DNA of 64,000 nucleotides from Micromonospora sp. R77 (GTDB taxonomy: Bacteria > Actinomycetota > Actinomycetes > Mycobacteriales > Micromonosporaceae). Each line of letters opens with the position of its first letter. Position 1 is the first letter of the stretch. Below the pieces are notes generated by a model. The model saw only the letters and a list, made by a program, of their open reading frames with translations. It searched no databases and was not told where the DNA came from. Shown here piece by piece: positions 1 to 64,000 of the stretch. The stretch covers positions 186,001 to 250,000 of the forward strand of contig NZ_JALDST010000001.1 of NCBI RefSeq assembly GCF_022747945.1, in the 5' to 3' direction. The position numbers and the translations under genes were made by a program.

Positions 1-3000
1 GCCGGCAGGCAGACCAGGACACCGCCGCCGACCGCGGCCGACTCCAGCGCGGTCCGCAGCGCCGACCCGAGCGGGTCGGACGGCTCGGCGTACAACTGCC
101 AGGCCCGCGCTGCCCGGCCGCCACCGGCGGCGGCAGCGGCACCTCGTCGAGGTCGACCGACCACGGCCGGGCCCACGGGCGGCACCGGTGACCGGGGCCG
201 CCGCCGTCGCGTCGCCGGGCCAGGCGGTCTGCGCGAGCGTGTCCAGCGCGTCGGCCAGCTCGCGGACCGTGGCGGTGGCGAAGTTCGTCGGCGTCTGCGC
301 CGGCGGCACGGCGAGCTGCGCCGCGACCTGGTTGACCACCCGGCCGACGGTGATCGAGCTCGGGTGCAGGTCGTCCAGGAGCCGGCTGTCCTCGCGGACC
401 AGCTCCAGCGGCAGCTCGGCGCGTTCGGCGGCCAGCCGCCGCAGCAGCTCGACGGCCGGCTCGGCCGCGTCACCGGCCGGTACCGGCACCGCCTGCGGTG
501 CGACCGCCGGAGCCGGTGCGGGGCACCCGGCCGGGCGGGTCCGGGCCGGCAGGTCGACCGGCGGCGCGGCCGCACACGGGCTGGCGAAGAAGCTGAACGT
601 CTGACCCAGCCGCAGCGGACGCATCAGCCGCCCGTGGAACAGCGGGGCCTCGTTGACCGGCGCACCGACGACGTACGCCGCGCCGACCACCCCGAGCACC
701 CCGGCCAGCGACTCGCTGTCGGTGTCCAGGGCGATCGCGGGGACGTCGGTGGCCGCCGCGGCGAGACCCGCCAGCACCCGGCCCGGGCCGACCTCGACGA
801 AGAGGTCGACGTCCTTCGCCGCGACGGCGACGGCCTGCGCGAACAGGACCGGGTCGGTGATCTGCCGGTGCAGCAGGGCCGGCACGTCGGTCTCGGCCGG
901 CAGCGCCTCACCGGTCACCGTCGAGACGACCCGGCGGGTCACCGGGCCGAAGCGCTCGTCGGCCAGCGCGGCACCGAACGCCGCCGCGGCCGGGGCCACC
1001 AGCGGCGAGTGGAAGGCGTGCGACACCGCCAGCCGGGTCGCGGTGATGCCGGCCTCGCCGGCCCGCGCGCAGAGCGCCTCGATCTCCTCGACCGAGCCGG
1101 CGACGACGGTCTGGTGCGGGCCGTTGTAGCCGCCGATCACCACCGACGTACCGGCGGTCAACTGCGCGACGGTGTCCGCCGAGGCGTTGAGCCCGGCCAT
1201 CGTGCCGGAGGCGCTGTGCCGGCTCATCGTCCCGCCCCGGACGGCGGCCACCCGCAGCAGGGTCTCCTCGTCCATGGCGTCGGCCCAGTGCAGCGCCGAC
1301 AGCTCGCCGAGGCTGTGCCCGACGGCCACCGTCGCCGCCAGGCCCAGGGTGTCCAGCACCCGCAGGCCGGCCATCGAGCCGGTGACGATCCGCGGCTGGG
1401 CGACCTCGGTGGCCACCGCGTCCGCGCCCACCGGCAGGGCGGCCCGCGCGTACACGTCCTCCGCCTCGGCGAAGCGGCGCCGCAGCGCACCCCCGCTCAG
1501 ACCGCGCCCCGAGCCCTGGCCGGGGAAGAGGAACCCGATCCGGCCGGGACCGGTGGCGTGGCCGAGGAAGCACCGGCCGTCCGGGCTGAAGAAGCTCGTC
1601 TCCCCGGCGGTGATCTTGTCGCGCAGGGTACGCAGCCGCCGCTCCGCGTCCTCCGGCGACGAGACCACCGTCGCGGCCCGGAACGGCAGGTCGCGCAGCT
1701 CTGCGTGCAGGGTGGCGGAGAGGTCGGCCAACTGGGCGTACGCGACGGTGGGCACGAACGCCAGCAGCTGGTCGAGCCGCTCGCCCAGCTCGTCGACCGA
1801 GGCGGCGTCGACCACCAGCAGTTCGACGTCCTGCAGGGCCGAGGCCAGCGCGGCGGTCCGGCTGTCCAGCCGGCCCCGGCGGCGGCCGTCGGTGTTCTCC
1901 AGCACGATGTGCGTGTTGATGCCGCCGAACCCCATCGCGGTGATGCCCGCCCGGACCGGGGCGCCGGCCGGGAACGGCTCCGCCCGGCGCAGCACCCGCA
2001 GCTCGGCGCCGTCCTCGGTGAGCAGCTCGTGCGGCTCCACGCAGCCGATCGCCGGCGGCAGCACCCCCTGGTGCACGGCCATGGTGGCCTTGATCAGGCC
2101 GGCGACCCCGGCCGCCGCCTTGGTGTGCCCGATCATGCCCTTGATGGAGCTGATCGCGGCGGGCGTGGTCGCCCCGGCCGCCCGGCGGGCCAGGGTCAGC
2201 GCCCGCAGTTCGGTGGCGTCACCGACCGCCGTGCCGGTGCCGTGCCCCTCGAACAGCCCGACCGTGTCGACCCCGAAGCCGGCCCGCTCGTACGCCCGGC
2301 GCAGGGCGAGCTGGTAGCCGCTCACCTCGGGCCGGGTGATGCCGCCCTTGCCGTCCGAGGAGATGCCCCACCCGGCGATCGTGGTGTAGATGCGGTGCCC
2401 GGCCCGGCGGGCCTCGTCCTCCCGCATCAGCACGACCATCCCGCAGCCCTCGCCCGGCCAGAAGCCGTTGGAGCCCCGGTCGTAGACGCGCATCTCGCCG
2501 GTGGCCAGGGCGCCCGTCTTGGCGAAGCCGATGATCTCGAACGGGTCGATCGACAGGTCCACCCCACCGGCGACCACGACGTCGAGCTCGCCGTCGACCA
2601 GGCCCTTGCAGGCCGTGGCGACGGAGAGCAGGGACGACGAGCAGGCGCCGTCCACGGTGTAGCCGCCACCCTTGAGGTCGAAGTGGTTGCAGATCCGGCC
2701 GGCGATGGTGTTGGAGAGGCCACCGGCCAGGGTGTCCTCGTCGATCTCCGGGAACGGGCTCTTGAAGGTGGCCTCGAAGTCGTCCAGGAAGGTGGTCAGC
2801 TGGTCGTCGTCCCAGTTCTGGTCCTTCAGGGCGGCGGCCACCATGCGCCGCACGAACGGCCAGCGCAGCCGCAGCTGGTTGGCCCGGGAGAACTCGCCGG
2901 TGAGGCTGTTGCCGACGATCACGCCGGTCCGCTCGCGGGGCACCCCCTCGGCCATCGGGAAACCGGCGTCGGCCAGGGCCATGGCGGCGACGTCCAGGGC

Positions 3001-3273
3001 CAGCCAGTGGGTCAGGTCGGTGGAGCGGTAGGTGCTGCCGGCGACCTTGTAGGCGATCCGGTCGAACTCGTACCCCTCGATCACCGCCGCGTTCCGGGCG
3101 TAGAACCGGTCCGGGGCCTTGGGGTCGGCGTCGTAGTACTCGTCGAGGGACATGCGGACATCGGGCAGCCGGCGGAAGGCGCGACGACCCGCGAGCGCGT
3201 TCTCCCACAGCTCCCGGGGTGACGTGGCGTCCGGGTATCGGCACGCCATGCCCACGATGGCGATTCTGGTCAT
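1..3273 (-). CDS. pksE: Enediyne polyketide synthase (PKSE), N-terminal part, cut by window edge
   Basis: N-terminal part of an iterative type I polyketide synthase of the enediyne family, which makes the polyene precursor of the enediyne core. Start is ATG at 3273, with AAGGAGG about 11 bases upstream. The ketosynthase has Cys211 in DGACSSS, His344 in HGTGTAVG and His383 in IGHTKAA; the acyltransferase has Ser654 in GHSLGE. The carrier domain has Ser973 in DLHPSSI, the PKSE-type variant of the usual DSL motif. The KR, DH and C-terminal phosphopantetheinyl-transferase-like domains known for the roughly 1,900-residue family lie beyond the edge. The frame breaks twice by apparent loss of one base, near 177-179 and 113-115; beyond each the protein continues in another frame (for example PWARPWSVDLDEVP, then RAWQLYAEPSDPLG). 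Last gene in the window of a minus-strand run that starts at 6740. Confidence 0.93.
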   Translation of the reverse strand, partial: MTRIAIVGMACRYPDATSPRELWENALAGRRAFRRLPDVRMSLDEYYDADPKAPDRFYARNAAVIEGYEFDRIAYKVAGSTYRSTDLTHWLALDVAAMALADAGFPMAEGVPRERTGVIVGNSLTGEFSRANQLRLRWPFVRRMVAAALKDQNWDDDQLTTFLDDFEATFKSPFPEIDEDTLAGGLSNTIAGRICNHFDLKGGGYTVDGACSSSLLSVATACKGLVDGELDVVVAGGVDLSIDPFEIIGFAKTGALATGEMRVYDRGSNGFWPGEGCGMVVLMREDEARRAGHRIYTTIAGWGISSDGKGGITRPEVSGYQLALRRAYERAGFGVDTVGLFEGHGTGTAVGDATELRALTLARRAAGATTPAAISSIKGMIGHTKAAAGVAGLIKATMAVHQGVLPPAIGCVEPHELLTEDGAELRVLRRAEPFPAGAPVRAGITAMGFGGINTHIVLENTDGRRRGRLDSRTAALASALQDVELLVVDAASVDELGERLDQLLAFVPTVAYAQLADLSATLHAELRDLPFRAATVVSSPEDAERRLRTLRDKITAGETSFFSPDGRCFLGHATGPGRIGFLFPGQGSGRGLSGGALRRRFAEAEDVYARAALPVGADAVATEVAQPRIVTGSMAGLRVLDTLGLAATVAVGHSLGELSALHWADAMDEETLLRVAAVRGGTMSRHSASGTMAGLNASADTVAQLTAGTSVVIGGYNGPHQTVVAGSVEEIEALCARAGEAGITATRLAVSHAFHSPLVAPAAAAFGAALADERFGPVTRRVVSTVTGEALPAETDVPALLHRQITDPVLFAQAVAVAAKDVDLFVEVGPGRVLAGLAAAATDVPAIALDTDSESLAGVLGVVGAAYVVGAPVNEAPLFHGRLMRPLRLGQTFSFFASPCAAAPPVDLPARTRPAGCPAPAPAVAPQAVPVPAGDAAEPAVELLRRLAAERAELPLELVREDSRLLDDLHPSSITVGRVVNQVAAQLAVPPAQTPTNFATATVRELADALDTLAQTAWPGDATAAAPVTGAARGPGRGRSTSTRCRCRRRWRPGSAGLAVVRRAVRPARVGAADRAGVGRGRRRCPGLPAG

Positions 3274-3348
3274 CTGCTCAGGACCCTCCTTGTGCCGGGA
3301 CTCCGGCCGGTACGGCCGGGGTCCTGCGTGAGTCGTCGTACGGGGGCG

Positions 3349-4320
3349 TCAGCACTGCCCGAGCGACACGAACGATGCGGAGATGCGCTGCCGCCAGACC
3401 TCCCAGGACGGCACGGAACCGCCCTCGGGCAGGTCGACCAGCGCCTCGTCGGTGACCTTCTGCGCCTGCGCCGCCGGCATCCCGCAGAAGATCTGGGTGG
3501 CCAGCTCGGTGTGCGGGCCGAGCAGTCCGGCCCGCACCCGCGCGCCGGCGGCGAACGCCGAACCCTGGGCGAGCTGCGGGCGGTACTCGGCGCCGCGCTC
3601 CCACAACGTCCGCAACTCGTCCTCGTCGGCCCCGCCGGCGTAGGTGGCGGCGAGCCCGGTGCCGCTCCACAGGTCCGCCCGCCGCTCGCGCGGGTACGCC
3701 TCGATCAGCTGCGCCACCCGCTCCGGGTCGGTGCCGCCGACGAACCACAGGGCACGGCCGATGCCCTGGTCGATGGCGTGGCCGGCGTACCAGCCGTGGT
3801 CGTCGCCCGGCCAGGGGAAGTTCTCCTCCCGGTAGCGCCGGCGCACGTACCGGTCGGTGCGGAAGTAGGCCTGGTGGAAGCCGTAGCCGTCGAGCACCAG
3901 CCAGCGCAGCAGCGGGTCCGGGGCGGCCAGCCGGGACCAGAGCGGCCGGGGCAGCCGGGCCATCGCCCAGCCCACCCCGACGTACGCCATGTAGACGTGC
4001 GCGTCACCGCGGCCGGCCAGCAGCTGCGGCACGTACCGGGGCCGGCCCGGCCGCAGCGCGTCCCGGACGGCGAATCCCATCGCCGCGCCCTCGTAGGCGA
4101 AACCCCGGAACCGGAAAGGCACACTTTCCAGTTCCCGCTCCGCGGCCGACACGTCGGACGCCTCCGCCGCGTGACCGAAGCCGCGCAGGAAGCTGGCCCC
4201 GATCGTCTCCAGCAGTTCCCGCGCCTGCGGATTCTTGACATGGAAACCGCGTACGTCGAGTTTCGTTTCCGACACGTCCGGCGTCAGTATTTTGCGCCGC
4301 AGCGTCCCGAACACTCCCAT
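3349..4320 (-). CDS. DUF1702 family protein (UnbL/E3-like), copy 1
   Basis: A 323-residue DUF1702 protein. This family is the conserved UnbL (E3) member of the enediyne warhead cassette; its biochemical role is not settled. It shares with its neighbour the blocks RGFAYEGA, MARLPRPLW, an aspartate-led QG[IV]GRALWF block, ADLWSG.GLAAT and LAQG..FAA. No signal peptide or membrane segment is apparent. It lies 75 bases upstream of the PKSE start on the same strand, the usual company for E3. The second copy just upstream is unusual, because most enediyne clusters that I know of carry one DUF1702 gene here. The family call is firm; functional equivalence to UnbL is inferred. Confidence 0.88.
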   Translation of the reverse strand: MGVFGTLRRKILTPDVSETKLDVRGFHVKNPQARELLETIGASFLRGFGHAAEASDVSAAERELESVPFRFRGFAYEGAAMGFAVRDALRPGRPRYVPQLLAGRGDAHVYMAYVGVGWAMARLPRPLWSRLAAPDPLLRWLVLDGYGFHQAYFRTDRYVRRRYREENFPWPGDDHGWYAGHAIDQGIGRALWFVGGTDPERVAQLIEAYPRERRADLWSGTGLAATYAGGADEDELRTLWERGAEYRPQLAQGSAFAAGARVRAGLLGPHTELATQIFCGMPAAQAQKVTDEALVDLPEGGSVPSWEVWRQRISASFVSLGQC

Positions 4321-4462
4321 GAAACGCTCCCTGCGTCATCGCGCCAATCGGGAAGAGTTTCCCGGGAAATCGTCCCAAGCAATCGAAGGTAATTGCTTCT
4401 TCAAATGTGCCGAGCAGGCGTTCAGCAATTTCACCGCGGCGGGACGGGCCGGTCGGCGGGCC

Positions 4463-5458
4463 TCAGCTCGGCCGGGCGGACGGCGCGACGGCCAGCCGGT
4501 CCCGTACCCGGCCGCGCCAGGTCTCGTAGTGGGGCTGCGCGGCCGCCGGGAACGGGTCGACCACGACGTCGTCGGCGAGCTGTGCCGCCGCGGTGGCGTC
4601 CACGCCGGCCAGGGTGTGCACCGCCACCTCGCTGTGCGGCGGCACCGCGCCCGCCCAGGTCCGCGCCTTGGCGGCGAAGACCGCGCCCTGGGCGAGGTCC
4701 GCCGCGTACGGCCCGGCGTGCCGGCGCAGCGCGGCGAGGTCCGCCGCGCCGCAGCCGCCGGCGAAGGTGGCCGCCAGGCCCACCCCGCTCCACAGGTCGG
4801 CGTGGCGGTCGGTGGCGAACCGGCCCACCGCGGCGGCGACCGCCGGGACCTGTCCACCGTGGATGAACCACAGGGCCCGCCCGACGCCCTGGTCCCAGGC
4901 ACGGGCGAAGTACTCCGGGTGCCCGTCCCACGGGTAGGGCTTCGGCCGCCGCTGCCCGTCGACCCAGCGCGGGGTGTCGAAGTAGGCGCGGTCGAAGCCG
5001 AGGCCGTCGACGGCGAGCCAGCTCATGGTGGGGTGGTAGGGCACGTCCGGCAGGTCGGGCAGCACCCGGGCCCAGAGCGGGCGGGGCAGCCGGGCCATCG
5101 CGAACCCGATGCCGATGTACGCGAGGAAGATGTGCCGGCGGCCCGGTCCCCGCAGCAGCGCCTCGGTACGCCGGCCCCGCCCGCCGGCCATCGCGTCCCG
5201 GACGGTGCACGCCATCGTGGCGCCCTCGTAGGCGAAGCCCCGCTGCTCCGGGTCGACCAGTTCCAGGCGACGTTCCAGCTCCCACAGCTCGCGGACGTCG
5301 ATGCCCCATTCGAAGCCGCAGATCACCGCCTGCGGGATCGCCTCCAACCGGCGGGTGACGTCGGCCGGCGCCGGGGGGAACCCCCGACGCCGGAAGCCGA
5401 CCTCCGCCATCGACGGCGTCATCATCAGGCTGCGCAGTGCGCCGAATACGGTGGGCAT
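4463..5458 (-). CDS. DUF1702 family protein (UnbL/E3-like), copy 2
   Basis: A 331-residue DUF1702 protein, paralogous to the gene directly downstream. The shared blocks are RGFAYEGA, MARLPRPLW, DQGVGRALWF, ADLWSGVGLAATFAGG and LAQG..FAA, while the N-terminal 60 residues and the C-terminus diverge. Start is the ATG in the MPTVFGALR reading, with a GGAGG motif just upstream. It lies 142 bases from copy 1 and in the same direction as the PKSE, so the two are probably co-transcribed. Whether the copies form a hetero-oligomer, act on different intermediates or are a recent duplication cannot be told from sequence; the divergence argues against a very recent duplication. Confidence 0.87.
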   Translation of the reverse strand: MPTVFGALRSLMMTPSMAEVGFRRRGFPPAPADVTRRLEAIPQAVICGFEWGIDVRELWELERRLELVDPEQRGFAYEGATMACTVRDAMAGGRGRRTEALLRGPGRRHIFLAYIGIGFAMARLPRPLWARVLPDLPDVPYHPTMSWLAVDGLGFDRAYFDTPRWVDGQRRPKPYPWDGHPEYFARAWDQGVGRALWFIHGGQVPAVAAAVGRFATDRHADLWSGVGLAATFAGGCGAADLAALRRHAGPYAADLAQGAVFAAKARTWAGAVPPHSEVAVHTLAGVDATAAAQLADDVVVDPFPAAAQPHYETWRGRVRDRLAVAPSARPS

Positions 5459-5554
5459 GGTCCCTCCTGACCCCGTGCCGGGTGCGACGGACCCATCGTC
5501 GTACGGGCCCGCGGAGGTGGGCGTCTCCTGCCGTGCGCTGTGGCCGGCGGCGGT

Positions 5555-6139
5555 TCAGTCCCGCAGTCGGGCGGGTCGCACCAGCACCGTCAGCAGCGCG
5601 AGCAGGGCCGCCACGGCCACCAGGGACAGCCCGAGACTCAGCGGGTCGTCCCCGCCGTGCTGGTGGCCCGTCGCGGCGCCGGCCGCCTCGGCGGCGGGAT
5701 CCGGGACGGCGGTCGCGGGGACCCCGGGGCCGGCGGCGGTCACCCGGAAGCGGTCCACGCCGGACACCTCCCGCCCACCGGGGAGCACCACGTGGTAGCC
5801 GATCAGGTAGCCGCCGGCGGCGGAGATCGACACCGGCGCGGTCACCGTCGTGCCGGCGACCGTCGGCGGGCCGACGGTGACCCGGTCCCCACCGGCCGTC
5901 GTCACGGTCAGGTGGACCTCGCGGGGGGCCACCTCCCGGTCGAACACCAACGCCACCGTGGGCGGCGGGGCAGCGAGGGTGGCCCCGTCGGCCGGCGTCA
6001 CGGCACGCAGCGTGGCGGGACTGGACTCGCTGAGCGCGACCAGGAGCCCCACCGTCACCACCACCAGCACCACCGCCGCCCCCAGCAGCCGGCCCCGCCG
6101 GCGGTCCCCCGCCGCCGGGACCGGCATCCGGTCGCTCAC
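5555..6139 (-). CDS. CopC-like membrane-anchored protein
   Basis: A 194-residue protein with an N-terminal hydrophobic segment (about residues 18-36), an extracytoplasmic beta-sandwich of the CopC/YobA type (about 40-135, with TPADGATL and ALVFDREV), a short HQHGG linker and a C-terminal membrane helix (about 165-190). CopC proteins bind copper outside the membrane. The N-terminal histidine that normally follows the signal peptide in CopC is not visible here, so copper binding is uncertain; the HQH of the linker might substitute. Start is GTG at 6139, with an alternative ATG at 6127. It sits 32 bases after the membrane-protein gene and upstream of the DUF1702 pair, so it probably belongs to the warhead operon. 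Confidence 0.72.
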   Translation of the reverse strand: MSDRMPVPAAGDRRRGRLLGAAVVLVVVTVGLLVALSESSPATLRAVTPADGATLAAPPPTVALVFDREVAPREVHLTVTTAGGDRVTVGPPTVAGTTVTAPVSISAAGGYLIGYHVVLPGGREVSGVDRFRVTAAGPGVPATAVPDPAAEAAGAATGHQHGGDDPLSLGLSLVAVAALLALLTVLVRPARLRD

Positions 6140-6170
6140 CGGGCGCTCCGGCTCGTCACCCGGTCACGGC

Positions 6171-6740
6171 TCATCGGGCGGCGAGCAGTTCGGCCGGTCG
6201 GGCGCAGTCGCAGACGGCGGCGCGGGCCTCCGCGACCGACGGCCGCAGGTGCAGCCAGACGGCCACCACCATGGGCAGGAACACCAGGGTGTTGTAGGCC
6301 AGGTGCAGCTCCACCCGGGGGATCAGGAGCTGGATGAAGCTGGTCGGCACCGGCCGGCCGAACAGGAAGTGCCCGGTCTGGGCCTGCAGCAGCAGGGCGA
6401 AGTGCTCGATGTGGTGCCAGAACTGGATGGCCAACGCGACCGTCCACCAGGTACCGGCGCGACCGACGAACGCCTTGCGCAGCAGGAACAGTCCGATCAG
6501 CATGACGATGGCGTACCCGTAGTGCAGCCACTCCGAGGTGATCAGCCAGGGGTAGAACTGGCCGAGCACCCCGCGGGACTGCTTGACCGGCCGGTGCAGG
6601 CCCCAGATCTGGTACGCCTGCACGAGGTGCTCGGCCCAGTGTCCGAGCACGACCAGCATGAACAGGTTCAACGCGAGCCGGTGACCCGCGCCGTTGAGCC
6701 ACCCCACCGACCGCCGCTCGGCGGTGTCGAAATCGGTCAT
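6171..6740 (-). CDS. Histidine-rich polytopic membrane protein, family not recognised
   Basis: A 189-residue protein with about four membrane segments (near residues 20-40, 68-85, 95-115 and 140-160). Histidines sit in or beside the helices in GHWAEHLVQAYQ and FWHHIEHFALLLQ, and others occur in WLHYGY and ELHLAY, an arrangement reminiscent of membrane metal- or heme-binding proteins. The start chosen is ATG at 6740 because GGAGG lies five bases before it; the frame is open upstream to 6767. First gene of the minus-strand run leading through the CopC-like and DUF1702 genes to the PKSE. It is not the UnbU (E5) protein as far as I can judge. Function unknown; a redox or metal role beside CopC is inference only. 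Confidence 0.65.
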   Translation of the reverse strand: MTDFDTAERRSVGWLNGAGHRLALNLFMLVVLGHWAEHLVQAYQIWGLHRPVKQSRGVLGQFYPWLITSEWLHYGYAIVMLIGLFLLRKAFVGRAGTWWTVALAIQFWHHIEHFALLLQAQTGHFLFGRPVPTSFIQLLIPRVELHLAYNTLVFLPMVVAVWLHLRPSVAEARAAVCDCARPAELLAAR

Positions 6741-6851
6741 CTCAGCCTCCTGATCGGGCGACCTCACCGCACGCCCGGCCGCGGGCTACGGCGCGTCCAG
6801 CCTGGCCGACGCGGCGGGGCCGCCGCGTCTTCGAACGTGCGCTCCTCGGTG

Positions 6852-7912
6852 CTATCGGCCGGTCGGCTGATGCCAGGCACCCACCCGGCGGGCCGCCGCG
6901 AAGCTGGCCCAGGCGGCCACCTCGACCAGCGTCACGTCGTCCGGATGCCACTGCCGGAACTCGGTCACCACGTCCTCGTCGACCTGGTAGGAGGCCACGG
7001 CGGTCAGCAGGGCCAGCCGGGCGGCGGCCCGGTCGGCCGGTTCCAGGTCGGCCACCAGCAGTTCGCACCAGCGCCGGCTCAGGCCGGTCTCCGCCCCTGC
7101 CAGCCGGCCAGGTGGTCGGCGACCACCCGGCGGACCGCCGGCGGCACCGACCGGTCGCCGGCCGCCTCGAAGGCCGCCGCGGCCTGGGCCACCGCGGCGG
7201 CGACCGTCGGGCTCGGGCGCGCCCAGGCGGCGTCCGCCGGCAGCGGGGCGTCCGGCAGCAGGTGTACGGAGAGCCCGGCGGCGCGCGGCTGCCGCAGGGT
7301 GGGGCGCAGCACCCGGCTCACCCCGCGCTTGAACCGGCGCCGGGCCTCGGGGCTGAGCCGGGGCGGCAGCAGGAAGCTGGAGAGGAAGACGTTGACCACC
7401 CGGGTCAGGTAGTGCATGGCGACCAGGACGCCGACGAGTTCCGGGCGGTGCCGGTCGCCGAACGGCTCGGGCAGCGGACCCCGGCCCGGCTCGGCGGCGG
7501 TCCGCGCCCACTGGGCCAGCGGTCGCAGGCTCGCGTCCCGCAGGTCGCCGGGGCGGTCGGCGACCAGCGCCTCGGCGTCGTCCTCGCCGACCAGGTCGTA
7601 CATGCCGGTGCTGTGCATGTCGACGCAGTACGGGCAGATGTTGGCGGTGGACACGGCGGTCGCCACCGCCTCCTTGACGTCCCGGCCGACCGTCTCGCTG
7701 GGCAGCATCGGCTCCCGCATCAGCATCCAGTACGCCGCGGCCAGGTCGGGCACCGGCGAGTGCAGCTGCACCGGCGGGCTGACCAGACCCATCTCGGCGG
7801 AGGACTGCCGGTAGACCGTGCGCAGGACGCCGGTGGCGGCGCCGACCGGCACCGGCGTGACGTACCTGACCTGACGTTGGGCGACCGACGCCGCGATCCG
7901 TCTGGCGACCAT
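6852..7912 (-). CDS. AhpD/carboxymuconolactone-decarboxylase-like protein, copy 1 (frame broken)
   Basis: An AhpD-fold protein of about 353 residues once one frame break is closed. The redox motif CPYCVDMH puts Cys93, Cys96 and His100 where AhpD-type peroxidases have their catalytic CxxC and histidine. ATG at 7912 follows a GGAGG. Read literally, the frame ends at 7079 after the CCCC run at 7094-7097; adding one base there joins it to a second frame ending at 6852, whose product (ELLVADLEPADRAAARL, then ASWASFAA-like sequence) matches the C-terminus of the paralog at 10632. So the break is probably a sequencing error or a very young mutation. Divergent from the E8/E9-like genes. The substrate is unknown; protection against peroxides or an enediyne redox step are possible roles. 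Confidence 0.75.
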
Positions 7913-8363
7913 GCTGTCCTCCTCGGGGCGCGGGTCCACCTCGGCGCCTGGCGCACCCGTGACCCTGAGGACATGGATACTGGCGGCACAGACCGCCCCG
8001 CAAGCGCTCGTCACGGTCCGAGCACGCTGGGATAAATGCGCGGTCCGGCGATTCCGACCCACCATTCCGGACCGCATTCCGGCGCGTTCACCTGTGCGCT
8101 ATCCATTTCCTGTCGTGGGCCACCGGTTCCGGTTCCGCCGGCCACTCGGCCCGCAATTCGCGGCACCGTCGCACGGCCGGTGTCCCTGCGCACGACGAAA
8201 GATGCGTCGCGTGACGCGCCGATCGGACGATGTGGCGGCAGCGGACGGGCGCGCGCCCCGGCACCGCCGGGTGGCCACGGCAGGCTCACCGGCCCGTCCT
8301 GGAATCCGACGGACGGACCGGCCGGCACGGCCGCCGGGGAGCCGTCGGTGTCGAGGAGGCGAC
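7913..8363. promoter_or_regulatory. Divergent intergenic region between CMD copy 1 and the E8-like gene
   Basis: A 451-base stretch between two genes that start in opposite directions. Open frames here are shadows of the high GC content and have no recognisable product. It is locally richer in A/T than the genes (for example around 8025-8110), as expected for promoters serving both directions, but I could not assign convincing -35/-10 pairs or an operator. The GAGGAGG at about 8353-8359 is the ribosome binding site of the downstream gene. Confidence 0.45.
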
Positions 8364-8930
8364 GTGGTGAGTTCCGATTCCGAATCCGACACCTGGACGA
8401 TGACCCTCGAGGCGTTCGCCGACACCATCATTCCCGGCGAGAAACGCTTTCCCGGGGACCGGGCCGTCGCGGGGGTCTCCACCGGCGGCGGCGCGGTCGC
8501 CTCCGGTGCCGTGGAGATGCTCGCCCACCCCGCGGGCGGCCTCGCCGAGTCACTGGACGGCCTGGTCGCGTTGCTGAACGGCCACGCGGCCCGGTACGCC
8601 GACGAGCAGCACCGGGTGCTGGCGGCGGACCTGCCGCCGTTCGTCGCGCTGTCCTATCCGGACCGGGCGGCGCTGGTGCAGCAGCTCACCGCGCCCGACC
8701 ACCCGGAGCGGAGCATCTGGGTGGGGATGGCGCTGTTCAGCAACATGGCCTTCGACAGCGCCGCCCACCTGAGCACCCCGCAGGCCCTGGCCGACGGGCA
8801 CCCGGGCCTGTTGACCATCGGCTACGAGCGACCCGACGCCGACGGGCTCTGGCGCTTCGGCAATGCCTCGTACGGGCGCCGGCTCGCCGACATCCACCCG
8901 CAGACCACCACGACGGGGAGTCCCGCATGA
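8364..8930 (+). CDS. Small E8-like partner of the GMC oxidoreductase
   Basis: A protein of 187-188 residues beginning at GTG 8364 or the next GTG at 8367; both follow GAGGAGG. The N-terminal part (TLEAFADTIIPGEKRFPGD) resembles the small subunits that accompany GMC-type dehydrogenases (gluconate-2-dehydrogenase subunit 3-like; DUF5987 in enediyne clusters). Its stop overlaps the start of the GMC oxidoreductase as ATGA, so the two are translationally coupled and likely act as a complex. This pair resembles the conserved E8/E9 pair of nine-membered enediyne clusters. No signal peptide is evident. The family assignment is from memory of sequence pattern and context, not from a search. Confidence 0.7.
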   Translation: MVSSDSESDTWTMTLEAFADTIIPGEKRFPGDRAVAGVSTGGGAVASGAVEMLAHPAGGLAESLDGLVALLNGHAARYADEQHRVLAADLPPFVALSYPDRAALVQQLTAPDHPERSIWVGMALFSNMAFDSAAHLSTPQALADGHPGLLTIGYERPDADGLWRFGNASYGRRLADIHPQTTTTGSPA

Positions 8931-10576
8931 GCAGCATCGAGAGCACCGACGTCGTCGTCATCGGCAGCGGGTTCGGTGGGGCGATCGCCGCCTACCACCT
9001 CGCCGCCGGTGGGGCCCGGGTGGTGGTCCTGGAGCGTGGTCCCTGGCTGTCGGCCGAGGAGTTCGACCACGACTTCAAGCTGGGCGCGTCGTACACCCGG
9101 ATCTTCGACTTCGTGGTCGGGGACGGCATGAGCGTGCTCAGCGGCAACTGCGTGGGCGGCGGCAGCGTGGTCTATTTCGCGACCATGCCCCGCGCGCCGC
9201 GCTTCACCTTCGAGCGCCGCGGCAGCATCGGCCGGCGGATGTGGCCGGCGTCGATCAACCGCGACACCCTCGACCCCTGGTACGACGTGGTCACCGAGTC
9301 GCTGCCGGTGACCGCGCAGAGCTGGGACAAGGTGCCGTACGGCGGTGGCCTGTGGGCGGCGGCCTGCGCGCACGCCGGGCGGACGGCGAACCCGGTGCCG
9401 TCGGCGGTGGACGTCGACCAGTGCACCAACTGCAACTGGATGATGGCCGGCTGCCGCTTCGACGCGAAGAAGTCGTTGCTGCTGAACTACCTGCCGGGCG
9501 CGCTGGCCCACGGCGCGCAGATCCGCCCGCTGCACGAGGTGCAGCACCTGTCCCGCACCGACGACGGCGGCTACCGGGTGCACTACCGGATCGTCGACGA
9601 CGAGGACTACCGGGTGCTGCACGAGGCGGGCGCGATCGACGCGAAGATCATCGTGCTGGCGGCCGGGGCCGGGGCGACGCCGGTGATCCTGCAACGCTCC
9701 GAGCCGACCCTGGGCAAGATGCCGCACGCCGTGGGGCGCTACTTCTCCGGCAACGGCGAGCGGCTCAACACCGCCGCGTTCGACGAGGACCGGGTGCGCG
9801 AGGTGCTGGGCCTGAGCCGACCCGACGGGGTGCCGTACGAGGCGCACCAGATCGGCCGGGGTCCGGTGGTGGCGAGCTGGGACCGGCTGGACGGGAACCT
9901 GCCGGAGTACGAGCGGTACTCGCTGGAGCAGCTCTACTTCCCGCCCGGCCTGGGCACCATCCTGGCGCAGGCCCCGGACGCGGCCGGGCCGAGCTGGTTC
10001 GGGGTGGACAAGAAAGACTTTCTTCGCCAATGGAAGTCGTGGCTCACCATCTTCACCATGTCCGAAGACGACAATGAGGGCGTGTTCGGACCACCCCCGG
10101 AGACCGGCAACGCGCGCCGCTTCTCCCAGCAGATGCTCGGGCACGGGCCGCTGTCGTACCGGCCGACGGCGAACACCTGGCGCGGCTGGGGCCTCGCCGA
10201 CGCCGATGTGCGGGACATCCTGGAGCGCGACGGGCTGGCGAAGGTCAGACCGTGGACCAACGACCTGGTCGGGGCGTACACCGTGCACCCGCTGGCGTCC
10301 TGCCGGATCGGCGACGACCCCGCCACCTCGGCGCTGGACGACCGGCACGAGCTGCGCAACCACCCCGGCATCTTCGTCACCGACGGTTCGGCGGTGCCCG
10401 GCGCGCTGACCGTGAACCCGGCGCTGACCATCTCGGCGCTCGCCGAGCGGGCCATGCCCGGCATCGTCCGCGCCGCCCAGGAACGCGGCGTACGGGTCAC
10501 CTACGGCGCCCCGCACCCCGCGCCCGCCGCCAGCTCCCGTATCGCCGGCTCGCCGCACCTGACGGCGGCCCGCTGA
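8927..10576 (+). CDS. GMC-type FAD oxidoreductase (E9-like)
   Basis: A 549-residue flavoprotein. The FAD-binding dinucleotide fold is at the N-terminus (VVVIGSGFGGAIAAYHLA, residues about 9-26, with the acidic end VVLERG), the GNCVGGGSVVYFATMP segment is typical of cholesterol-oxidase-like GMC enzymes, and the C-terminus carries the second GMC signature, AVPGALTVNPALTISALAERA. Cysteines in DQCTNCNWMMAGC are a feature of this branch. It overlaps the E8-like gene by four bases. Homologues occur in nine- and ten-membered enediyne clusters as the E9 oxidoreductase, presumably acting on the polyene or core in the cytoplasm. The reaction is not established by the sequence. Confidence 0.87.
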   Translation: MSSIESTDVVVIGSGFGGAIAAYHLAAGGARVVVLERGPWLSAEEFDHDFKLGASYTRIFDFVVGDGMSVLSGNCVGGGSVVYFATMPRAPRFTFERRGSIGRRMWPASINRDTLDPWYDVVTESLPVTAQSWDKVPYGGGLWAAACAHAGRTANPVPSAVDVDQCTNCNWMMAGCRFDAKKSLLLNYLPGALAHGAQIRPLHEVQHLSRTDDGGYRVHYRIVDDEDYRVLHEAGAIDAKIIVLAAGAGATPVILQRSEPTLGKMPHAVGRYFSGNGERLNTAAFDEDRVREVLGLSRPDGVPYEAHQIGRGPVVASWDRLDGNLPEYERYSLEQLYFPPGLGTILAQAPDAAGPSWFGVDKKDFLRQWKSWLTIFTMSEDDNEGVFGPPPETGNARRFSQQMLGHGPLSYRPTANTWRGWGLADADVRDILERDGLAKVRPWTNDLVGAYTVHPLASCRIGDDPATSALDDRHELRNHPGIFVTDGSAVPGALTVNPALTISALAERAMPGIVRAAQERGVRVTYGAPHPAPAASSRIAGSPHLTAAR

Positions 10577-10631
10577 CCCCGCGCGGCGCCCGCGGTCACC
10601 GCGGGCGCCGCCCGCCCAGGAGAGGACCGCC

Positions 10632-11728
10632 ATGGCTCAACTGATCGCCCGGGTGACCCGCGCCGCCGCCCTGGGGCAGATCCGGTACGTCGCCCCGGTG
10701 CCACCCGCCGCGGCCACCGGTGTGGTGCGCACGGTCTACCAGCAGATGGAACGGGACTTCGGGATGCTCGCCACCCCGGTGGCGCTGCACGCCGCCGCCC
10801 CCGACGTGCTCGCCGCCTGCTGGACCCTGCTGCGCGAGACGCTGCTGGCGCAGGGCCCGGTCAGCCGCGCGGACAAGGAACTCGTCGCGGCGGCGGTGTC
10901 GGTCGGCAACGCCTGCCCGTACTGCGTGGACGTGCACGGTGCGGCGGTGACCGGGCTGGCGGGCACGGACCGCACCGCCGCGGTGGTCGCCGCCGACCGG
11001 CTCGACGAGGTGCCGGACGCCCGGCAACGGGCGCTGGCGGGCTGGGCCCGGGCCAGCGGCCGGGTCGACGACCGGCCCGCCGCGCCGTTCCCGCCGGCCC
11101 GGGCCGCCGAGCTGATCGGCGTGGCGGTGGCGTTCCACTACCTCAACCGGATGGTGAACGTCTTCCTGCCGGACTCGCCGGTGCCCGCGCCGCTGCGGCG
11201 GCTCGGCGCGGCGCGCGCCCGGCGGATGGCGGGCCGGGTGCTCGGGCCGCTGGCCCGACGGCGGGTCGGGCCCGGCGCGTCCCTGCCGCTGCTGCCGGCC
11301 GCACCGACCGCGCCCGACCTGGTCTGGGCGGACGGCAACACCACCATCGCCGACGCGGTGGCGCGGGCGGCGGCGGCGATCGACACGGCGGGGGAACGCA
11401 GCGTGCCGGTCCGGGTCCGCTCCCTGGTGCTCACCCACCTGGTCCGGGCCACCCCACCGCCCGGCCCCGGCGACCGGCGACGGATCACCGAGGCGGTCGC
11501 CGACCTGCCCCCCGGCGACCGGGCCGCCGGCGAACTGGCCCTGCTGACCGCGCTCGCCTCCTACCGGGTCACCGAGCGGGAGATCGAGGCGTTCCGGCGT
11601 CGCCAGCCGGAGGATGCCGCCCTGGTCGGGCTGACCGCCTGGGCCAGCATGGCCGCCGCCCGGCAGATCGGCCTGCGGCTGCGCGCGGACCTGGCCGCCG
11701 GCCCGCTGACCGAGGGGGCGTACGGTGA
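10632..11728 (+). CDS. AhpD/carboxymuconolactone-decarboxylase-like protein, copy 2
   Basis: Paralog of the protein at 6852-7912, about 365 residues, with CPYCVDVH (Cys95, Cys98, His102) and the shared opening [IV]RYV.PVP..AATGV. ATG at 10632 follows an AGGAGAGG. Read literally the frame continues to 11939, but everything after about 11720 is the out-of-frame shadow of the next gene. Restoring one base in the G run at 11714-11718 would end the protein at a TGA (11726-11728) overlapping the GTG start of the MFS gene as GTGA, the arrangement seen elsewhere in this window. Two such paralogs in one cluster suggest a paired or redundant redox function; the substrate is unknown. Confidence 0.75.
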
Positions 11729-13387
11729 CCGGACCGGTCCGGGCGCGCAACCCGTGGGCCGCGCTGGCGGTGCTCTGCCTCGGCAACTTCCTCATCCTGC
11801 TCGACACCAGCATCGTCAACACGGCCGCCCCGCAGATCATGGGCGACCTGGACACCGGCATCGACGAGATCCTGTGGGTGCTGAACGCCTACCTGCTGGC
11901 GCTGGCGTCCCTGCTGATCGTCGCCGGCCGCCTCGGTGACCTGCTGGGGCCGCGCCGGGTGTTCGTCGCCGGCCTCGCCGGGTTCGCAGCGGCCTCGCTG
12001 CTGTGCGGGGCCGCCCGTACCCCGGGGGAGCTGATCGCGGCGCGGGCCGTGCAGGGCACCGCGGCGGCCGCGCTGCTGCCGCAGGCGTTGGTGCTCATCT
12101 CGGCGATCTTCCCGCCCGCCCGGCGGGGGGCCGCGTTCGGCATCTTCACGGCCGTCGCCGGCCTGGCGGCGGTCAGCGGACCGACGCTGGGTGGGCTGAT
12201 CCTGACCGATTTCGGCTGGCGCTGGATCTTCCTGGTCAACCTGCCGATCGGGGTGGCCGGCGTGGTGGCGACGCTCCGGCTGGTGCCGGACCTGCGCTCC
12301 GCCCGACCGGCCGGGTTCGACCCGGTCGGCGTGCTGCTCGCCACCGCCGGCCTGGTCGGCGTCGCCTACCCGCTGGTGGAGGGGGAACGGCTGCGCTGGG
12401 GGCCGGTGGTCGGACCGGTGACGGTGCCGATGATCCTGGCCGCCGGCGTGGTGCTGCTGCTGGCGTTCGTCGGCTGGGAACGCCGGCATCCCGCGCCGCT
12501 GGTGCCCACCGGGCTCTTCGCCGACCGCACCTTCACCGTCGCCGTCGTCATCACCATGGGCACCTCGTTCGCGCTCTACGGCTTCCTGCTGGTCTTCGTC
12601 ATCGAGACGCAGACCCTGCTCGGCATGAGCCCGCTGCTGGCCGGCGTCACCGCGCTGCCGTGGACCGTGACGCTCAGCGCGGTGGCCCCGGTGGCGGGCC
12701 GGCTCACCGACCGGCTCGGCGGCCGACGGCTGCTGGTGGTCGGCCTGACCGCGTACGCGGCCGGGGTGTTCGCCGTGGCCGCGGTGCCGGCGGCGGACGC
12801 CACCCCGGCGACCTTCGTGCTGCCGCTGGTGCTGGTGGGGATCGGGATGGGGGCGGCCATCGCGCCCACCACCACCGAGGCCATGCGGGCGGTCCGGCCG
12901 GCGCTGGCCGGGGCCGCGTCCGGGGTGCTGAACACCGCGCGTCAGGTCGGTGGCGTGCTCGGCGCCGCGGTGGCCGGCGCGCCTGCTGCAGCACCGGCTG
13001 GTCGCCGGCCTGCACGCCAGTGTCGCCGCGCGGGCCGGTGACCTCCCGCCGGAGCTGCGGCCCGCCTTCCTCCGCGGCTTCGAGCGGGCCGCCGCGCACG
13101 GGCTGAACCTGGGCGCGGGCCAGCACGGCGGGGTGAGCCCACCGGCCGGTCTCGCCGCCGGACCGGCGCAGCGGTTCTCGACCGCGGCGGCGGACGCGTT
13201 CGCCGACGCCTTCCTGCCGGCGGCCCGCACCACCCTCACCGTGGTCGCCGTCGTGCTGCTGGTGACCGCCGCCCTGGCCACCCTGGTGCGCCGCCGGCCC
13301 GCCGGCGGGGAACCCGCCCAGGTGCCGCAGCCGGTCGGCGCGTCCGCCGCCGGCACGGCCGTCCTCGACCGACCGGAGCCCCACTGA
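11725..13387 (+). CDS. MFS drug exporter, 14-TM type (frame broken near 12980)
   Basis: Major-facilitator exporter of the DHA2 type, about 553 residues when one frame break is closed. It has the DTSIVNTAAPQI motif of helix 1, a GRLGDLLGPRR loop motif and the antiporter motif C region (AAVSGPTLGGLI). The frame starting with GTG 11725 ends at 13041 in a nonsensical alanine/arginine tail; from about 12983 the protein continues in the next frame (LLQHRLVAGLHASV ... TVVAVVLLVTAALATLVRR), ending at 13387 with the expected last helix. One surplus base, or two missing, around 12977-12985 explains this. It likely exports the enediyne or an intermediate. Coupled to the upstream AhpD-like gene. Confidence 0.82.
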
Positions 13388-13596
13388 CCTGCGACCACCG
13401 GTGACCAGCACCGGGCCGGCCACGTCCGCAATCCGGAAGGTGCGACCGCAACCGGCCCGGTGCCAAGGTCGTGATGCGGATCGGCGGGCACCGGCGGCAC
13501 CGGCTCCCCGCACCGCGTTCCCCGCGCCGACCGGTGTCACACCGGCCGGTCGTCGCGCCGACTGTCCTGCCCACACCGTGACCCAAGGAGCATCCT

Positions 13597-14778
13597 GTGG
13601 ACCTCACCGACGCGCCGCCCACCGCGGAGCTCGTCCGCCGCGCCGCGGAGCTTGCACCCCTGCTGCAGAAGAACGCCATCTGGCAGGAGGAGAACCGCCG
13701 CCTGCACGACGGGACGATCGAGGCGCTGACCGACGCCGGGCTGCTGCGGATGCGGGTGCCGACCCGCTACGGCGGCTACGAGTCGGACATGCGGACCGTC
13801 GTCGAGGTGATCGCCGAGATCGCCCGCGGCGACGGCTCGACGGCCTGGACCCTGTCGGTCTGGGCGATCAGCACCTGGATGGCCGGCCTCTTCCCGGACG
13901 AGGTGCAGGACGAGATCTTCGCCGTTCCCGACGTGCGGATCAGCGGCATCCTCAGCCCGTCCGCCGTCGGGGTGCCCGCTGACGGTGGCATCGTCCTCAA
14001 CGGCCGGTGGTCGTTCAACAGCGGCGTCCAGCAGAGCAGCTGGAACACCAACGCGGCGGTGCTGGCCCACCCCAACGGCGAGTACGAGCCGATCATGGTG
14101 GCGCTGCCGGTCTCCGAGCTGGAGGTCATCGACGACTGGCACACCGCCGGCCTGCGCGGCTCGGGCAGCGTCACCACGGTCGCGAAGGACCTCTTCGTGC
14201 CGCAGGCGCGGGTGCTGCCGATGGGCCCGGTCCTGCAGGGTCAGCACCGGTCGGTCCGCAACGCCGCCTCGCCGGTCTTCCAGGCGCCGTTCATGCCGAC
14301 CGCCTGCACCACCATCGCGGCCACCGCGCTCGGCCTCGGCCGGGCCGCACGGGACGCCTTCTTCGAGCGGCTGCCCGGCCGCAAGATCACCTACACCAGC
14401 TACGAGAGCCAGGCCGAGGCGCCGCTGACCCACCTGCAGGTGGCGGAGGCGACGACCAAGCTCGACGAGGCCGAGTTCCACGCGTACCGGGCCGCGGACC
14501 GGCTGGACGGCAAGGCCGCCCGGGGCGAGGCGTGGACGCTGGAGGAGCGGGCCCGTACCCGGCTCGACCTGGGCGCCACGTGCCAGCGGACGAAGGAGGC
14601 CGTGGACATCCTCAACACTGCCAGCGGTGGCTCCTCGATCTACACCACGGTGCCGATCCAGCGCATCGAGCGGGACGTGCAGACCCTCAACCTGCACGCC
14701 ATCATGCACCCCAACACCAACCTCGAGCTGTACGGGCGGATCGCCTGCGGCCTGGAACCCAACACCCTGTACCTGTGA
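13597..14778 (+). CDS. Acyl-CoA-dehydrogenase-fold flavin monooxygenase, copy 1
   Basis: A 393-residue protein of the acyl-CoA dehydrogenase superfamily branch that contains two-component, reduced-flavin-dependent oxygenases (group D; HpaH/HsaA-like). Markers are LRMRVPTRYGGYESDMRT near the N-terminus, WSFNSGVQQSSW in the mid beta domain and GLRGSGSVTTV. The catalytic glutamate of true acyl-CoA dehydrogenases is not evident, and the GLRGSGS segment favours a hydroxylase. GTG start at 13597 with AAGGAG before it. It lies between the MFS exporter and an MDMPI-fold protein on the same strand. A role in oxidising the enediyne core or an aromatic side chain is plausible; the substrate is not predictable. 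Confidence 0.75.
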   Translation: MDLTDAPPTAELVRRAAELAPLLQKNAIWQEENRRLHDGTIEALTDAGLLRMRVPTRYGGYESDMRTVVEVIAEIARGDGSTAWTLSVWAISTWMAGLFPDEVQDEIFAVPDVRISGILSPSAVGVPADGGIVLNGRWSFNSGVQQSSWNTNAAVLAHPNGEYEPIMVALPVSELEVIDDWHTAGLRGSGSVTTVAKDLFVPQARVLPMGPVLQGQHRSVRNAASPVFQAPFMPTACTTIAATALGLGRAARDAFFERLPGRKITYTSYESQAEAPLTHLQVAEATTKLDEAEFHAYRAADRLDGKAARGEAWTLEERARTRLDLGATCQRTKEAVDILNTASGGSSIYTTVPIQRIERDVQTLNLHAIMHPNTNLELYGRIACGLEPNTLYL

Positions 14779-14854
14779 CGGGCCGGATGGCCGCGGAGAC
14801 CCGTACCACCGTGCCGCGGCCACCGTCCCGCCCGACGAGCGAGAGGACCGCACC

Positions 14855-15652
14855 GTGACCCAGCAGGACGTCATCGCCGACCTGACCGCCGACGGCGAGG
14901 AGCTCGACCGTCTGGTCGCCGGACTCGACCCGGCCGACTGGAGCCGGCCCACCCCGGCCCCCGGCTGGACCATCGCCCACCAGATCGCCCACCTCGCGGC
15001 CACCTTCCGCCTCGCCGCGACGGCGGCGGCCGAACCGGACGTGTTCCGGGCCGTCACCGCCCGGCTCAGCAGCGACTTCGACGCCAACGTCGACGCCGCG
15101 ATGGCGCCGTACCTCGCCGAACCGCCGGAAACGCTGCTCGACCGATTCCGGGCCGAACGCGCCGCCGCCGAGAAGGCGCTCGCCGCGGTGCCGGCCGGTG
15201 AGGTGGTGCCCTGGCTGGTCCGCCCGCTGCCGGCGCCCGTGCTCGCCGCCGCCGGGATGATGGAGCTGTTCGGCCACGGTCAGGACATCGCCGACGCGCT
15301 GGCCGTGCGCCGCCGGTACACCGACCGGGTCGGGCACCTCGTCGGGTTCGCCGTGCGGACCTGGGACTTCGGCTACCAGGCGCGCGGGATGTCCACCCCG
15401 GACGTGCAGTTCCACTGGTCGCTGACCGCCCCGTCCGGACGGCGCTGGGAGTTCGGGCCCGCCGACGCCGAGCAGCGGATCAGCGGCCCGGCCGTGGACT
15501 TCTGCCTCCTGGTGACCCGGCGGCGGCACCGCCGGGACCTGACGCTGGTGGCCACCGGACCGGACGCCGACCAGTGGCTGGACATCGCCCAGGCCTACCG
15601 GGGACCGGCCGGGCCGGGGCGTACCCCCGGGCAGTTCACCACCGGCGACTGA
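14855..15652 (+). CDS. MDMPI-fold (TIGR03084-like) protein
   Basis: A 265-residue protein starting at GTG 14855 after GAGAGGA. The N-terminal half is a DinB/mycothiol-dependent maleylpyruvate isomerase fold: GLDPADWSRPTPAPGWTIA, HQIAHLAATFR and ELFGHGQDIADAL supply the three helical histidine-containing segments typical of this metal-binding family. The C-terminal half matches the small wHTH-like/SCP2-like domain often attached to it (TPSGRRWEFGP, GPAVDFCLLVTRRR). Such proteins are common in actinomycete secondary metabolism and may use mycothiol to isomerise or detoxify electrophiles. Part of a plus-strand run with the upstream oxygenase and downstream chorismate mutase. Its specific role here is unknown. 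Confidence 0.7.
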   Translation: MTQQDVIADLTADGEELDRLVAGLDPADWSRPTPAPGWTIAHQIAHLAATFRLAATAAAEPDVFRAVTARLSSDFDANVDAAMAPYLAEPPETLLDRFRAERAAAEKALAAVPAGEVVPWLVRPLPAPVLAAAGMMELFGHGQDIADALAVRRRYTDRVGHLVGFAVRTWDFGYQARGMSTPDVQFHWSLTAPSGRRWEFGPADAEQRISGPAVDFCLLVTRRRHRRDLTLVATGPDADQWLDIAQAYRGPAGPGRTPGQFTTGD

Positions 15653-15741
15653 CCGCGCCGGCCACGGCGCCCGGCTCCACCCGGAGCCGGGCGCCGTGCT
15701 GAAAGGCGGTCGCCGGCCCGCCGTCGCGACGAGGAGGAATC

Positions 15742-16158
15742 GTGTCCGCACCCCGCAGCAGCACCGGGCACTTCACGATACGGGCGGTGCGCGGCGCCGT
15801 GCAGGTGCCCCGCGACGACCCGGACGCCATCGGGCGCGGCACGGTGGAGCTGCTGACCGAGGTGCTGGCGCGCAACGCGCTGACCGTCGACGACCTGGTC
15901 AGTGTGCTCTTCACCGCGACACCGGACCTGCGCAGCGCGTTCCCGGCGGCGGCGGCCCGCCGGCTGGGCCTGCACGACGTGCCCCTGCTCTGCGCCACCG
16001 AGATCGACGTCCCGGACGCGCCACCGCGGATCATCCGCCTGCTGGCCCACGTCCACACCGATCTCCCCCGCACCGCCCTCACCCACGTCTACCTCGCCGG
16101 CGCCGCCACCCTCCGCCCCGACCTCCCCACCCCTAACCCCCCGACCCCCTCCCCCTGA
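15742..16158 (+). CDS. aroH: Chorismate mutase, AroH type
   Basis: A 138-residue monofunctional chorismate mutase of the trimeric AroH class, converting chorismate to prephenate. The active-site residues known from the Bacillus enzyme can be matched: Arg17 (IRAVRGAV), Cys84 and Glu87 (LLCATEIDV), Arg99 (PPRIIRLL) and Tyr117 (HVYLAGA). GTG start at 15742 follows GAGGAGGAA. The proline-rich tail (PTPNPPTPSP) is extra. In this context it probably boosts the supply of prephenate-derived (tyrosine or arylpyruvate) building blocks for the peripheral group handled by the A-PCP, hydroxylase and condensation enzymes. Followed by a strong hairpin. Confidence 0.88.
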   Translation: MSAPRSSTGHFTIRAVRGAVQVPRDDPDAIGRGTVELLTEVLARNALTVDDLVSVLFTATPDLRSAFPAAAARRLGLHDVPLLCATEIDVPDAPPRIIRLLAHVHTDLPRTALTHVYLAGAATLRPDLPTPNPPTPSP

Positions 16159-16167
16159 CCCCGCCCA

Positions 16168-16238
16168 AGCGCGTTGATCATGGGCTTAGCGGCAGGAATC
16201 GGCCTGTTTCCTGCCGCTAACCTCATGATCAACGCGCT
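16168..16238. terminator. Long hairpin between convergent genes; terminator or palindromic repeat element
   Basis: Two 31-base arms (16168-16198 and 16208-16238) are inverted repeats with two mismatches, separated by nine bases. It sits between the chorismate mutase gene (plus) and the solute-binding protein gene (minus), which converge, so it can serve as a bidirectional terminator. The A/T-richer outer half (GCGTTGATCATG) is unlike the surrounding DNA and suggests a dispersed palindromic element. Confidence 0.75.
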
Positions 16239-16277
16239 GGGTCGGGGTGGGGTGGGGGTGGGGTGGGGGTGGGGTGG
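16239..16277 (+). repeat. G-rich tract of repeated GGGGT/GGGGGT units
   Basis: About six runs of four or five G separated by single T on the plus strand, directly beyond the 3' end of the solute-binding protein gene. It could form a G-quadruplex on the plus strand. A C-rich stretch lies on the other side of the hairpin (about 16100-16167), within and just after the end of the chorismate mutase gene. Confidence 0.6.
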
Positions 16278-17621
16278 TCAGGAGACGCGGAGGCAGGGGG
16301 GGTTGCGGCGGGGGCCGGTGGGGGGTGCGCAGTGGGTGTTGTAGGCGGTCAGGAGGGTCTGGGCCTCCTGGGTGGCCTGGGTGAAGCGGGTGGCGGGGTC
16401 GGCGTCGTGCAGGAGGACGTCGTGCATGGCGCGGGCGTTGACGTCCTGCATGCCGCCGAAGTCGCCGAAGAGGGCGCCCCGCGCGGCGGGCGACGAGCCG
16501 GACGCGGCGAGCTGGTCGACGCCGACCCGGGCGTGCGGGTTCTGCGCGAACCAGCCCTCCCGCTCCAGCAGCTTCACCGCGCTGCCGGTGATCGGCAGGT
16601 AGCCGGAGACCTTGTGCCGGTCGGCGGCGTTGCGCGGGTTGTCGAGGTACTGCATGAAGGCGAGCGCGCCGTCCCGTACCACCGGGTCCAGGCCGGCGGT
16701 GAGCCAGAGCGAGTCGCCGCCGATCAGGTTGCCCACGTACGGCACCGCGTCGTTGTGCGGCAGCCGGGCGGCCACCACCTCGAAGCCGCCGTCCCGGCCG
16801 GCCTGCACCAGGTGCGGTGCCGCCACCGAGGAGCTGACGGTCAGCGCGGCCCGCTGCTGCGCGAAGGCCATGAAGGTGCCGCCCCAGCAGGTGCTCGGGT
16901 CCATGTCCTCGGTGTAGAGGAAGTAGCCGTCCCGGTGCAGCCGGCGCCACCAGCCGACGAACGCGAGCATCTCCGGCGAGGCCAGGTCGACGGTACGGGC
17001 CCGACCGGACCGCCCGTTGTCGTGGTCGGCGAGCAGGCCACCCTGCTGGGCGATCGCCTGCTGGAAGATCCACCCGTGGTTGGGCCAGGTGATGGCGTAC
17101 TCCGGACCGTCCGGCAGGGCGGCGACCGCCTTGCACGCCGCCTCCACCTCCGCCCAGGTGGACGGCACGGTGGTGACCCCGGCGGCGGCGAGCACGGTGG
17201 TGTTGGCGTACAGCAGTGCGGTCGACGCCAGGGTCGGCATCGAGGCGAGATCACCGTCCACGGTGTAGAACTCCCGCACCCGCGGCAGGATGTCGTCGAG
17301 CACGACCGGCTCGCCGAGGATCTCGCGTCGGCCGGCGATCGCCTTCGTCACCGAGGTGAACAGCGGCCCACCCGACGGGTGCACCATGTCCCGCGCCTCC
17401 TGGGTGGCGGTCAGGTAGATCTGGGCCACCGCCGGGGTGACGCCCCGGTCGGCGGACTCCGAGACCACGCGCGGCAGGTCGTGGAAGTCGTGCCCGGTGA
17501 TGACGACCTCGTATTCCGGGTGCCGGGCGTTGAAACTCGCCGCCATTTCCCTCGTCTGGTCCAGGAAATGCGGCGTGTTGTAGTAATGGAGCCAGAACTC
17601 CACGATGGTCCGATCGCTCAT
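16278..17621 (-). CDS. Family 1 extracellular solute-binding-protein fold, without signal peptide
   Basis: A 447-residue protein with the fold signs of ABC-transporter sugar-binding proteins: N-terminal VEFWLHYYNTPHF, FNARHPEYEVVI, LPTL-type substrate loop (DLASMPTLASTALLYANTTV), TWAEVEAACKAVA and the C-terminal AMHDVLLHDADPATRF helices. It starts MSDRTIVEFW, with no signal peptide or lipobox, and the upstream frame offers none. No permease or ATPase gene is next to it. A cytoplasmic binding protein in an enediyne cluster could sequester the product or an intermediate, or could be an unusual transcriptional or transport partner; this is inference. Start ATG 17621 follows AAGGAGAA. Confidence 0.78.
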   Translation of the reverse strand: MSDRTIVEFWLHYYNTPHFLDQTREMAASFNARHPEYEVVITGHDFHDLPRVVSESADRGVTPAVAQIYLTATQEARDMVHPSGGPLFTSVTKAIAGRREILGEPVVLDDILPRVREFYTVDGDLASMPTLASTALLYANTTVLAAAGVTTVPSTWAEVEAACKAVAALPDGPEYAITWPNHGWIFQQAIAQQGGLLADHDNGRSGRARTVDLASPEMLAFVGWWRRLHRDGYFLYTEDMDPSTCWGGTFMAFAQQRAALTVSSSVAAPHLVQAGRDGGFEVVAARLPHNDAVPYVGNLIGGDSLWLTAGLDPVVRDGALAFMQYLDNPRNAADRHKVSGYLPITGSAVKLLEREGWFAQNPHARVGVDQLAASGSSPAARGALFGDFGGMQDVNARAMHDVLLHDADPATRFTQATQEAQTLLTAYNTHCAPPTGPRRNPPCLRVS

Positions 17622-17745
17622 CGCTGTCGTTCTCCTTTCGCGGACAACCGTTCCTCAACTCCGTCCGCCCCGCAGACCGGCAATTCCTCCCGCCATGATT
17701 CGGGGCGGCGTGGCGGGGTCGCATCTCTGTGCGTGCGGTGCGCCG

Positions 17746-18417
17746 TCACCGCCCGACCGACACCCAGGTGGCCTCCGCCCGCGCGGCCACCGCACCGTCG
17801 ACGTCGTACAGGGTGCTGCGCACCAGCGCGCGGCGGCCCTCGGTCCGGACGACCCGACCGACCACGAGGCACTCGGTGCCGGGTCGGGGCAGCCGGTCGA
17901 CGGCGACCGCCAGCCGACCCAGCAGGTACGACCGGTCCGGCTCGATGACCGTCCAGCCGCCCGGGCAGTCCAGCGCCGCCCAGACGGCGAGCCGGACGGG
18001 CACCCCGTCGGCCGGCAGTACGACCACCCCGCTGGTGCTCCCGTCGGCCGCCCGGCGCGGGCGGATCCGCAGCCCGTCGGGGCGCCGTGGGCCGCAGACG
18101 AAGCAGGTGGGCAGGTGGTGCGGCCCGTGCCGGGGCACCCACCCGGTGGGCGGGCCGGCCGGGGCGACGGCGGGGATCCCGGCGGACCGGGGTCGCACGG
18201 TGGCGACCAGCCGGCCGCCCGGGGCGTGCAGGGCCGCCCCCGTACCGTCCGGGTGCAGCGTCAGCGGCACGCCCAGCGGGGCGGGGCTGCGCAGGGTCAC
18301 CTCCGGCACCGCCGGCGCGGCGGGCAGGGCCGCGGCGACCAGGCCGCACGTCCAGCCGCCGTTGCCGGCGCCGGGCGGCCCGCCGTAGCGTGGCTCGACC
18401 CGCAGCCGCGCCGTCAC
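17746..18417 (-). CDS. Hot-dog-fold protein (PaaI/acyl-CoA thioesterase-like)
   Basis: A 223-residue protein with the segment CFVCGPRRPDGLRIRPR, which resembles the CFGCGP..PDGL motif of actinobacterial hot-dog proteins, and a C-terminal hot-dog-like half (VWAALDCPGGW, VVGRVVRTEGRRALVRSTLYD). These proteins hydrolyse or bind acyl-CoA or acyl-carrier thioesters. GTG start at 18417 overlaps the stop of a repeat-rich short ORF upstream (GTGA). It is downstream of the E1/E2 2-oxoacid dehydrogenase genes on the same strand, so it may act on the acyl-CoA they produce. It is not the PKSE-associated E10 thioesterase, which is shorter and normally adjoins the PKSE. Confidence 0.65.
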   Translation of the reverse strand: MTARLRVEPRYGGPPGAGNGGWTCGLVAAALPAAPAVPEVTLRSPAPLGVPLTLHPDGTGAALHAPGGRLVATVRPRSAGIPAVAPAGPPTGWVPRHGPHHLPTCFVCGPRRPDGLRIRPRRAADGSTSGVVVLPADGVPVRLAVWAALDCPGGWTVIEPDRSYLLGRLAVAVDRLPRPGTECLVVGRVVRTEGRRALVRSTLYDVDGAVAARAEATWVSVGR

Positions 18418-18596
18418 CGACGCACCGCCCGCCCGGCCCCGACCGACAGCGAGCCCCGGGCCGACACCGGACCCACCCCGACGGCGGGACCCGCACCGAC
18501 GTCGGAACCCGCACCGACGTCGGGGCCGAGGCCGACAGCGAGCCCCGGGCCGGCATCGGGACCCGCGACGGCATCGGGACGCGGCGGGGCCGGCAT
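18414..18596 (-). repeat. Repeat-rich stretch with a 60-residue open frame
   Basis: Between the E2 and hot-dog genes lies a run of imperfect repeats encoding, on the minus strand, a low-complexity peptide with repeated G-P-D-V-G-A-G-like units (two near-perfect ACCCGCACCGACGTCGG copies on the plus strand near 18487-18525). The frame opens at an ATG overlapping the E2 stop (TGATG) and closes overlapping the GTG of the hot-dog gene. That fits translational coupling, but the composition suggests an expanded minisatellite rather than a protein with a function. Confidence 0.4.
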
Positions 18597-19842
18597 CAGG
18601 ACCGGGCCAGCATCAGGACCGGGTCGGTGAGCAGGTCGGCGACGTCCCGCAGCACCCCCGCCGCGAGGTCGCCGTCGACCACCCGGTGGTCGAAGGAGAG
18701 CGCCAGGGTGGTCACCTTGCGGACCGCCAGCGCGCCCTCGTGCACCCAGGGCATGTCGCGGACCTGGCCGACCGCGAGGATCGCCGACTCCCCCGGGTTG
18801 AGGATCGGGGTGCCGCCGTCCACCCCGAACACCCCGGTGTTGGTGATCGTGATGGTGCCGTCGGTGAGGTCGGTGGGCCGGGACCGGCCGGCCCGCGCCG
18901 TGTCCACCTGCGTCTCGATCGCCGCCGCCAGCGCCGGCAGCCGCAGCGCGTGGGCGTCCTTGACCTTCGGCACGAGCAGGCCACGGGCGGTCGCCACGGC
19001 GATGCCGAGGTGGACGTGGTCACGCAGCACGATCTCCTGGGCCGGCCCGTCCCACCACGCGTTGATCATCGGCCGTCGCTCCACGGCGAGCAGCAGCGCC
19101 CGCGCCACCAGCAGCAGCGGTGTGACCCGCAGTTCGCGGAAGTCGGGCAGCTCGCGCAGCCGGGCCACCGCGTCGACCGTCGCGGTGACGTCGGCCTGCA
19201 CCCAGGTGGTCACCTGCGGCACCGTGGACACCGAGCGGACCATCGCCTCGGCGGTCGACCGGCGTACCCCCCGCACCGGGATGCGGACGGGCGCGGCGCG
19301 GCCGGCGGCGCGCCGGATGTCGTCGCGGGTGATCGCGCCGTCCGGTCCGCTGCCGGTCACCGCGGCGAGGTCGACGCCGAGGTCGCGGGCCAGTCGCCGG
19401 GCCGGCGGCGTGGCCGCCACCGGGGCGTCGCCCGGCCCGGCCGGTGGCCGGGACCGGTGCTGGCGCCGCTCCCCCCTGGGCGCGCCCCGACGCCGGGCGT
19501 GGAGCCGTACCCGACCAGCGCCGGCGCCCGGTGCGGCACCGCGCCGACGAGTTCCGCCGGTACGTCGGCGGGAGCCTCCACCGGCTGCTCCTGCGGCCGG
19601 TCCACGGTGACCGCGATCAGCGGCGTGCCGACCGGCACCGTGGCGCCCTCGGCCACCAGCAGTTCGGCGACCCGGCCCGCGAACGGGCTGGGCAGCTCGA
19701 CGGCCGCCTTCGCCGTCTCGATCTCCACCACGACCTGGTTGACCGTGACCGGGTCCCCCGGGCGGACGTGCCAGGTCAGGATCTCCGCCTCGGTCAGGCC
19801 CTCACCGACGTCGGGCAGGTTGAAGTGCCGCAGCTCGTCCAT
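18596..19842 (-). CDS. 2-oxoacid dehydrogenase E2 (dihydrolipoamide acyltransferase), frame broken
   Basis: E2 component of a branched-chain-type 2-oxoacid dehydrogenase, about 415 residues after closing one frame break. The lipoyl domain is at the N-terminus (LPDVGEGLTEAEI, lipoyl lysine in EIETAKAAVELPSPF), then a peripheral-subunit-binding domain (TPPARRLARDLGVDL) and the catalytic acyltransferase domain with SFDHRVVDG near the end. The lipoyl part is read from ATG 19842 (or GTG 19848), and the rest in another frame from about 19440; one missing C in the six-base run 19471-19476 would join them. It overlaps or abuts the stop of the E1 gene. It transfers the acyl group to CoA. No E3 gene lies in the window, so the cell's general E3 probably serves. 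Confidence 0.82.
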
Positions 19843-19844
19843 CG

Positions 19845-21977
19845 TCACTCCGCGGTCGTCCGGTCCACCGCCGCCAGGATGCGGTCGACGCCGGGCAGGT
19901 AGTCGCTCTCGGCCCGTGACGGCGGGTACGGCGCGGAGTAGGCACCGACCCGTTCCACCGGGGCCTCCAGGTGGTAGAAGCAGCGTTCGGCGACCCGGGC
20001 GGCCAGCTCGGCGCCGAAGCCGCTGAACACCGGCGCCTCGTGCACCACCAGGCAGCGCCCGGTACGGCGCACCGACGCCAGCACGGTCTCCTCGTCCAGC
20101 GGGTTGAGCGAGCGGAGGTCGACGACCTCCAGCGACGCCTCGGCCACCTCCGCCGCCTCCAGGCAGGTCTTCACCATCGGCCCGTACGTCAGCACCGTCA
20201 CGTCGTGCCCGGGGCGGACCACGGCCGCCCGGTCGAACGGCAGCGCCCGGCCCGGGTCGACCTCGACCGGTCCCCGGTCCCAGTAGCGGCGCTTGGGCTC
20301 GAAGAAGATGACCGGGTCCGGGCAGGCGATGGCCTGCTGGATCAGGGTGTACGCGTCGGCGGGGCTGGCGCAGGTGACCACCCGCAGCCCGGCCGTGTGG
20401 GTGAAGTACGCCTCCGGCGACTCGCTGTGGTGCTCGGGTGCGCCCACCCCGCCGCCGAACGGCACCCGTACCACGACCGGCAGCTCCAGCCGGCCGGCGG
20501 TGCGGGCCCGCAGCCGGGCCAGCTGGGTGGTGATCTGGTTGAACGCGGGGAAGACGAACCCGTCGAACTGGATCTCGCAGACCGGCCGGTAGCCGCGCAG
20601 GGCCAGCCCGATGGCGGTGCCCACGATGCCGGACTCGGCCAGCGGGGTGTCCAGCACCCGGCTCTCGCCGAAGTCCTTCTGCAGGCCGTCGGTGACCCGG
20701 AAGACGCCGCCGAGCCGCCCGACGTCCTCGCCCATCACCAGCACCGCCGGGTCCTGCTCCATCGCCTTGCGCAGGCCCTCGTTGATGGCCCGGGAGAGCG
20801 CCCAGGTGCGGGCGGCGGGCCGGGCGGTGGCGGGACCGGTCGGCGGTGCGGCGGGCGGCGGCTCGGTGACGACGGCGCGCGGTGCCCGGTCGGGCCGGTG
20901 GGCCCGCGCCTCGTCGGCCAGTTGCCGGTGCGCGGCGGCGTAGACGTGCGACCAGATGACCTCCGGGGCGGGCTCGGCCAGGCCGAGGCAGCGCCGGCGC
21001 AGCTCCGCGCCCGCCTCGTCGACCTCGGCGTCGACGGTGGCGAGGAACGCCGGGTCGGCGGCACCGGTCCGGACCAGGTGGGCGCGGACCCGGCTGATCG
21101 GGTCGCGCAGCCGCCACCGTTCCAGCTCCGCCTGCTCGCGGTAGCGGGTGGGGTCGTCGGTGGTGGTGTGCGGGCCCATCCGGTAGGTGACCGCCTCGAT
21201 CAGGGTGGGCCCCTGCCCGGACCGGGCGTTCTCCATCGCCGCCCGGGTCACCGCCAGGCAGGCCAGCACGTCGTTGCCGTCCACCCGGACGCCGGGGAAG
21301 CCGAAGCCGGCGGCCCGCCGGTACAGCGGCACCCGGGACTGCTTCTCGGTCGGCACGGAGATCGCCCACTGGTTGTTCTGGCAGAAGAACACGATCGGCG
21401 CGTTCTGCGCCGCCGACCAGACGAACGCCTCGTTGACGTCGCCCTCGCTGGTGGCGCCGTCACCGAAGTAGACGATGGCCGCCTCCTCGACACCGTCGCG
21501 CTGGATGCCCATGGCGTAGCCGGTGGCGTGCAGCGTGTGGCTGCCGATGACGATGGCGTACGGGTGCAGCCGGTGGTCGGCGGGGTCCCAGCCGGAGTGT
21601 GCGACGCCGCGGAAGGAGGCGAGCACGTCGGCGGGCGGCACGCCCCGGCACCAGGCCACGCCGTGGTCCCGGTAGGTCGGGAAGACCATGTCCGGGGCGG
21701 TGAGGGCCCGCGCCGAGCCGACCTGCGCGGCCTCCTGCCCGAGCAGGGACGGCCAGGCGCCCAGTTCGCCCTGCCGGGCCAGCGCGAGCGCCTCGGCGTC
21801 GAGCCGGCGCACCAGCAGCAGGTCCCGGTAGAGGCCGCGCAGTTCCTCGGTGGACACGTCGAGGCGGTAGTCCGGATGCTCCACCCGGTCTCCGTCGGGG
21901 GTGAGCAACTGGACGAGGTCCGGATCGGGCGCGGTCTGGGCACCCGGCGGTGTCGCGGGCGGGTAGTCGATGGTCAC
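19845..21977 (-). CDS. 2-oxoacid dehydrogenase E1, alpha and beta fused
   Basis: A 710-residue single-chain fusion of E1 alpha (about residues 1-350) and E1 beta (about 385-710) of a branched-chain-type 2-oxoacid dehydrogenase. The thiamine-diphosphate motif is GDGATSEGDVNEAF followed by QNNQWAIS; the beta half has VMGEDVGRLGGVFRVT, LAESGIVGTAIGLALRG and HHSESPEAYF. A proline/alanine linker joins the halves. Many actinobacteria encode these subunits separately; the fused form is known but less common. It decarboxylates a 2-oxoacid and loads the acyl group onto E2. With AroH upstream, an arylpyruvate or branched-chain 2-oxoacid destined for the natural product is possible. GTG start at 21977. 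Confidence 0.88.
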   Translation of the reverse strand: MTIDYPPATPPGAQTAPDPDLVQLLTPDGDRVEHPDYRLDVSTEELRGLYRDLLLVRRLDAEALALARQGELGAWPSLLGQEAAQVGSARALTAPDMVFPTYRDHGVAWCRGVPPADVLASFRGVAHSGWDPADHRLHPYAIVIGSHTLHATGYAMGIQRDGVEEAAIVYFGDGATSEGDVNEAFVWSAAQNAPIVFFCQNNQWAISVPTEKQSRVPLYRRAAGFGFPGVRVDGNDVLACLAVTRAAMENARSGQGPTLIEAVTYRMGPHTTTDDPTRYREQAELERWRLRDPISRVRAHLVRTGAADPAFLATVDAEVDEAGAELRRRCLGLAEPAPEVIWSHVYAAAHRQLADEARAHRPDRAPRAVVTEPPPAAPPTGPATARPAARTWALSRAINEGLRKAMEQDPAVLVMGEDVGRLGGVFRVTDGLQKDFGESRVLDTPLAESGIVGTAIGLALRGYRPVCEIQFDGFVFPAFNQITTQLARLRARTAGRLELPVVVRVPFGGGVGAPEHHSESPEAYFTHTAGLRVVTCASPADAYTLIQQAIACPDPVIFFEPKRRYWDRGPVEVDPGRALPFDRAAVVRPGHDVTVLTYGPMVKTCLEAAEVAEASLEVVDLRSLNPLDEETVLASVRRTGRCLVVHEAPVFSGFGAELAARVAERCFYHLEAPVERVGAYSAPYPPSRAESDYLPGVDRILAAVDRTTAE

Positions 21978-22016
21978 GTGCCACTCCTCGTCAGGGGGAA
22001 CCGGCCGGCGCCGGGT

Positions 22017-22232
22017 TCAGGCCGGGTGGGCGCGGTCCCGGCGCGGGCCGCCGGGCCGCGGATCGACCCGGTGCGAGCGGACGTACGCGTCGCAGGCCGC
22101 CCGGTCGGTCGGACCGTGCACGGTCGTCCACCCGGTCGGGACGTCGATCGGGTACGGCCAGAGCGAGTGCTGGCCCTGCTCGTTGACCAGCACGGAGAAG
22201 ACGGCGTCGGGAACGTCGAAGGGGTTGGTCAT
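22017..22232 (-). CDS. MbtH-like protein
   Basis: A 71-residue MbtH-family chaperone of adenylation domains. It has the hallmark NPFDVPDAVFSVLVNEQGQH, SLWP and a PTGW segment, with the second tryptophan-containing motif TGWTTVHGP and the usual AYVRSH end. Start is ATG 22232 (a GTG lies immediately before). It lies 27 bases downstream of the stop of the A-PCP gene at 22263 and is transcribed with it, so its likely partner is that adenylation domain. Confidence 0.93.
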   Translation of the reverse strand: MTNPFDVPDAVFSVLVNEQGQHSLWPYPIDVPTGWTTVHGPTDRAACDAYVRSHRVDPRPGGPRRDRAHPA

Positions 22233-22262
22233 CACGCTCTCCCGGCTGTGGTTCGCAAGGGG

Positions 22263-24002
22263 TCAGGCCGCGACCGGGTCCAGCCACCGGGCCAGCGCGG
22301 CGGGGGTGGCGGCGTCGAAGACCAGGCTGATCGGGACCTCCCGGCCGAGCACCGCGCGGATCCGGCTGACCAGCCGCATCGCCTGCAGCGACTGCCCGCC
22401 CAGGTCGAAGAAGCTGTCGTCCGGCCCGACCCGCGGCATGCCCAGCACGTCCGCGAAGATCTCGCAGAGCGCCCGCTCCCGTTCGGTCTCCGGGGCCCGG
22501 CCGCCGTCCTGGGGGCCGAGTTCCGGCACCGGCAGCGCCCGGCGGTCGACCTTGCCGTTGCCGGTGAGCGGGAGCCGGTCCAGCGGGACGACGACCGAGG
22601 GGGTCATGTAGTCGGGCAGCAGCCGGCCGACGTGGGCGGTCAGCGCGGCGACGTCCACCGGCCCGGCGGCCGGCACCACGTACCCGACCAGGCGCCGGTC
22701 GCCGGTGGGCACCGGCACGGCGACGACCGCGGCGTGCGCCACCGACGGGTCCGCCTCCAGGGCCGCCTCCACCTCGGCCAGTTCGACCCGGAAGCCCCGG
22801 ACCTTGACCTGGTCGTTGGCCCGGCCGCAGAAGTGCAGCAGCCCGTCGGTGTCCCGCCGGACCAGGTCACCGGTGCGGTACATCCGCCGGCCGGGCAGGC
22901 CGTCCGGGTCGGCGACGAAGCTCGCCGCGGTCAGCTCCGGCTCGTCGACGTAGCCGCGGGCCAGCCGCTCGCCGGTGAGGTAGAGCTCGCCGACCGTGCC
23001 GTCCGGCACCGGCCGCAGCCGCTCGTCCAGCACCCGGTGCCCCACCCCGTGCAGCGGGCGGCCCATCGGCACCACGTCGGCCGGCGGGTCGACGGCCGTC
23101 ATCGGCGCGTGCACGGTGAACAGGGTGGCCTCGGTCTGGCCGTACATGGCCCGCACGGTGAGGTCGGGGCAGTGTCGGAGCACCTTGCGCACCGCGCCGG
23201 CCGAGACCACGTCGCCGCCGGTGAGCACCTCGCGCACCCCGGCCAGGCAGGTCGGGTCCTCCTCGGCGAGGACCCGGAACAGCCCGGCGGTCAGGTGCAG
23301 CCCGGTGACCTCCTCGTCGCGGACCAGCCGGCGCAGCGTCGGCGCGTCGGGCACCCCCGGCGGGGCCACCACGACCCGCCCGCCGCGCAGCAACGGCACC
23401 CACAGCTCGTACGTGGAGACGCTGAACGCGTGCGGGGCGAGCATCGGCACGCAGCTGTGCCGCCCGGTGTCCCAGCACGGGTCGGCCACCAGCCGCAGCA
23501 CGCCCCGGTGGGTCACCGCGACGCCCTTGGGCTGCCCGGTGGAGCCGGAGGTGTACATCACGTACGCCACGTCGTCGGGGTGCGTGCCGGCCGCCGGGGG
23601 CGGGCCGTCGGGACCGGTGGCGCCGTCGACGCGCAGCGCGACGACCCCGTCGGGCAGCGAACGGTCGCCGGTGGCGGCGTGGGTGAGCGCCAGTGCCGCC
23701 CCGGACCGGTCGAGGATCCGCCGGATCCGTTCGTCGGGGCCGGCCTGGTGCAGCGGCAGGTAGCAGGCGCCGGCCCTGAGCACCGCCAGGAAGGCGACCA
23801 CCACGTCGGCGGAGCGTTCCAGCAGCACCGCCACCGGCTCCTGCGGCCGTACGCCGTGGGCCACCAGCCGGGCGGCCAGGCGGGCGGTCTCGGCGTCGAG
23901 GTCCCGATAGCTGAGCCGGCGCTGCCCGTCGACGACGGCAATCGCGTCCGGAGTCCGTTCCACCTGCGCGGCGAAACGTTCCTGAATGGAGGTGAATCGC
24001 AT
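22263..24002 (-). CDS. NRPS adenylation-PCP didomain (SgcC1/C2-like role)
   Basis: A 579-residue two-domain NRPS protein. The adenylation domain has YTSGSTGQPKGV (A3), GELYLTGERLARGYV, YRTGDLVRRDTDG, ANDQVKVRGFRVELAEVE and NGKVDRRAL (A10 lysine present). The PCP has Ser538 in FFDLGGQSLQAMRLV. At the position of the Asp that normally holds the alpha-amino group (FDxS in core A4/A5) this protein reads AFSVSTYELW, a serine. Loss of that Asp is known in domains that activate beta-amino or non-amino acids, which fits a beta-tyrosine-like unit as in C-1027. The MbtH gene follows directly. No aminomutase is in the window to confirm the substrate. Confidence 0.88.
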   Translation of the reverse strand: MRFTSIQERFAAQVERTPDAIAVVDGQRRLSYRDLDAETARLAARLVAHGVRPQEPVAVLLERSADVVVAFLAVLRAGACYLPLHQAGPDERIRRILDRSGAALALTHAATGDRSLPDGVVALRVDGATGPDGPPPAAGTHPDDVAYVMYTSGSTGQPKGVAVTHRGVLRLVADPCWDTGRHSCVPMLAPHAFSVSTYELWVPLLRGGRVVVAPPGVPDAPTLRRLVRDEEVTGLHLTAGLFRVLAEEDPTCLAGVREVLTGGDVVSAGAVRKVLRHCPDLTVRAMYGQTEATLFTVHAPMTAVDPPADVVPMGRPLHGVGHRVLDERLRPVPDGTVGELYLTGERLARGYVDEPELTAASFVADPDGLPGRRMYRTGDLVRRDTDGLLHFCGRANDQVKVRGFRVELAEVEAALEADPSVAHAAVVAVPVPTGDRRLVGYVVPAAGPVDVAALTAHVGRLLPDYMTPSVVVPLDRLPLTGNGKVDRRALPVPELGPQDGGRAPETERERALCEIFADVLGMPRVGPDDSFFDLGGQSLQAMRLVSRIRAVLGREVPISLVFDAATPAALARWLDPVAA

Positions 24003-24128
24003 CAGGCCCCTCTTTTCCCCGACAGTTTCCGCACTGGTTGGAATTCAATTTCTCCGCTTGCAGAAAGCGTGCCACCTGACCCACCGGGAAACATCTCTCG
24101 AATTGCCGTCACGGGTCGCGGCCACCGG

Positions 24129-25520
24129 TCAGCGCAGCGCCGACGTGTGCGGGGCGACGTCGTGGCGGAACAGGCCGTCCGGGTCGACCCGCGCCCGGAC
24201 CCGGTCCACCGCCGCCACCCCGGCGGCGTCGAGGTGTCCCTGCGGCTGGTCCACGGTCTCCACGAAGGTGGGCGCGGTCCGCCCGGTGTCCCAGGGGGTG
24301 AGCGCCCGGCGTACCGACGCGCAGTGCCGGCGGATGTCCGCCGCGGTGACCGGACCGAACGGCATGCCACCGCTGACGTACGCGTAGCGGGCGGGCAGGT
24401 GGTCGAGGACGCCGCCGCCGGGGCCGGGCACCGCGAGGGCGCCACCGAGCTGGCGGAGCTCGGCGTTGATCAGCGGCGAGCCGGAGCCCGGTCCGACCGC
24501 CGTCAGGAACGCCGCCTCCCCCGCCTCGTCCAGCTCGCGCAGGAGCAGGTGGTCGCCGACCAGCGGCACCGGATCGGCCGGGTCCAGGTGGGCCTCCAGC
24601 ACGGCCAGCGGCCCGCCGGTGGCCCAGCTGTCCTGGATGGGGGGTGCCACCGCCCGCAGCGGACCGAGCAGGTCGTCCGCCGCGCGCCGGGCGGCCGGCA
24701 GGTCGTCGTCGGTGCCGGCGAGCACCGCGCCGTCGACGCAGACCACCGGGCCGGCCGACAGCGCCGGTGGGATCACCCCGTCGATCGCCGGCAGGTTCAT
24801 CACCCGCAGCGAGGTCGTCGCCCGGTGCGGCGCGTCCCGGGTCCAGCGCCGCCAGGCGGCCAGCAGCCCGGCCGCGTGGTCGGCAGACCAGAAGGCCGCG
24901 CCGGTGACCACGGCGGCCACCGGGAAGAGCGCCAGCTCCACCGCGGTGACCACGCCGAAGCCACCGCCCCCGCCCCGCAGGGCCCGGAACAGCTCCGGGT
25001 CGTGGTCGACGTCCACCCGACGGAACTCGCCGTCGGCGGTCACCAGCTCCACCGCGCGGACGCTGTTGGCGGCCAGGCCGACCTGCCGGCCGTAGCTGCT
25101 CACCCCGCCGCGCAGCAGGTAGCCGACCGCGCCGACGGTGGGCGAGGAGCCGTGCGGCGCGGCGAGGCCGTGGGCGGCGGCGGCGCGGGCCACCTCACCC
25201 CACCGGGTGCCGGCCGGGATCCGGGCCACGCCGGTCGCCGGGTCGATCCGCACCTCACCGGCGATCCGGGTACGGATCAGCAGCCCGCCGTCGACGGGAC
25301 GCGCGGCGGCGCTGCCGTGCCCCGTCGAGTGCACCCGGACCGGCCAGCCGCGCCGGCGGGCGTCCAGGACCGCGGCGCGGACCTGCCCGACCGTACGGGC
25401 CGTCACGGCGGCGGCCGGGCGTACCGGGGCCGCCAGGTTGAACACCTCGACGGCGGCCTGGTACCCGGCGTCCGCCGGGAACAGGGTCAGGCCGTCCACC
25501 TCACCGACATTGGTCACCAC
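24129..25520 (-). CDS. FAD-linked oxidoreductase (BBE/PCMH family), single covalent link
   Basis: A 463-residue flavoprotein of the vanillyl-alcohol-oxidase/berberine-bridge superfamily. The PCMH FAD domain is N-terminal, with His68 in HSTGHGS as the likely 8-alpha-histidyl link. The second attachment Cys is replaced by Ser (GSSPTVGAVGYLLRGG), so attachment should be mono-covalent. The C-terminal BBE-like end (FVETVDQPQGHLDAAG, then VDPDGLFRHD) binds the substrate side. Such oxidases catalyse two-electron oxidation of alcohols, amines or phenols. It lies between the A-PCP gene and an acyl-CoA-dehydrogenase-fold oxygenase on the same strand. The substrate is unknown. Start GTG 25520. Confidence 0.82.
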   Translation of the reverse strand: MVTNVGEVDGLTLFPADAGYQAAVEVFNLAAPVRPAAAVTARTVGQVRAAVLDARRRGWPVRVHSTGHGSAAARPVDGGLLIRTRIAGEVRIDPATGVARIPAGTRWGEVARAAAAHGLAAPHGSSPTVGAVGYLLRGGVSSYGRQVGLAANSVRAVELVTADGEFRRVDVDHDPELFRALRGGGGGFGVVTAVELALFPVAAVVTGAAFWSADHAAGLLAAWRRWTRDAPHRATTSLRVMNLPAIDGVIPPALSAGPVVCVDGAVLAGTDDDLPAARRAADDLLGPLRAVAPPIQDSWATGGPLAVLEAHLDPADPVPLVGDHLLLRELDEAGEAAFLTAVGPGSGSPLINAELRQLGGALAVPGPGGGVLDHLPARYAYVSGGMPFGPVTAADIRRHCASVRRALTPWDTGRTAPTFVETVDQPQGHLDAAGVAAVDRVRARVDPDGLFRHDVAPHTSALR

Positions 25521-25566
25521 AGCCTCCAGGGGTTCCGGCGCGCCGGGTGGCCGGCGGCGCGGGGGG

Positions 25567-26805
25567 TCAGCCCACCGCGAAGTGGGCGCGGGTGTACTCG
25601 CGGGTGGCCCGGGTGGGCAGGAAGACGGCGAAGCCCGCGTGGGTGTGCAGCATCGACATGTCGCGCCAGATCCGTTCCAGGCGCTCGCCGTGCCGTACGG
25701 CGCTGGACCCGGCGGTCGGGAACAGGTGCCGCTCGACCGCCTGCCAGCACAGCCGGATCACCTGCCGGCAGATGGTGGCCAGCCGCAGGTCCTGCTCCCG
25801 GGTGAACGCCTCCGGGCCGGCGGCGCAGAGCTCGTGCCACTGGCGGACCGCGTCGCGCAGCGCCGCCTCCGCGGTCGCGATCATGCCGGTGGCCTCGCCG
25901 TACCAGAGTTGGTAGTCGGGGTCCTCGGTCCGGCCGACGACCGGCGGGAAGACGGTGCGCCGGGAGCGCATCAGTTCCGCGTAGACGTCCAGGGCGCCGT
26001 ACGCCATGCCGACCGAGAGGGCGGCGACCTCCAGCACCATGAAGCTGATCGGCCCACCGCCGTACTGCGGGTTGCCGTGCAACGCCCGGCCGGGCGTGCC
26101 GAGGGTGACGTCGACCTCGCTGAGGTGGGTGTCGGGCAGGACGAACTCGGCGGGCAGGTCGGCGTCCACGGTGATGCTGTGCGAGCCGCTGCCGCGCAGC
26201 CCGAGCTGGCCGCCCCAGTCGTCGAGCCGCCGCCACTGGTCGCGCGGGGCCACGAAGAGCACCGGCCGGGGCGGCCCGCCGTCGTCCGGCTCGGCCAGCG
26301 CGTGCCCCAGGAAGTGCGTCGCGTAGGGCGCCCCGGAGCAGTAGTTCCAGGTGCCGGTGACCGTCCAGCGGCCGTCCGGCCGGCGGTGGGCGGTGCCGGA
26401 CGGCACGATGGTGGCCGGACAGACGAAGTCCCCGTCGGCGAAGAACCGCGCCTGCGCCGCCTCGCCGAAGAGGGTCGCCACGGCGACCGCGTGGGTGGCG
26501 CCGAGGCAGTACATCCAGCCGGTCGACGGGCAGGCCCGGGTCAGCTCGGTGACCACCGCGAGGAAGGTGCCGATGTCGGTCTCGTAGCCGCCGTAGCGGC
26601 GCGGCACCAGCATCCGGTAGAAGCCGGCCTCGCGGAACGCCTCGTGCACGTCGGGGGCGTAGTAGGTGCGCTGCTCGGTCTCCGCCTGCCGCCGGACCAG
26701 CAGCGGGGCCAGTTCCCGGGCCCGGGCCAGCAGCTCGGCGGGGGTCGGGACGGGTTCCGGCGACGAGCCGGGCGCCGGCCCGGCCTGCTCCGTGACGACC
26801 GCCAT
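25567..26805 (-). CDS. Acyl-CoA-dehydrogenase-fold flavin monooxygenase, copy 2
   Basis: About 412 residues, related in fold to the protein at 13597. It has FYRMLVPRRYGGYETDI, a YCLGATHAV segment and GTWNYCSGAPYATHFLG in the beta domain, and GLRGSGSHSITVDADLP, typical of reduced-flavin-dependent group D hydroxylases rather than dehydrogenases. The start is uncertain: ATG 26805 has AAGGAG nine bases upstream, and GTG 26823 in the same frame also has GAGGAG, which would add six residues. It diverges from the condensation-enzyme gene. A hydroxylation during core or side-chain tailoring is likely; the exact step is not predictable. Confidence 0.75.
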   Translation of the reverse strand: MAVVTEQAGPAPGSSPEPVPTPAELLARARELAPLLVRRQAETEQRTYYAPDVHEAFREAGFYRMLVPRRYGGYETDIGTFLAVVTELTRACPSTGWMYCLGATHAVAVATLFGEAAQARFFADGDFVCPATIVPSGTAHRRPDGRWTVTGTWNYCSGAPYATHFLGHALAEPDDGGPPRPVLFVAPRDQWRRLDDWGGQLGLRGSGSHSITVDADLPAEFVLPDTHLSEVDVTLGTPGRALHGNPQYGGGPISFMVLEVAALSVGMAYGALDVYAELMRSRRTVFPPVVGRTEDPDYQLWYGEATGMIATAEAALRDAVRQWHELCAAGPEAFTREQDLRLATICRQVIRLCWQAVERHLFPTAGSSAVRHGERLERIWRDMSMLHTHAGFAVFLPTRATREYTRAHFAVG

Positions 26806-26823
26806 GGCAGCACGCTCCTTCAC

Positions 26824-27185
26824 CGTCGCTCCTCGTCGCCGCGCCCGGCGGCGGGTGCCCGCCGGTGGTCGACGTGCCGCCGGTCCGCGGCCCGGCCAGC
26901 GTCACACCGGCCCCGCCGGACGGTCACCTTCCGGGTTGCGGTCTGCCACCCCGCCGGACCACCAGGGCGGCCCCGCCCGTCCCCTGCGCACGCTGGAAGA
27001 AGGGCCGTCCGGAGCGGGCCGGTAGCGTCGGTCGCGGTCACGACGACCGGGCCGGGCCGCGCGCCCCCGGGTCGTCGGGCCGGGCCGTCCGCCGCCTTCA
27101 GGCGGTACGCCGGCGGGAGGAGCGCCCGCCGGCCCCAGTCAGGCCCGGGGAGCACGGGCCGGCAGATGCGAAGGAGCCCGTCAGC
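26824..27185. promoter_or_regulatory. Divergent promoter region between oxygenase and condensation-enzyme genes
   Basis: About 360 bases between genes starting in opposite directions. Open frames here are not convincing genes. GAAGGAG at 27170-27176 is the ribosome binding site of the downstream gene. I see no clear operator palindrome or promoter pair. Confidence 0.4.
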
Positions 27186-28562
27186 ATGGACACCGCGCCG
27201 ACCGTGACCACGGATGGTCCCCTGCTCAGCGGCATCCCGTTGTCGTACAACCAGGAGTTCCTCTGCGGGTTCGACCGCGGCGACGAGGAGGGCCCGTTCG
27301 GGCCGCACAACCACATCGTGCACGGCTGGCGGCTGCGCGGGCGGGTGGACGGGCCCACCCTGCGGCTGGCGCTCGGCGACCTGGTGGTCCGGCACGAGAC
27401 CCTGCGTACCCGGATCATCCGGCACGGCCCGCAGCAGACCCAGGAGGTGTTCCCGGCGGTCCTGCCCGACCTGGCCGTCCGCGACGAGCCCGGCCTGACC
27501 GCGGACGCCCGGGAGCGGCGGGTGGAGGAGCTGCTCAACGAGGTCGAGGCGGGCGAGCTGCCGGTCGGCCGGCTGCCCCTGCTACGGGCGCTGCTGGTCA
27601 CCTTCGACGCCGACGACGCGCTGCTGATCCTCGTCGTGCACCACACCGCGACCGACGGCTGGTCGGTCCGCGTGCTGGCCCGGGACCTGGCCGGCCGGTA
27701 CGCGGCCCGGCGCGGCCACCCCGGCCACGAGCTGCCGCCGGCCAGCCCCTACCGGGAGTACGCGCAGTGGCAGCGGTCGCTGCCGGCGGAGTCGGCCGGG
27801 CCGGCCCGCGACTACTGGCGGGCGGAGCTGCGCGACGCGCGGATCTTCGCGGTGCCGGCGGACCGCCCGAAGTCGGCGGGTCTGCCGGAGTCCACCGCGG
27901 TGCACCGGTTCCTGATCGGCGCCGAGCTGGTCGCCCCGGCGTTGCAGGTGGCGCGGGCCAGCCGCAGCACCCCGTTCATGGTGCTGCTGGCGGCGTTCAC
28001 GCTGCTGGCGAACCGGATGACCGGGGACACCGACGTGGTGGTGCCGACGTTCTCGCCGGGCCGCGCGGACGAGCGGTTCACGTACACCGTGGGTCCGTTC
28101 TTCAACCTGCTGCCGCTGCGGACCCGGCTGGCGGACTGCCGGACGTTCCTCGACGTGGTGGCCCGGGTGCGCCGGTCCTGCCTGGACGGGTACGGCCACG
28201 ACCTGCCGTTCCCGCAGATCGCCGCGGAGGCTCCCGAGCTGATGCTGCCGGTGCTGCGCGACGACGCGGCAGCCTGCGTGTTCCAGGTCTTCCCGTTCCC
28301 GTTCGTGCTGGACGACGAGCGGGTCGGCGACCTGGTCTGGACCGAGATGCGTCGGCGGCTGGTGTCCCAGCCGGTCGGCTCCGACGTGCCGAACGGGGCA
28401 CTGTGGACGCTCAACCTCGACCCGGTCGGCGACATCGTGGGCAGCGTGCAGTACAACAGCAACCTCTACGACGAGCGGACCGTCGCGGCGATGGTGCGCG
28501 GCTACCGCGAGGTGCTGGCCGAGGTCGTGCCGGCCGCGGACGCGCCGCTGCGGCTGGCCTGA
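27186..28562 (+). CDS. Free-standing NRPS condensation enzyme (SgcC5-like)
   Basis: A 458-residue single condensation domain. The catalytic HHxxxDG motif is at residues 152-158 (HHTATDG), preceded by LILVV and followed by the expected floor-loop and latch regions ([27 protein letters not shown]). In C-1027-type enediynes the stand-alone SgcC5 enzyme joins the PCP-bound beta-amino acid to the enediyne core alcohol, as an ester or amide. The nearby A-PCP, MbtH and hydroxylase genes support that role. ATG at 27186 with GAAGGAG ten bases upstream. The first gene of a plus-strand run that continues with the hydroxylase. Confidence 0.87.
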
Positions 28563-28741
28563 CGGACGCCGCAATCCAGAAGATCCGCTCGGACCCGGGC
28601 GACTGCCAGGATGAGGACACAGGCTCCACTCGCCGCTGCCGCTCGGCGGACGACAGCCGCGCCCCCGACGTACCTCACCCGCCCGGCCCCGGTGCCGGTG
28701 GGCGCCGGCACGCGAGCGGAGCACGAGGCAGGAGGTACCCG

Positions 28742-30337
28742 ATGACCCAGGCCGCGCAGGCGCGCCCGACGGCCCCCGGCCCCGAGTCGGGCGACCGCCG
28801 GTCCACCCGCCCGCTGACCGGTGACGAGTACGTGGAGAGCATCCGCGACGCCCGGGAGATCTACCTGTACGGCGACCGGGTCGCCGACGTCACCACCCAC
28901 CCGGCGTTCCGCAATCCGGTGCGGATGACCGCCCGGCTGTACGACGCGCTGCACGATCCGCAGCGGCGCGCCGAGCTGACCGGGCCCACGGACACCGGCA
29001 GCGACGGCTGGACGCACCGCTTCTTCACCACCCCGCACAGCGCGGAGGACCTGGTGGGCGCGCAGCGGGCGATCGCCGGGTGGGCCCGGATGACCTACGG
29101 GTGGATGGGGCGCAGCCCCGACTACAAGGCGTCGTTCCTGGGCACGCTGGGCGCGAACGCCGACTTCTACGACCCGTTCGCCGACAACGCCCGCCGGTGG
29201 TACCGGGAGTCGCAGGAGAAGGTGCTGTTCTGGAACCACGCCATCGTGCACCCGCCGGTGGACCGGAACCGCCCGGTGGACGAGATCGCCGACGTGTTCA
29301 TCCACGTGGAGCGGGAGACCGACGCCGGGGTGGTGGTCAGCGGGGCGAAGGTGGTCGCCACCGGGTCGGCGCTGAGCCACTACAACTTCATCGCCCACTA
29401 CGGGCTGCCGATCAAGAAGCGGGAGTTCGCCCTGGTGGCGACGGTGCCGATGGACTCGCCCGGGGTGAAGCTGATCTGCCGGCCGTCGTACGGGGCCGCC
29501 GCGGCGGCGATGGGCAGCCCGTTCGACTATCCGCTGTCGTCCCGGCTGGACGAGAACGACACCATCCTGGTGCTGGACAAGGTCCTCATCCCGTGGGAGA
29601 ACGTCTTCGTCTACGGCGACATCGGCAAGGTGCAGACCTTCGCCGGCCGGTCCGGGTTCGTCGAGCGGTTCACCTTCCACGGCTGCACCCGGCTGGCGGT
29701 CAAGCTGGAGTTCATCGCCGGCCTGCTGGCCAAGGCCCTGGAGATCACCGGCACCCAGGACTTCCGGGGGGTGCAGGCCCGGCTGGGCGAGGTGCTGGCG
29801 TGGCGCAACCTGTTCTGGGCGCTCTCCGACGCCGCCGCCCGCAACCCGGTGCCGTGGCACCACGGCGCGGTCCTGCCGAACCCGCAGTACGGCCTGGCGT
29901 ACCGCTGGTTCATGCAGATCGGCTACCCCCGGGTGCGGGAGATCATCCAGCAGGACGTGGCGAGCGGTCTGATCTATGTCAACTCGGCGGCGGAGGACTT
30001 CCGCAACCCCGATGTCCGCCCCTACCTGGACCGCTACCTGCGCGGCTCGAACGGCACCGACTCGGTGGGCCGGGTGAAGGTGATGAAGCTGCTCTGGGAC
30101 GCGGTGGGCACCGAGTTCGCCGGCCGGCACGAGCTGTACGAGCGCAACTACGCCGGCAATCACGAGAACACCCGGGTGGAGCTGCTGCTCAGCCAGGCCG
30201 CCGACGGTCAGCTCGACGGCTACCGGGCGTTCGTCGAGTCCTGTCTGGACGAGTACGACCTGGACGGTTGGACGGTGCCCGACCTGGCGCCGCTCGACGA
30301 CGTCCGCGCCCACCGGGCGCGCGGGGGCGGGGCATGA
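28742..30337 (+). CDS. HpaB-family FADH2-dependent hydroxylase (SgcC-like)
   Basis: A 531-residue protein of the 4-hydroxyphenylacetate 3-monooxygenase (HpaB) family. Characteristic blocks are [51 protein letters not shown] and [16 protein letters not shown]. In C-1027 the homologue SgcC hydroxylates the aromatic ring of a PCP-bound beta-tyrosine unit and needs a separate flavin reductase; none is visible in this window. It lies between the SgcC5-like gene and an MFS exporter. The substrate is most likely a tyrosine-derived acyl-PCP, by analogy. Confidence 0.88.
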
Positions 30338-30403
30338 CGGACCTGCTGTCCGGGTGCGACGCACCGGGTGACGGCATCGGCACCGAACGCACCATCCATG
30401 GCG

Positions 30404-30445
30404 TACGATTCTCGGCATCTTGTGGACAGCGTCCACAAGATGCCG
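30404..30445 (+). promoter_or_regulatory. Promoter with TetR-type palindromic operator ahead of the MFS exporter
   Basis: A possible -10 (TACGAT, 30404-30409) is followed at once by a perfect 15-base inverted repeat with three-base spacer (CGGCATCTTGTGGAC at 30413-30427, AGC, complement at 30431-30445). A repressor here would block transcription of the MFS gene at 30516. Its core, TTGTGGACAGCGTCCACA, closely matches the site in front of the tetR gene at 43309-43328. Confidence 0.72.
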
Positions 30446-30515
30446 ACGTACCGCTGGCGCCCACACGCCCGGACGCGCCCTGCGAGACAGTCCCGGGAAT
30501 GAGGAAGGAAGTCCC

Positions 30516-32096
30516 ATGCACGATGCGACCCTGACGGCCGTGGGCCAGCGGGCAGGCCGCCGACAGTGGTTGGGGTTGGCCGCACTGGCCCTGCCCACGC
30601 TGCTGGTGGCCATCGACAACGGCGTCCTTATCCTGGCGTTGCCCAAGCTCAGCGCCGACCTGGAGGTCTCCGGCACGCAGCAGCTGTGGATCACCGACGT
30701 GTACGGCTTCATGCTCGCCGGTTGGCTGATCACCATGGGCACGCTCGGGGACCGGATCGGTCGGCGGCTGCTGCTGATGGTGGGCGCGACCGCGTTCACC
30801 GCCGCGTCGGTGGTCGCGGCCTACTCGACCAGCGCCGAGATGCTCATCTTCGCCCGGGCCGCGATGGGTGTCGCCGGCGCGACGCTCATGCCGTCGACGC
30901 TCGCCCTGATCATGAACATGTTCGCCGACGCCAAGCAGCGCGGCTTCGCCATCGCCTCCTGGGCCACCTGCCAGTTCGTCGGCTCCGCGCTCGGCCCGGT
31001 GGTCGGCGGCCTGCTGCTGGAGCACTTCTGGTGGGGTTCGGTGTTCCTGCTCGGCGTCCCGGTGATGCTGGTGCTGCTGCTCGTCGGGCGGGCCCTCCTG
31101 CCGGAATACCGCAGCCCCGGCAGTGGCCGCCTCGACCTGGTCAGCGTCGCGGTCTCGCTGGCCGCCATCCTGCCGATCATCTACGGCATGAAGGAGCTGG
31201 CGGTGCACTCGGGCGCCGACCCGGTCGTGCCGACCACCGCGCTCGTCGTCGGCCTGATCTTCGCGGTCGTCTTCGTGCAGCGGCAGCGCCGGCTGGACGC
31301 GCCGCTGCTGGACCTGAGCCTGTTCCGGAACCGGTCCTTCACCGTGCTGCTGTGCACGATGCTGTTCAACGGCGCGGCGATGGCCGGTCTCGGCCTGCTC
31401 AGCAGCCAGTACGTGCAGAGCGTCGCGGGCCTGACGCCCGGCCAGTCCGGCCTGTCGCTGGCCCCGATGGGCATCTCCATCGCGGCCGGCACGATGCTGG
31501 CGCCCCTGCTGGTGCGGCGGATTAGGCAGGGCACGGTCATCTCCGCGGGCCTGGTCCTGTCCACCCTCGGCTTCGTGCTGATGACCCAGGTCGACGCGAC
31601 CGGCGGCCTGTTCCTGGTGGTGGTCGGCATCGTCTTCATCTTCCTGGGCGACGGGCCGCTGGTCGCCCTCGGCACCGGCCTGATCATGGGTTCGGTGCCG
31701 CCGGAGCGCGCCGGTTCCGCCGCGGCGATGTCCGAGACCAGCCTCAACCTCGGCGGCACCCTCGGCATGGCCGTGCTGGGCACGGTCGGCGCCGCCATCT
31801 ACCGCAACCAGATGGCGGACGCCGTCCCCGCCGGACTGTCGGCGGAGGACTCGGCGGTCGCCCGGGAGACGATCGCCGGTGCGACGGCCGTCGCCGACAA
31901 GCTGCCGGCCGGGCCCGCCGGGCAGCTGCTCGACGCCGCCCGGGAGGCGTTCACCAGCGGCCTCAACGTGGCGGCGACCATCGGCGTCGTCATCTTCGTG
32001 GTGTTCACCATCCTGACCGCCGTCACCATGCGGCAGCGGGACCGGGAGGCCGCGGCGGCCGAGCAGACGCCGACGGAGGCACCGGCGACCGCCTGA
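30516..32096 (+). CDS. MFS drug exporter, DHA2 type (SgcB-like)
   Basis: A 526-residue, 14-helix major-facilitator antiporter. It shows IDNGVLILALPKLSADL in helix 1, ITMGTLGDRIGRRLL after helix 2, the motif C region QFVGSALGPVVGGLLL in helix 5, and a long extracytoplasmic loop before the last helix (GVVIFVVFTILTAVTMRQRDRE). Enediyne clusters usually contain such an exporter (SgcB in C-1027) for product efflux and self-resistance. ATG 30516 follows AGGAAGGAA. The gene has its own promoter and palindromic operator and ends at a strong terminator, so it is a single, inducible transcription unit, probably controlled by the TetR encoded at 43 kb. Confidence 0.9.
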   Translation: MHDATLTAVGQRAGRRQWLGLAALALPTLLVAIDNGVLILALPKLSADLEVSGTQQLWITDVYGFMLAGWLITMGTLGDRIGRRLLLMVGATAFTAASVVAAYSTSAEMLIFARAAMGVAGATLMPSTLALIMNMFADAKQRGFAIASWATCQFVGSALGPVVGGLLLEHFWWGSVFLLGVPVMLVLLLVGRALLPEYRSPGSGRLDLVSVAVSLAAILPIIYGMKELAVHSGADPVVPTTALVVGLIFAVVFVQRQRRLDAPLLDLSLFRNRSFTVLLCTMLFNGAAMAGLGLLSSQYVQSVAGLTPGQSGLSLAPMGISIAAGTMLAPLLVRRIRQGTVISAGLVLSTLGFVLMTQVDATGGLFLVVVGIVFIFLGDGPLVALGTGLIMGSVPPERAGSAAAMSETSLNLGGTLGMAVLGTVGAAIYRNQMADAVPAGLSAEDSAVARETIAGATAVADKLPAGPAGQLLDAAREAFTSGLNVAATIGVVIFVVFTILTAVTMRQRDREAAAAEQTPTEAPATA

Positions 32097-32156
32097 GCCG
32101 ACCGGGACGTCCGGCGTCCGCCGCTGACCCCCCCAGGCAGCCGGACGCCGGTCAGC

Positions 32157-32193
32157 GGGGCCGGTGGGTACGCATCGCGTACCCACCGGCCCC
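32157..32193 (+). terminator. Rho-independent-type hairpin after the MFS exporter
   Basis: A perfect 17-base-pair stem (32157-32173 with 32177-32193) with a three-base loop ATC, about 60 bases after the MFS stop. The run that follows (TTCGTCGT) is only weakly T-rich, as is usual in high-GC actinomycetes. Nothing else was recognised between it and the acyltransferase gene at 32456, apart from a small GTTGCT/AGCAAC inverted repeat at 32304-32321. Confidence 0.8.
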
Positions 32194-32455
32194 TTCGTCG
32201 TACCCGCCGACGGGCGCCGTCGGAGCGGCCGTGGGATTGCGACGGGACGGCGAACGCACGGCGTGCAAGGTGCGCAATCTGAAAGACGTGCCGGGGACGG
32301 CCCGTTGCTAGTTTCAGCAACCAGTCAGCCGCATCGACCGGAACTGGCGACCGACGCTCCGGCGTCGGCAGCGCGGGCGAACGGGATCTCCGCGGTCGTA
32401 CGCCAGCAGCGGTAGCGCGGTTCGCCATCCATCCCGCTCCGGAAAGTGGCCCCTC

Positions 32456-33712
32456 ATGACAGCTACACAGGACGTCCGACCGTCCCGGCTACCCTCTCTG
32501 ACCGGGCTGCGGTTCCTCGCCGCGCTCCTGGTCTTCATCAACCACGTGCAGCACCTGAACGTCTTCGCCGACCCGGCGGTGCAGAAGGGATACGTCAAGG
32601 CCGTCGAGAACGCCGGCCAGATGGGGGTGTCCTTCTTCTTCATCCTCAGTGGCTTCGTCCTGACCTGGGTCGCCCGGCGCGACGACACCGTCGGGCAGTT
32701 CTACCGCCGGCGGTTCTTCAAGATCGTGCCGAACCACGTCGTGGCGTACCTGGCCTCCCTCGCCCTGCTGCTGGCGGCGGGGGTGCCGCTCTTCGCGCCC
32801 GAGGCGGTGGCGAACTTCTTCCTCGTCCAGTCCTGGATGCCGAGCTCCGACTACATTGTTTACTCGGTCAACGGGGTGACCTGGTCGCTCTCGGTCGAGG
32901 TGCTCTTCTATGTCAGCTTCCCGCTGCTGATCCTGCTGGTGGGCCGGCTGAGCCCGCGCCGGCTCTGGTCCTGGTTCGTGGGCCTCGCGGTGCTCTCGGT
33001 GGTCGTCCCGCTCGTGGTGGCGCAGTTCCTGCCCAGCGGCCCGAAGAGCCCCTTCGCCGGCCCGGAGTCCTGGCCGGTGCTCTGGATCAGCTACTTCTTC
33101 CCGCCGATGCGCCTGTTCGAGTTCGTCGCCGGCATGATCCTGGCCAAGATCGTCATGGCCGGCCGGTTCCCGCGGATCGGCGCGCTGCCGATGGCGCTGC
33201 TGACCGTCGCCGCGTACGTGGTGTCGATCGTGGCCCTGCCCCCGTTCTCCGCCTACTACGTCGCGGCGATCTACCTGGTGCCGATGGGTCTGCTCATCGC
33301 CGCCCTGGCCGTCGCCGACGACGAGGGCCGGCGCACGGTGACCGGCACCCGGCCAATGGTGTGGCTCGGTGAGATCTCCTACGCCTTCTTCCTCATCCAC
33401 CTGTTCATCCTCTTCAACACCCACGCCGCGCTCGGTGGCCAGTGGGCGGGCTGGGGCGGTTACCAGCGCAAGGCGCTGAGCACCCCGCTGGCGGTGCTGT
33501 TCGTCCTGGCCGTGCTCGGCCTCTGCGTACTGCTGTCCTGGCTGCTGTACGCGCTCGTCGAGCGGCCCATGATGCGGCACTTCTCCCGCCCGCGCCGCGG
33601 TGGCCGGCCCGCCGGGACGGTGCCCACCGACCCGGCCGCGCTGCCCACCTCGCCCGCGCCCGCCGGCTCGGCGACGCACCCGCCGGCCCCCACCGCCTCC
33701 TCCGGCGTCTGA
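32456..33712 (+). CDS. Membrane acyltransferase, acyltransferase-3 family
   Basis: A 418-residue polytopic protein with about ten membrane helices. It begins with SLTGLRFLAALLVFINHVQH, containing the family's catalytic-type histidine, and has SFFFILSGFVLTWVARR, YRRRFFKIVPNH and GVTWSLSVEVLFYV, all typical of acyltransferase-3 proteins that transfer acetyl or other acyl groups to sugars or macrolides. The tail after residue 385 is a proline/alanine-rich cytoplasmic extension. ATG 32456. In an enediyne cluster it could acylate a sugar or the core at the membrane; no glycosyltransferase lies in this window to specify the acceptor. Confidence 0.85.
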   Translation: MTATQDVRPSRLPSLTGLRFLAALLVFINHVQHLNVFADPAVQKGYVKAVENAGQMGVSFFFILSGFVLTWVARRDDTVGQFYRRRFFKIVPNHVVAYLASLALLLAAGVPLFAPEAVANFFLVQSWMPSSDYIVYSVNGVTWSLSVEVLFYVSFPLLILLVGRLSPRRLWSWFVGLAVLSVVVPLVVAQFLPSGPKSPFAGPESWPVLWISYFFPPMRLFEFVAGMILAKIVMAGRFPRIGALPMALLTVAAYVVSIVALPPFSAYYVAAIYLVPMGLLIAALAVADDEGRRTVTGTRPMVWLGEISYAFFLIHLFILFNTHAALGGQWAGWGGYQRKALSTPLAVLFVLAVLGLCVLLSWLLYALVERPMMRHFSRPRRGGRPAGTVPTDPAALPTSPAPAGSATHPPAPTASSGV

Positions 33713-33748
33713 CCCCTCCCCGCACCGCCCCGCCCCGGGGCGCCGTCC

Positions 33749-33927
33749 GCCGACGGCCACCCGGGGCGGGGTGCGTCCGCGCCCCGGTCGCCGCCCACCC
33801 ACGACCACCCCGGGCGCGGTGCGTCCCGCGCGAACGCCGCCCACCCACGACCACCCCGGGCGCGGTGCGTCCGCGCACCGAACGCCCCCCACCCACGACC
33901 ACCGGGGGCGGAGGTACGCCTGCGCTT
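33749..33927. repeat. Tandem repeat of about 46-48 bases, three copies plus a partial one
   Basis: Two copies, 33789-33834 and 33835-33882, are nearly identical; a third, 33883-33927, is diverged, and a partial copy occupies about 33749-33788. The shared core includes CCACCCACGACCACC and CGGGCGCGGTGCGTCC. Located after the acyltransferase stop; no coding role seen. Confidence 0.8.
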
Positions 33928-33966
33928 CGCCGTCCGCGAGCCTGCCGGCCCCGGCCCTCCTCACCC

Positions 33967-34052
33967 GCTACAGCTTTGATGACGAATATGAATCACCGGC
34001 AGGACCCGCCCGCCGGGGCGCCGCGATTCATCTACGTCATCAAAGCTGTAGC
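33967..34052. repeat. Palindromic intergenic element with A/T-richer arms
   Basis: Arms 33967-33994 and 34025-34052 (28 bases each) are inverted repeats with two mismatches, separated by a GC-rich 30-base loop. The arms contain CTACAGCTTTGATGACG, clearly poorer in GC than the surroundings. A dispersed palindromic element or a terminator for convergent transcripts is likely. Confidence 0.7.
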
Positions 34053-34302
34053 GAGGTTGGAGCGGTGCCCACGAGGCCCGGTCGGCCCGTGGCCGGGCTG
34101 ACGGGGTCCGGCGTGAATCGGCGACCCCGGGTCCGGCCCGGCCGCCGAAGCCGCTCTCCACGCCGAAGATGCCGGTCCGTATCGCGGGGCGGGAGGGGTC
34201 CCGGAGCGGGCGCCCGGCCGCCGCGGTGCCCCGACCACCGCCCTCGATGAGCCACGGCACCCGGCGCCGGAGAGGTACGCCTCGCACCCGGGCAGGAGAC
34301 GA

Positions 34303-34339
34303 CGATCGGCCAGGTTCCCCGGGGGAACCTGGCCGATCG
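34303..34339 (-). terminator. Hairpin directly downstream of the SDR gene
   Basis: An 18-base perfect inverted repeat (34303-34320 and 34322-34339) with a single central base, sixteen bases beyond the SDR stop. As RNA it would form a stem of about 16 pairs with a small loop, and would end the minus-strand transcript of the 39.9-34.3 kb genes. Confidence 0.75.
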
Positions 34340-34354
34340 GTCGACGGCGGGCGG

Positions 34355-35128
34355 TCAGTGGTGGTGCTCGCCGCCGTTCACGTCGAGGCACTGCCCGCTG
34401 ACCGCCCGGGCCAGGTCGGACAGGAGGAACACCACCGCGTCGGCGACGGCGTCCGGCTCGGGCAGGCGCCGCAGGTCGATGTTGGCGGCCACCTCGTCGT
34501 AGACGTCCTGCACCGACACGCCGCGCTCACCGGCCAGGTGCGCGAACCAGCCACGCAGCGCGTCGGCCCAGATGTAGCCGGGGGCCACCGTGTTCACCCG
34601 GATGCCCCGCGGGCCCAGCTCGGCGGAGAGCGTCTGGGCCAGGGCCAGCAGGCTCGCCTTCGACATCTTGTACGCGCCGAACATCGGCTTGGACTCGCGG
34701 ATGACGCTGGAGTTCACCATCACCACCGCGCCCCGGCTCTCCTCGAGCGCCGGCGCGAAGAGCCGGGTCACCCGCAGCGCGCCGAAGACGTTCGTCTCGA
34801 AGCCGGCCCGTACCGCGTCGAAGTCGACGTCACCCAGCCCGACCAGGGGCGGGTTGGCGAACGCGTTGTTGACCACCGCGTCGACCCGGCCGAAACTGCC
34901 GACCGTGGTCTCGACCAGGGCCGCCACCGACGCCTCGTCGGTGATGTCGGTCGGCACCGTCAACGCCCGCCGGCCCTCCTTCTTCACCTCCTCGGCCACC
35001 TCGGCGAGCACCGGCTCGCTGCGGGCGGCCAGCACCACGTCGGCGCCCCGGCGGGCGCTCTGCACGGCGATCGCGCGGCCCAGACCGGGCCCGACGCCGG
35101 AAACCACCACGACTCTGTCCTGCAACAT
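34355..35128 (-). CDS. Short-chain dehydrogenase/reductase
   Basis: A 257-residue classical SDR. The NAD(P) motif is GVGPGLGRA near the N-terminus, an NNAF motif stands for NNAG, Ser is in VNSSVI, and the catalytic YxxxK is in GAYKMSKAS. The C-terminus is histidine-ended (GGEHHH). It reduces a ketone or oxidises an alcohol in tailoring. It is the last gene of a minus-strand group with the BBE-like oxidase, epoxide hydrolase, FAD monooxygenase and SgcJ-like genes. The substrate is unknown. Confidence 0.88.
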   Translation of the reverse strand: MLQDRVVVVSGVGPGLGRAIAVQSARRGADVVLAARSEPVLAEVAEEVKKEGRRALTVPTDITDEASVAALVETTVGSFGRVDAVVNNAFANPPLVGLGDVDFDAVRAGFETNVFGALRVTRLFAPALEESRGAVVMVNSSVIRESKPMFGAYKMSKASLLALAQTLSAELGPRGIRVNTVAPGYIWADALRGWFAHLAGERGVSVQDVYDEVAANIDLRRLPEPDAVADAVVFLLSDLARAVSGQCLDVNGGEHHH

Positions 35129-35218
35129 GCTCGGCTCCTCACGAGATCGAACGGGACGCGGCCGGCGCTGACCGGCCGAGGGACGGACACCACCCGCGAC
35201 CCGGCGGGCGGACGGGGA

Positions 35219-36745
35219 TCAGGCCGGCAACTCGACGGAGAGGCCGTGCCGGAACACGTCACCCGGGTCGTAGCGCCGCTTCACCGCCTGGAGGCGGGGA
35301 TAGTTGCCCTTGTAGTACAGCTCCTGCCAGGACACGCCCGACGTGTTCCAGGCGGGGTCGGCCAGGTCGACGTCCGGGTAGCCGATGTAGGAGCCGTCGG
35401 TACGGTCGTCGCAGACCGGCACGCCGCCGGTCTGCGCGAACAGGTCACGGTAGAACTCCCGTACCCATCCGATGTGGACGTCGTCCTCGGCGGCGTCCTG
35501 CCACATGCCCGCACTGCACATGAGCTTGAGGATCGAGTCCCGCTGCGGCATGGCGGTGGCGTCCGGCGCGACCGCGCCCACCCGGCCGCCGAAGCCGGTG
35601 AGCAGGATGCAGGCGCTGGGGTTGGCGTAGTCGTCCCGGGTCAGGTGCCGCCAGACCGCCGCGAGCTGCCGGTCGGTGAGGCCGCGCCGCAGGTAGGCCG
35701 CCTTGTTCTTGTACCGCCCCTTCGGGTCGTTCGGCCAGCTGTACGACGGCATCCACTCGCTCATCCACGGCATCACCTGGTCGACCGTCATGCTCGGCTG
35801 CACGCCGCTGCCGGCGCTCATCGCCTCGAGCTGGGCGTCGAGCAGCTTGTCGCTGTCCGGCACCGCCTCGTCGATGACGGCGGTCAGCACGAACATCGGC
35901 GCCGACCGGTGCATCACGATGAGGTTGGTCCACATGTGCGCGTACGGGGAGTCCGGGGCGCTGTTGCGCTCGTACCAGGTGCAGTAGTTGCGCAGCAGGG
36001 TGGTGAGCGCCGCCTCGGTCATCGTCTCCCACGACCACATGACGTCGCGCCGGCGCACCCGGGCCGGCGCCTTCGGCAGCACCGCCTCCGGCTCGTGCGA
36101 CACCGCGTCGGGGCTGCGCATCCAGTAGCGGGTGACGACGCCGAAGCTGCCGCCGCCCGCGCCGGTGTGCGCCCACCACAGGTCGTGGTGCGGGTCGTCC
36201 GGCTCCCGGGTGGCCACCACGGCCCGGGCCCGGCCGGTGTCGTCGACCACCACCACCTCGACGGCGTACAGGTGGTCGACGACGAGGCCGTCGCGGCGGG
36301 ACAGGTGGCCGTAGCCACCGGCCGAGAAGTGGCCGCCCACCCCCACCTCGAAGCAGGTGCCGGCCGGCACCGTCACGCCCCAGCGGGCGAAGAGCGCCCG
36401 GTAGACGTGCCCCAGCTTGGCGCCGCCGCCGATGGACACGGCGTGGAACCGCTCGTCGTACGAGATGTCGTCGAGCTGGGAGAGGTCGAGCAGCACCTGC
36501 GTGTCGGGCAGCGCACTGAAGTTCTCGAAGCAGTGTCCGCCGCTGCGTACCACGATCCGCTTGCCGGCGGTGACCGCGGCCTGGACCGCGTCGACCACCT
36601 GCTCGGTCGTCGTCGGCACCCGGATCACCTCGGGCCGGGTCACGAACCGGTGGTTGTAGGCGTCGAGCAGGTTCTCGTAACGCGGGTCGTCGGGGGTGAC
36701 GGTGGCGGCGCCGGCGATCGTGCCGGGTCGCTCGGTCATGGTCAT
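35219..36745 (-). CDS. BBE-like FAD oxidase with two covalent FAD attachment residues
   Basis: A 508-residue berberine-bridge-enzyme-like oxidase. His71 in RSGGHCFE and Cys131 in AGTCFEVGVGGHFSAGGYG correspond to the 8-alpha-histidyl and 6-S-cysteinyl links of bicovalent flavoenzymes; LWWAHTGAGGGSFGVVTRYW and the C-terminal YYKGNYPRLQAVKRRYDPGD are also typical. Bicovalent attachment raises redox potential and opens the active site for large substrates, so oxidation of a late, bulky intermediate is reasonable. Start ATG 36745 or the adjacent in-frame ATG. Grouped with SDR and epoxide hydrolase genes on the same strand. Confidence 0.88.
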   Translation of the reverse strand: MTMTERPGTIAGAATVTPDDPRYENLLDAYNHRFVTRPEVIRVPTTTEQVVDAVQAAVTAGKRIVVRSGGHCFENFSALPDTQVLLDLSQLDDISYDERFHAVSIGGGAKLGHVYRALFARWGVTVPAGTCFEVGVGGHFSAGGYGHLSRRDGLVVDHLYAVEVVVVDDTGRARAVVATREPDDPHHDLWWAHTGAGGGSFGVVTRYWMRSPDAVSHEPEAVLPKAPARVRRRDVMWSWETMTEAALTTLLRNYCTWYERNSAPDSPYAHMWTNLIVMHRSAPMFVLTAVIDEAVPDSDKLLDAQLEAMSAGSGVQPSMTVDQVMPWMSEWMPSYSWPNDPKGRYKNKAAYLRRGLTDRQLAAVWRHLTRDDYANPSACILLTGFGGRVGAVAPDATAMPQRDSILKLMCSAGMWQDAAEDDVHIGWVREFYRDLFAQTGGVPVCDDRTDGSYIGYPDVDLADPAWNTSGVSWQELYYKGNYPRLQAVKRRYDPGDVFRHGLSVELPA

Positions 36746-36882
36746 GGAACTCCCTCCGGTAGGCGTTCGCGGCCCACCGACGGTGGCACGGGGCCGGTCG
36801 GTCGGGCATCTCTGGACGTGCGCTCCGCGCCGGCCGGTGACGACCGGAGACGCCCGGGTGACCCGGGCGTCTCCGGCACCGG

Positions 36883-38040
36883 TCAGCGCAGCGGGCGGAC
36901 GAACTCCCGGACGTCACCGACGAGGAGTTCGGGCTGCTCGAGGGCGGCGAAGTGACCGCCCCGGTCGAACTCGGTCCACCGGGTCAGGGTGGGCAGGATC
37001 GTCTCCGCCCACCGGCGGACGGGACGCACGGCGTCCTGCGGGAACACCGCCACCCCGACCGGCGCGCGCAGCGGCCACGGGCCGGCCCAGGTGGCGACGA
37101 ACTCCTCGTCGAGCCGGTTCGACTCGTAGTAGAGCTGGGCGCTGGAGCCGGCGGTGCCGGTCAGCCAGTACAGCGACGCGTTGGTGAGCAGCCAGTCGCG
37201 GTCCACCGCGTCCTCGGGTCCCTTGCTGGACTCGGTCCACTCCCAGAACTTCTCCACGATCCAGGCGAGCTGGCCGACCGGCGAGTCGGTCAGCGCGTAC
37301 GCCAGGGTCTGCGGGCGGGTCGACTGGATCTTGCGCCAGCCGGCACCGTCCTGTTCGAAGTGCGCGGCGAACCGCAACCGGGCCAGGTCCTCCTCGGGCA
37401 GCCCCTCGAAGGCGGCCGGGTCCTGGGGCGGGAACGTGGCGAGCATGTTGACGTGCACCCCGAGGACGTGGTCGGGGTCGGCGAGGCCGAGCTTGAGCGA
37501 CACCGGTGACCCCCAGTCGCCGCCCTGGGCGACGTACCGGTCGTAGCCGAGCCGGCGCATCAGCTCCGCCCAGGCGCGGGCGACCCGGTCGACGCTCCAC
37601 CCGGTCTGCCGGGGGGCGGCGGAGAAGCCGTACCCGGGCATCGACGGGATGACCAGGTGGAAGGCGTCGCGGGGGTCGCCGCCGTGCGCCGCCGGGTCGG
37701 TGAGCGGGCCGATGACGTCGAGGAACTCCAGGAACGAGCCCGGCCAGCCGTGGGTGAGCACCATCGGCACGGCCGTCGGCTCGGGTGACCGGACGTGCAG
37801 GAAGTGCACGTCGACGCCGTCGATCTCGGTGACGTGCTGCGGCAGCCGGTTGAGCCGCGCCTCGGCGGCCCGCCAGTCGTAGCCGGTACGCCAGTACCCG
37901 GCGAGTTCCCGCAGGTAGTCCAGCGGGACGCCGCGGCTCCACCCCACGTCGGGCAGTTCGCCGGGCCAGCGGGTCAGGTCCAGCCGTCGGTGCAGGTCGT
38001 CGAGGGCTTCCTGCGGGATGTCGATGCGGAACGGGCGCAT
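36883..38040 (-). CDS. Epoxide hydrolase, enediyne type (SgcF/NcsF2-like)
   Basis: A 385-residue alpha/beta-hydrolase epoxide hydrolase with the N-terminal EHN-type region ([39 protein letters not shown]). The oxyanion motif HGWP is at residues 97-100, the nucleophile Asp175 is in GGDWGSPVS, and His363 is in [13 protein letters not shown]. In nine-membered enediynes such enzymes open the core epoxide to a vicinal diol to which peripheral groups are attached; this gene is the strongest sign that the core is nine-membered. It lies 18 bases downstream of the FAD monooxygenase gene stop on the same strand. Confidence 0.9.
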
Positions 38041-38058
38041 GGGGTCACCTCTCGCGGG

Positions 38059-39423
38059 TCAGGAGGTCCGGGGCGACGGTCCGGGCAGCCACCGCCGCAC
38101 GGTCTGCCACAGCACCCGGACAGCCGTGGCGGGGCGCATCAGCGCCGACGGTGGGTCGATCAGGCCGGCCGCGCGGATGAAGGCGTTGGTCAGGTTGGCG
38201 TCGTACGCCGCGCCGTCGTGCAGCCGCGACACGTACGCGTTGGCCAGCCGGATCTTGAGGGTCCGGCGGCCCTCCACCCCGGCGTAGCCGAGGTCGGCGC
38301 CGGCCGAGAAGTCCCAGGGCACCGCCACCGTCGCGGCGACGTCCCGGAAGAACGCCCGGGCCTGCGGCAGGGCGCCCCGGCGCAGGTGGTCGCGGAGCAC
38401 CAGCGACTCCAGCGCCGCCACCGTCATGCCCTGCCCGTACACCGGGTTGAAGCTGCACACCGCGTCGCCCATCACCAGCAGCCCCTCGGGGAACCGGTCG
38501 AGCTGCTCGTAGTGCCGCCACACGCTGGCCGGGAACTGGAAGGTCACCGGGTCGTCGATCGGCTCGGCGTCCTTCACCGTCTCGTAGATCTCCGCCGCCG
38601 GCAGGGACCGCGCGAACGCCAGGAAGCCGTCCGGGTCGGTCGGCGGGTGATCGCCCAGCACGCCGGTGAGCGACAGCTCCACCCGGTTGCCGGGGCCCGG
38701 CAGGCGATAGAAGAAACCGCCGCGCGGGTGGCTGGGCGTGGCGATCGGGATGACCGCGATCTCCTTGCCGAACGGGTCGTCGGGCAGCCGGTAGTGCCGG
38801 GTGGTGTAGGCCAGGCCCACCTTGACCCGCTGCTCCGGCGGCCGGGGGTAGCCGAGTTCCGCCAGCCAGGCCGGCGTGCGGGAGCCGCGCCCGGTGGTGT
38901 CGAGGACCAGGTCCCCGTCGAGCACCCGCTCGGTCCCGTCGTCACGGGAGCGCACCCGCACGCCGGTCACCCGGGCCCGGTCGGCCGTGGTGACCAGGTC
39001 GAGGATGTCGTGCCGCTCCAGGAACGTGACGTTGTCGATCTTCTGGACCCGCTGCCGGACGTGGAACTCCAGCACCGGCCGGGTGGCCGGCACGGAGAGC
39101 AGGCCGGTGTGCCCGGAGCGGACCCGCCGGCCGTTGAAGTACCAGCGGATCCCGCCGCTGAAGTCGCCCGGTGTCACGCCGGCGTCGATCAGCTCGGTGG
39201 TCAGCCCGGGGAACTGTTCCTCCAGGATCTGCTGGCCCCGGGCCACCAGGCCATGCGCGTGACCGCCGTGCGGCACGCCCCGCCGGACCCCCTCCACGCC
39301 GGTCAACTCGTCCCGGTCGACGAGGACCACCTCGCTGAACGACTCGGACAGCACCCGCGCGGCCAGCAGGCCCGCCATGCTGCCGCCGAGTACGACGACC
39401 CGGTCACCGACACGGTGTGCCAT
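38059..39423 (-). CDS. FAD-dependent monooxygenase/oxidoreductase
   Basis: A 454-residue flavoprotein with the Rossmann FAD motif VVVLGGSMAGLLAARVL at the N-terminus, a DLVLDTTGRGSRTPAWL segment and the second FAD motif GDAVCSFNPVYGQGMTVAALE, typical of group A aromatic hydroxylases and related reductases. The RGVPHGGHAHGL stretch is typical of a subfamily common in actinomycetes. It lies between the SgcJ-like and epoxide hydrolase genes on the same strand and is probably a tailoring oxygenase of the core or an attached unit. Confidence 0.84.
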   Translation of the reverse strand: MAHRVGDRVVVLGGSMAGLLAARVLSESFSEVVLVDRDELTGVEGVRRGVPHGGHAHGLVARGQQILEEQFPGLTTELIDAGVTPGDFSGGIRWYFNGRRVRSGHTGLLSVPATRPVLEFHVRQRVQKIDNVTFLERHDILDLVTTADRARVTGVRVRSRDDGTERVLDGDLVLDTTGRGSRTPAWLAELGYPRPPEQRVKVGLAYTTRHYRLPDDPFGKEIAVIPIATPSHPRGGFFYRLPGPGNRVELSLTGVLGDHPPTDPDGFLAFARSLPAAEIYETVKDAEPIDDPVTFQFPASVWRHYEQLDRFPEGLLVMGDAVCSFNPVYGQGMTVAALESLVLRDHLRRGALPQARAFFRDVAATVAVPWDFSAGADLGYAGVEGRRTLKIRLANAYVSRLHDGAAYDANLTNAFIRAAGLIDPPSALMRPATAVRVLWQTVRRWLPGPSPRTS

Positions 39424-39456
39424 CGTGGTCCCCTCTCTGCTCTCGCGGTCCGTGGC

Positions 39457-39861
39457 TCAGGCGCCGACGGGGGTGTTCTGGTAGGCGGCGATCCGCCACT
39501 GCCCGTCCTCCCGGCCGATCACCCAGGTGGCCCGGATGGTGCGCTCCGGCGCGACCTCGGTCTCCCCCGGCGCGAGCACGCCGCCGCGGGTCACCACCAC
39601 CACGACGTCCGCGCCGACGGCGCGCACCGACAGCGGCTCGCCGAAGACCCGGGTGCCGCGGTACGGGCCGGCGTACGCCTGGCGCATGAAGGCCCGGATC
39701 TGCTCCCGGCCGGTCAGGAACACGTCGCCGGGCAGGATCATCGTGCCGTCGGAGGTGAACGTGTCGGCGAACGCGTCGCCGTCGTTCTTCTCCCACGCCG
39801 CCACGATCTGCGACGGGACGGCGACGGCCTCGTCGGCGACGGTGAACTGATTAACCGACAT
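39457..39861 (-). CDS. SgcJ/EcaC-family NTF2-like protein
   Basis: A 134-residue NTF2/SnoaL-fold protein with the SgcJ/EcaC pattern: VAAWEKNDGDAFADTFTSDGTMILPGD, then F.TGREQIRAFMRQAY and a final beta strand VIGREDGQWRIAAYQNTPV. SgcJ homologues are conserved in nine-membered enediyne clusters and have been implicated in early core biosynthesis with the PKSE; the mechanism is unclear. Start ATG 39861 follows GGAGAAGA. It is the first gene of the minus-strand group ending at the SDR, divergent from the P450 gene. Confidence 0.87.
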   Translation of the reverse strand: MSVNQFTVADEAVAVPSQIVAAWEKNDGDAFADTFTSDGTMILPGDVFLTGREQIRAFMRQAYAGPYRGTRVFGEPLSVRAVGADVVVVVTRGGVLAPGETEVAPERTIRATWVIGREDGQWRIAAYQNTPVGA

Positions 39862-40286
39862 GTTCTTCTCCTTGTTCGGCCAGTGCGGAAAGCGGACTGC
39901 CGGGCCCGGAACAATGGCGATCGGGGCCGGCGCCGAAAGGCTGCCGGTCCGCGACGGCGTCCGCCGGCGGACCCGGCCACTGGCAGCCTGGCACCCGCCC
40001 CCGGCCACCGGCACCTCCTGGATTGCGCTCCGGCCGCACCCCCGCCCGGCGGCTCCGTGCGGACCTCGCCCGCCGGCCCGGTCACCACCCGGGCGACCCG
40101 GCGCGGCAATTTTGAATAACTGATCCGGACCGGCGTGTGGATACAGTCGAGCGGGCGGAACGCCAGCGGCGATGCCCATTCACCACGGCCGAATAATCAT
40201 TTCCTGCCGACGACACGACACCCCGGTCGACGTTTTCGTGAACGGCGCCCGTGGTCGAGGCGTCCCCAATTCTTCCGGAGGTTCGC
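39862..40286. promoter_or_regulatory. Divergent region between SgcJ-like and P450 genes
   Basis: About 425 bases with no convincing gene. A locally A/T-rich stretch (40110-40120, TTTTGAATAAC on the plus strand, and around 40190-40240) probably contains the start sites of the two divergent transcripts. CCGGAGG at 40275-40281 is the P450 ribosome binding site. No clear palindromic operator seen. Confidence 0.45.
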
Positions 40287-41525
40287 ATGACCGGCCGACC
40301 TGTGCTCATCGACCCCAGCGGCAGGGACATCCACGGCGAGGGGGCCCGCATCCGCGCCGGCGGCCCGGTCTCCCGGATCGTGCTGCCCGGCGGCGTCCCC
40401 GCCTGGTCCGTCACCGGGCAGGAGGCCGCCCGTCAGGTGATGGCGGACCCGCGGCTGTCCAAGGACCCCCGCCGGCACTGGCGGGCCTACACCGAGGGCC
40501 GGATCGGCGAGGACTTCCCGCTGATCGGCTGGGTGCTGATGGAGAACATGACCACCAGCTACGGCCCCGACCACAGCCGGCTGCGCCGGCTGACCGCGAA
40601 GGCGTTCACCCCGCGCCGGGTGGAGGCGCTGCGACCGAAGGTGCACCAGGCGGTGCAGGAGCTGCTCGACGACCTCGCCGCCACGCCGGCGGGCGAGGTG
40701 GTCGACCTCAAGCGGCGGTACGCGCACCCGCTGCCGGCCCGGGTCATCTGTGACCTGTTCGGCGTGCCCGAGGAGTCCCGGGCGCAGATCCTGCGCGGTG
40801 GTGAGGTCAATGTGGACACCACCATCAGCCCGGAGGAGGCCGCCGCGAACGTCGCCCAGTGGCACCGCGACCTGCAGGACTTCGTGGACAGCAAGCGGGC
40901 CGAGCCGGGCGACGACCTGACCAGCGACCTGCTCCAGGCGCAGGAGGAGGACGGCTCGCGGCTCAACGAGAGCGAGCTGATGGGCACCCTGCACCTGATG
41001 CTGGCCACCGGGACCGAGCCGGTGATGAACCTGATCGCGAACACGGTGCGGGCCCTGCTGACCCACCCCGACCAGCTCCGGCTGCTCCGCGACGGCACGG
41101 TGAGCTGGGCCGACGTGATCGAGGAGACGCTGCGGGCGGAGGCGCCGGTGGCGCACCTGCCGTTCCGGTTCCCGCTGGAGGACGTCACCGTCGCCGGGGT
41201 GACGATCCCCCGGGGCGAGCCCGTCCTGATCAACTTCGCGGCGATCGGCCGTGACCCGCAGGTGCACGGCGAGACCGCCGACCGGTTCGACGCGACCCGC
41301 GCCGACAAGTCCCACCTGTCGTTCGGCTACGGCATGTACCGCTGCATCGGCAACCAGCTCGCCCTGCTGGAGGCGTCGATCGCGCTGCCCGCGCTCTTCG
41401 ACCGCTTCCCCGACCTGACCCTCGGCCTGCCGCCGGAGCAGATCGAGCCGCAGGTCACCTTCATCATGAACGGCGTCGCCGAGCTGCCCGTCCGGCTCGC
41501 CGCCGCGGTGCCGGCGGCCGCGTGA
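40287..41525 (+). CDS. Cytochrome P450
   Basis: A 412-residue soluble bacterial P450. The heme-binding loop is FGYGMYRCIGNQLA with Cys353 as the thiolate ligand; the ExxR is in EETLRAEAP, and the I helix reads LATGTEPVMN, where the usual acid-alcohol pair is Glu-Pro, a variant that may affect oxygen activation. The start is ATG 40287, four bases after CCGGAGG, although the frame is open upstream. A zinc-type dehydrogenase follows 43 bases later, suggesting a hydroxylation-oxidation pair. Enediyne clusters often carry one or more P450s for core or side-chain hydroxylation. Confidence 0.9.
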   Translation: MTGRPVLIDPSGRDIHGEGARIRAGGPVSRIVLPGGVPAWSVTGQEAARQVMADPRLSKDPRRHWRAYTEGRIGEDFPLIGWVLMENMTTSYGPDHSRLRRLTAKAFTPRRVEALRPKVHQAVQELLDDLAATPAGEVVDLKRRYAHPLPARVICDLFGVPEESRAQILRGGEVNVDTTISPEEAAANVAQWHRDLQDFVDSKRAEPGDDLTSDLLQAQEEDGSRLNESELMGTLHLMLATGTEPVMNLIANTVRALLTHPDQLRLLRDGTVSWADVIEETLRAEAPVAHLPFRFPLEDVTVAGVTIPRGEPVLINFAAIGRDPQVHGETADRFDATRADKSHLSFGYGMYRCIGNQLALLEASIALPALFDRFPDLTLGLPPEQIEPQVTFIMNGVAELPVRLAAAVPAAA

Positions 41526-41568
41526 GGCGTACCGAGTCCCCCAACGAGTCCGAAGAGGTGGTCGAGTC

Positions 41569-42585
41569 ATGAGAGCTGCGGTCGTACCGGGTGTCCGGCA
41601 GCGGTGGGAGCTGCGCGAGGTGCCGACGCCCCGGCCGGGACCGGGCGAGGTGCTGATCCGGGTCCGGGCCAGCGGGGTGTGCGGCAACGACGTGTGGCTC
41701 ACCGACGGCACGTACCCGTATCCGGAGATGGACCCGACCATCCTCGGGCACGAGCCGGCCGGTGAGGTGGTCGAGGTGGGGCCGGGCGTGACCTCGCGTC
41801 GGGTGGGCGACCGGGTCGGCGCGACCTGGGTGCAGGGCACCTGCGGCACCTGCGCGTACTGCCGGCTCCAGCTGCCGCTGACCGGGCAGTCGGCGATGAA
41901 CTGCGCGGCGCCGGCGATGACCGGCATGACCCGCCAGGGCGGGCACGCCGAGTTCATCGCGGTGCCCGCCGACAGCACCGTGCTGCTGCCACCGGGGCTG
42001 TCGTACGAGCTGGCCGCCCCGATGCTCTGCGCGGGCTACACCGCGTGGTCGGCGCTGCGGGCCGCCGACCCGCAGCCGCACGAGCGGGTGGCGGTGCTCG
42101 GCATCGGCGGACTGGGCCACCTGGCGGTGCAGTTCTCCCGCGCCTGCGGGTTCGAGACCGTCGCGGTGACCGGCACCCCGGACAAGCACGACCTGGTCCG
42201 CAAGCTCGGCGCGGACCTCGTGGTCGGCGACGGCGACGAGCTGCGGGACTCAGGCGGCGCCGACGTCGTCGTGGTCACCGGTACCTCGTTCGCCGCCGCC
42301 ACCCGGGCCCTGTCCGGGCTGCGGGTCAACGGCCGGATGGTGCTGGCCACCATCGACCCGGCCGGTTCGTTCACCATCGACCCGAGCCGGCAGTTCTTCG
42401 CCCAGAACCACCGGATCCTCGGCGCCACCCACAACGGGCTGCCCTACCTGGTGCAGGCGCTGGAGCTGGCCGCGCAGGGCGCGGTGACCCCGATGGTGGA
42501 GCTGTTCGACAGCGAGCAGGTCACCGAGGCGGTCGACCGGGTCGCCGTCGGCGACGTCCGGTTCCGCGCCGTGGTCACCTACTGA
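41569..42585 (+). CDS. Zinc-dependent alcohol dehydrogenase family
   Basis: A 338-residue medium-chain dehydrogenase. The catalytic zinc site is represented by GVCGNDVWLTDG (Cys) and GHEPAGEVVEVG (His-Glu); structural-zinc cysteines appear in GTCGTCAYCRLQ and a later NCAAP. The NAD(P) fold is VAVLGIGGLGHLAVQF. It oxidises an alcohol or reduces a carbonyl. Co-directional with the P450 upstream and convergent with the tetR gene downstream. The pathway step is not predictable. Confidence 0.88.
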   Translation: MRAAVVPGVRQRWELREVPTPRPGPGEVLIRVRASGVCGNDVWLTDGTYPYPEMDPTILGHEPAGEVVEVGPGVTSRRVGDRVGATWVQGTCGTCAYCRLQLPLTGQSAMNCAAPAMTGMTRQGGHAEFIAVPADSTVLLPPGLSYELAAPMLCAGYTAWSALRAADPQPHERVAVLGIGGLGHLAVQFSRACGFETVAVTGTPDKHDLVRKLGADLVVGDGDELRDSGGADVVVVTGTSFAAATRALSGLRVNGRMVLATIDPAGSFTIDPSRQFFAQNHRILGATHNGLPYLVQALELAAQGAVTPMVELFDSEQVTEAVDRVAVGDVRFRAVVTY

Positions 42586-42634
42586 GCGCGGCGGTTCACG
42601 CCGGCCGGCCCTGCGGGGTCGGCCGGCGTCGCCG

Positions 42635-43299
42635 TCACAGCCCCTTCTCCACCATGTCCAGCAGGAGCTGCCCGACGTGTTCGGCCTCGGCGTCGTCGAC
42701 GCTGCGCAGCGGCCCGTCGATGAGCAGCGTGGCCAGGCCGTGCACCGCGGACCAGGCCAGGAACTCGGCCCGGGGGCGCCGCCGGGCCGGCAGCGCGCCG
42801 GCGTCGACGAGCCGGTCCAACGCCTCGCCCAGCAGGGCGAAGGGGCTGCGACCGCTGTGGCCGCCCTTGTCCGGGCTGGTGGCGGTGGTCAGGTCGGCGG
42901 GCACCGAGACGGCGGTGCGGAACAACCCCGGCTCGGCCCGCGCGAAGCGCAGGTAGCCGGTGCCCACCGCGCGCAGGTCGGCGCGGGCGCGGGCCACCGG
43001 GTCACCCTCGGTCGGGGCGGCGGCGAGTTCCGTCTCGATCGCGACGGCCAGCGCGGACTGGGCCGACGAGCAGACCGCGTGCAGCAGCGCGTCGCGGTCG
43101 GCGAAGTGCCGGTAGGCGGCGTTCGGCGCCACCCCGCCCGCCGGGTCGCCTCCCGCAGCACCACCGCGTCCGGCCCGCCCGCGCGGGCCATCGCCAGGCC
43201 CGCCTCGAGCAGGGCCCGCCGCAGGTCCCCGTGCCGGTAGGTGCTGCGCCGGGGACCGGACTTCGGCGGGCCGGGTAGTTCGGCGCGCAGGCCGGTCAT
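42635..43299 (-). CDS. TetR-family transcriptional regulator (frame broken)
   Basis: A TetR repressor of about 221 residues after closing one frame break. The N-terminal helix-turn-helix is YRHGDLRRALLEAGLAMARA, then REATRRAGVAPNAAYRHFADRDALLHAV, where the frame changes at the four-C run 43132-43135 (one base missing); the ligand-binding half runs to 42635 and ends QLLLDMVEKGL. ATG 43299 is the start. A TetR-type operator at 43309-43328 lies ten bases upstream, which points to autorepression; related sites precede the MFS exporter at 30516 and the region between the 51.6 kb operon and the reductase gene. It probably senses a pathway product and controls export. Confidence 0.85.
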
Positions 43300-43308
43300 C
43301 GTCGCTCC

Positions 43309-43328
43309 ATGTGGACACCGTACACAAG
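43309..43328 (-). promoter_or_regulatory. TetR-type operator ahead of tetR
   Basis: On the minus strand the site reads CTTGTGTACGGTGTCCACAT, an imperfect inverted repeat ten bases before the tetR start. Sixteen central bases (TGTGTACGGTGTCCAC) recur exactly at 51749-51764, and 17 of 21 aligned bases match the site at 30418-30438. Confidence 0.78.
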
Positions 43329-43454
43329 CGGCCGCCGTCCGCGGCGCGGCACCCCGGCGTTCGCCCAGCGTAACCGGGTCGCCGGCACCCGGACCGGGGC
43401 CGGACAGGCGGATGCCCGCCGTCGCCGGGGCGACGGCGGGCATCCGGACCGGGT

Positions 43455-43964
43455 TCAGATCAGCTGCCCCGTGCAGGCGTCGTCGATGTACGCCTGCTTG
43501 GCCGCCGCGTCCCGGTTGGACTGCAGGTAGCGGGACCAGCCCCGGCGCTCGTGCGAGGTGCAGTCCAGCTCCACCACCTCCTGGGTGGGCCGCAGGAAGC
43601 CCGGCTTCGGCGGGTACGGCAGGAAACCCTCCTGGTCCTTGTAGTAGAGGCCCTGCCACATCTCGGTCTTGTCCCGCCAGACGCAGACCAGCATGAAGTA
43701 CTTCGCACCGTCGCGGTGCAGCATCACGAAGCCGATCTCGTTGCGGAACTCCAACCGCCCGGCCTCGACCTCGGCCCGCAGGAAGGCACGCGCCTCGTCG
43801 CTGACCTCGGGCGTGGCCTCCTGGTCGGCGAGCCGGATGTCGTACCACTTGAGGTAGCCACCGGGCACGGCCAGGTTCTCACCCGGGTAGATCTGCTTGT
43901 CCTGGTGCTTCCAGTCGCTCGGGTACTCGGCCAGGTTCTCGAGGTGGGAAATCGTCTGCGTCAC
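43455..43964 (-). CDS. Unrecognised 169-residue protein at the end of the second operon
   Basis: I do not recognise the family. The protein is hydrophilic, predicted soluble, rich in aromatic residues (WKHQDKQIYPGEN, YLKWYDIRL, MWQGLYYKDQEGFLPYPPKPG), without signal peptide or membrane helix. Its composition is less alanine/arginine-heavy than its neighbours, which may mean recent acquisition. Two late cysteines occur (ELDCTSHERRGW and DDACTGQLI). ATG 43964 starts it 41 bases after the ATP-grasp gene stop, so it is probably the last gene of the operon from 51.6 kb. Function unknown; an enzyme or binding protein serving the ATP-grasp/TrpB2 pathway is only a guess. Confidence 0.75.
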   Translation of the reverse strand: MTQTISHLENLAEYPSDWKHQDKQIYPGENLAVPGGYLKWYDIRLADQEATPEVSDEARAFLRAEVEAGRLEFRNEIGFVMLHRDGAKYFMLVCVWRDKTEMWQGLYYKDQEGFLPYPPKPGFLRPTQEVVELDCTSHERRGWSRYLQSNRDAAAKQAYIDDACTGQLI

Positions 43965-44004
43965 GGAACTGCTACCGCCTCACTTGTCGTTGCGAACACG
44001 TGGA

Positions 44005-45240
44005 TCAGCTGCCGGTGGCGTACAGGTCTGCTTCCTCCCACCTCCTGAGTCGCTGGTAGTCCGCCTCCACCTGCCCGACGTCGGGCGAGCTGAGGTAGAG
44101 GTAGCCGGGGGACGTGGCCAGGTCGACGGTCGGCCCGATCGGGGCGCCCTCGGGCGCGGTCAGCACCAGCTCCAGGAACGAGTCCAGGGAGCGGATCCGG
44201 TCGAGGCGCTCGCCGGCCGGGGCGACCCCGGGCCGCGGGTTGATCAGCGTCACGTACCGCAACCGGTTGAGCAGCCGGTACGGCGGCAGCGCGCCGGAGA
44301 TCAGGTCCTCGGGCCGGGCGATCGCCCGGGCCAGGCAGTCGATCTGGTCGGTGCCGAGGCACCGGGACACGATGGCCGGTACGTGCGAGCCGCCCGCCCG
44401 GCCGGCCGACTCGACCAGCACCGGGCCCTCCTTGGTCAGCATGACCTCGGTGTGTGCGGCGCTGTTGCGCACCTCCAGCGCGTCCAGCACCGCCAGCGTG
44501 TACGCCACCAGCGGCCCGACCACCGGGTCGTCCGGCGGCACCGGCTCCTCGTGGTCGTACATCAGCGCGCCGCTGTCGAGCTGCCGCTTGTGGTAGCGCC
44601 ACACCTCCACGACGTGGTGCACCCCGCCCCGGCTGACCGTGTTGACGAAGTACTCGTCGCCGTGCAGGAACTGCTGGCCCAGCAGCGTGTCGTTGCGGGC
44701 GCCGTACCGGTCGGTGCTGCCCAGCACCCGCCCGGCGGCCTCGCGCAGCTCGCCGGCCGTCCGGCAGACCGCCACGTTGTCCGTGCCGGCGCTGGAGCGG
44801 GGCTTGACCACCACCGGCCACTCGCCGAGGTCCTGCGCCCAGTCGACCAGCTCGTCGACCGAGCCGGTGGCGATGCTGCGCGCGACGGGCAGGCCGGCTT
44901 CCCGGACCGCCTCCACCATCTCGTACTTGTCCCGCCGGGCCCGGGGCCGGCTCATCCCGTTGCCCGGGGTGCCGAGCTCCGCCGAGAGCGCCTCGGCCAG
45001 CAGCACCCCCGACTCGGTGCCCGGCACCACGAACTCCACCCCCAGCGCCCGCAACCGCTCGGCGGTGGCCGCCAGGTCACCCTCGTGCGCGATCTCGTGG
45101 GTGAAGTTCCCCGGCGGGTAGGGCAGGTGCACGTCCGGCGTGCCCGACCGGACGTGCACGACGTCCACGTCGTACCGGGCGAGGGCGGCGGGCAGGAAGA
45201 CCCCGATGCCGCACGCGTCGACGATCGCCGTTCGCATCAC
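44005..45240 (-). CDS. ATP-grasp ligase
   Basis: A 410-411-residue ATP-grasp protein with the carbamoyl-phosphate-synthase/biotin-carboxylase-like core: RRDKYEMVEAVREAGLPVAR, WPVVVKPRSSAGTDNVAVC (phosphate-binding loop lysine), FLHGDEYFVNTV and EVMLTKEGPVLVESAGRAGGSH (Mg-binding acidic residues). Such enzymes activate a carboxylate as acyl phosphate and join it to an amine, for example in dipeptide formation. Start GTG 45240 overlaps the exporter gene stop (GTGA). With the TrpB2-like and carrier-protein genes it suggests formation of a small peptide or amide. Confidence 0.86.
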   Translation of the reverse strand: MMRTAIVDACGIGVFLPAALARYDVDVVHVRSGTPDVHLPYPPGNFTHEIAHEGDLAATAERLRALGVEFVVPGTESGVLLAEALSAELGTPGNGMSRPRARRDKYEMVEAVREAGLPVARSIATGSVDELVDWAQDLGEWPVVVKPRSSAGTDNVAVCRTAGELREAAGRVLGSTDRYGARNDTLLGQQFLHGDEYFVNTVSRGGVHHVVEVWRYHKRQLDSGALMYDHEEPVPPDDPVVGPLVAYTLAVLDALEVRNSAAHTEVMLTKEGPVLVESAGRAGGSHVPAIVSRCLGTDQIDCLARAIARPEDLISGALPPYRLLNRLRYVTLINPRPGVAPAGERLDRIRSLDSFLELVLTAPEGAPIGPTVDLATSPGYLYLSSPDVGQVEADYQRLRRWEEADLYATGS

Positions 45241-46226
45241 ACGCTCCGTGCTTCGGTCGGGGCCGGTGCGCCGGCCGGTACCAGGGACGCCGGGCTCGGC
45301 CGCCGCTCGTGCCGGCCGCGGGCCAGCACCCCGACGCCGACCAGCGCGGTGATCCCGACGACGCCGACCAGCGTGACGGCCGACGGGCGCAGGCGGGCGT
45401 CCGGCAGTTGCAGCAGCAGCGCCATCGGCGGGGAGAGCGCGGAGATCAGCGAGGCGGTGATCGGCTCGGTGTGCTTGATCCCCACCTGGATGAGGTACAT
45501 GGGCAGGCCCACGCCGATCACCGCGACGACCAGCCCCGGCAGCAGCGCGGGCGGCAGGGCGCCCGGGTCGCCGACCAGCACGAACCCCCAGGTCATCGCC
45601 ATCATCAGGAAGAACCGCACGGCCAGCACGGACTGCGGGTCGAGCCCTGCGTCGCTGAGCCGCTTGGAATAGATGACGTTGGCGGTGGAGGTGAGCCCGC
45701 AGACCAGGGTCAGCGCGAGCCCGACGACCGCCGCGTCGACGCCGACGTCACCGACCCCGCTGCGCCCGGTCACCGACGCCCAGACCAGCAGGGCGAGGAA
45801 ACCGCAGATGGCCACCGAGACGGCGATCTCGGCGCCCAGCACGCTGCTGCCCCGGCGCAGCAGCGGACCCAGCACGACGGTGAGCACCGGGCCGATGGCC
45901 AGCCCCACTACGTTCACCACCGCGGGTTCCAGGTATTTCAGCGCGAACAGCAGCGACAGCCAGGTCACCGCGGTGGAGACGTTGATCGCGACCACGTCGT
46001 ACCGCCGGGTCCGCAACGGCGCGAAGGTCGCCGCGGGACCCCGGCGGACGAGGTCGAGGCCGAGGAAGAACAACCCGCAGAGGGTGAACGAGACGGCCGC
46101 CAGGCTCAGCGTGTCGACCTTCTGGAGCTGGTTGCCGGCGTAGACGTCCACCAGGGCGGACATCGCGGCGAAGAGCAGCAGCACCAGGATGCCCCGGTTC
46201 GTCCGCCGGCCGGCGGCCCCCGTCAT
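45237..46226 (-). CDS. DMT/EamA-family exporter
   Basis: A 329-residue membrane protein with ten predicted helices in two EamA repeats (VDTLSLAAVSFTLCGLFFLGL ... SVAICGFLALLVWASV, split by a loop near residue 150; second repeat TSTANVIYSKRLSDAGLDP ... VGIKHTEPITASLISALSPP). EamA proteins export amino acids and small metabolites. ATG 46226 overlaps the TrpB2 stop as ATGA. It probably exports the product, or an amino-acid-like intermediate, of the operon. The open frame extends upstream antisense-like over the TrpB2 gene, which I do not count. Confidence 0.82.
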   Translation of the reverse strand: MTGAAGRRTNRGILVLLLFAAMSALVDVYAGNQLQKVDTLSLAAVSFTLCGLFFLGLDLVRRGPAATFAPLRTRRYDVVAINVSTAVTWLSLLFALKYLEPAVVNVVGLAIGPVLTVVLGPLLRRGSSVLGAEIAVSVAICGFLALLVWASVTGRSGVGDVGVDAAVVGLALTLVCGLTSTANVIYSKRLSDAGLDPQSVLAVRFFLMMAMTWGFVLVGDPGALPPALLPGLVVAVIGVGLPMYLIQVGIKHTEPITASLISALSPPMALLLQLPDARLRPSAVTLVGVVGITALVGVGVLARGRHERRPSPASLVPAGAPAPTEARSV

Positions 46227-47593
46227 ACGGCGGCCATCCGGGGGATGCTCGCCGCGGCGCGGGCCAGCGCCGCCGCGTCCACCGCGTCGTCCTCCAGGAT
46301 GCCGGCGAAGTACTTCTGGTAGGCCACCAGGTCGAAGTGACCGTGCCCGGACAGCCCGAACAGGATGGTCCGCGAGGTGCCCTCCTCCCGGCACCGGATC
46401 GCCTCGTCGACCGCGACCCGGACCGCGTGGGTGGACTCGGGGGCCGGCAGGACGCCCTCGGCGCGGGCGAACTGCACGCCCGCCTCGAAGCAGCGGGTCT
46501 GCGGGACGGCCACCGGCTCGATCAGCCCGTCCTCCACGGTCCGGGTGATCATCGGGCCGATGCCGTGCGCCCGCAGGCCACCCGCGTGCACCGGCGGCGG
46601 GACGAACTCGTGCCCCAGCGTGTGCATCCGGAACAGCGGCCCCAGCCGGCCGGTGTCGGCGTAGTCGTAGGCCACCACGCCCTGGGTCAGGGTCGGGCAG
46701 GCGGCCGGCTCGACGGCCAGCACCCGCACCGCGCGACCGCCGCGCAGCTGCTCGCCGAGGAACGGGAAGGCCAGGCCGGCCAGGTTGCTGCCGCCGCCGG
46801 CGCAGCCGACCACGATGTCCGGGTAGTCGTCGGCGAGGGCGAACTGGCGGATCGCCTCCTGCCCGATCACCGTCTGGTGCAGCAGCACGTGGTTGGCCGC
46901 GCTGCCGAGCACGTAGCCCAGCGAGGGGTCGGTGCCGAACGCCTCCAGCGCCTCCGAGGTGGCGATGCCGAGACTGCCCGGGGAGTCCGGGTGCTCGGCC
47001 AGGATGGCCCGGCCGACCGCGGTCTCCTCGCTCGGGCTCGGCACGCAGACCGCCCCGTACGTCTCCATCAGCGCCCGCCGGTACGGCTTCTGCTCGAAGC
47101 TGACCCGGACCATGTAGACCTTCGCGGTCATCCCGAAGAAGTTGGCGCTGAGTGCGGTGGCGCTCCCCCACTGCCCGGCGCCGGTCTCGGTGACCAGCCC
47201 GGTCTTGCCGGCCAGCTTGTTGTAGTACGCCTGCGGGATGCCGGTGTTCGGCTTGTGGCTGCCGGTCGGCGCGACGCCCTCGTACTTGTAGTAGATCCGC
47301 GCCGGGGTGTCCAGGGCGCGCTCCAGCCGGCGGGCCCGGATCAGCGGCGACGGCCGCCACAGCGCATAGATCTGCCGCACCGGGTCGGGGATCTCGTACT
47401 CCCGCTCGGTGCCGATCTCCTGCTCGATCAGCTGCTCCGGCATGGTGTACGCCATCTCGTCCCGGGTCAGCGGCTCGCCGGTGGCCGGGTTGAGCGCCGG
47501 CGCCAGCGGCCCGCCCTTCAGATCGGCCGCCAGGTTGTACCAGCTGGTCGGGATGTCCTGCTCGTCAAGCAGGAACTTGGTTCTCTCCAGCAC
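46223..47593 (-). CDS. TrpB2-like PLP-dependent enzyme
   Basis: A 456-residue PLP enzyme of fold type II, TrpB2 branch. The PLP lysine is in PTGSHKPNTGIPQAYY, and the phosphate-binding glycines are in GCAGGGSNLAGLAFPF; the N-terminal RPSPLIRARRLERAL is the usual TrpB2 substrate region. TrpB2 proteins act without TrpA and often catalyse beta-replacement on serine, threonine or O-phosphorylated relatives. It is not next to a trp operon, and its gene overlaps neighbours (GTG 47593 inside the end of the transglutaminase-fold gene), so it probably makes a non-standard amino acid for this operon. Confidence 0.86.
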   Translation of the reverse strand: MLERTKFLLDEQDIPTSWYNLAADLKGGPLAPALNPATGEPLTRDEMAYTMPEQLIEQEIGTEREYEIPDPVRQIYALWRPSPLIRARRLERALDTPARIYYKYEGVAPTGSHKPNTGIPQAYYNKLAGKTGLVTETGAGQWGSATALSANFFGMTAKVYMVRVSFEQKPYRRALMETYGAVCVPSPSEETAVGRAILAEHPDSPGSLGIATSEALEAFGTDPSLGYVLGSAANHVLLHQTVIGQEAIRQFALADDYPDIVVGCAGGGSNLAGLAFPFLGEQLRGGRAVRVLAVEPAACPTLTQGVVAYDYADTGRLGPLFRMHTLGHEFVPPPVHAGGLRAHGIGPMITRTVEDGLIEPVAVPQTRCFEAGVQFARAEGVLPAPESTHAVRVAVDEAIRCREEGTSRTILFGLSGHGHFDLVAYQKYFAGILEDDAVDAAALARAAASIPRMAAV

Positions 47594-48278
47594 GGGAGTC
47601 CTCCTGTGTCGTTGCCTCGGCGACCAGCGACCCGGTGGCCGTCGTGTAGGAGCTGGCGAACAGCAGCGGATGAGCCGTCCGGATGCCGTCCACCACGAGG
47701 TCGTAGGGGACGTCGTCGAACTCGCCCCGCATCTGCAGGAACTCCATGTGCTGCCGGCCCTGCTCGTCGAAGGGGTGGTAGAGGCTGTCGGACCGCCCGT
47801 CGAAGTCCAGCGGCCTGATCCGGTAGAGCTTGCAGAGCATCTTGTTGAACACCGGCGTCGCCCTCACCCAGGTGCCGTCGAGGTGCACCGAGGTCAGGCT
47901 GTGGAACCGGAACACGTCCCCGCCCACCAGCTCCCGCAGCCGGGGCGAGGCCAGGTGGTTGCGGACGTCGCCGTAGACGATCCGGCTCGGCACGCCCACG
48001 GCGCGCAGCGCCGCCGCGTACACGATGGACTTGTGGACGCAGAAGCCGAAGCCGCGCTCGAGCACGCCGCTGGCGGTGAGTCCGCGCCGGGACAGGTCCG
48101 CGCCGTACACCTCGTAGCGGATGCCGTCGCGCACCGCGTAGTACAGCCGGACCGCCTTGTCCACGTCCGTCCCGCCCGCGTCGTCGCCGAGGGCGTCCCG
48201 GACGAACCGGCGCACCACGGGCGAGTCGTGGTCCAGGAACTCGGTGGCCCGCACCAGTGCCGGGTCGGTCTCGCTCAT
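47565..48278 (-). CDS. Transglutaminase-fold protein
   Basis: A 237-residue protein of the transglutaminase-like superfamily. The catalytic cysteine is Cys80 in ERGFGFCVHKSIVYAAAL, and the catalytic His is probably His126 in FRFHSLTSVHLDG, followed by WVRATPVFN in the position of the third catalytic element. No signal peptide, so it is cytoplasmic, unlike many bacterial transglutaminase-domain proteases. In andrimid biosynthesis a transglutaminase homologue forms an amide from carrier-bound acyl groups; with an A enzyme and PCP in the same operon, a similar amide-forming or hydrolytic role is plausible. ATGA overlap with the oxidase gene upstream. Confidence 0.8.
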   Translation of the reverse strand: MSETDPALVRATEFLDHDSPVVRRFVRDALGDDAGGTDVDKAVRLYYAVRDGIRYEVYGADLSRRGLTASGVLERGFGFCVHKSIVYAAALRAVGVPSRIVYGDVRNHLASPRLRELVGGDVFRFHSLTSVHLDGTWVRATPVFNKMLCKLYRIRPLDFDGRSDSLYHPFDEQGRQHMEFLQMRGEFDDVPYDLVVDGIRTAHPLLFASSYTTATGSLVAEATTQEDSRAGENQVPA

Positions 48279-49456
48279 GCCGTACGCCCCCCTGTCGGGC
48301 CGGTCGCCGGGGCGGTCCGGCCCAGCCCCATCAGGGCCGCCACCCGCTGGCGTTGGATCTCCGAGGTGCCGGAGTAGATCGTGCCGGACACCGCGTTGCG
48401 CAGGTCCTTCTCCAGCCCGTACTCGGTGGTGTAGCCGTAACCGCCGAAGACCTGCACGGCGGCGAGCGCGGACCGGACGTTGCTCTCGCTGACGATCAGC
48501 TTGGTGATCGCCACGTCGGTGGCGACGTTCTCCCCGGCGGCCATCCGCTCGGCGGTGTCGTAGAGCCACTTGCGGGAGGTCTCCAGGTCGATCCGCATGT
48601 CGACGATCCGGTTCGAGACCGACTGGTAGGAGCCGATGGCGGCCCCGAACTGGGTGCGGCTGCGGGCGTACTCGACGCACCGCTCCAGGCGGTGCTGCAT
48701 CTCGCCGAGCACGCCGGCGAAGCCGCAGAGGATCTCCCACCGCATCACCGCGTCGAGCACCAGCAGACCCGCGCCGACCGACCCGACCACGTGGTCGCGG
48801 GGCACCCGCACGTCGTCGAGGAAGAGCTCCGACAGCGGCGACGTGCGCAGCCCCATCTTGCCGATCGGACCGCCCACGGTCAGGCCCGGCGAGTCCCGCC
48901 GGACCAGGAACGCGGTGACCGCCACCGGACTGCCCGGGCGGCCGGTCCGCGCGTAGACCACCACCAGGTCGGCGATCGGGCCGTTGCTGACGAACGCCTT
49001 GCTGCCGCGCAGCACGAAGTGGTCGTCCTCGGCGACCGCGGTGGTGGCCATGTTGGTGACGTCGGAGCCGCCGGCCGGCTCGGTGATCGCGTGCGCGCCG
49101 ATCATCGTGCCGGCCACGATCTCCGGCAGGTAGCGCTCCCGCAGCGCCGGGGAACCGAAGCGCTGCACCGGGACGCCGGTGCTGACCAGGTGGGTGCAGG
49201 CGGAGAAGGTCAGCCCGGCGTCCCGGCAGGCGTAGCCCAGCCCCTCCAGGACGTACATCGTGGTCGGCAGGTCACGACCGAGGCCGCCGAAGCGCTCCGG
49301 GAAGGGCAGCCCGAACAGCCCGGTCGCCCGGAGCCGCTTCCAGCCGTCCCAGGAGAACTCGCCGCTGGCGTCCCGCTCCAGGTGGTCCGCGCCGACCAGT
49401 CGGCCGGCCTGCTCCGCCGCGTCGCGCAACGCCCGTTGTTCGTCGGTCCATCGCAT
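48275..49456 (-). CDS. Acyl-CoA dehydrogenase family oxidase
   Basis: A 393-residue flavoprotein with full acyl-CoA dehydrogenase signatures: AHAITEPAGGSDVTNM, GLRTSPLSELFLDDVRVP and the C-terminal RDLRNAVSGTIYSGTSEIQRQRVA. VFGGYGYTTEYGLEKD is the usual C-terminal helix. In operons with a stand-alone A enzyme and a PCP, homologues (PltE, RedW, ZmaI types) oxidise the aminoacyl-S-PCP, for instance prolyl to pyrrolyl. The same job is likely here; the amino acid is not known. ATG 49456 lies 12 bases after the EctC-like gene. Confidence 0.86.
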   Translation of the reverse strand: MRWTDEQRALRDAAEQAGRLVGADHLERDASGEFSWDGWKRLRATGLFGLPFPERFGGLGRDLPTTMYVLEGLGYACRDAGLTFSACTHLVSTGVPVQRFGSPALRERYLPEIVAGTMIGAHAITEPAGGSDVTNMATTAVAEDDHFVLRGSKAFVSNGPIADLVVVYARTGRPGSPVAVTAFLVRRDSPGLTVGGPIGKMGLRTSPLSELFLDDVRVPRDHVVGSVGAGLLVLDAVMRWEILCGFAGVLGEMQHRLERCVEYARSRTQFGAAIGSYQSVSNRIVDMRIDLETSRKWLYDTAERMAAGENVATDVAITKLIVSESNVRSALAAVQVFGGYGYTTEYGLEKDLRNAVSGTIYSGTSEIQRQRVAALMGLGRTAPATGPTGGRTA

Positions 49457-49468
49457 ACCCCGGCCGCC

Positions 49469-49846
49469 TCAGTACTGCGAGAATTCGACGGAGTCCAGGT
49501 TGTGTCGCTCCGGACCGACGAGCGGTGGGTTGAAGACGCTGACCAGTTCCAGGTCGGTCTCGGGCGCGGCGATCAGGAAGTGCGCGTCGTGTTCGTTCAA
49601 CGCGTACAGCACGCCGGGCCGCAGCTCCCAGCTGCGGGAGCCGTCGGCGGTCTGCACCCAGCCCCGGCCGCCGATGCAGTAGCACGCCTCGAGGTGGCGG
49701 CGGTACTCCAGTTGCGACTTGGTCCCGGCGCGCACCACCGTGTGGCACACGGTGAAGCCCATCTTGTCGGTCTCGAGCAGGTAGCGGTAGCTGAGGCCGT
49801 TGCCCCACTCCACCGGTTCGGTCTGTTCCCTGGTGCGAACGATCAT
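49469..49846 (-). CDS. EctC-like cupin cyclase
   Basis: A 125-residue single-domain cupin resembling ectoine synthase: it begins MIVRTREQ, and has YRRHLEACYCIGGRGWV (metal-site region), ELRPGVLYALNEHDAHFLIAA and a FNPPLVGPERHN end that parallels the FTPGL.G.E/H pattern of EctC. EctC closes N-gamma-acetyl-diaminobutyrate into ectoine by loss of water. No EctA acetyltransferase and no canonical ectABC order is present, so the protein probably cyclises a related carrier-bound or free diamino or amide intermediate. It lies between the oxidase and PCP genes. Confidence 0.8.
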   Translation of the reverse strand: MIVRTREQTEPVEWGNGLSYRYLLETDKMGFTVCHTVVRAGTKSQLEYRRHLEACYCIGGRGWVQTADGSRSWELRPGVLYALNEHDAHFLIAAPETDLELVSVFNPPLVGPERHNLDSVEFSQY

Positions 49847-49865
49847 CAGTCCAGTCCTCGTCCGG

Positions 49866-50126
49866 TCAGCCGATGGCGGCGTGGTCACGGGCGGCGGTGA
49901 CGAACGCCGTCATGGCAGCGACCGACCGGAAGTGCTCCGGCGAGATGTCCAGGTCGTCCATGGGGATGCGGTAGCGTTCGCCGAGCCAGGCGATGAGCTG
50001 GAGCAACCGCAGGCTGTCCACCACACCGGTGTCGAGCAGGTCGTAGGCGGGGTCCAACTCCTCGGGGGCGGTGCCGGGCAGGTATTCCGACACCACGTAC
50101 CGGGTTATCTCGTCGGCGAGACTCAC
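49866..50126 (-). CDS. Stand-alone carrier protein (PCP/ACP)
   Basis: An 86-residue carrier protein with the phosphopantetheine serine at Ser38 in DTGVVDSLRLLQLIAWLGERYRI-type context, as in PltL/RedO-like and D-alanyl-carrier-like proteins. GTG 50126 overlaps the stop of the adenylation gene (GTGA), so it is the partner of that enzyme. It presumably holds the amino acid while the oxidase and EctC-like enzyme act. Confidence 0.92.
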   Translation of the reverse strand: MSLADEITRYVVSEYLPGTAPEELDPAYDLLDTGVVDSLRLLQLIAWLGERYRIPMDDLDISPEHFRSVAAMTAFVTAARDHAAIG

Positions 50127-51578
50127 GTCAGCTCCCTCATCAGGTGGTCACGGACCCGGCGGCGGTCCACCTTGCCGGTGGGCCCGACCGGCAGCGCCTC
50201 GCTGACCAGTCGGAACACGTCGGGGATCGCCACCCGGGTGAGCCGGGCGGCGCAGTACGTACGCAGGGCGAGGCTGCTCGGGCCGGTGCCGTCGACCCGG
50301 ACCACGGCGTGCAGCCGGGTGCCGGCCGCCGGGTCGGGCAGCGCGACGACGACCGCCTCGACGACGCCGTCGTGGCCCTGGACGACCCGTTCGACCTCTT
50401 CCAGGTTGACCCGTACACCCCGGACCTTGACCTGGAAGTCGTTGCGCCCGGCCAGCGTCAGCCGGCCGTCGGCACCCCGGTGGACCAGGTCCCCGGTGCG
50501 GTACCAGGTCCGCTCGCCCCGGTCGGTGACCCGGCGGAAGAACCGGTCCGGCGCCTGGTCGCCGAGGTAGCCGTCGGCCTGGAACGGCGTGGCCACCACC
50601 AGCTCGCCGGTGCCGGGGCCGGTCAGCACCTGCCCCTGGTCGAGCAGCGCCACCTCCACCCCGGGGATCGGCCGGCCCAGGGGCAGCACGTCGTCCGTGG
50701 CGGCCTGCTCCGGGCCGAAGGTGTGCAGGAAACTGTCGTTGGTCTCGGTGCAGCCGTACACGTTGTGGAAGGTCGCCCGGGGGAACACGGCCGGCAGCCC
50801 GGCGCGGACCCGGCGCGGCGTGTGGTCGCCGGTCAGCAGGACGTGCCGGACCGCCGGGAATGCCTGCCCGTCGGCCGCCTCGGTGAGCAGCCGGAACAGC
50901 ATCGGTACGGCCTGGACGACCGCCGGCCGGGCCTGCGCGAACAGCTCCAGCAGGTAGCGGGGCTGGACCGCCCGGGCCGGGTCGACGAGGACCACCTCCC
51001 CGCCGTGGCTCAGCGTCGCCCAGACGTCCAGCAGGCAGAGGTCGAAGTTGAGCGGCGCGTAGTTGAGCACCCGGGTGCCCTCGGTGAGGTCGAACTGCTC
51101 GGCGGCCCAGTCGACGAACCGCTCGACGCCGGCGGCCGACAACGGGACGATCTTGGGCAGTCCGGTGGAACCCGAGGTGGTCAGCAGCAGGCAGGTGTCC
51201 GGCGGCAGCGCGCCGCCGGTGCCGCCGGGACGGGGCGGACCCGCAGGCCCCGTCCTCGGCCGCGAGGACGGCCGCGCACCCGGCGCGGGCGACCAGCGCG
51301 TCGAAGACCTGCGCACCGAGGTCGGTGGAGAGCAGCAGCACGGGCTGCCCGGCGGCGAGGCAGGCGAGCACCGCCGCGACCGACTCGGGCGACTTGCCGG
51401 CGCGGAGCGCGACCGGCGCCCCGGCGGTGGGTACGGCGGCCAGCTGGGCGGACGCCTTCGCCGCCAGCTCGACCAGCTCGGCGTAGCTGACCAGCCGGTC
51501 CTGCCAGCGCAACGCGGTCGCGTCGGGTATCCGGTCGGCCTGTTCGTGGATGCGGGACGCGAGGGATCCGATCGACAT
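50123..51578 (-). CDS. Stand-alone amino-acid adenylation enzyme (frame broken)
   Basis: An adenylation enzyme of about 484 residues after closing one frame break. It has TTSGSTGLPKIVPLS (A3), NFDLCLLDVWATL (A4, with the Asp that binds an alpha-amino group), NVYGCTETNDSF (A5), WYRTGDLVHRGADG (A7), NDFQVKVRGVRVNLEEVE (A8) and PTGKVDRRRV with the A10 lysine. The first 115 residues are read from ATG 51578 (or GTG 51581); the rest needs a one-base shift at the CCCC run 51248-51251. No fused carrier or condensation domain. It should load an alpha-amino acid onto the adjacent PCP, like PltF- or RedM-type enzymes. Confidence 0.85.
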
Positions 51579-51748
51579 CACTTCCCCCCTTCACCGGTGC
51601 CGACCGGTCATCTCCCCCGACCGGTCCGGCGCACCGATCTTCGATTCCGGCGCACGGACCGTGCATCTTTCAAAATGCGCAGTCCCATCGGCGGGAAGAC
51701 CGCGTCCGCGTGTCATCGGGGTGACACGCTGGTACCCCACCACGTCGA

Positions 51749-51795
51749 TGTGTACGGTGTCCACTACACGACGCTGTCCGGACACCGCGGTGTCC
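51749..51795. promoter_or_regulatory. TetR-type operator plus perfect palindrome in divergent promoter region
   Basis: 51749-51764 (TGTGTACGGTGTCCAC) is identical to the core of the operator in front of tetR. A few bases on, 51780-51795 (GGACACCGCGGTGTCC) is a perfect 16-base palindrome sharing the GTGTCC half-site. They lie 18-64 bases before the reductase gene and 170-215 bases before the adenylation gene that heads the operon on the other strand, so one or both promoters could be controlled. Confidence 0.7.
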
Positions 51796-51812
51796 ACTCG
51801 GGAAGGGCTGGA

Positions 51813-52400
51813 ATGGCGCGAGTTCTGCTGGATGTCACGATGTCGCTGGACGGCTTCATGGCCGGTCCCAACGTCAGCGTCGAACACCCGATGGGTGAGG
51901 GCGGTCTCCGCCTGCACGAGTGGCTCTTCAACACCTCGACCAGCGAGGTCGACGCCGGGATCGAGCGGGAGATGTCGGCCACCGGCGCGGTGGTGCTGGG
52001 CCGGCGCACGTTCGACGTCGGGATCAACGTCTGGAACGACACCCCGTTCCCGGTGCCCTGCTTCGTGCTGACCCACGACCCGCTCGCCGAACGGGTCGAG
52101 AAGAGCGGCACGTTCACCTTCGTCACCGACGTCCGGGACGCCCACGCCCGCGCCGTCGCCGCGGCCGGCGACCAGGACGTCCGGCTGATGGGGGCCGAGG
52201 TCGGCCAGCAGTTCCTGGCCGCCGGCCTGGTCGACGAGGTGCGCATCCAGCTCGCCCCCGTGCTGCTCGGCGCGGGCCGCCGGCTCTTCGAGAACCTGGG
52301 CACCGAGCACATCGAGCTGGAGCGGTTCCGCACCGTGGAGTCGCCGTACGTGACCCACCTGTGGTTCCGGGTCCGCCGGGACGCGCCCGCGCGTTCCTGA
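51813..52400 (+). CDS. DHFR/RibD-C-like reductase
   Basis: A 195-residue protein of the RibD C-terminal/dihydrofolate-reductase-like family: MSLDGFMAGPNVSVEHP at the start, TGAVVLGRRTFDVG, PCFVLTH and DVRLMGAEVGQQFLAAGLVDEV, and PVLLGAGRRLFENL near the end. These proteins are NADPH-dependent reductases of varied substrates, commonly found beside tetR-type genes. ATG 51813. It diverges from the adenylation-enzyme operon and shares its regulatory region with TetR-type sites. Substrate unknown. Confidence 0.86.
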   Translation: MARVLLDVTMSLDGFMAGPNVSVEHPMGEGGLRLHEWLFNTSTSEVDAGIEREMSATGAVVLGRRTFDVGINVWNDTPFPVPCFVLTHDPLAERVEKSGTFTFVTDVRDAHARAVAAAGDQDVRLMGAEVGQQFLAAGLVDEVRIQLAPVLLGAGRRLFENLGTEHIELERFRTVESPYVTHLWFRVRRDAPARS

Positions 52401-52605
52401 CCCGCCGGTCACCTGCCCGGGCGCGGTCCCGGCACCCGGGCAGGACCGCAATCTGAACGAAGACAGCCACCGCCGCGCCACCGCATGCTGGGTCTCCGCC
52501 GTACGGACCATCCGACGAAGGCGAGGCCGGTGCCGTGACCGATTTCCCAGTACGTTGCGCGGTTCCCACCGGGCCGCCCCGGCGCGCGGCACAGCGGAGC
52601 GTCCG

Positions 52606-53805
52606 ATGAGGCCGGCCGACCCGGCCCAGGTGGTCGCGATGTCGATGCTCGGTGCGGCGGTCGACGGTCCCGTCGTCCGCCGGCAGGTCGGGGCCCGGCT
52701 GTCCGCCGCGGACGGCACCGAGTGGCTCGACGCGGCCGGCGGCGGATTCGGCCCGGGCCACCCGGCGGTGACCGCGCGCATCGCCGCGCAACTGCGGCGG
52801 GTGGCGCTGTCCAGCCGGGTGTTCGTCAGCCGTCCGCTGGCCGAGGCGGTCACCGCGCTGGACGCCCTCGCGCCGGGGCCGCTCACCATGTCCTACCTCT
52901 GCAACAGCGGCGCGGAGGCGCTCGACGCGGCGCTGAAGCTCGCCAAGGGCAGCCACCCGGAGCGACGGCGGATGCTCGGCCTGCGCGGCGCGGACCACGG
53001 CAGCCTCAGCCACGGGCTCGCCCTCACCCTCGGGTCCGGCCTGTCGGCGGACGCGCCGTTGCAGCCGGTCGGCGTGCCGGCCGACCGGGCGGCGGAACTG
53101 GCCGACCTGGTCGACGACAGCGTCGCCGCCGTGGTGCTCGCGCCGGCCGCGCCGGGCCGGGCGCTGGCCGACCTGCCGCCGTCGTGGTGGCACCGCCTGC
53201 GGGCCGCCTGCGACGCGGCCGACGTGCTGCTGGTCGTCGACGAGCGGACCACCGGCCCGGCCCGGGTCGGTGCGGGCCTGGCCAGCGACCTGCTGCCCGT
53301 CCTGCCCGACGCGGTGGTCCTCGGCGAGACGATCGGCGCCGACGCGGTCCCGGTCGGCTGCATGATCACCACCGCGGCCCGGTACGACCGCGTCTACGGC
53401 CGCCGCAACCCCACCGTCCAGGGATCCACCTTCGGGGCGAACCCGCTCTCGGCCGCCGCGGTCACCGCCGTCCTCGCCGTGGTGCGGGACGAGGACCTGC
53501 CGGCACGGCAACGGGCGGTGGCCACCGAGGCCGTCCGGACCCTCGGCGGGCTGGCCGACCCGCACGGGCCCGTCCGGGCGGTCGGCGCCGACGGGTCACT
53601 GATCTGGCTGCGTACCGACTCGGCGGAGACCGCCGCCTCGCTCGCCCTCGGCCTGGCCCGGGAGCGGGTCCTGGTCCGCCGGCCCACCGGCCCGGTGCTC
53701 GCCGTGCTGCCCCCGCTGACCGCCGACCCGCCCGACGTGACAACCCTGCTGGACCGGGTGGCCGCCGCCGCCGGCCGGCTGACCCCGCAGGCGGTGACCC
53801 GGTGA
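52606..53805 (+). CDS. Class III aminotransferase homologue lacking the PLP lysine
   Basis: A 399-residue fold type I class III aminotransferase homologue. It keeps CNSGAEALDAALKLAKG, the Asp that faces the PLP ring (LLVVDERTTG), and GSTFGANPLSAAA, but where the Schiff-base lysine should be (SKxLxGG) it has LGETIGADAVPVG, with Glu241. The aromatic/His stacking pair is also changed (GADHGS for GGYHGK-like). So it is probably inactive as a transaminase and may be a structural or regulatory partner of the active enzyme encoded immediately downstream, whose start it overlaps (GTGA). ATG 52606 chosen for the GGAGC upstream. Confidence 0.8.
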   Translation: MRPADPAQVVAMSMLGAAVDGPVVRRQVGARLSAADGTEWLDAAGGGFGPGHPAVTARIAAQLRRVALSSRVFVSRPLAEAVTALDALAPGPLTMSYLCNSGAEALDAALKLAKGSHPERRRMLGLRGADHGSLSHGLALTLGSGLSADAPLQPVGVPADRAAELADLVDDSVAAVVLAPAAPGRALADLPPSWWHRLRAACDAADVLLVVDERTTGPARVGAGLASDLLPVLPDAVVLGETIGADAVPVGCMITTAARYDRVYGRRNPTVQGSTFGANPLSAAAVTAVLAVVRDEDLPARQRAVATEAVRTLGGLADPHGPVRAVGADGSLIWLRTDSAETAASLALGLARERVLVRRPTGPVLAVLPPLTADPPDVTTLLDRVAAAAGRLTPQAVTR

Positions 53806-55172
53806 CCGCCGTCGAGAGCCGGGAGGGCGTGCTGGCCGCCCTCGGGCGACACTGGAACCCGACGGCCGCCGCCATGCTCGCCGGCTCCGGACGGCAGCTC
53901 GAGGGGCACGCCGAGGGCACCCGGGTCTGGTCCGAGGACGGCGCCGAGGCGCTCGACCTCGCCGGCAGCTTCGGTGTCTTCCTCGTCGGGCACGGCAACC
54001 CGCGGGTCCGCGCGGCCGTGCTCGACACCCTGTACGCGGCGCCCACCGTCCCGCCCGGTGCCGTCCACCCGGCCACCGCCGAACTCTGCGTGCTGCTGCG
54101 CGAGGTGCTGCCGGCCGGGCTGGAACACTTCGTCCTCGGCTGCTCCGGCGCGGACGTCACCGAGACGGCGCTGCGCGCGGTGCGGCTGGCCCGACCGGAC
54201 CGGCCCCGGATCGTGGTGCTGGAGGGCGGCTACCACGGCAAGACCCTCGGCTCGATGCCGGTGCTGGGCCAGGCCCACCAGCGCCACCAGTTCGAGCCGC
54301 TCGGCGGTGACCTCGTCGTCCTGCCGTACGGCGACGCCCGGGCCGTCGAGGCGGCGCTCGCCGACCGCCGGGTCGCGGCGGTGATCGTCGAACCCGTCCT
54401 CGGCGGCGGCTACCTGACCGTGCCGCCGGCCGGCTATCTCGCCGCCGTGGCCCGGGCCTGCGCCGACACCGGCACGCTCCTGGTCGCCGACGAGATCCAG
54501 ACCGGTTTCGGGCGCACCGGCCGGATGTTCGCCGTCGACCACGACGGGGTGTCGCCGGACATCATGCTGCTGTCCAAGTCGCTGACCGGGGGCGTCGTGC
54601 CGGTGGCGGTCTGCGCGCTGACCCGGCAGGTCGTCGAGGACGCCCGACGGCATCCCGGGCACCACGAGGCGCTGCTCACCGCCGACAGCTGCACCAGCGC
54701 GCTGGCCGTCGCCGCCGCCGCGGCCACCATCATCGAGGTCCGCGAACGGGACCTGCCGGCCCGGGCCGCCGTGCTCGGTGCCCGGCTCGGGCAGGGGCTG
54801 GCCGAGATCGTCCGACGCCACCCCCGGCACGTGCTCGACGCCCCCGCGATCGGCCTGATGACCGGCCTGCGGACCCGTAACCCGGCGGTCGAGCTGATGC
54901 TCACCATGGGACTGGCGGCGCGCGGCATCCACACCGGCTTCTCGCTGTCGGAGGAGATCCGCCGGCCGGTGCTGCGGCTCTACCCGCCGCTGACCTGCAC
55001 CGAGGCGGAGATCGACCGGGTGCTGGCCGCGACCGAGGAGGTGCTCGCCGGCCTGGACCGCCGGTCCCGGCTGATGACGACGGTGACCAGTTGGCTGCTG
55101 CGCCGCCAGTACGGGCGGCAGGCGGCCCGGGTCCGCCGACTGATCGGCTGGTCGTTCCGCCTGCCCTGGTGA
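53802..55172 (+). CDS. Class III aminotransferase (PLP-dependent)
   Basis: A 456-residue class III aminotransferase with all main residues: GCSGADVTETALRAV, GGYHGKTLGS, LVADEIQTGFGRTG (PLP aspartate) and Lys259 in MLLSKSLTGGVVPVA. Family members use an omega-amino group, as in diaminobutyrate or ornithine transamination. It carries an unusual arginine-rich C-terminal extension of about 25 residues (LLRRQYGRQAARVRRLIG). It is translationally coupled to the lysine-less paralog. It could provide or consume a diamino acid related to the EctC-like cyclase encoded nearby; this link is inferred from proximity. Confidence 0.87.
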   Translation: MTAVESREGVLAALGRHWNPTAAAMLAGSGRQLEGHAEGTRVWSEDGAEALDLAGSFGVFLVGHGNPRVRAAVLDTLYAAPTVPPGAVHPATAELCVLLREVLPAGLEHFVLGCSGADVTETALRAVRLARPDRPRIVVLEGGYHGKTLGSMPVLGQAHQRHQFEPLGGDLVVLPYGDARAVEAALADRRVAAVIVEPVLGGGYLTVPPAGYLAAVARACADTGTLLVADEIQTGFGRTGRMFAVDHDGVSPDIMLLSKSLTGGVVPVAVCALTRQVVEDARRHPGHHEALLTADSCTSALAVAAAAATIIEVRERDLPARAAVLGARLGQGLAEIVRRHPRHVLDAPAIGLMTGLRTRNPAVELMLTMGLAARGIHTGFSLSEEIRRPVLRLYPPLTCTEAEIDRVLAATEEVLAGLDRRSRLMTTVTSWLLRRQYGRQAARVRRLIGWSFRLPW

Positions 55173-55204
55173 CCCGGGGATCAGCCCGCCCTGGTGGCCT
55201 CGGA

Positions 55205-55978
55205 TCAGCCCGCCTGGTCGGACAGGGTCGCGTGCATCTCCCAGGCGAGGATCTCCGCCGGTTCGGTGGCGGTGACCCGCTGACCACCGGTGGCGGTGAA
55301 CCGCACGGCGTCGCCGGCGCCCAGTGGTCCGGTGCCCTCCAGGGTCACCGCTCCGCGCGGCACGAACAGGTGCAGGTAGGGCGCGTCGGGCAGCTGCACG
55401 CTCTGCCCCGGCTGGAGCCGGGCGGCGTGCAGCGCCGCGTACCGGTTCCGGATCCGGATGGCGGCGGCACCGGCGTGCCGGTCCATCCCGGAGGCGACCG
55501 GGACGAGCCGGCCGGAGAGCAGCTCGTCGTCGATTTCCAACTGCTCGTAGCCGGGCGTGATCCCGGACTCGTCGGGCACCACCCACATCTGCACGAAGTG
55601 CACCTCGTCGTGCGGCCGGTCGGGCTCCAGCCGGTACGCGTCGTTCTTCTCGCTGTGCAGGATGCCGGTCCCGGCGCTCATCCGCTGCGCCAGCCCGGGA
55701 TAGATGACGCCGCTGTGGCCGGTGGAGTCCTGGTGCACGAGGGAACCGCGCAGCACCCAGGTGACGATCTCCATGTCCTGGTGCGGGTGGGTCTCGAAGC
55801 CGGTGCCCGGGCGGACGATGTCGTCGTTGTTGACCAGCAGCAGTCCGTGGTGGGTGTTGGCCGGGTCGTAGTGCCGGCCGAAGGAGAACGAGTGTTTGCT
55901 GTCCAGCCAGGCGATGCGGGTCTTGAAACGCTGGTCGGCACGCCGGACGTCGGTCCGTGGGGTGAGCAGGGTGGACAT
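55205..55978 (-). CDS. Pirin family protein
   Basis: A 257-residue bicupin of the pirin family: FGRHYDPANTHHGLLLVNNDDIV, GTGFETHPHQDMEIVTWVLRG (metal-site histidines), GVIYPGLAQRMSAGTGILHSEKND and HFVQMWVVPDESG. Pirins are iron-binding proteins; bacterial ones can have quercetinase-like activity or modulate metabolism. It stands outside the biosynthetic cluster, with Dps and hydrolase genes downstream on the same strand, and is probably ordinary chromosomal stress or redox metabolism. ATG 55978. Confidence 0.92.
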   Translation of the reverse strand: MSTLLTPRTDVRRADQRFKTRIAWLDSKHSFSFGRHYDPANTHHGLLLVNNDDIVRPGTGFETHPHQDMEIVTWVLRGSLVHQDSTGHSGVIYPGLAQRMSAGTGILHSEKNDAYRLEPDRPHDEVHFVQMWVVPDESGITPGYEQLEIDDELLSGRLVPVASGMDRHAGAAAIRIRNRYAALHAARLQPGQSVQLPDAPYLHLFVPRGAVTLEGTGPLGAGDAVRFTATGGQRVTATEPAEILAWEMHATLSDQAG

Positions 55979-56002
55979 GGCGGGTCCTCTCCGTCGGGTC
56001 GG

Positions 56003-56470
56003 TCAGCGTTGGGCGCGGAACAGCCAGTGCTGCTGCTCGACGGCCCCGGTGACGGTGATGAGCAGGTCCTGCGAGACCGGGTCGCTCGTCGCGGTGTCGG
56101 TGACGGCCTGGCGCAGCGTACGGACAAGGGCGAACAGCGCGTCGGTCACGATCTCGACCGCGCTGCCCTCCTCGACGTCGCCGTGCTCCAGGGTGGGCAG
56201 GGTGGACTGCGCGGCGACCGTCGCGGCCCGGCCGTCCGGGTTGAACCCGACCGCGACCGCCCGTTCGGCGACCTCGTCGGCGTACCGGCGGGCGAGGTCG
56301 GCGAGGTCGTCGAGCTGCCCGTGCAGGCTGCGGAAGTGCGGGCCGGTCAGGTTCCAGTGCGCCTGCTTGGCCAGCATGCCCAGGTTCAGCAGGTCGGCCA
56401 GCGCCTGTTGCAGCGCCTCACCGGTGACCTTCCGGTCCGTCGAGTCCAGAATGCCGTCGACGACTGCCAT
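56003..56470 (-). CDS. dps: Dps-family DNA-binding ferritin-like protein
   Basis: A 155-residue Dps/mini-ferritin. The ferroxidase site residues occur in KQAHWNLTGPHFRSLHGQLDDLADLARRY-type context (His and Asp/Glu of the family motif). Dps proteins store iron as oxide and protect DNA from peroxide damage. In the neighbourhood of a DNA-cleaving product this protection might be useful, but Dps genes are common everywhere, so the location may be chance. 24 bases upstream of the pirin gene, same strand. Confidence 0.9.
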   Translation of the reverse strand: MAVVDGILDSTDRKVTGEALQQALADLLNLGMLAKQAHWNLTGPHFRSLHGQLDDLADLARRYADEVAERAVAVGFNPDGRAATVAAQSTLPTLEHGDVEEGSAVEIVTDALFALVRTLRQAVTDTATSDPVSQDLLITVTGAVEQQHWLFRAQR

Positions 56471-56542
56471 GGGGTTTCTCCTGTCGGAAGGGGGCGGGCC
56501 GGCCCGGCGTCGCCGCCGGGCCGGTCACCGCCGGTCGGTCGG

Positions 56543-57265
56543 TCAGGCGGAGGTGGCTCGGATCGCCTCGCGGATCACCGCGACGACGTCCGTCGGGCGC
56601 GACAGCATCATCAGGTGGGACGAGTCGAGTTCGACCGTGGTCATCCCGGCCCGCTGGTAGCCGAAGCGCTCCACGTCGGGGTTGATGGTGTGGTCGGCGG
56701 CGGCCACCACGCCCCAGGACGGCCGGGTCTTCCAGGCCGCCACCGGCGCCGGCTCGCGGAACGCGGCCGCGGCCAGCGGCCGCTGGGAGACCGCCAGCAC
56801 GGCGGCGAGGTCCGGGTCGACGTCGTGGGCGAAGATCGCCGGGAACCGCAGGGCGTCGACGGAGACGTCGGTGCCCTCCCCGCCGTCTCCCGTCGGGTAG
56901 GGCGTCTGGACCAGCGCCGAGGCCAGGTCGGAGTCGGGGAAGCGGCCCTGCAGCTCGCCGAGGCTCTCCCCCTCCGCCAGGGCGTAGCCGGCCAGGTAGA
57001 CCAGGCCGACCACGTTCTGCTCGGCCCCGGCGACGGTGATGACCGCGCCGCCGTAGGAGTGCCCGACGAGCAGCACCGGGCCGGGGATCTGCCGGACGAC
57101 GGACGCGACGTACGCGGCGTCACCGGTCAGGCTGCGGTTGGGTACCGCCGGCACGACGACCTCGACGCCCCCGGCGAGCAGCTCCGCGGTCACCGCCGCA
57201 TAGCTGGACGCGTCGGCGAACGCGCCGTGCACCAGCACCACCGTCGGCGCGGACGGGCGGCTCAT
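56543..57265 (-). CDS. Alpha/beta hydrolase (salicylate-esterase-like), copy 1
   Basis: A 240-residue alpha/beta hydrolase of the EstC/methyl-ketone-synthase-like type: VVLVHGAFADASSYAAV (oxyanion loop), nucleophile Ser in VGHSYGGAVI, and a late SSHLMMLSRP histidine. The overlap of its start with the stop of the next hydrolase gene (ATGA) shows co-translation. No link to the clusters is evident. Confidence 0.88.
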   Translation of the reverse strand: MSRPSAPTVVLVHGAFADASSYAAVTAELLAGGVEVVVPAVPNRSLTGDAAYVASVVRQIPGPVLLVGHSYGGAVITVAGAEQNVVGLVYLAGYALAEGESLGELQGRFPDSDLASALVQTPYPTGDGGEGTDVSVDALRFPAIFAHDVDPDLAAVLAVSQRPLAAAAFREPAPVAAWKTRPSWGVVAAADHTINPDVERFGYQRAGMTTVELDSSHLMMLSRPTDVVAVIREAIRATSA

Positions 57266-58095
57266 GCGGCGATGAAGTCGAGCAGATAGCGGTTGACCAG
57301 CTCCGGGTGCGTCCAGGCGATGTTGTGCGGGCCGTCCGGGACCACCTCGAAGCGCAGGTCGGCGATCAGCCCCGGCAGCCGGGCGGCGGTGGCCTCGAGC
57401 GGCAGGATCCGGTCGGCGTCGCCGTGGACCAGCAGCGTCGGCACGTCGATCTTCGCCAGGTCGTCGCGGAAGTCGGTCAGCCAGGTGTCGACGCAGGCGT
57501 ACGCGGCGTACGTGGAGGCGCCGAGCGCGGTGACGAAGCTGTTCTGCCACGCCTCGTCGCTGATCCGGGTGCCGCCCAGCACGTCGACGTTGTAGAAGTT
57601 GTCGAGGAAGCTCTTGAAGTACGCCGGCCGGTCGGCGACCACGGCGGCCTTGATGTCCTCGAACACCTGCCGGTCGACCCCCTCGGGGTTGTCGTCGGTC
57701 TTCAGCAGGAACGGCGGGATGGCGCCCAGCAGCGCCGCCTTGCGGACCCGGTCCGAGCCGTAGGTGCCGAGGTAGCGGGTCACCTCGCCGGTGCCCATGG
57801 AGAAGCCGACCAGGATGATGTCGCGCAGGTCGAGGTGCTCCAGCAGGGTGTTCAGGTCGGCGGTGAAGGTGTCGTAGTCGTAGCCGACCGTCGGCTGGCT
57901 GGACCGGCCGAAGCCGCGCCGGTCGTACGTGACGACCCGGTGGCCGGCCGCGAGCAGCTCCCGGGACTGCTTCTCCCAGGACGCCCCGTTGAGCGGGTAG
58001 CCGTGGATCAGCACGACCGGCTGGCCGGTCCCGTGGTCCTCGTAGTAGATCTCGATGTCGCCGCTGTTCTCTTCGCCGACCTTGACGTAGGGCAT
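57262..58095 (-). CDS. Alpha/beta hydrolase (chloroperoxidase/arylesterase-like), copy 2
   Basis: A 277-residue alpha/beta hydrolase of the non-heme chloroperoxidase type: VVLIHGYPLNGASWEKQ, nucleophile Ser in VGFSMGTGEVTRYLG, Asp in LLVHGDADRILP and His in VPDGPHNIAWTHPELVN. Start ATG 58095 follows an AGGAGTG. These esterases act on small esters or, with acids, generate peracids. Likely ordinary metabolism, coupled to the second hydrolase gene. Confidence 0.9.
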   Translation of the reverse strand: MPYVKVGEENSGDIEIYYEDHGTGQPVVLIHGYPLNGASWEKQSRELLAAGHRVVTYDRRGFGRSSQPTVGYDYDTFTADLNTLLEHLDLRDIILVGFSMGTGEVTRYLGTYGSDRVRKAALLGAIPPFLLKTDDNPEGVDRQVFEDIKAAVVADRPAYFKSFLDNFYNVDVLGGTRISDEAWQNSFVTALGASTYAAYACVDTWLTDFRDDLAKIDVPTLLVHGDADRILPLEATAARLPGLIADLRFEVVPDGPHNIAWTHPELVNRYLLDFIAA

Positions 58096-58331
58096 GGCGC
58101 ACTCCTGGTGATGAGAGGGGATCGGGTCGCCGGAAGTCCCGCAGGCCCCGCGCCTGCCGGCCTTGGCGAATCGCTCACCCAGAGTCAACCGGGCCGCGTC
58201 CGGAGGCACCACGAAGAAGACACGCAGAAGTGGCGCGGAAACCGGCCGCGTCCGCCCGTTTGCGCACCTCAGGGGGTGTCTGTGCGGTGCGGTGCTGGGC
58301 AACCGGGGTGCCGCGTGGCACGATCGCGCAG

Positions 58332-58781
58332 GTGACCAGCAGACCCGACCCGGCGCAGCAGCTGCGGGACCTCGCCCGGTTGCGCCGCGTCCGCGACCGC
58401 ATCGACCGGGAGTACGCGCAGCCGCTGGACGTCGAGGCGCTGGCCCGGGGCGCGCACATGTCGGCCGGGCACCTCAGCCGCGAGTTCCGGCGCGCGTACG
58501 GCGAGTCGCCGTACTCCTATCTGATGACCCGGCGGATCGAGCGGGCGATGACGCTGCTGCGGCGCGGTGACCTCAGCGTCACCGAGATCTGCTTCGCGGT
58601 CGGCTGCTCGTCGCTGGGCACCTTCAGCACCCGCTTCTCGGAGCTGGTCGGGGTGTCGCCCAGCGTCTACCGGCAGGAGGGGGCGCGGGTGACCGCGGGG
58701 ATGCCGCCGTGCCTGGCGAAACAGGTGACCCGACCGGTCAGGAATCGAGAAGCGCAGCTCGTGCCGGCGCACCTAGCCTGA
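58332..58781 (+). CDS. AraC-family transcriptional regulator, short
   Basis: A 149-residue protein consisting mainly of the AraC double helix-turn-helix (PLDVEALARGAHMSAGHLSREFRRAYGESPYSYL, with the second HTH in SVTEICFAVGCSSLGTFSTRFSELVG; both listed here as separate blocks of the domain). It lacks the usual ligand-binding domain. GTG 58332 is the likely start; longer frames upstream look like non-coding sequence. It is six bases upstream of a VOC-family gene and probably controls it or the divergent hydrolase pair. Confidence 0.85.
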   Translation: MTSRPDPAQQLRDLARLRRVRDRIDREYAQPLDVEALARGAHMSAGHLSREFRRAYGESPYSYLMTRRIERAMTLLRRGDLSVTEICFAVGCSSLGTFSTRFSELVGVSPSVYRQEGARVTAGMPPCLAKQVTRPVRNREAQLVPAHLA

Positions 58782-58786
58782 TCGAC

Positions 58787-59197
58787 ATGGACATCACCAT
58801 CAACACCACCTTCCTCCCGCACGACGACCCGGACGCCTCGCTGGCCTTCTACCGCGACGTGCTGGGCTTCGAGGTCCGCAACGACGTCGGGCAGGGCAAG
58901 ATGCGCTGGATCACGGTCGGCCCGGTCGGCCGGCCCGACACCTCCATCCTGCTGGCGCCGCCGGCCGTCGACCCCGGGGTCACCGACGACGAGCGGCGCA
59001 CCATCACCGAGATGATGGCCAAGGGCACCTACGGCTGGATCCTGCTGGCCACCCCGGACCTCGACGGCACCTTCGAGAAGCTCCAGGCCAGCGACGCCGA
59101 GGTGGTCCAGGAGCCGATCGAGCAGGCGTACGGCATGCGCGACTGCGCGTTCCGCGACCCCGCCGGCAACCTGATCCGCATCCGGGAAACGCGCTGA
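58787..59197 (+). CDS. VOC family (glyoxalase-like) protein
   Basis: A 136-residue vicinal-oxygen-chelate protein with two paired beta-alpha-beta-beta-beta motifs: DPDASLAFYRDVLGFEV near the start and MRDCAFRDPAGNLIRI near the end. Members include glyoxalases, dioxygenases and binding-type drug-resistance proteins. The AraC-regulated arrangement is common in actinomycetes. A self-resistance binding role cannot be excluded in an enediyne strain, but nothing specific supports it. Confidence 0.9.
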   Translation: MDITINTTFLPHDDPDASLAFYRDVLGFEVRNDVGQGKMRWITVGPVGRPDTSILLAPPAVDPGVTDDERRTITEMMAKGTYGWILLATPDLDGTFEKLQASDAEVVQEPIEQAYGMRDCAFRDPAGNLIRIRETR

Positions 59198-59244
59198 GCC
59201 GTCCGGCCACCGCGTCCCCGACCCGCCCGAGCGATGGAGAGACG

Positions 59245-61635
<2,391 letters not shown>

Positions 61636-61738
61636 CCGGGGCGGGGCAGCGCACCAGGTGGGACGCCGGTCACGAACCGGTCGACCGGCCGGCGGCGCGT
61701 GGAAGAATCCCCCGGAGAACCACCCCCGGGAGATCCAG

Positions 61739-64000
61739 ATGCCGGACGACGAGGCCTTCGGGCCGTTGCTGCGAACGTTGCGCCAGAGCGCCGACCTGAC
61801 CCTGGAACAGCTCGCGGAACGCTCCGGCGTCAGCGACCGGGCGATCAGTGACATGGAACGCGGGGTGAGCCACGGTCCGCAGACCCGTACGGTCGCGGCG
61901 ATCGCCGACGCCCTGCGGCTCGACCCGGAGCGCCGCACGGCGTTGACCTCAGCCGCCCGCGCCGGCCGCCGGCGCACCGCGCACGGCCGGCAGCCGACCC
62001 CCGGCCGTACGCCGACGCAGCCGGATCCGGCGCCCGTCAGTCCCCTGCCGGCCCAGCTCCCGGCGGACCTCGCGGTCTTCGCCGGCCGCCGGGACGAGGT
62101 GGCGGAGCTGGTCGACGGGCTGACGTCGGCCGGGACGACCGGCGCACCACTGGTCAGCGTGGTCACCGGCATGGCCGGCATCGGTAAGACCACGCTGGCC
62201 GTGCACTGCGCGCACCGGCTCGCCCCGCGCTACCCGGACGGCCAGCTCTACGTCGACCTGCGCGGCTTCGACCCGGCCGGGCCCGCCCCCACCGAGGAGG
62301 CGCTGCGCGGGTTCCTGACCGCCCTCGGGGTGCCGTCGCGCCAGGTGCCCGCCGAGGTGGACGCGCAGGCCGCCCTCTACCGCAGCCTGCTCGCCGGGCG
62401 GCGGACGCTGATCCTGCTGGACAACGCCCGCGACACCGGGCAGGTCCGGTCGTTGCTGCCCGGCGCGGCCGGCAGCCTGGTCATCGTCACCAGTCGCAGC
62501 CAGCTGCCCGGTCTGGTCGCCACGCACGGCGCCCACCCGGTCCCGCTGGGGCTGCCGGACCGGGACGACGCCCGGGAGGTGCTGACCCGCCGGATCGGCC
62601 GGGCCCGGATCGCCGCCGAACCGGACGCCGTCGACGAGATCGTCGAGCGGTGCGCCCGACTGCCGCTGGCGCTGGCCATCGTCGCCGCCCGGGCCGCCAC
62701 CCACCGGCAGTTCCCGCTCGCCTCGATCGCCGACGAGCTGCGCCGGGCCGCCGGTGGTCTCGGGTCGTTCACCGGTCCCGAGGCGAGCGCCGACGCGCGG
62801 ACGGTCTTCTCCTGGTCGTACGCCGCGCTCGGCCCCGCCGCGGCGCGGCTGTTCCGCCTGCTGGCGCTGCATCCGAGTGCACCGGCCGCCGTCGAGGCGG
62901 TCGCCAGCCTGGCCGGCACGCCGGTCGACCGGGTCCGGCCGCTGCTGGCCGAACTCACCGGGGCGCACCTGGTCACCGAGCCGCTGCCCGGCCGGTACGC
63001 CTTCCACGACCTGCTGCGCGCCTACGCCGCCGAGTTGTGCGCGGACGGGTCGGCCGAGGAACGCGAGGCGGCGCTGCGCCGGCTGTACGACCACTACCTG
63101 CACTCGGCGTACGCGGCGGACCGGCAGATCAGCCCCACCCGGCCGGCCATCGTGCTGCTCTCGGAGCCGGAACCCGCGGTGACGGTCGTCCGGCCCGGGG
63201 ACGAGGGCACCGCCGCCGACTGGTTCAGCGGACACCGCCCGGCGCTGCTCGCCACCGTCGAGGCCGCGTACGCCGACGGCTGCGACGACGCCGCCTGGCG
63301 GCTGGCCTGGACGCTGGAGCAGTACCTGGAGCGGTGGGGGCACTGGGCCGACTGGACGGCGGCGCTGCACACCGCGCTGCGGGCCGCGCGCCGGCTCGAC
63401 GACACCTACGCTCTCGCCCAGGTCCACCGCGGGCTGGGTCTGGCCGCCCTGGTCACCGACGTCGAGGATCCGCTGCCGCACTTCACCGCGGCGCTCGCGC
63501 TCTTCGCGCGGCTCGGCGACGTCGAGGGGCAGGCGGCCGGCCAGCGCGGCCTGGCGACCACCCACCAGTGGCAGGGCCGCGCCGAACTGGCGCTGCACCA
63601 CGCAGGGCTGGCACTGGAGCTCTATCGGGCGGCGGGGAACCGCAACGGGCAGGGCCTGACCCTGAACCTGGTCGCCGTCAACCACCTGGAGCGCAACCGG
63701 GCCGAGGCGGCGCTGCCAATCGTCGAGGAGGCGATCACGCTGCTGGACGGGGTGGGCAACCGGCGGGGGGAGGCGGCCGTCCGGGACACCCTCGGCTCGG
63801 TCCAGCACGCCCTCGGCCGGCACCGGGCGGCGATCACCGCGTACCGGTGCGCGGCCGACCTGCGGGCGCAGGTGGGTGACCGCTACCAGCAGGCGCGCAC
63901 CCTGGTACGCCTCGGTGACGTGCAGGTCGACACCGGCGACCGGGACGGGGCGCGGGAGACCTGGCGGACCGCGTACGGACTGCTGACCGAGATGGCCCAT
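61739..64000 (+). CDS. XRE-HTH / NB-ARC / TPR regulator, C-terminus beyond window
   Basis: The first 754 residues of a large signalling regulator. An XRE helix-turn-helix is at residues 5-60 (LEQLAERSGVSDRAISDMERG), an NB-ARC/AAA P-loop follows (VVTGMAGIGKTTLAVHCA, then LILLDNARD), then winged and TPR-like helical repeats (ALHTALRAARRLDDTYALAQ and similar). ATG 61739. Proteins of this build (AfsR/SARP-like without the BTAD) regulate secondary metabolism in actinomycetes, so it may be a pathway regulator at the cluster's flank. Confidence 0.85.
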   Translation, partial: MPDDEAFGPLLRTLRQSADLTLEQLAERSGVSDRAISDMERGVSHGPQTRTVAAIADALRLDPERRTALTSAARAGRRRTAHGRQPTPGRTPTQPDPAPVSPLPAQLPADLAVFAGRRDEVAELVDGLTSAGTTGAPLVSVVTGMAGIGKTTLAVHCAHRLAPRYPDGQLYVDLRGFDPAGPAPTEEALRGFLTALGVPSRQVPAEVDAQAALYRSLLAGRRTLILLDNARDTGQVRSLLPGAAGSLVIVTSRSQLPGLVATHGAHPVPLGLPDRDDAREVLTRRIGRARIAAEPDAVDEIVERCARLPLALAIVAARAATHRQFPLASIADELRRAAGGLGSFTGPEASADARTVFSWSYAALGPAAARLFRLLALHPSAPAAVEAVASLAGTPVDRVRPLLAELTGAHLVTEPLPGRYAFHDLLRAYAAELCADGSAEEREAALRRLYDHYLHSAYAADRQISPTRPAIVLLSEPEPAVTVVRPGDEGTAADWFSGHRPALLATVEAAYADGCDDAAWRLAWTLEQYLERWGHWADWTAALHTALRAARRLDDTYALAQVHRGLGLAALVTDVEDPLPHFTAALALFARLGDVEGQAAGQRGLATTHQWQGRAELALHHAGLALELYRAAGNRNGQGLTLNLVAVNHLERNRAEAALPIVEEAITLLDGVGNRRGEAAVRDTLGSVQHALGRHRAAITAYRCAADLRAQVGDRYQQARTLVRLGDVQVDTGDRDGARETWRTAYGLLTEMAH

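Follow-up and report, generated by a model that had tools for sequence, protein, structure and literature searches.

The nine genes between positions 43455 and 51578 of the window, the whole 64,000-nucleotide stretch of Micromonospora sp. R77 analysed here, are a real, conserved bacterial operon, and their probable product is a reactive amino acid or dipeptide of a new kind, because the operon joins a showdomycin-like front end to a specialised TrpB2-like enzyme and a dipeptide ligase. The front end is of a known kind, while the downstream half is apparently new. The genes lie in a single run on the minus strand:

50123..51578, minus strand: A (adenylation) gene, in two frames (PF00501/PF13193)
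49866..50126, minus strand: free-standing peptidyl carrier protein (PCP), 86 aa (PF00550)
49469..49888, minus strand: EctC-like cupin cyclase, 139 aa with the start at GTG 49888, 125 aa with the start at ATG 49846 (PF06339)
48275..49456, minus strand: acyl-CoA-dehydrogenase-type (ACAD-type) oxidase of the prolyl-carrier dehydrogenase group (PF02770/02771/00441)
47565..48278, minus strand: transglutaminase-fold (TG) protein, probable thioester hydrolase, 237 aa (PF01841, model and fold)
46223..47593, minus strand: TrpB2-like PLP enzyme of a cassette-linked clade, with Ala342 (PF00291, TIGR01415 above cut-off, trees)
45237..46226, minus strand: EamA-family exporter, 329 aa (PF00892)
44005..45240, minus strand: ATP-grasp ligase of the L-amino acid ligase type, 411 aa (NF005543 above cut-off, PDB 30vh)
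43455..43964, minus strand: 169-aa protein belonging to a small family (no match in Pfam or NCBIfam)

Eight of the nine are open reading frames with coding-type codon use. A sequence-only reading had described nine minus-strand genes with short gaps or overlaps; that is accurate for these eight, but a change of frame within the A gene was missed. The families that it assigned agree with our Pfam and NCBIfam searches, the last gene remaining without one. The A and PCP genes overlap by 4 bases; the EctC-like gene follows the PCP gene after about 19 bases if it starts at ATG 49846 and overlaps it if it starts at GTG 49888; 12 bases separate it from the oxidase gene, which overlaps the TG gene by 4. 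The TG and TrpB2 genes overlap by 29 bases, TrpB2 and EamA as well as EamA and ATP-grasp by 4 each, and a gap of 40 precedes the last gene. The nine-gene set is conserved. All nine genes, in an order identical to that of the window, are present in L044 (Streptomyces palmae), L049 (Kitasatospora indigofera) and L052, which come from other taxa, and three further loci keep this order minus EamA. A conserved neighbourhood had been predicted, with scattering of the genes among relatives named in advance as its refutation, and such scattering is ruled out by the neighbourhoods in the mapped loci. In L044, L049 and L052, an oxidase gene stands immediately upstream of the A gene; the BBE-type oxidase of the window (35219-36745) was rejected as its counterpart, being only about 28% identical, and matches the BBE of L032 at 47% identity.

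The A gene is broken across two frames, its N-terminal part running from 51578 to about 51245 and its C-terminal part from about 51199 to 50123; searched separately, the parts match residues 3-107 (74%) and 126-483 (84%) of one intact 484-aa relative. Because of this disruption the activity of the window copy is uncertain, and it may be inactive or mis-sequenced. We consider it unlikely, if the least unlikely of the alternatives, that the cluster in the window is dead or decaying. The same genome does contain, at another place (L036), a further A-gene fragment interrupted by an in-frame stop, but the other eight genes are open, the A genes of relatives are full-length, and a lone frame change in a GC-rich stretch also resembles a sequencing error. 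Decay of this copy would, in any case, have no bearing on the role of the operon family.

The upstream five genes are a movable cassette. Among 80 loci, kept of 105 confirmed stretches and found through two exact TG peptide patterns, A-PCP-EctC-ACAD-TG is complete in 60 and forms a single co-directional run in 57; since the TG patterns were used to find the loci, these counts are conditional on TG. Genes were mapped with a simple caller that had been trained on 14 genes of the window and that misses genes (e.g., annotated genes in L125), and some genomes occur in two collections (L023=L043, L025=L048, L030=L060, L031=L081 and L032=L105); L060 and L081 were dropped from the TrpB2 trees and counts, and the doubles remain in the EctC, A-code, BBE and C-glycosidase counts. 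The closest cassette, L023/L043 of Micromonospora sp. MP36, is 84-92% identical and has no adjoining TrpB2 gene, and a TrpB2 search of that genome gave only a 34% match. A PsuG/AlnA-like (pseudouridine-phosphate-glycosidase-like) C-glycosidase, which in one locus has AlnA as its best PDB match, is present in 26 of the 96 mapped loci; among these 26, the cassette is complete in 22 and a HAD phosphatase is present in 24 (the L025/L048 genome counted twice).

Such relatives of the window, with the same cassette, a C-glycosidase and a phosphatase, are showdomycin-like. In a review (PMC8724604) that cites Palmu 2017 and Ren 2021, the proposed showdomycin route (sdm, Streptomyces showdoensis, genome LAQS00000000) leads from L-glutamine to an aminopyrrole acid by way of the cyclase SdmE, the NRPS SdmC, the carrier SdmD, an oxidation and a hydrolysis, continues with the YeiN-like C-glycosynthase SdmA and then the phosphatase SdmB, and is called incompletely understood. 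Like this system, the window holds together a free-standing A enzyme (frame-disrupted) and PCP, a candidate glutamine cyclase, and candidates for the oxidase and the hydrolase. Unlike it, the window has TrpB2, ATP-grasp, EamA and the 169-aa protein, and the TrpB2 gene stands where showdomycin-like loci have the C-glycosidase; the window gave no C-glycosidase or HAD match at E 1e-6 and no Amdase-like gene, and the Pfam scan of the nine genes, in which the A gene was represented by its C-terminal part, gave no PF04227 or HAD family. In all likelihood the heterocycle is the aminopyrrole acid that showdomycin biosynthesis derives from glutamine, and five of the nine genes therefore resemble a described front end. 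Carrier chemistry by A, PCP and oxidase, a small N-heterocycle, an amino-acid ligase and an exporter, all proposed by the sequence-only reading, are supported as predicted functions; its remark that it knew of no such described pathway apparently holds for the downstream half. The review (PMC8724604) never uses the terms ectoine, transglutaminase or acyl-CoA dehydrogenase. As S. showdoensis is not named among the matches listed in our sequence searches, it is gene content that connects the cassette with showdomycin, and we infer that SdmE and the showdomycin oxidase and hydrolase are of the EctC, ACAD and TG families.

The TrpB2-like enzyme shares the fold family and the PLP lysine and catalytic glutamate motifs of standalone tryptophan synthase beta chains (PDB 6hul, 4qys and 6hte) and exceeds the TIGR01415 cut-off (565 bits against 518.85). 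It belongs, however, to a clade of its own. The cassette-linked TrpB2s, all 27 of which keep both motifs, form one clade with 100/100 support in two trees, the second of which included 15 rows out of the 29 from other actinobacteria, together with five TrpB2s from seven Micromonospora loci (L170 and the broken L173 omitted). Position 342 is Ala in all 20 rows of the direct type, whose loci lack trpDFCA-like genes (for L035 and L094 the grouping was taken from the tree), and Tyr in all 41 other TrpB2s compared: 7/7 of the trpDFCA/UbiD type, 29/29 other actinobacterial and 5/5 other Micromonospora proteins. By our count, its counterpart in the chain group that includes 6am8 is Tyr at residue 301, and according to PMC9448781, 6am8 is PfTrpB and its Y301 flanks the active site. 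Ala342 argues for a nucleophile other than indole. The window enzyme also has Arg351 against His in 24 of the 29 other actinobacterial TrpB2s. TrpB2 occurs in 21 of 160 Micromonospora genomes, its own included, the others being about 50-63% identical, and the seven of these other loci that were read show no cassette; as the genus has TrpB2 outside the cassette, finding a TrpB2 does not by itself establish that aminopyrrole chemistry takes place.

An improbable alternative is that of the sequence-only reading, in which the cassette builds a carrier-bound heterocyclic acid, TrpB2 supplies a separate partner amino acid, and TG or ATP-grasp chemistry links the two by an amide. The transglutaminase/NAT fold does cover amide synthases such as GdmF (fold matches 8btm and 8ot2), and the ATP-grasp ligase is of the L-amino acid ligase type, related to the ligase of PDB 30vh (E 1e-69) in architecture and across nearly its whole length. 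With 172.7 bits against a cut-off of 840, the NCBIfam equivalog does not identify it as DdaF of dapdiamide, and it falls far under the equivalog cut-offs of both DdaF and BacD of bacilysin. The TG gene, however, accompanies every type of tail (the loci having been found through TG, this says nothing of how often it is absent). One of these tails is showdomycin-like, and because the described route for it has a proposed hydrolysis step, a protein that hydrolyses the thioester is a better fit than one that forms an amide. Similarly, the TrpB2 clade and the Ala342 signature follow the cassette, and the heterocycle is probably itself the nucleophile. For the 169-aa protein, whose family counts 33 protein clusters, searches gave no Pfam or NCBIfam domain, and fold searches with a model of pLDDT 92 no convincing match.

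Still less probable is a cassette of the pyoluteorin or prodigiosin type, producing pyrrole-2-carboxyl-PCP from proline, with the EctC ring closure unrelated. The ACAD-type oxidase does resemble prolyl-PCP dehydrogenases (PigA, RedW and AnaB), which provide its best NCBIfam models and are among its nearest solved chains (6cxt, then 4irn, a prolyl-ACP dehydrogenase, and 5zw0, a prolyl-PCP dehydrogenase), but it stays under the curated cut-offs (PigA, 376.1 against 500 bits; RedW, 341 against 650), and its expected substrate is a glutamine-derived ring. The A-domain code of the window, D-L-L-M-L-G-V-D-S-K as read from the C-terminal part, begins with a D-L-L that we take to resemble prolyl adenylases; the remainder, which presumably differs from proline codes, is nearly fixed. 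The code reads D-L-[LF]-[ML]-x-G-[VLI]-D-S-K across all tail types with few exceptions, G and the second D being present in 78/78 and S in 76/78 readable rows (2 of 80, gapped, left out). The matches of the PCP to NCBIfam carrier models (ornithine-lipid ACP and cispentacin ACP AmcB) are below cut-off. Against proline speak also the content held in common with the proposed showdomycin route and the EctC-like cupin, found at 40% identity or more in 81 of the 96 mapped loci with its catalytic residues conserved. This protein, whose 125-aa form has the length of many relatives, lies just above the NF009806 ectoine synthase cut-off (131.1 bits against 128), and its PDB matches are ectoine synthases. 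Like EctC it is a cupin with the iron ligands Glu57, Tyr84 and His92 and with Trp21, Arg25, Thr40, Tyr52 and Phe106, the ligands, Thr40 and Tyr52 being unchanged in every readable row; unlike EctC, these proteins have a three-residue insertion after Trp21 and lack Asn38, replaced by Thr, Cys or Ala in 80/80 readable rows (Cys in the window; of 82 rows, gapped ones were left out, 2 at position 38 and 8 at N-terminal positions). According to PMC6344544, Asn38 of EctC holds the substrate carboxylate. EctC is also known to turn glutamine, in a side reaction, into the ring compound ADPC.

That TrpB2 is a mere tryptophan-supply enzyme beside the cluster is very hard to believe: its nearest solved chains do carry the name tryptophan synthase beta chain, but a housekeeping role was rejected on the strength of its own clade and of another, distant match in the genome, at C1:881209, which does not reach the TrpB2 cut-off and is presumably the ordinary TrpB, and the overlap with the TG gene and the altered active-site-flanking residue speak against it too.

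Gene content, conservation, family membership, clade structure and residue signatures are the observed basis for a two-part pathway, an aminopyrrole cassette with a TrpB2/ATP-grasp tail, to whose inferred chemistry we give about an even chance. In the first part, the cassette would convert L-glutamine to 2-amino-1H-pyrrole-5-carboxylic acid: the EctC-like cupin would close the ring, on free or PCP-bound glutamine, the acyl group would be held as a thioester by A and PCP, the ACAD-type flavoenzyme would oxidise the ring to an aromatic pyrrole, and the TG protein would release the aminopyrrole acid from the carrier. In the second, the specialised TrpB2 would take the electron-rich aminopyrrole instead of indole and join it to the aminoacrylate derived from L-serine, giving beta-(aminopyrrolyl)-alanine, which, as in showdomycin, may be oxidised and decarboxylated to an amino acid that bears a maleimide. 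The ATP-grasp ligase would add a second amino acid and EamA export the dipeptide; the 169-aa protein may replace the arylmalonate-decarboxylase/maleate-isomerase-like (Amdase) protein of sister clusters.

Somewhat more tentatively, the aminopyrrole cassette may be the common starter of a hidden natural-product family, in which the product depends on the tail: C-nucleosides with a C-glycosidase; beta-(aminopyrrolyl or maleimidyl)-alanines, and dipeptides in the window type, with an Ala-type TrpB2; and, with a tail of cognate TrpD/F/C/A-like enzymes, to which some loci add UbiD and a TrpB2 that has the Tyr, a bicyclic tryptophan analogue, made by a copy of the tryptophan pathway with aminopyrrole in the role of anthranilate. 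If true, the operon would offer the genes for making electrophilic amino acids and dipeptides of the maleimide type, and its TrpB2 would represent a TrpB group that evolved naturally to use a carbon nucleophile other than indole and that can be recognised by a single residue. The plug-in logic of a single starter cassette with several tails would make several uncharacterised actinomycete clusters directly testable and would provide a substrate hypothesis for genes annotated as EctC, transglutaminase or acyl-CoA dehydrogenase, whose current names say little of their role.

All nine minus-strand genes claimed for the operon (43455..51578) by the sequence-only reading are present where it placed them; neighbours lie 12-40 bases apart or overlap by 4-29 bases, and the gene families that it had guessed were borne out by Pfam and NCBIfam profile searches. 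It overlooked that the A gene, as sequenced, occupies two frames, changing between about 51199 and 51245; searched separately, the two parts have 74% and 84% identity to one 484-aa A protein of locus L023, from Micromonospora sp. MP36. Intact full-length A genes are present in relatives, and the split reflects either a genuine mutation or an error in the sequence. The 7.14-Mb genome around the window holds a second A gene of this type as a fragment only (L036, 8380-8882; G000:C1 near 807379), with 71% DNA identity over about 500 bases and an in-frame stop. Upstream of the operon, on the opposite strand, lie two adjoining class-III aminotransferase genes (window 52606-55172); nothing seen ties them to it.

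Conservation was searched with the transglutaminase-fold (TG) protein of the window, whose closest relatives among the matches listed bear the name Micromonospora. Relatives were found in 14 of 300 genomes sampled from the family (E 1e-20) and six of 396 from the phylum (E 1e-30), the own genome included each time. When 84,980 species were scanned, each represented by one genome, 122 stretches matched; 105 of them encode a relative, and 80 were kept. Since A, PCP, EctC-like, ACAD-type and TG genes occur together in 60 of these 80 loci, 57 of them in a single co-directional run, the first five genes form a cassette. The neighbourhood is conserved in relatives, and the tails after the cassette vary:

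Tail 1: PsuG/AlnA-like C-glycosidase, HAD phosphatase, MFS protein and an arylmalonate-decarboxylase/maleate-isomerase-like (Amdase-like) protein (Pfam and NCBIfam on L028).
Tail 2, the window type: TrpB2, EamA present or absent, ATP-grasp ligase and a 169-aa protein.
Tail 3: TrpB2 plus a different exporter, either EamA or LysE, frequently joined by an Amdase-like protein (L030, L031, L055, L057, L058, L061, L063, L064).
Tail 4: TrpD-, TrpA-, TrpF- and TrpC-like genes, partly with UbiD and TrpB2 (e.g., L034, L085, L100, L123).

The C-glycosidase is present in 26 of 96 mapped loci, 22 of them with a complete cassette. TrpB2, ATP-grasp and the 169-aa gene come together in 8/80 loci, and the exact nine-gene order of the window recurs in L044 (Streptomyces palmae), L049 (Kitasatospora indigofera) and L052 (Pseudonocardiaceae bacterium); EamA is missing from L045, L056 and L070, the three genes lie on the opposite strand in L066 and L068, and, outside these eight, L046 and L050 pair TrpB2 with the 169-aa gene but lack the window-type ATP-grasp, and L075 pairs TrpB2 with ATP-grasp but lacks the 169-aa gene. 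Directly upstream of A, L044, L049 and L052 carry a BBE-family FAD-linked oxidase; the window has no equivalent at this position. TrpF or TrpC occurs in 16 of the 96 loci, eight of them with, by our gene maps, a complete cassette; in L034 and L123 (an annotated plasmid of Streptomyces xanthii), TrpA scores above the NCBIfam cut-off and TrpD, TrpF and TrpC below. Tail 4 looks like a tryptophan-type pathway operating on an aminopyrrole. Trp-type and cassette genes were seen together in L034 (4454-13082), L073, L084, L085, L100 and L123 (6736-14074).

Other surroundings were also observed. The cassette of L023, L067 and L072 adjoins genes that by eye resemble methionine-salvage genes (the one checked, in L072, is of the IF-2B family), which suggests a tail releasing methylthioadenosine; L072 also has a PurD-like ATP-grasp. 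A distant Amdase-like protein (25-30%) follows the cassette in L103, L104, L106-L110, L113-L116, L119-L122 and L124, mostly Streptomyces, with an additional small protein in L107, L115 and L124 (annotated as DUF6253 in L124). Downstream in L045 lie a B12-binding protein, a methylaspartate mutase E chain and a second ATP-grasp, with similar-looking genes in L056 and L070, and the second amino acid of these products may be methylaspartate-like. Alphaproteobacterial versions of the cassette genes occur in L082, L094, L117 and L125 (9932-17796, an Aliiroseovarius crassostreae plasmid), the last combining, by annotation, TG, EctC, two ketosynthase-like genes, ACAD, A, ACP and TrpD.

Cassette and tail 1 together have the same content as the proposed showdomycin route: L-glutamine is the substrate of the cyclase SdmE, the product is activated by the NRPS protein SdmC and loaded onto the carrier SdmD, and oxidation, hydrolysis and finally a YeiN-like C-glycosynthase and a phosphatase follow (PMC8724604). 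The words ectoine, transglutaminase and acyl-CoA dehydrogenase are absent from that review, so we infer which family serves which step. Streptomyces showdoensis is not named among the matches listed, and the link therefore rests on gene content. According to Ren's work of 2021, the intermediate is reportedly 2-amino-1H-pyrrole-5-carboxylic acid, air-sensitive and converting to a maleimide.

Three sequence results, the A-domain code and the EctC-like residues among them, support what would be one common cassette substrate across all tails. The code, its positions set by motif on the GrsA scheme, reads D-L-[LF]-[ML]-x-G-[VLI]-D-S-K in all tails, with few exceptions. In the EctC-like proteins, the iron ligands, Tyr52 and Thr40 are conserved, three residues are inserted relative to EctC, and Asn38 is lost in 80/80 readable rows. 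In EctC, Asn38 holds the free carboxylate (PMC6344544), and a side reaction turns glutamine into the ring compound ADPC (PMC6344544, PMC4795551); the loss would suit a carrier-bound glutaminyl group, in which case the order of steps would differ from that in PMC8724604. Prolyl-carrier dehydrogenases are relatives of the ACAD protein, whose closest solved chain, 6cxt, is deposited as a butyryl-CoA dehydrogenase. The TG protein has, by predicted model and fold search, a transglutaminase/arylamine-N-acetyltransferase fold and, since it accompanies each tail, thioester hydrolysis is its simplest role.

The cassette-linked TrpB2s form a single clade of 27 rows (support 100/100 in two trees) apart from 29 rows from other actinobacteria (15 in the second tree) and, in the second tree, five Micromonospora rows from other neighbourhoods. 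Within it, seven rows belong to loci that also carry TrpD/F/C/A-like or UbiD genes (TrpF or TrpC in five, UbiD in L035, TrpA in L094), and 20 direct-type rows, the window included, to loci in which no TrpD/F/C/A-like or UbiD genes were found (100/99 in both trees); a window-type sub-clade has nine rows (98/97 and 97/96 in the first and second tree). Position 342 (window numbering) is Ala in all 20 direct-type rows and Tyr in 7/7 Trp/UbiD-locus, 29/29 other actinobacterial and 5/5 other-neighbourhood Micromonospora rows. The position aligns with PfTrpB Tyr301 (by our own residue count), reported as active-site-flanking in PMC9448781, and the PLP lysine and catalytic glutamate motif are kept. 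On the simplest reading, direct-type TrpB2s would accept a different, non-indole nucleophile supplied by the cassette and the TrpDFCA type a bicyclic, indole-like one.

Across almost its entire length, the ATP-grasp enzyme is related to 30vh, an L-amino acid ligase of solved structure (E 1e-69), which makes a dipeptide the likely window-type product. The 169-aa protein belongs to a small family, of which 33 protein clusters were found in a 5.8-billion database; fold searches with its high-confidence model (mean pLDDT 92) gave no convincing match. Of the 20 loci with a direct-type TrpB2, the window included, 11 carry the 169-aa gene, six carry an Amdase-like gene, three lack both and none has both; C-glycosidase loci have the two genes in 0/26 and 24/26 cases, respectively, and TrpF/C loci in 0/16 for each. 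The 169-aa protein may stand in for the Amdase-like step.

Our best explanation, a cassette making a glutamine-derived aminopyrrole acid that TrpB2 would couple to serine before ATP-grasp dipeptide formation, stands at about even chances, lowered slightly by the missing family names in PMC8724604. Against it, the window A gene is disrupted; TrpB2 occurs in 21 of 160 genus genomes, the own genome included, and the cassette is absent from all seven other Micromonospora TrpB2 loci examined; and the closest cassette (L023/L043, 84-92% identity) has a different tail, with only a 34% TrpB2 match in its genome. One of the seven, L172, does contain A-, carrier- and ACAD-like genes of distant similarity. 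Another Micromonospora cluster (L168, L169, L171, L174) carries a TrpB2 62-63% identical to that of the window, with Tyr at 342, and an ATP-grasp-like gene, its longer loci adding UbiD-like and chorismate-mutase-like genes (the latter tested in L171).

The claim that no described pathway has this gene set holds for the TrpB2/ATP-grasp half, which was not found in literature searches, and gives way for the front end, which by content resembles showdomycin's. The operon is a real, conserved and mostly unexplored pathway type, with a cassette front end that, by analogy, appears known in kind from showdomycin.
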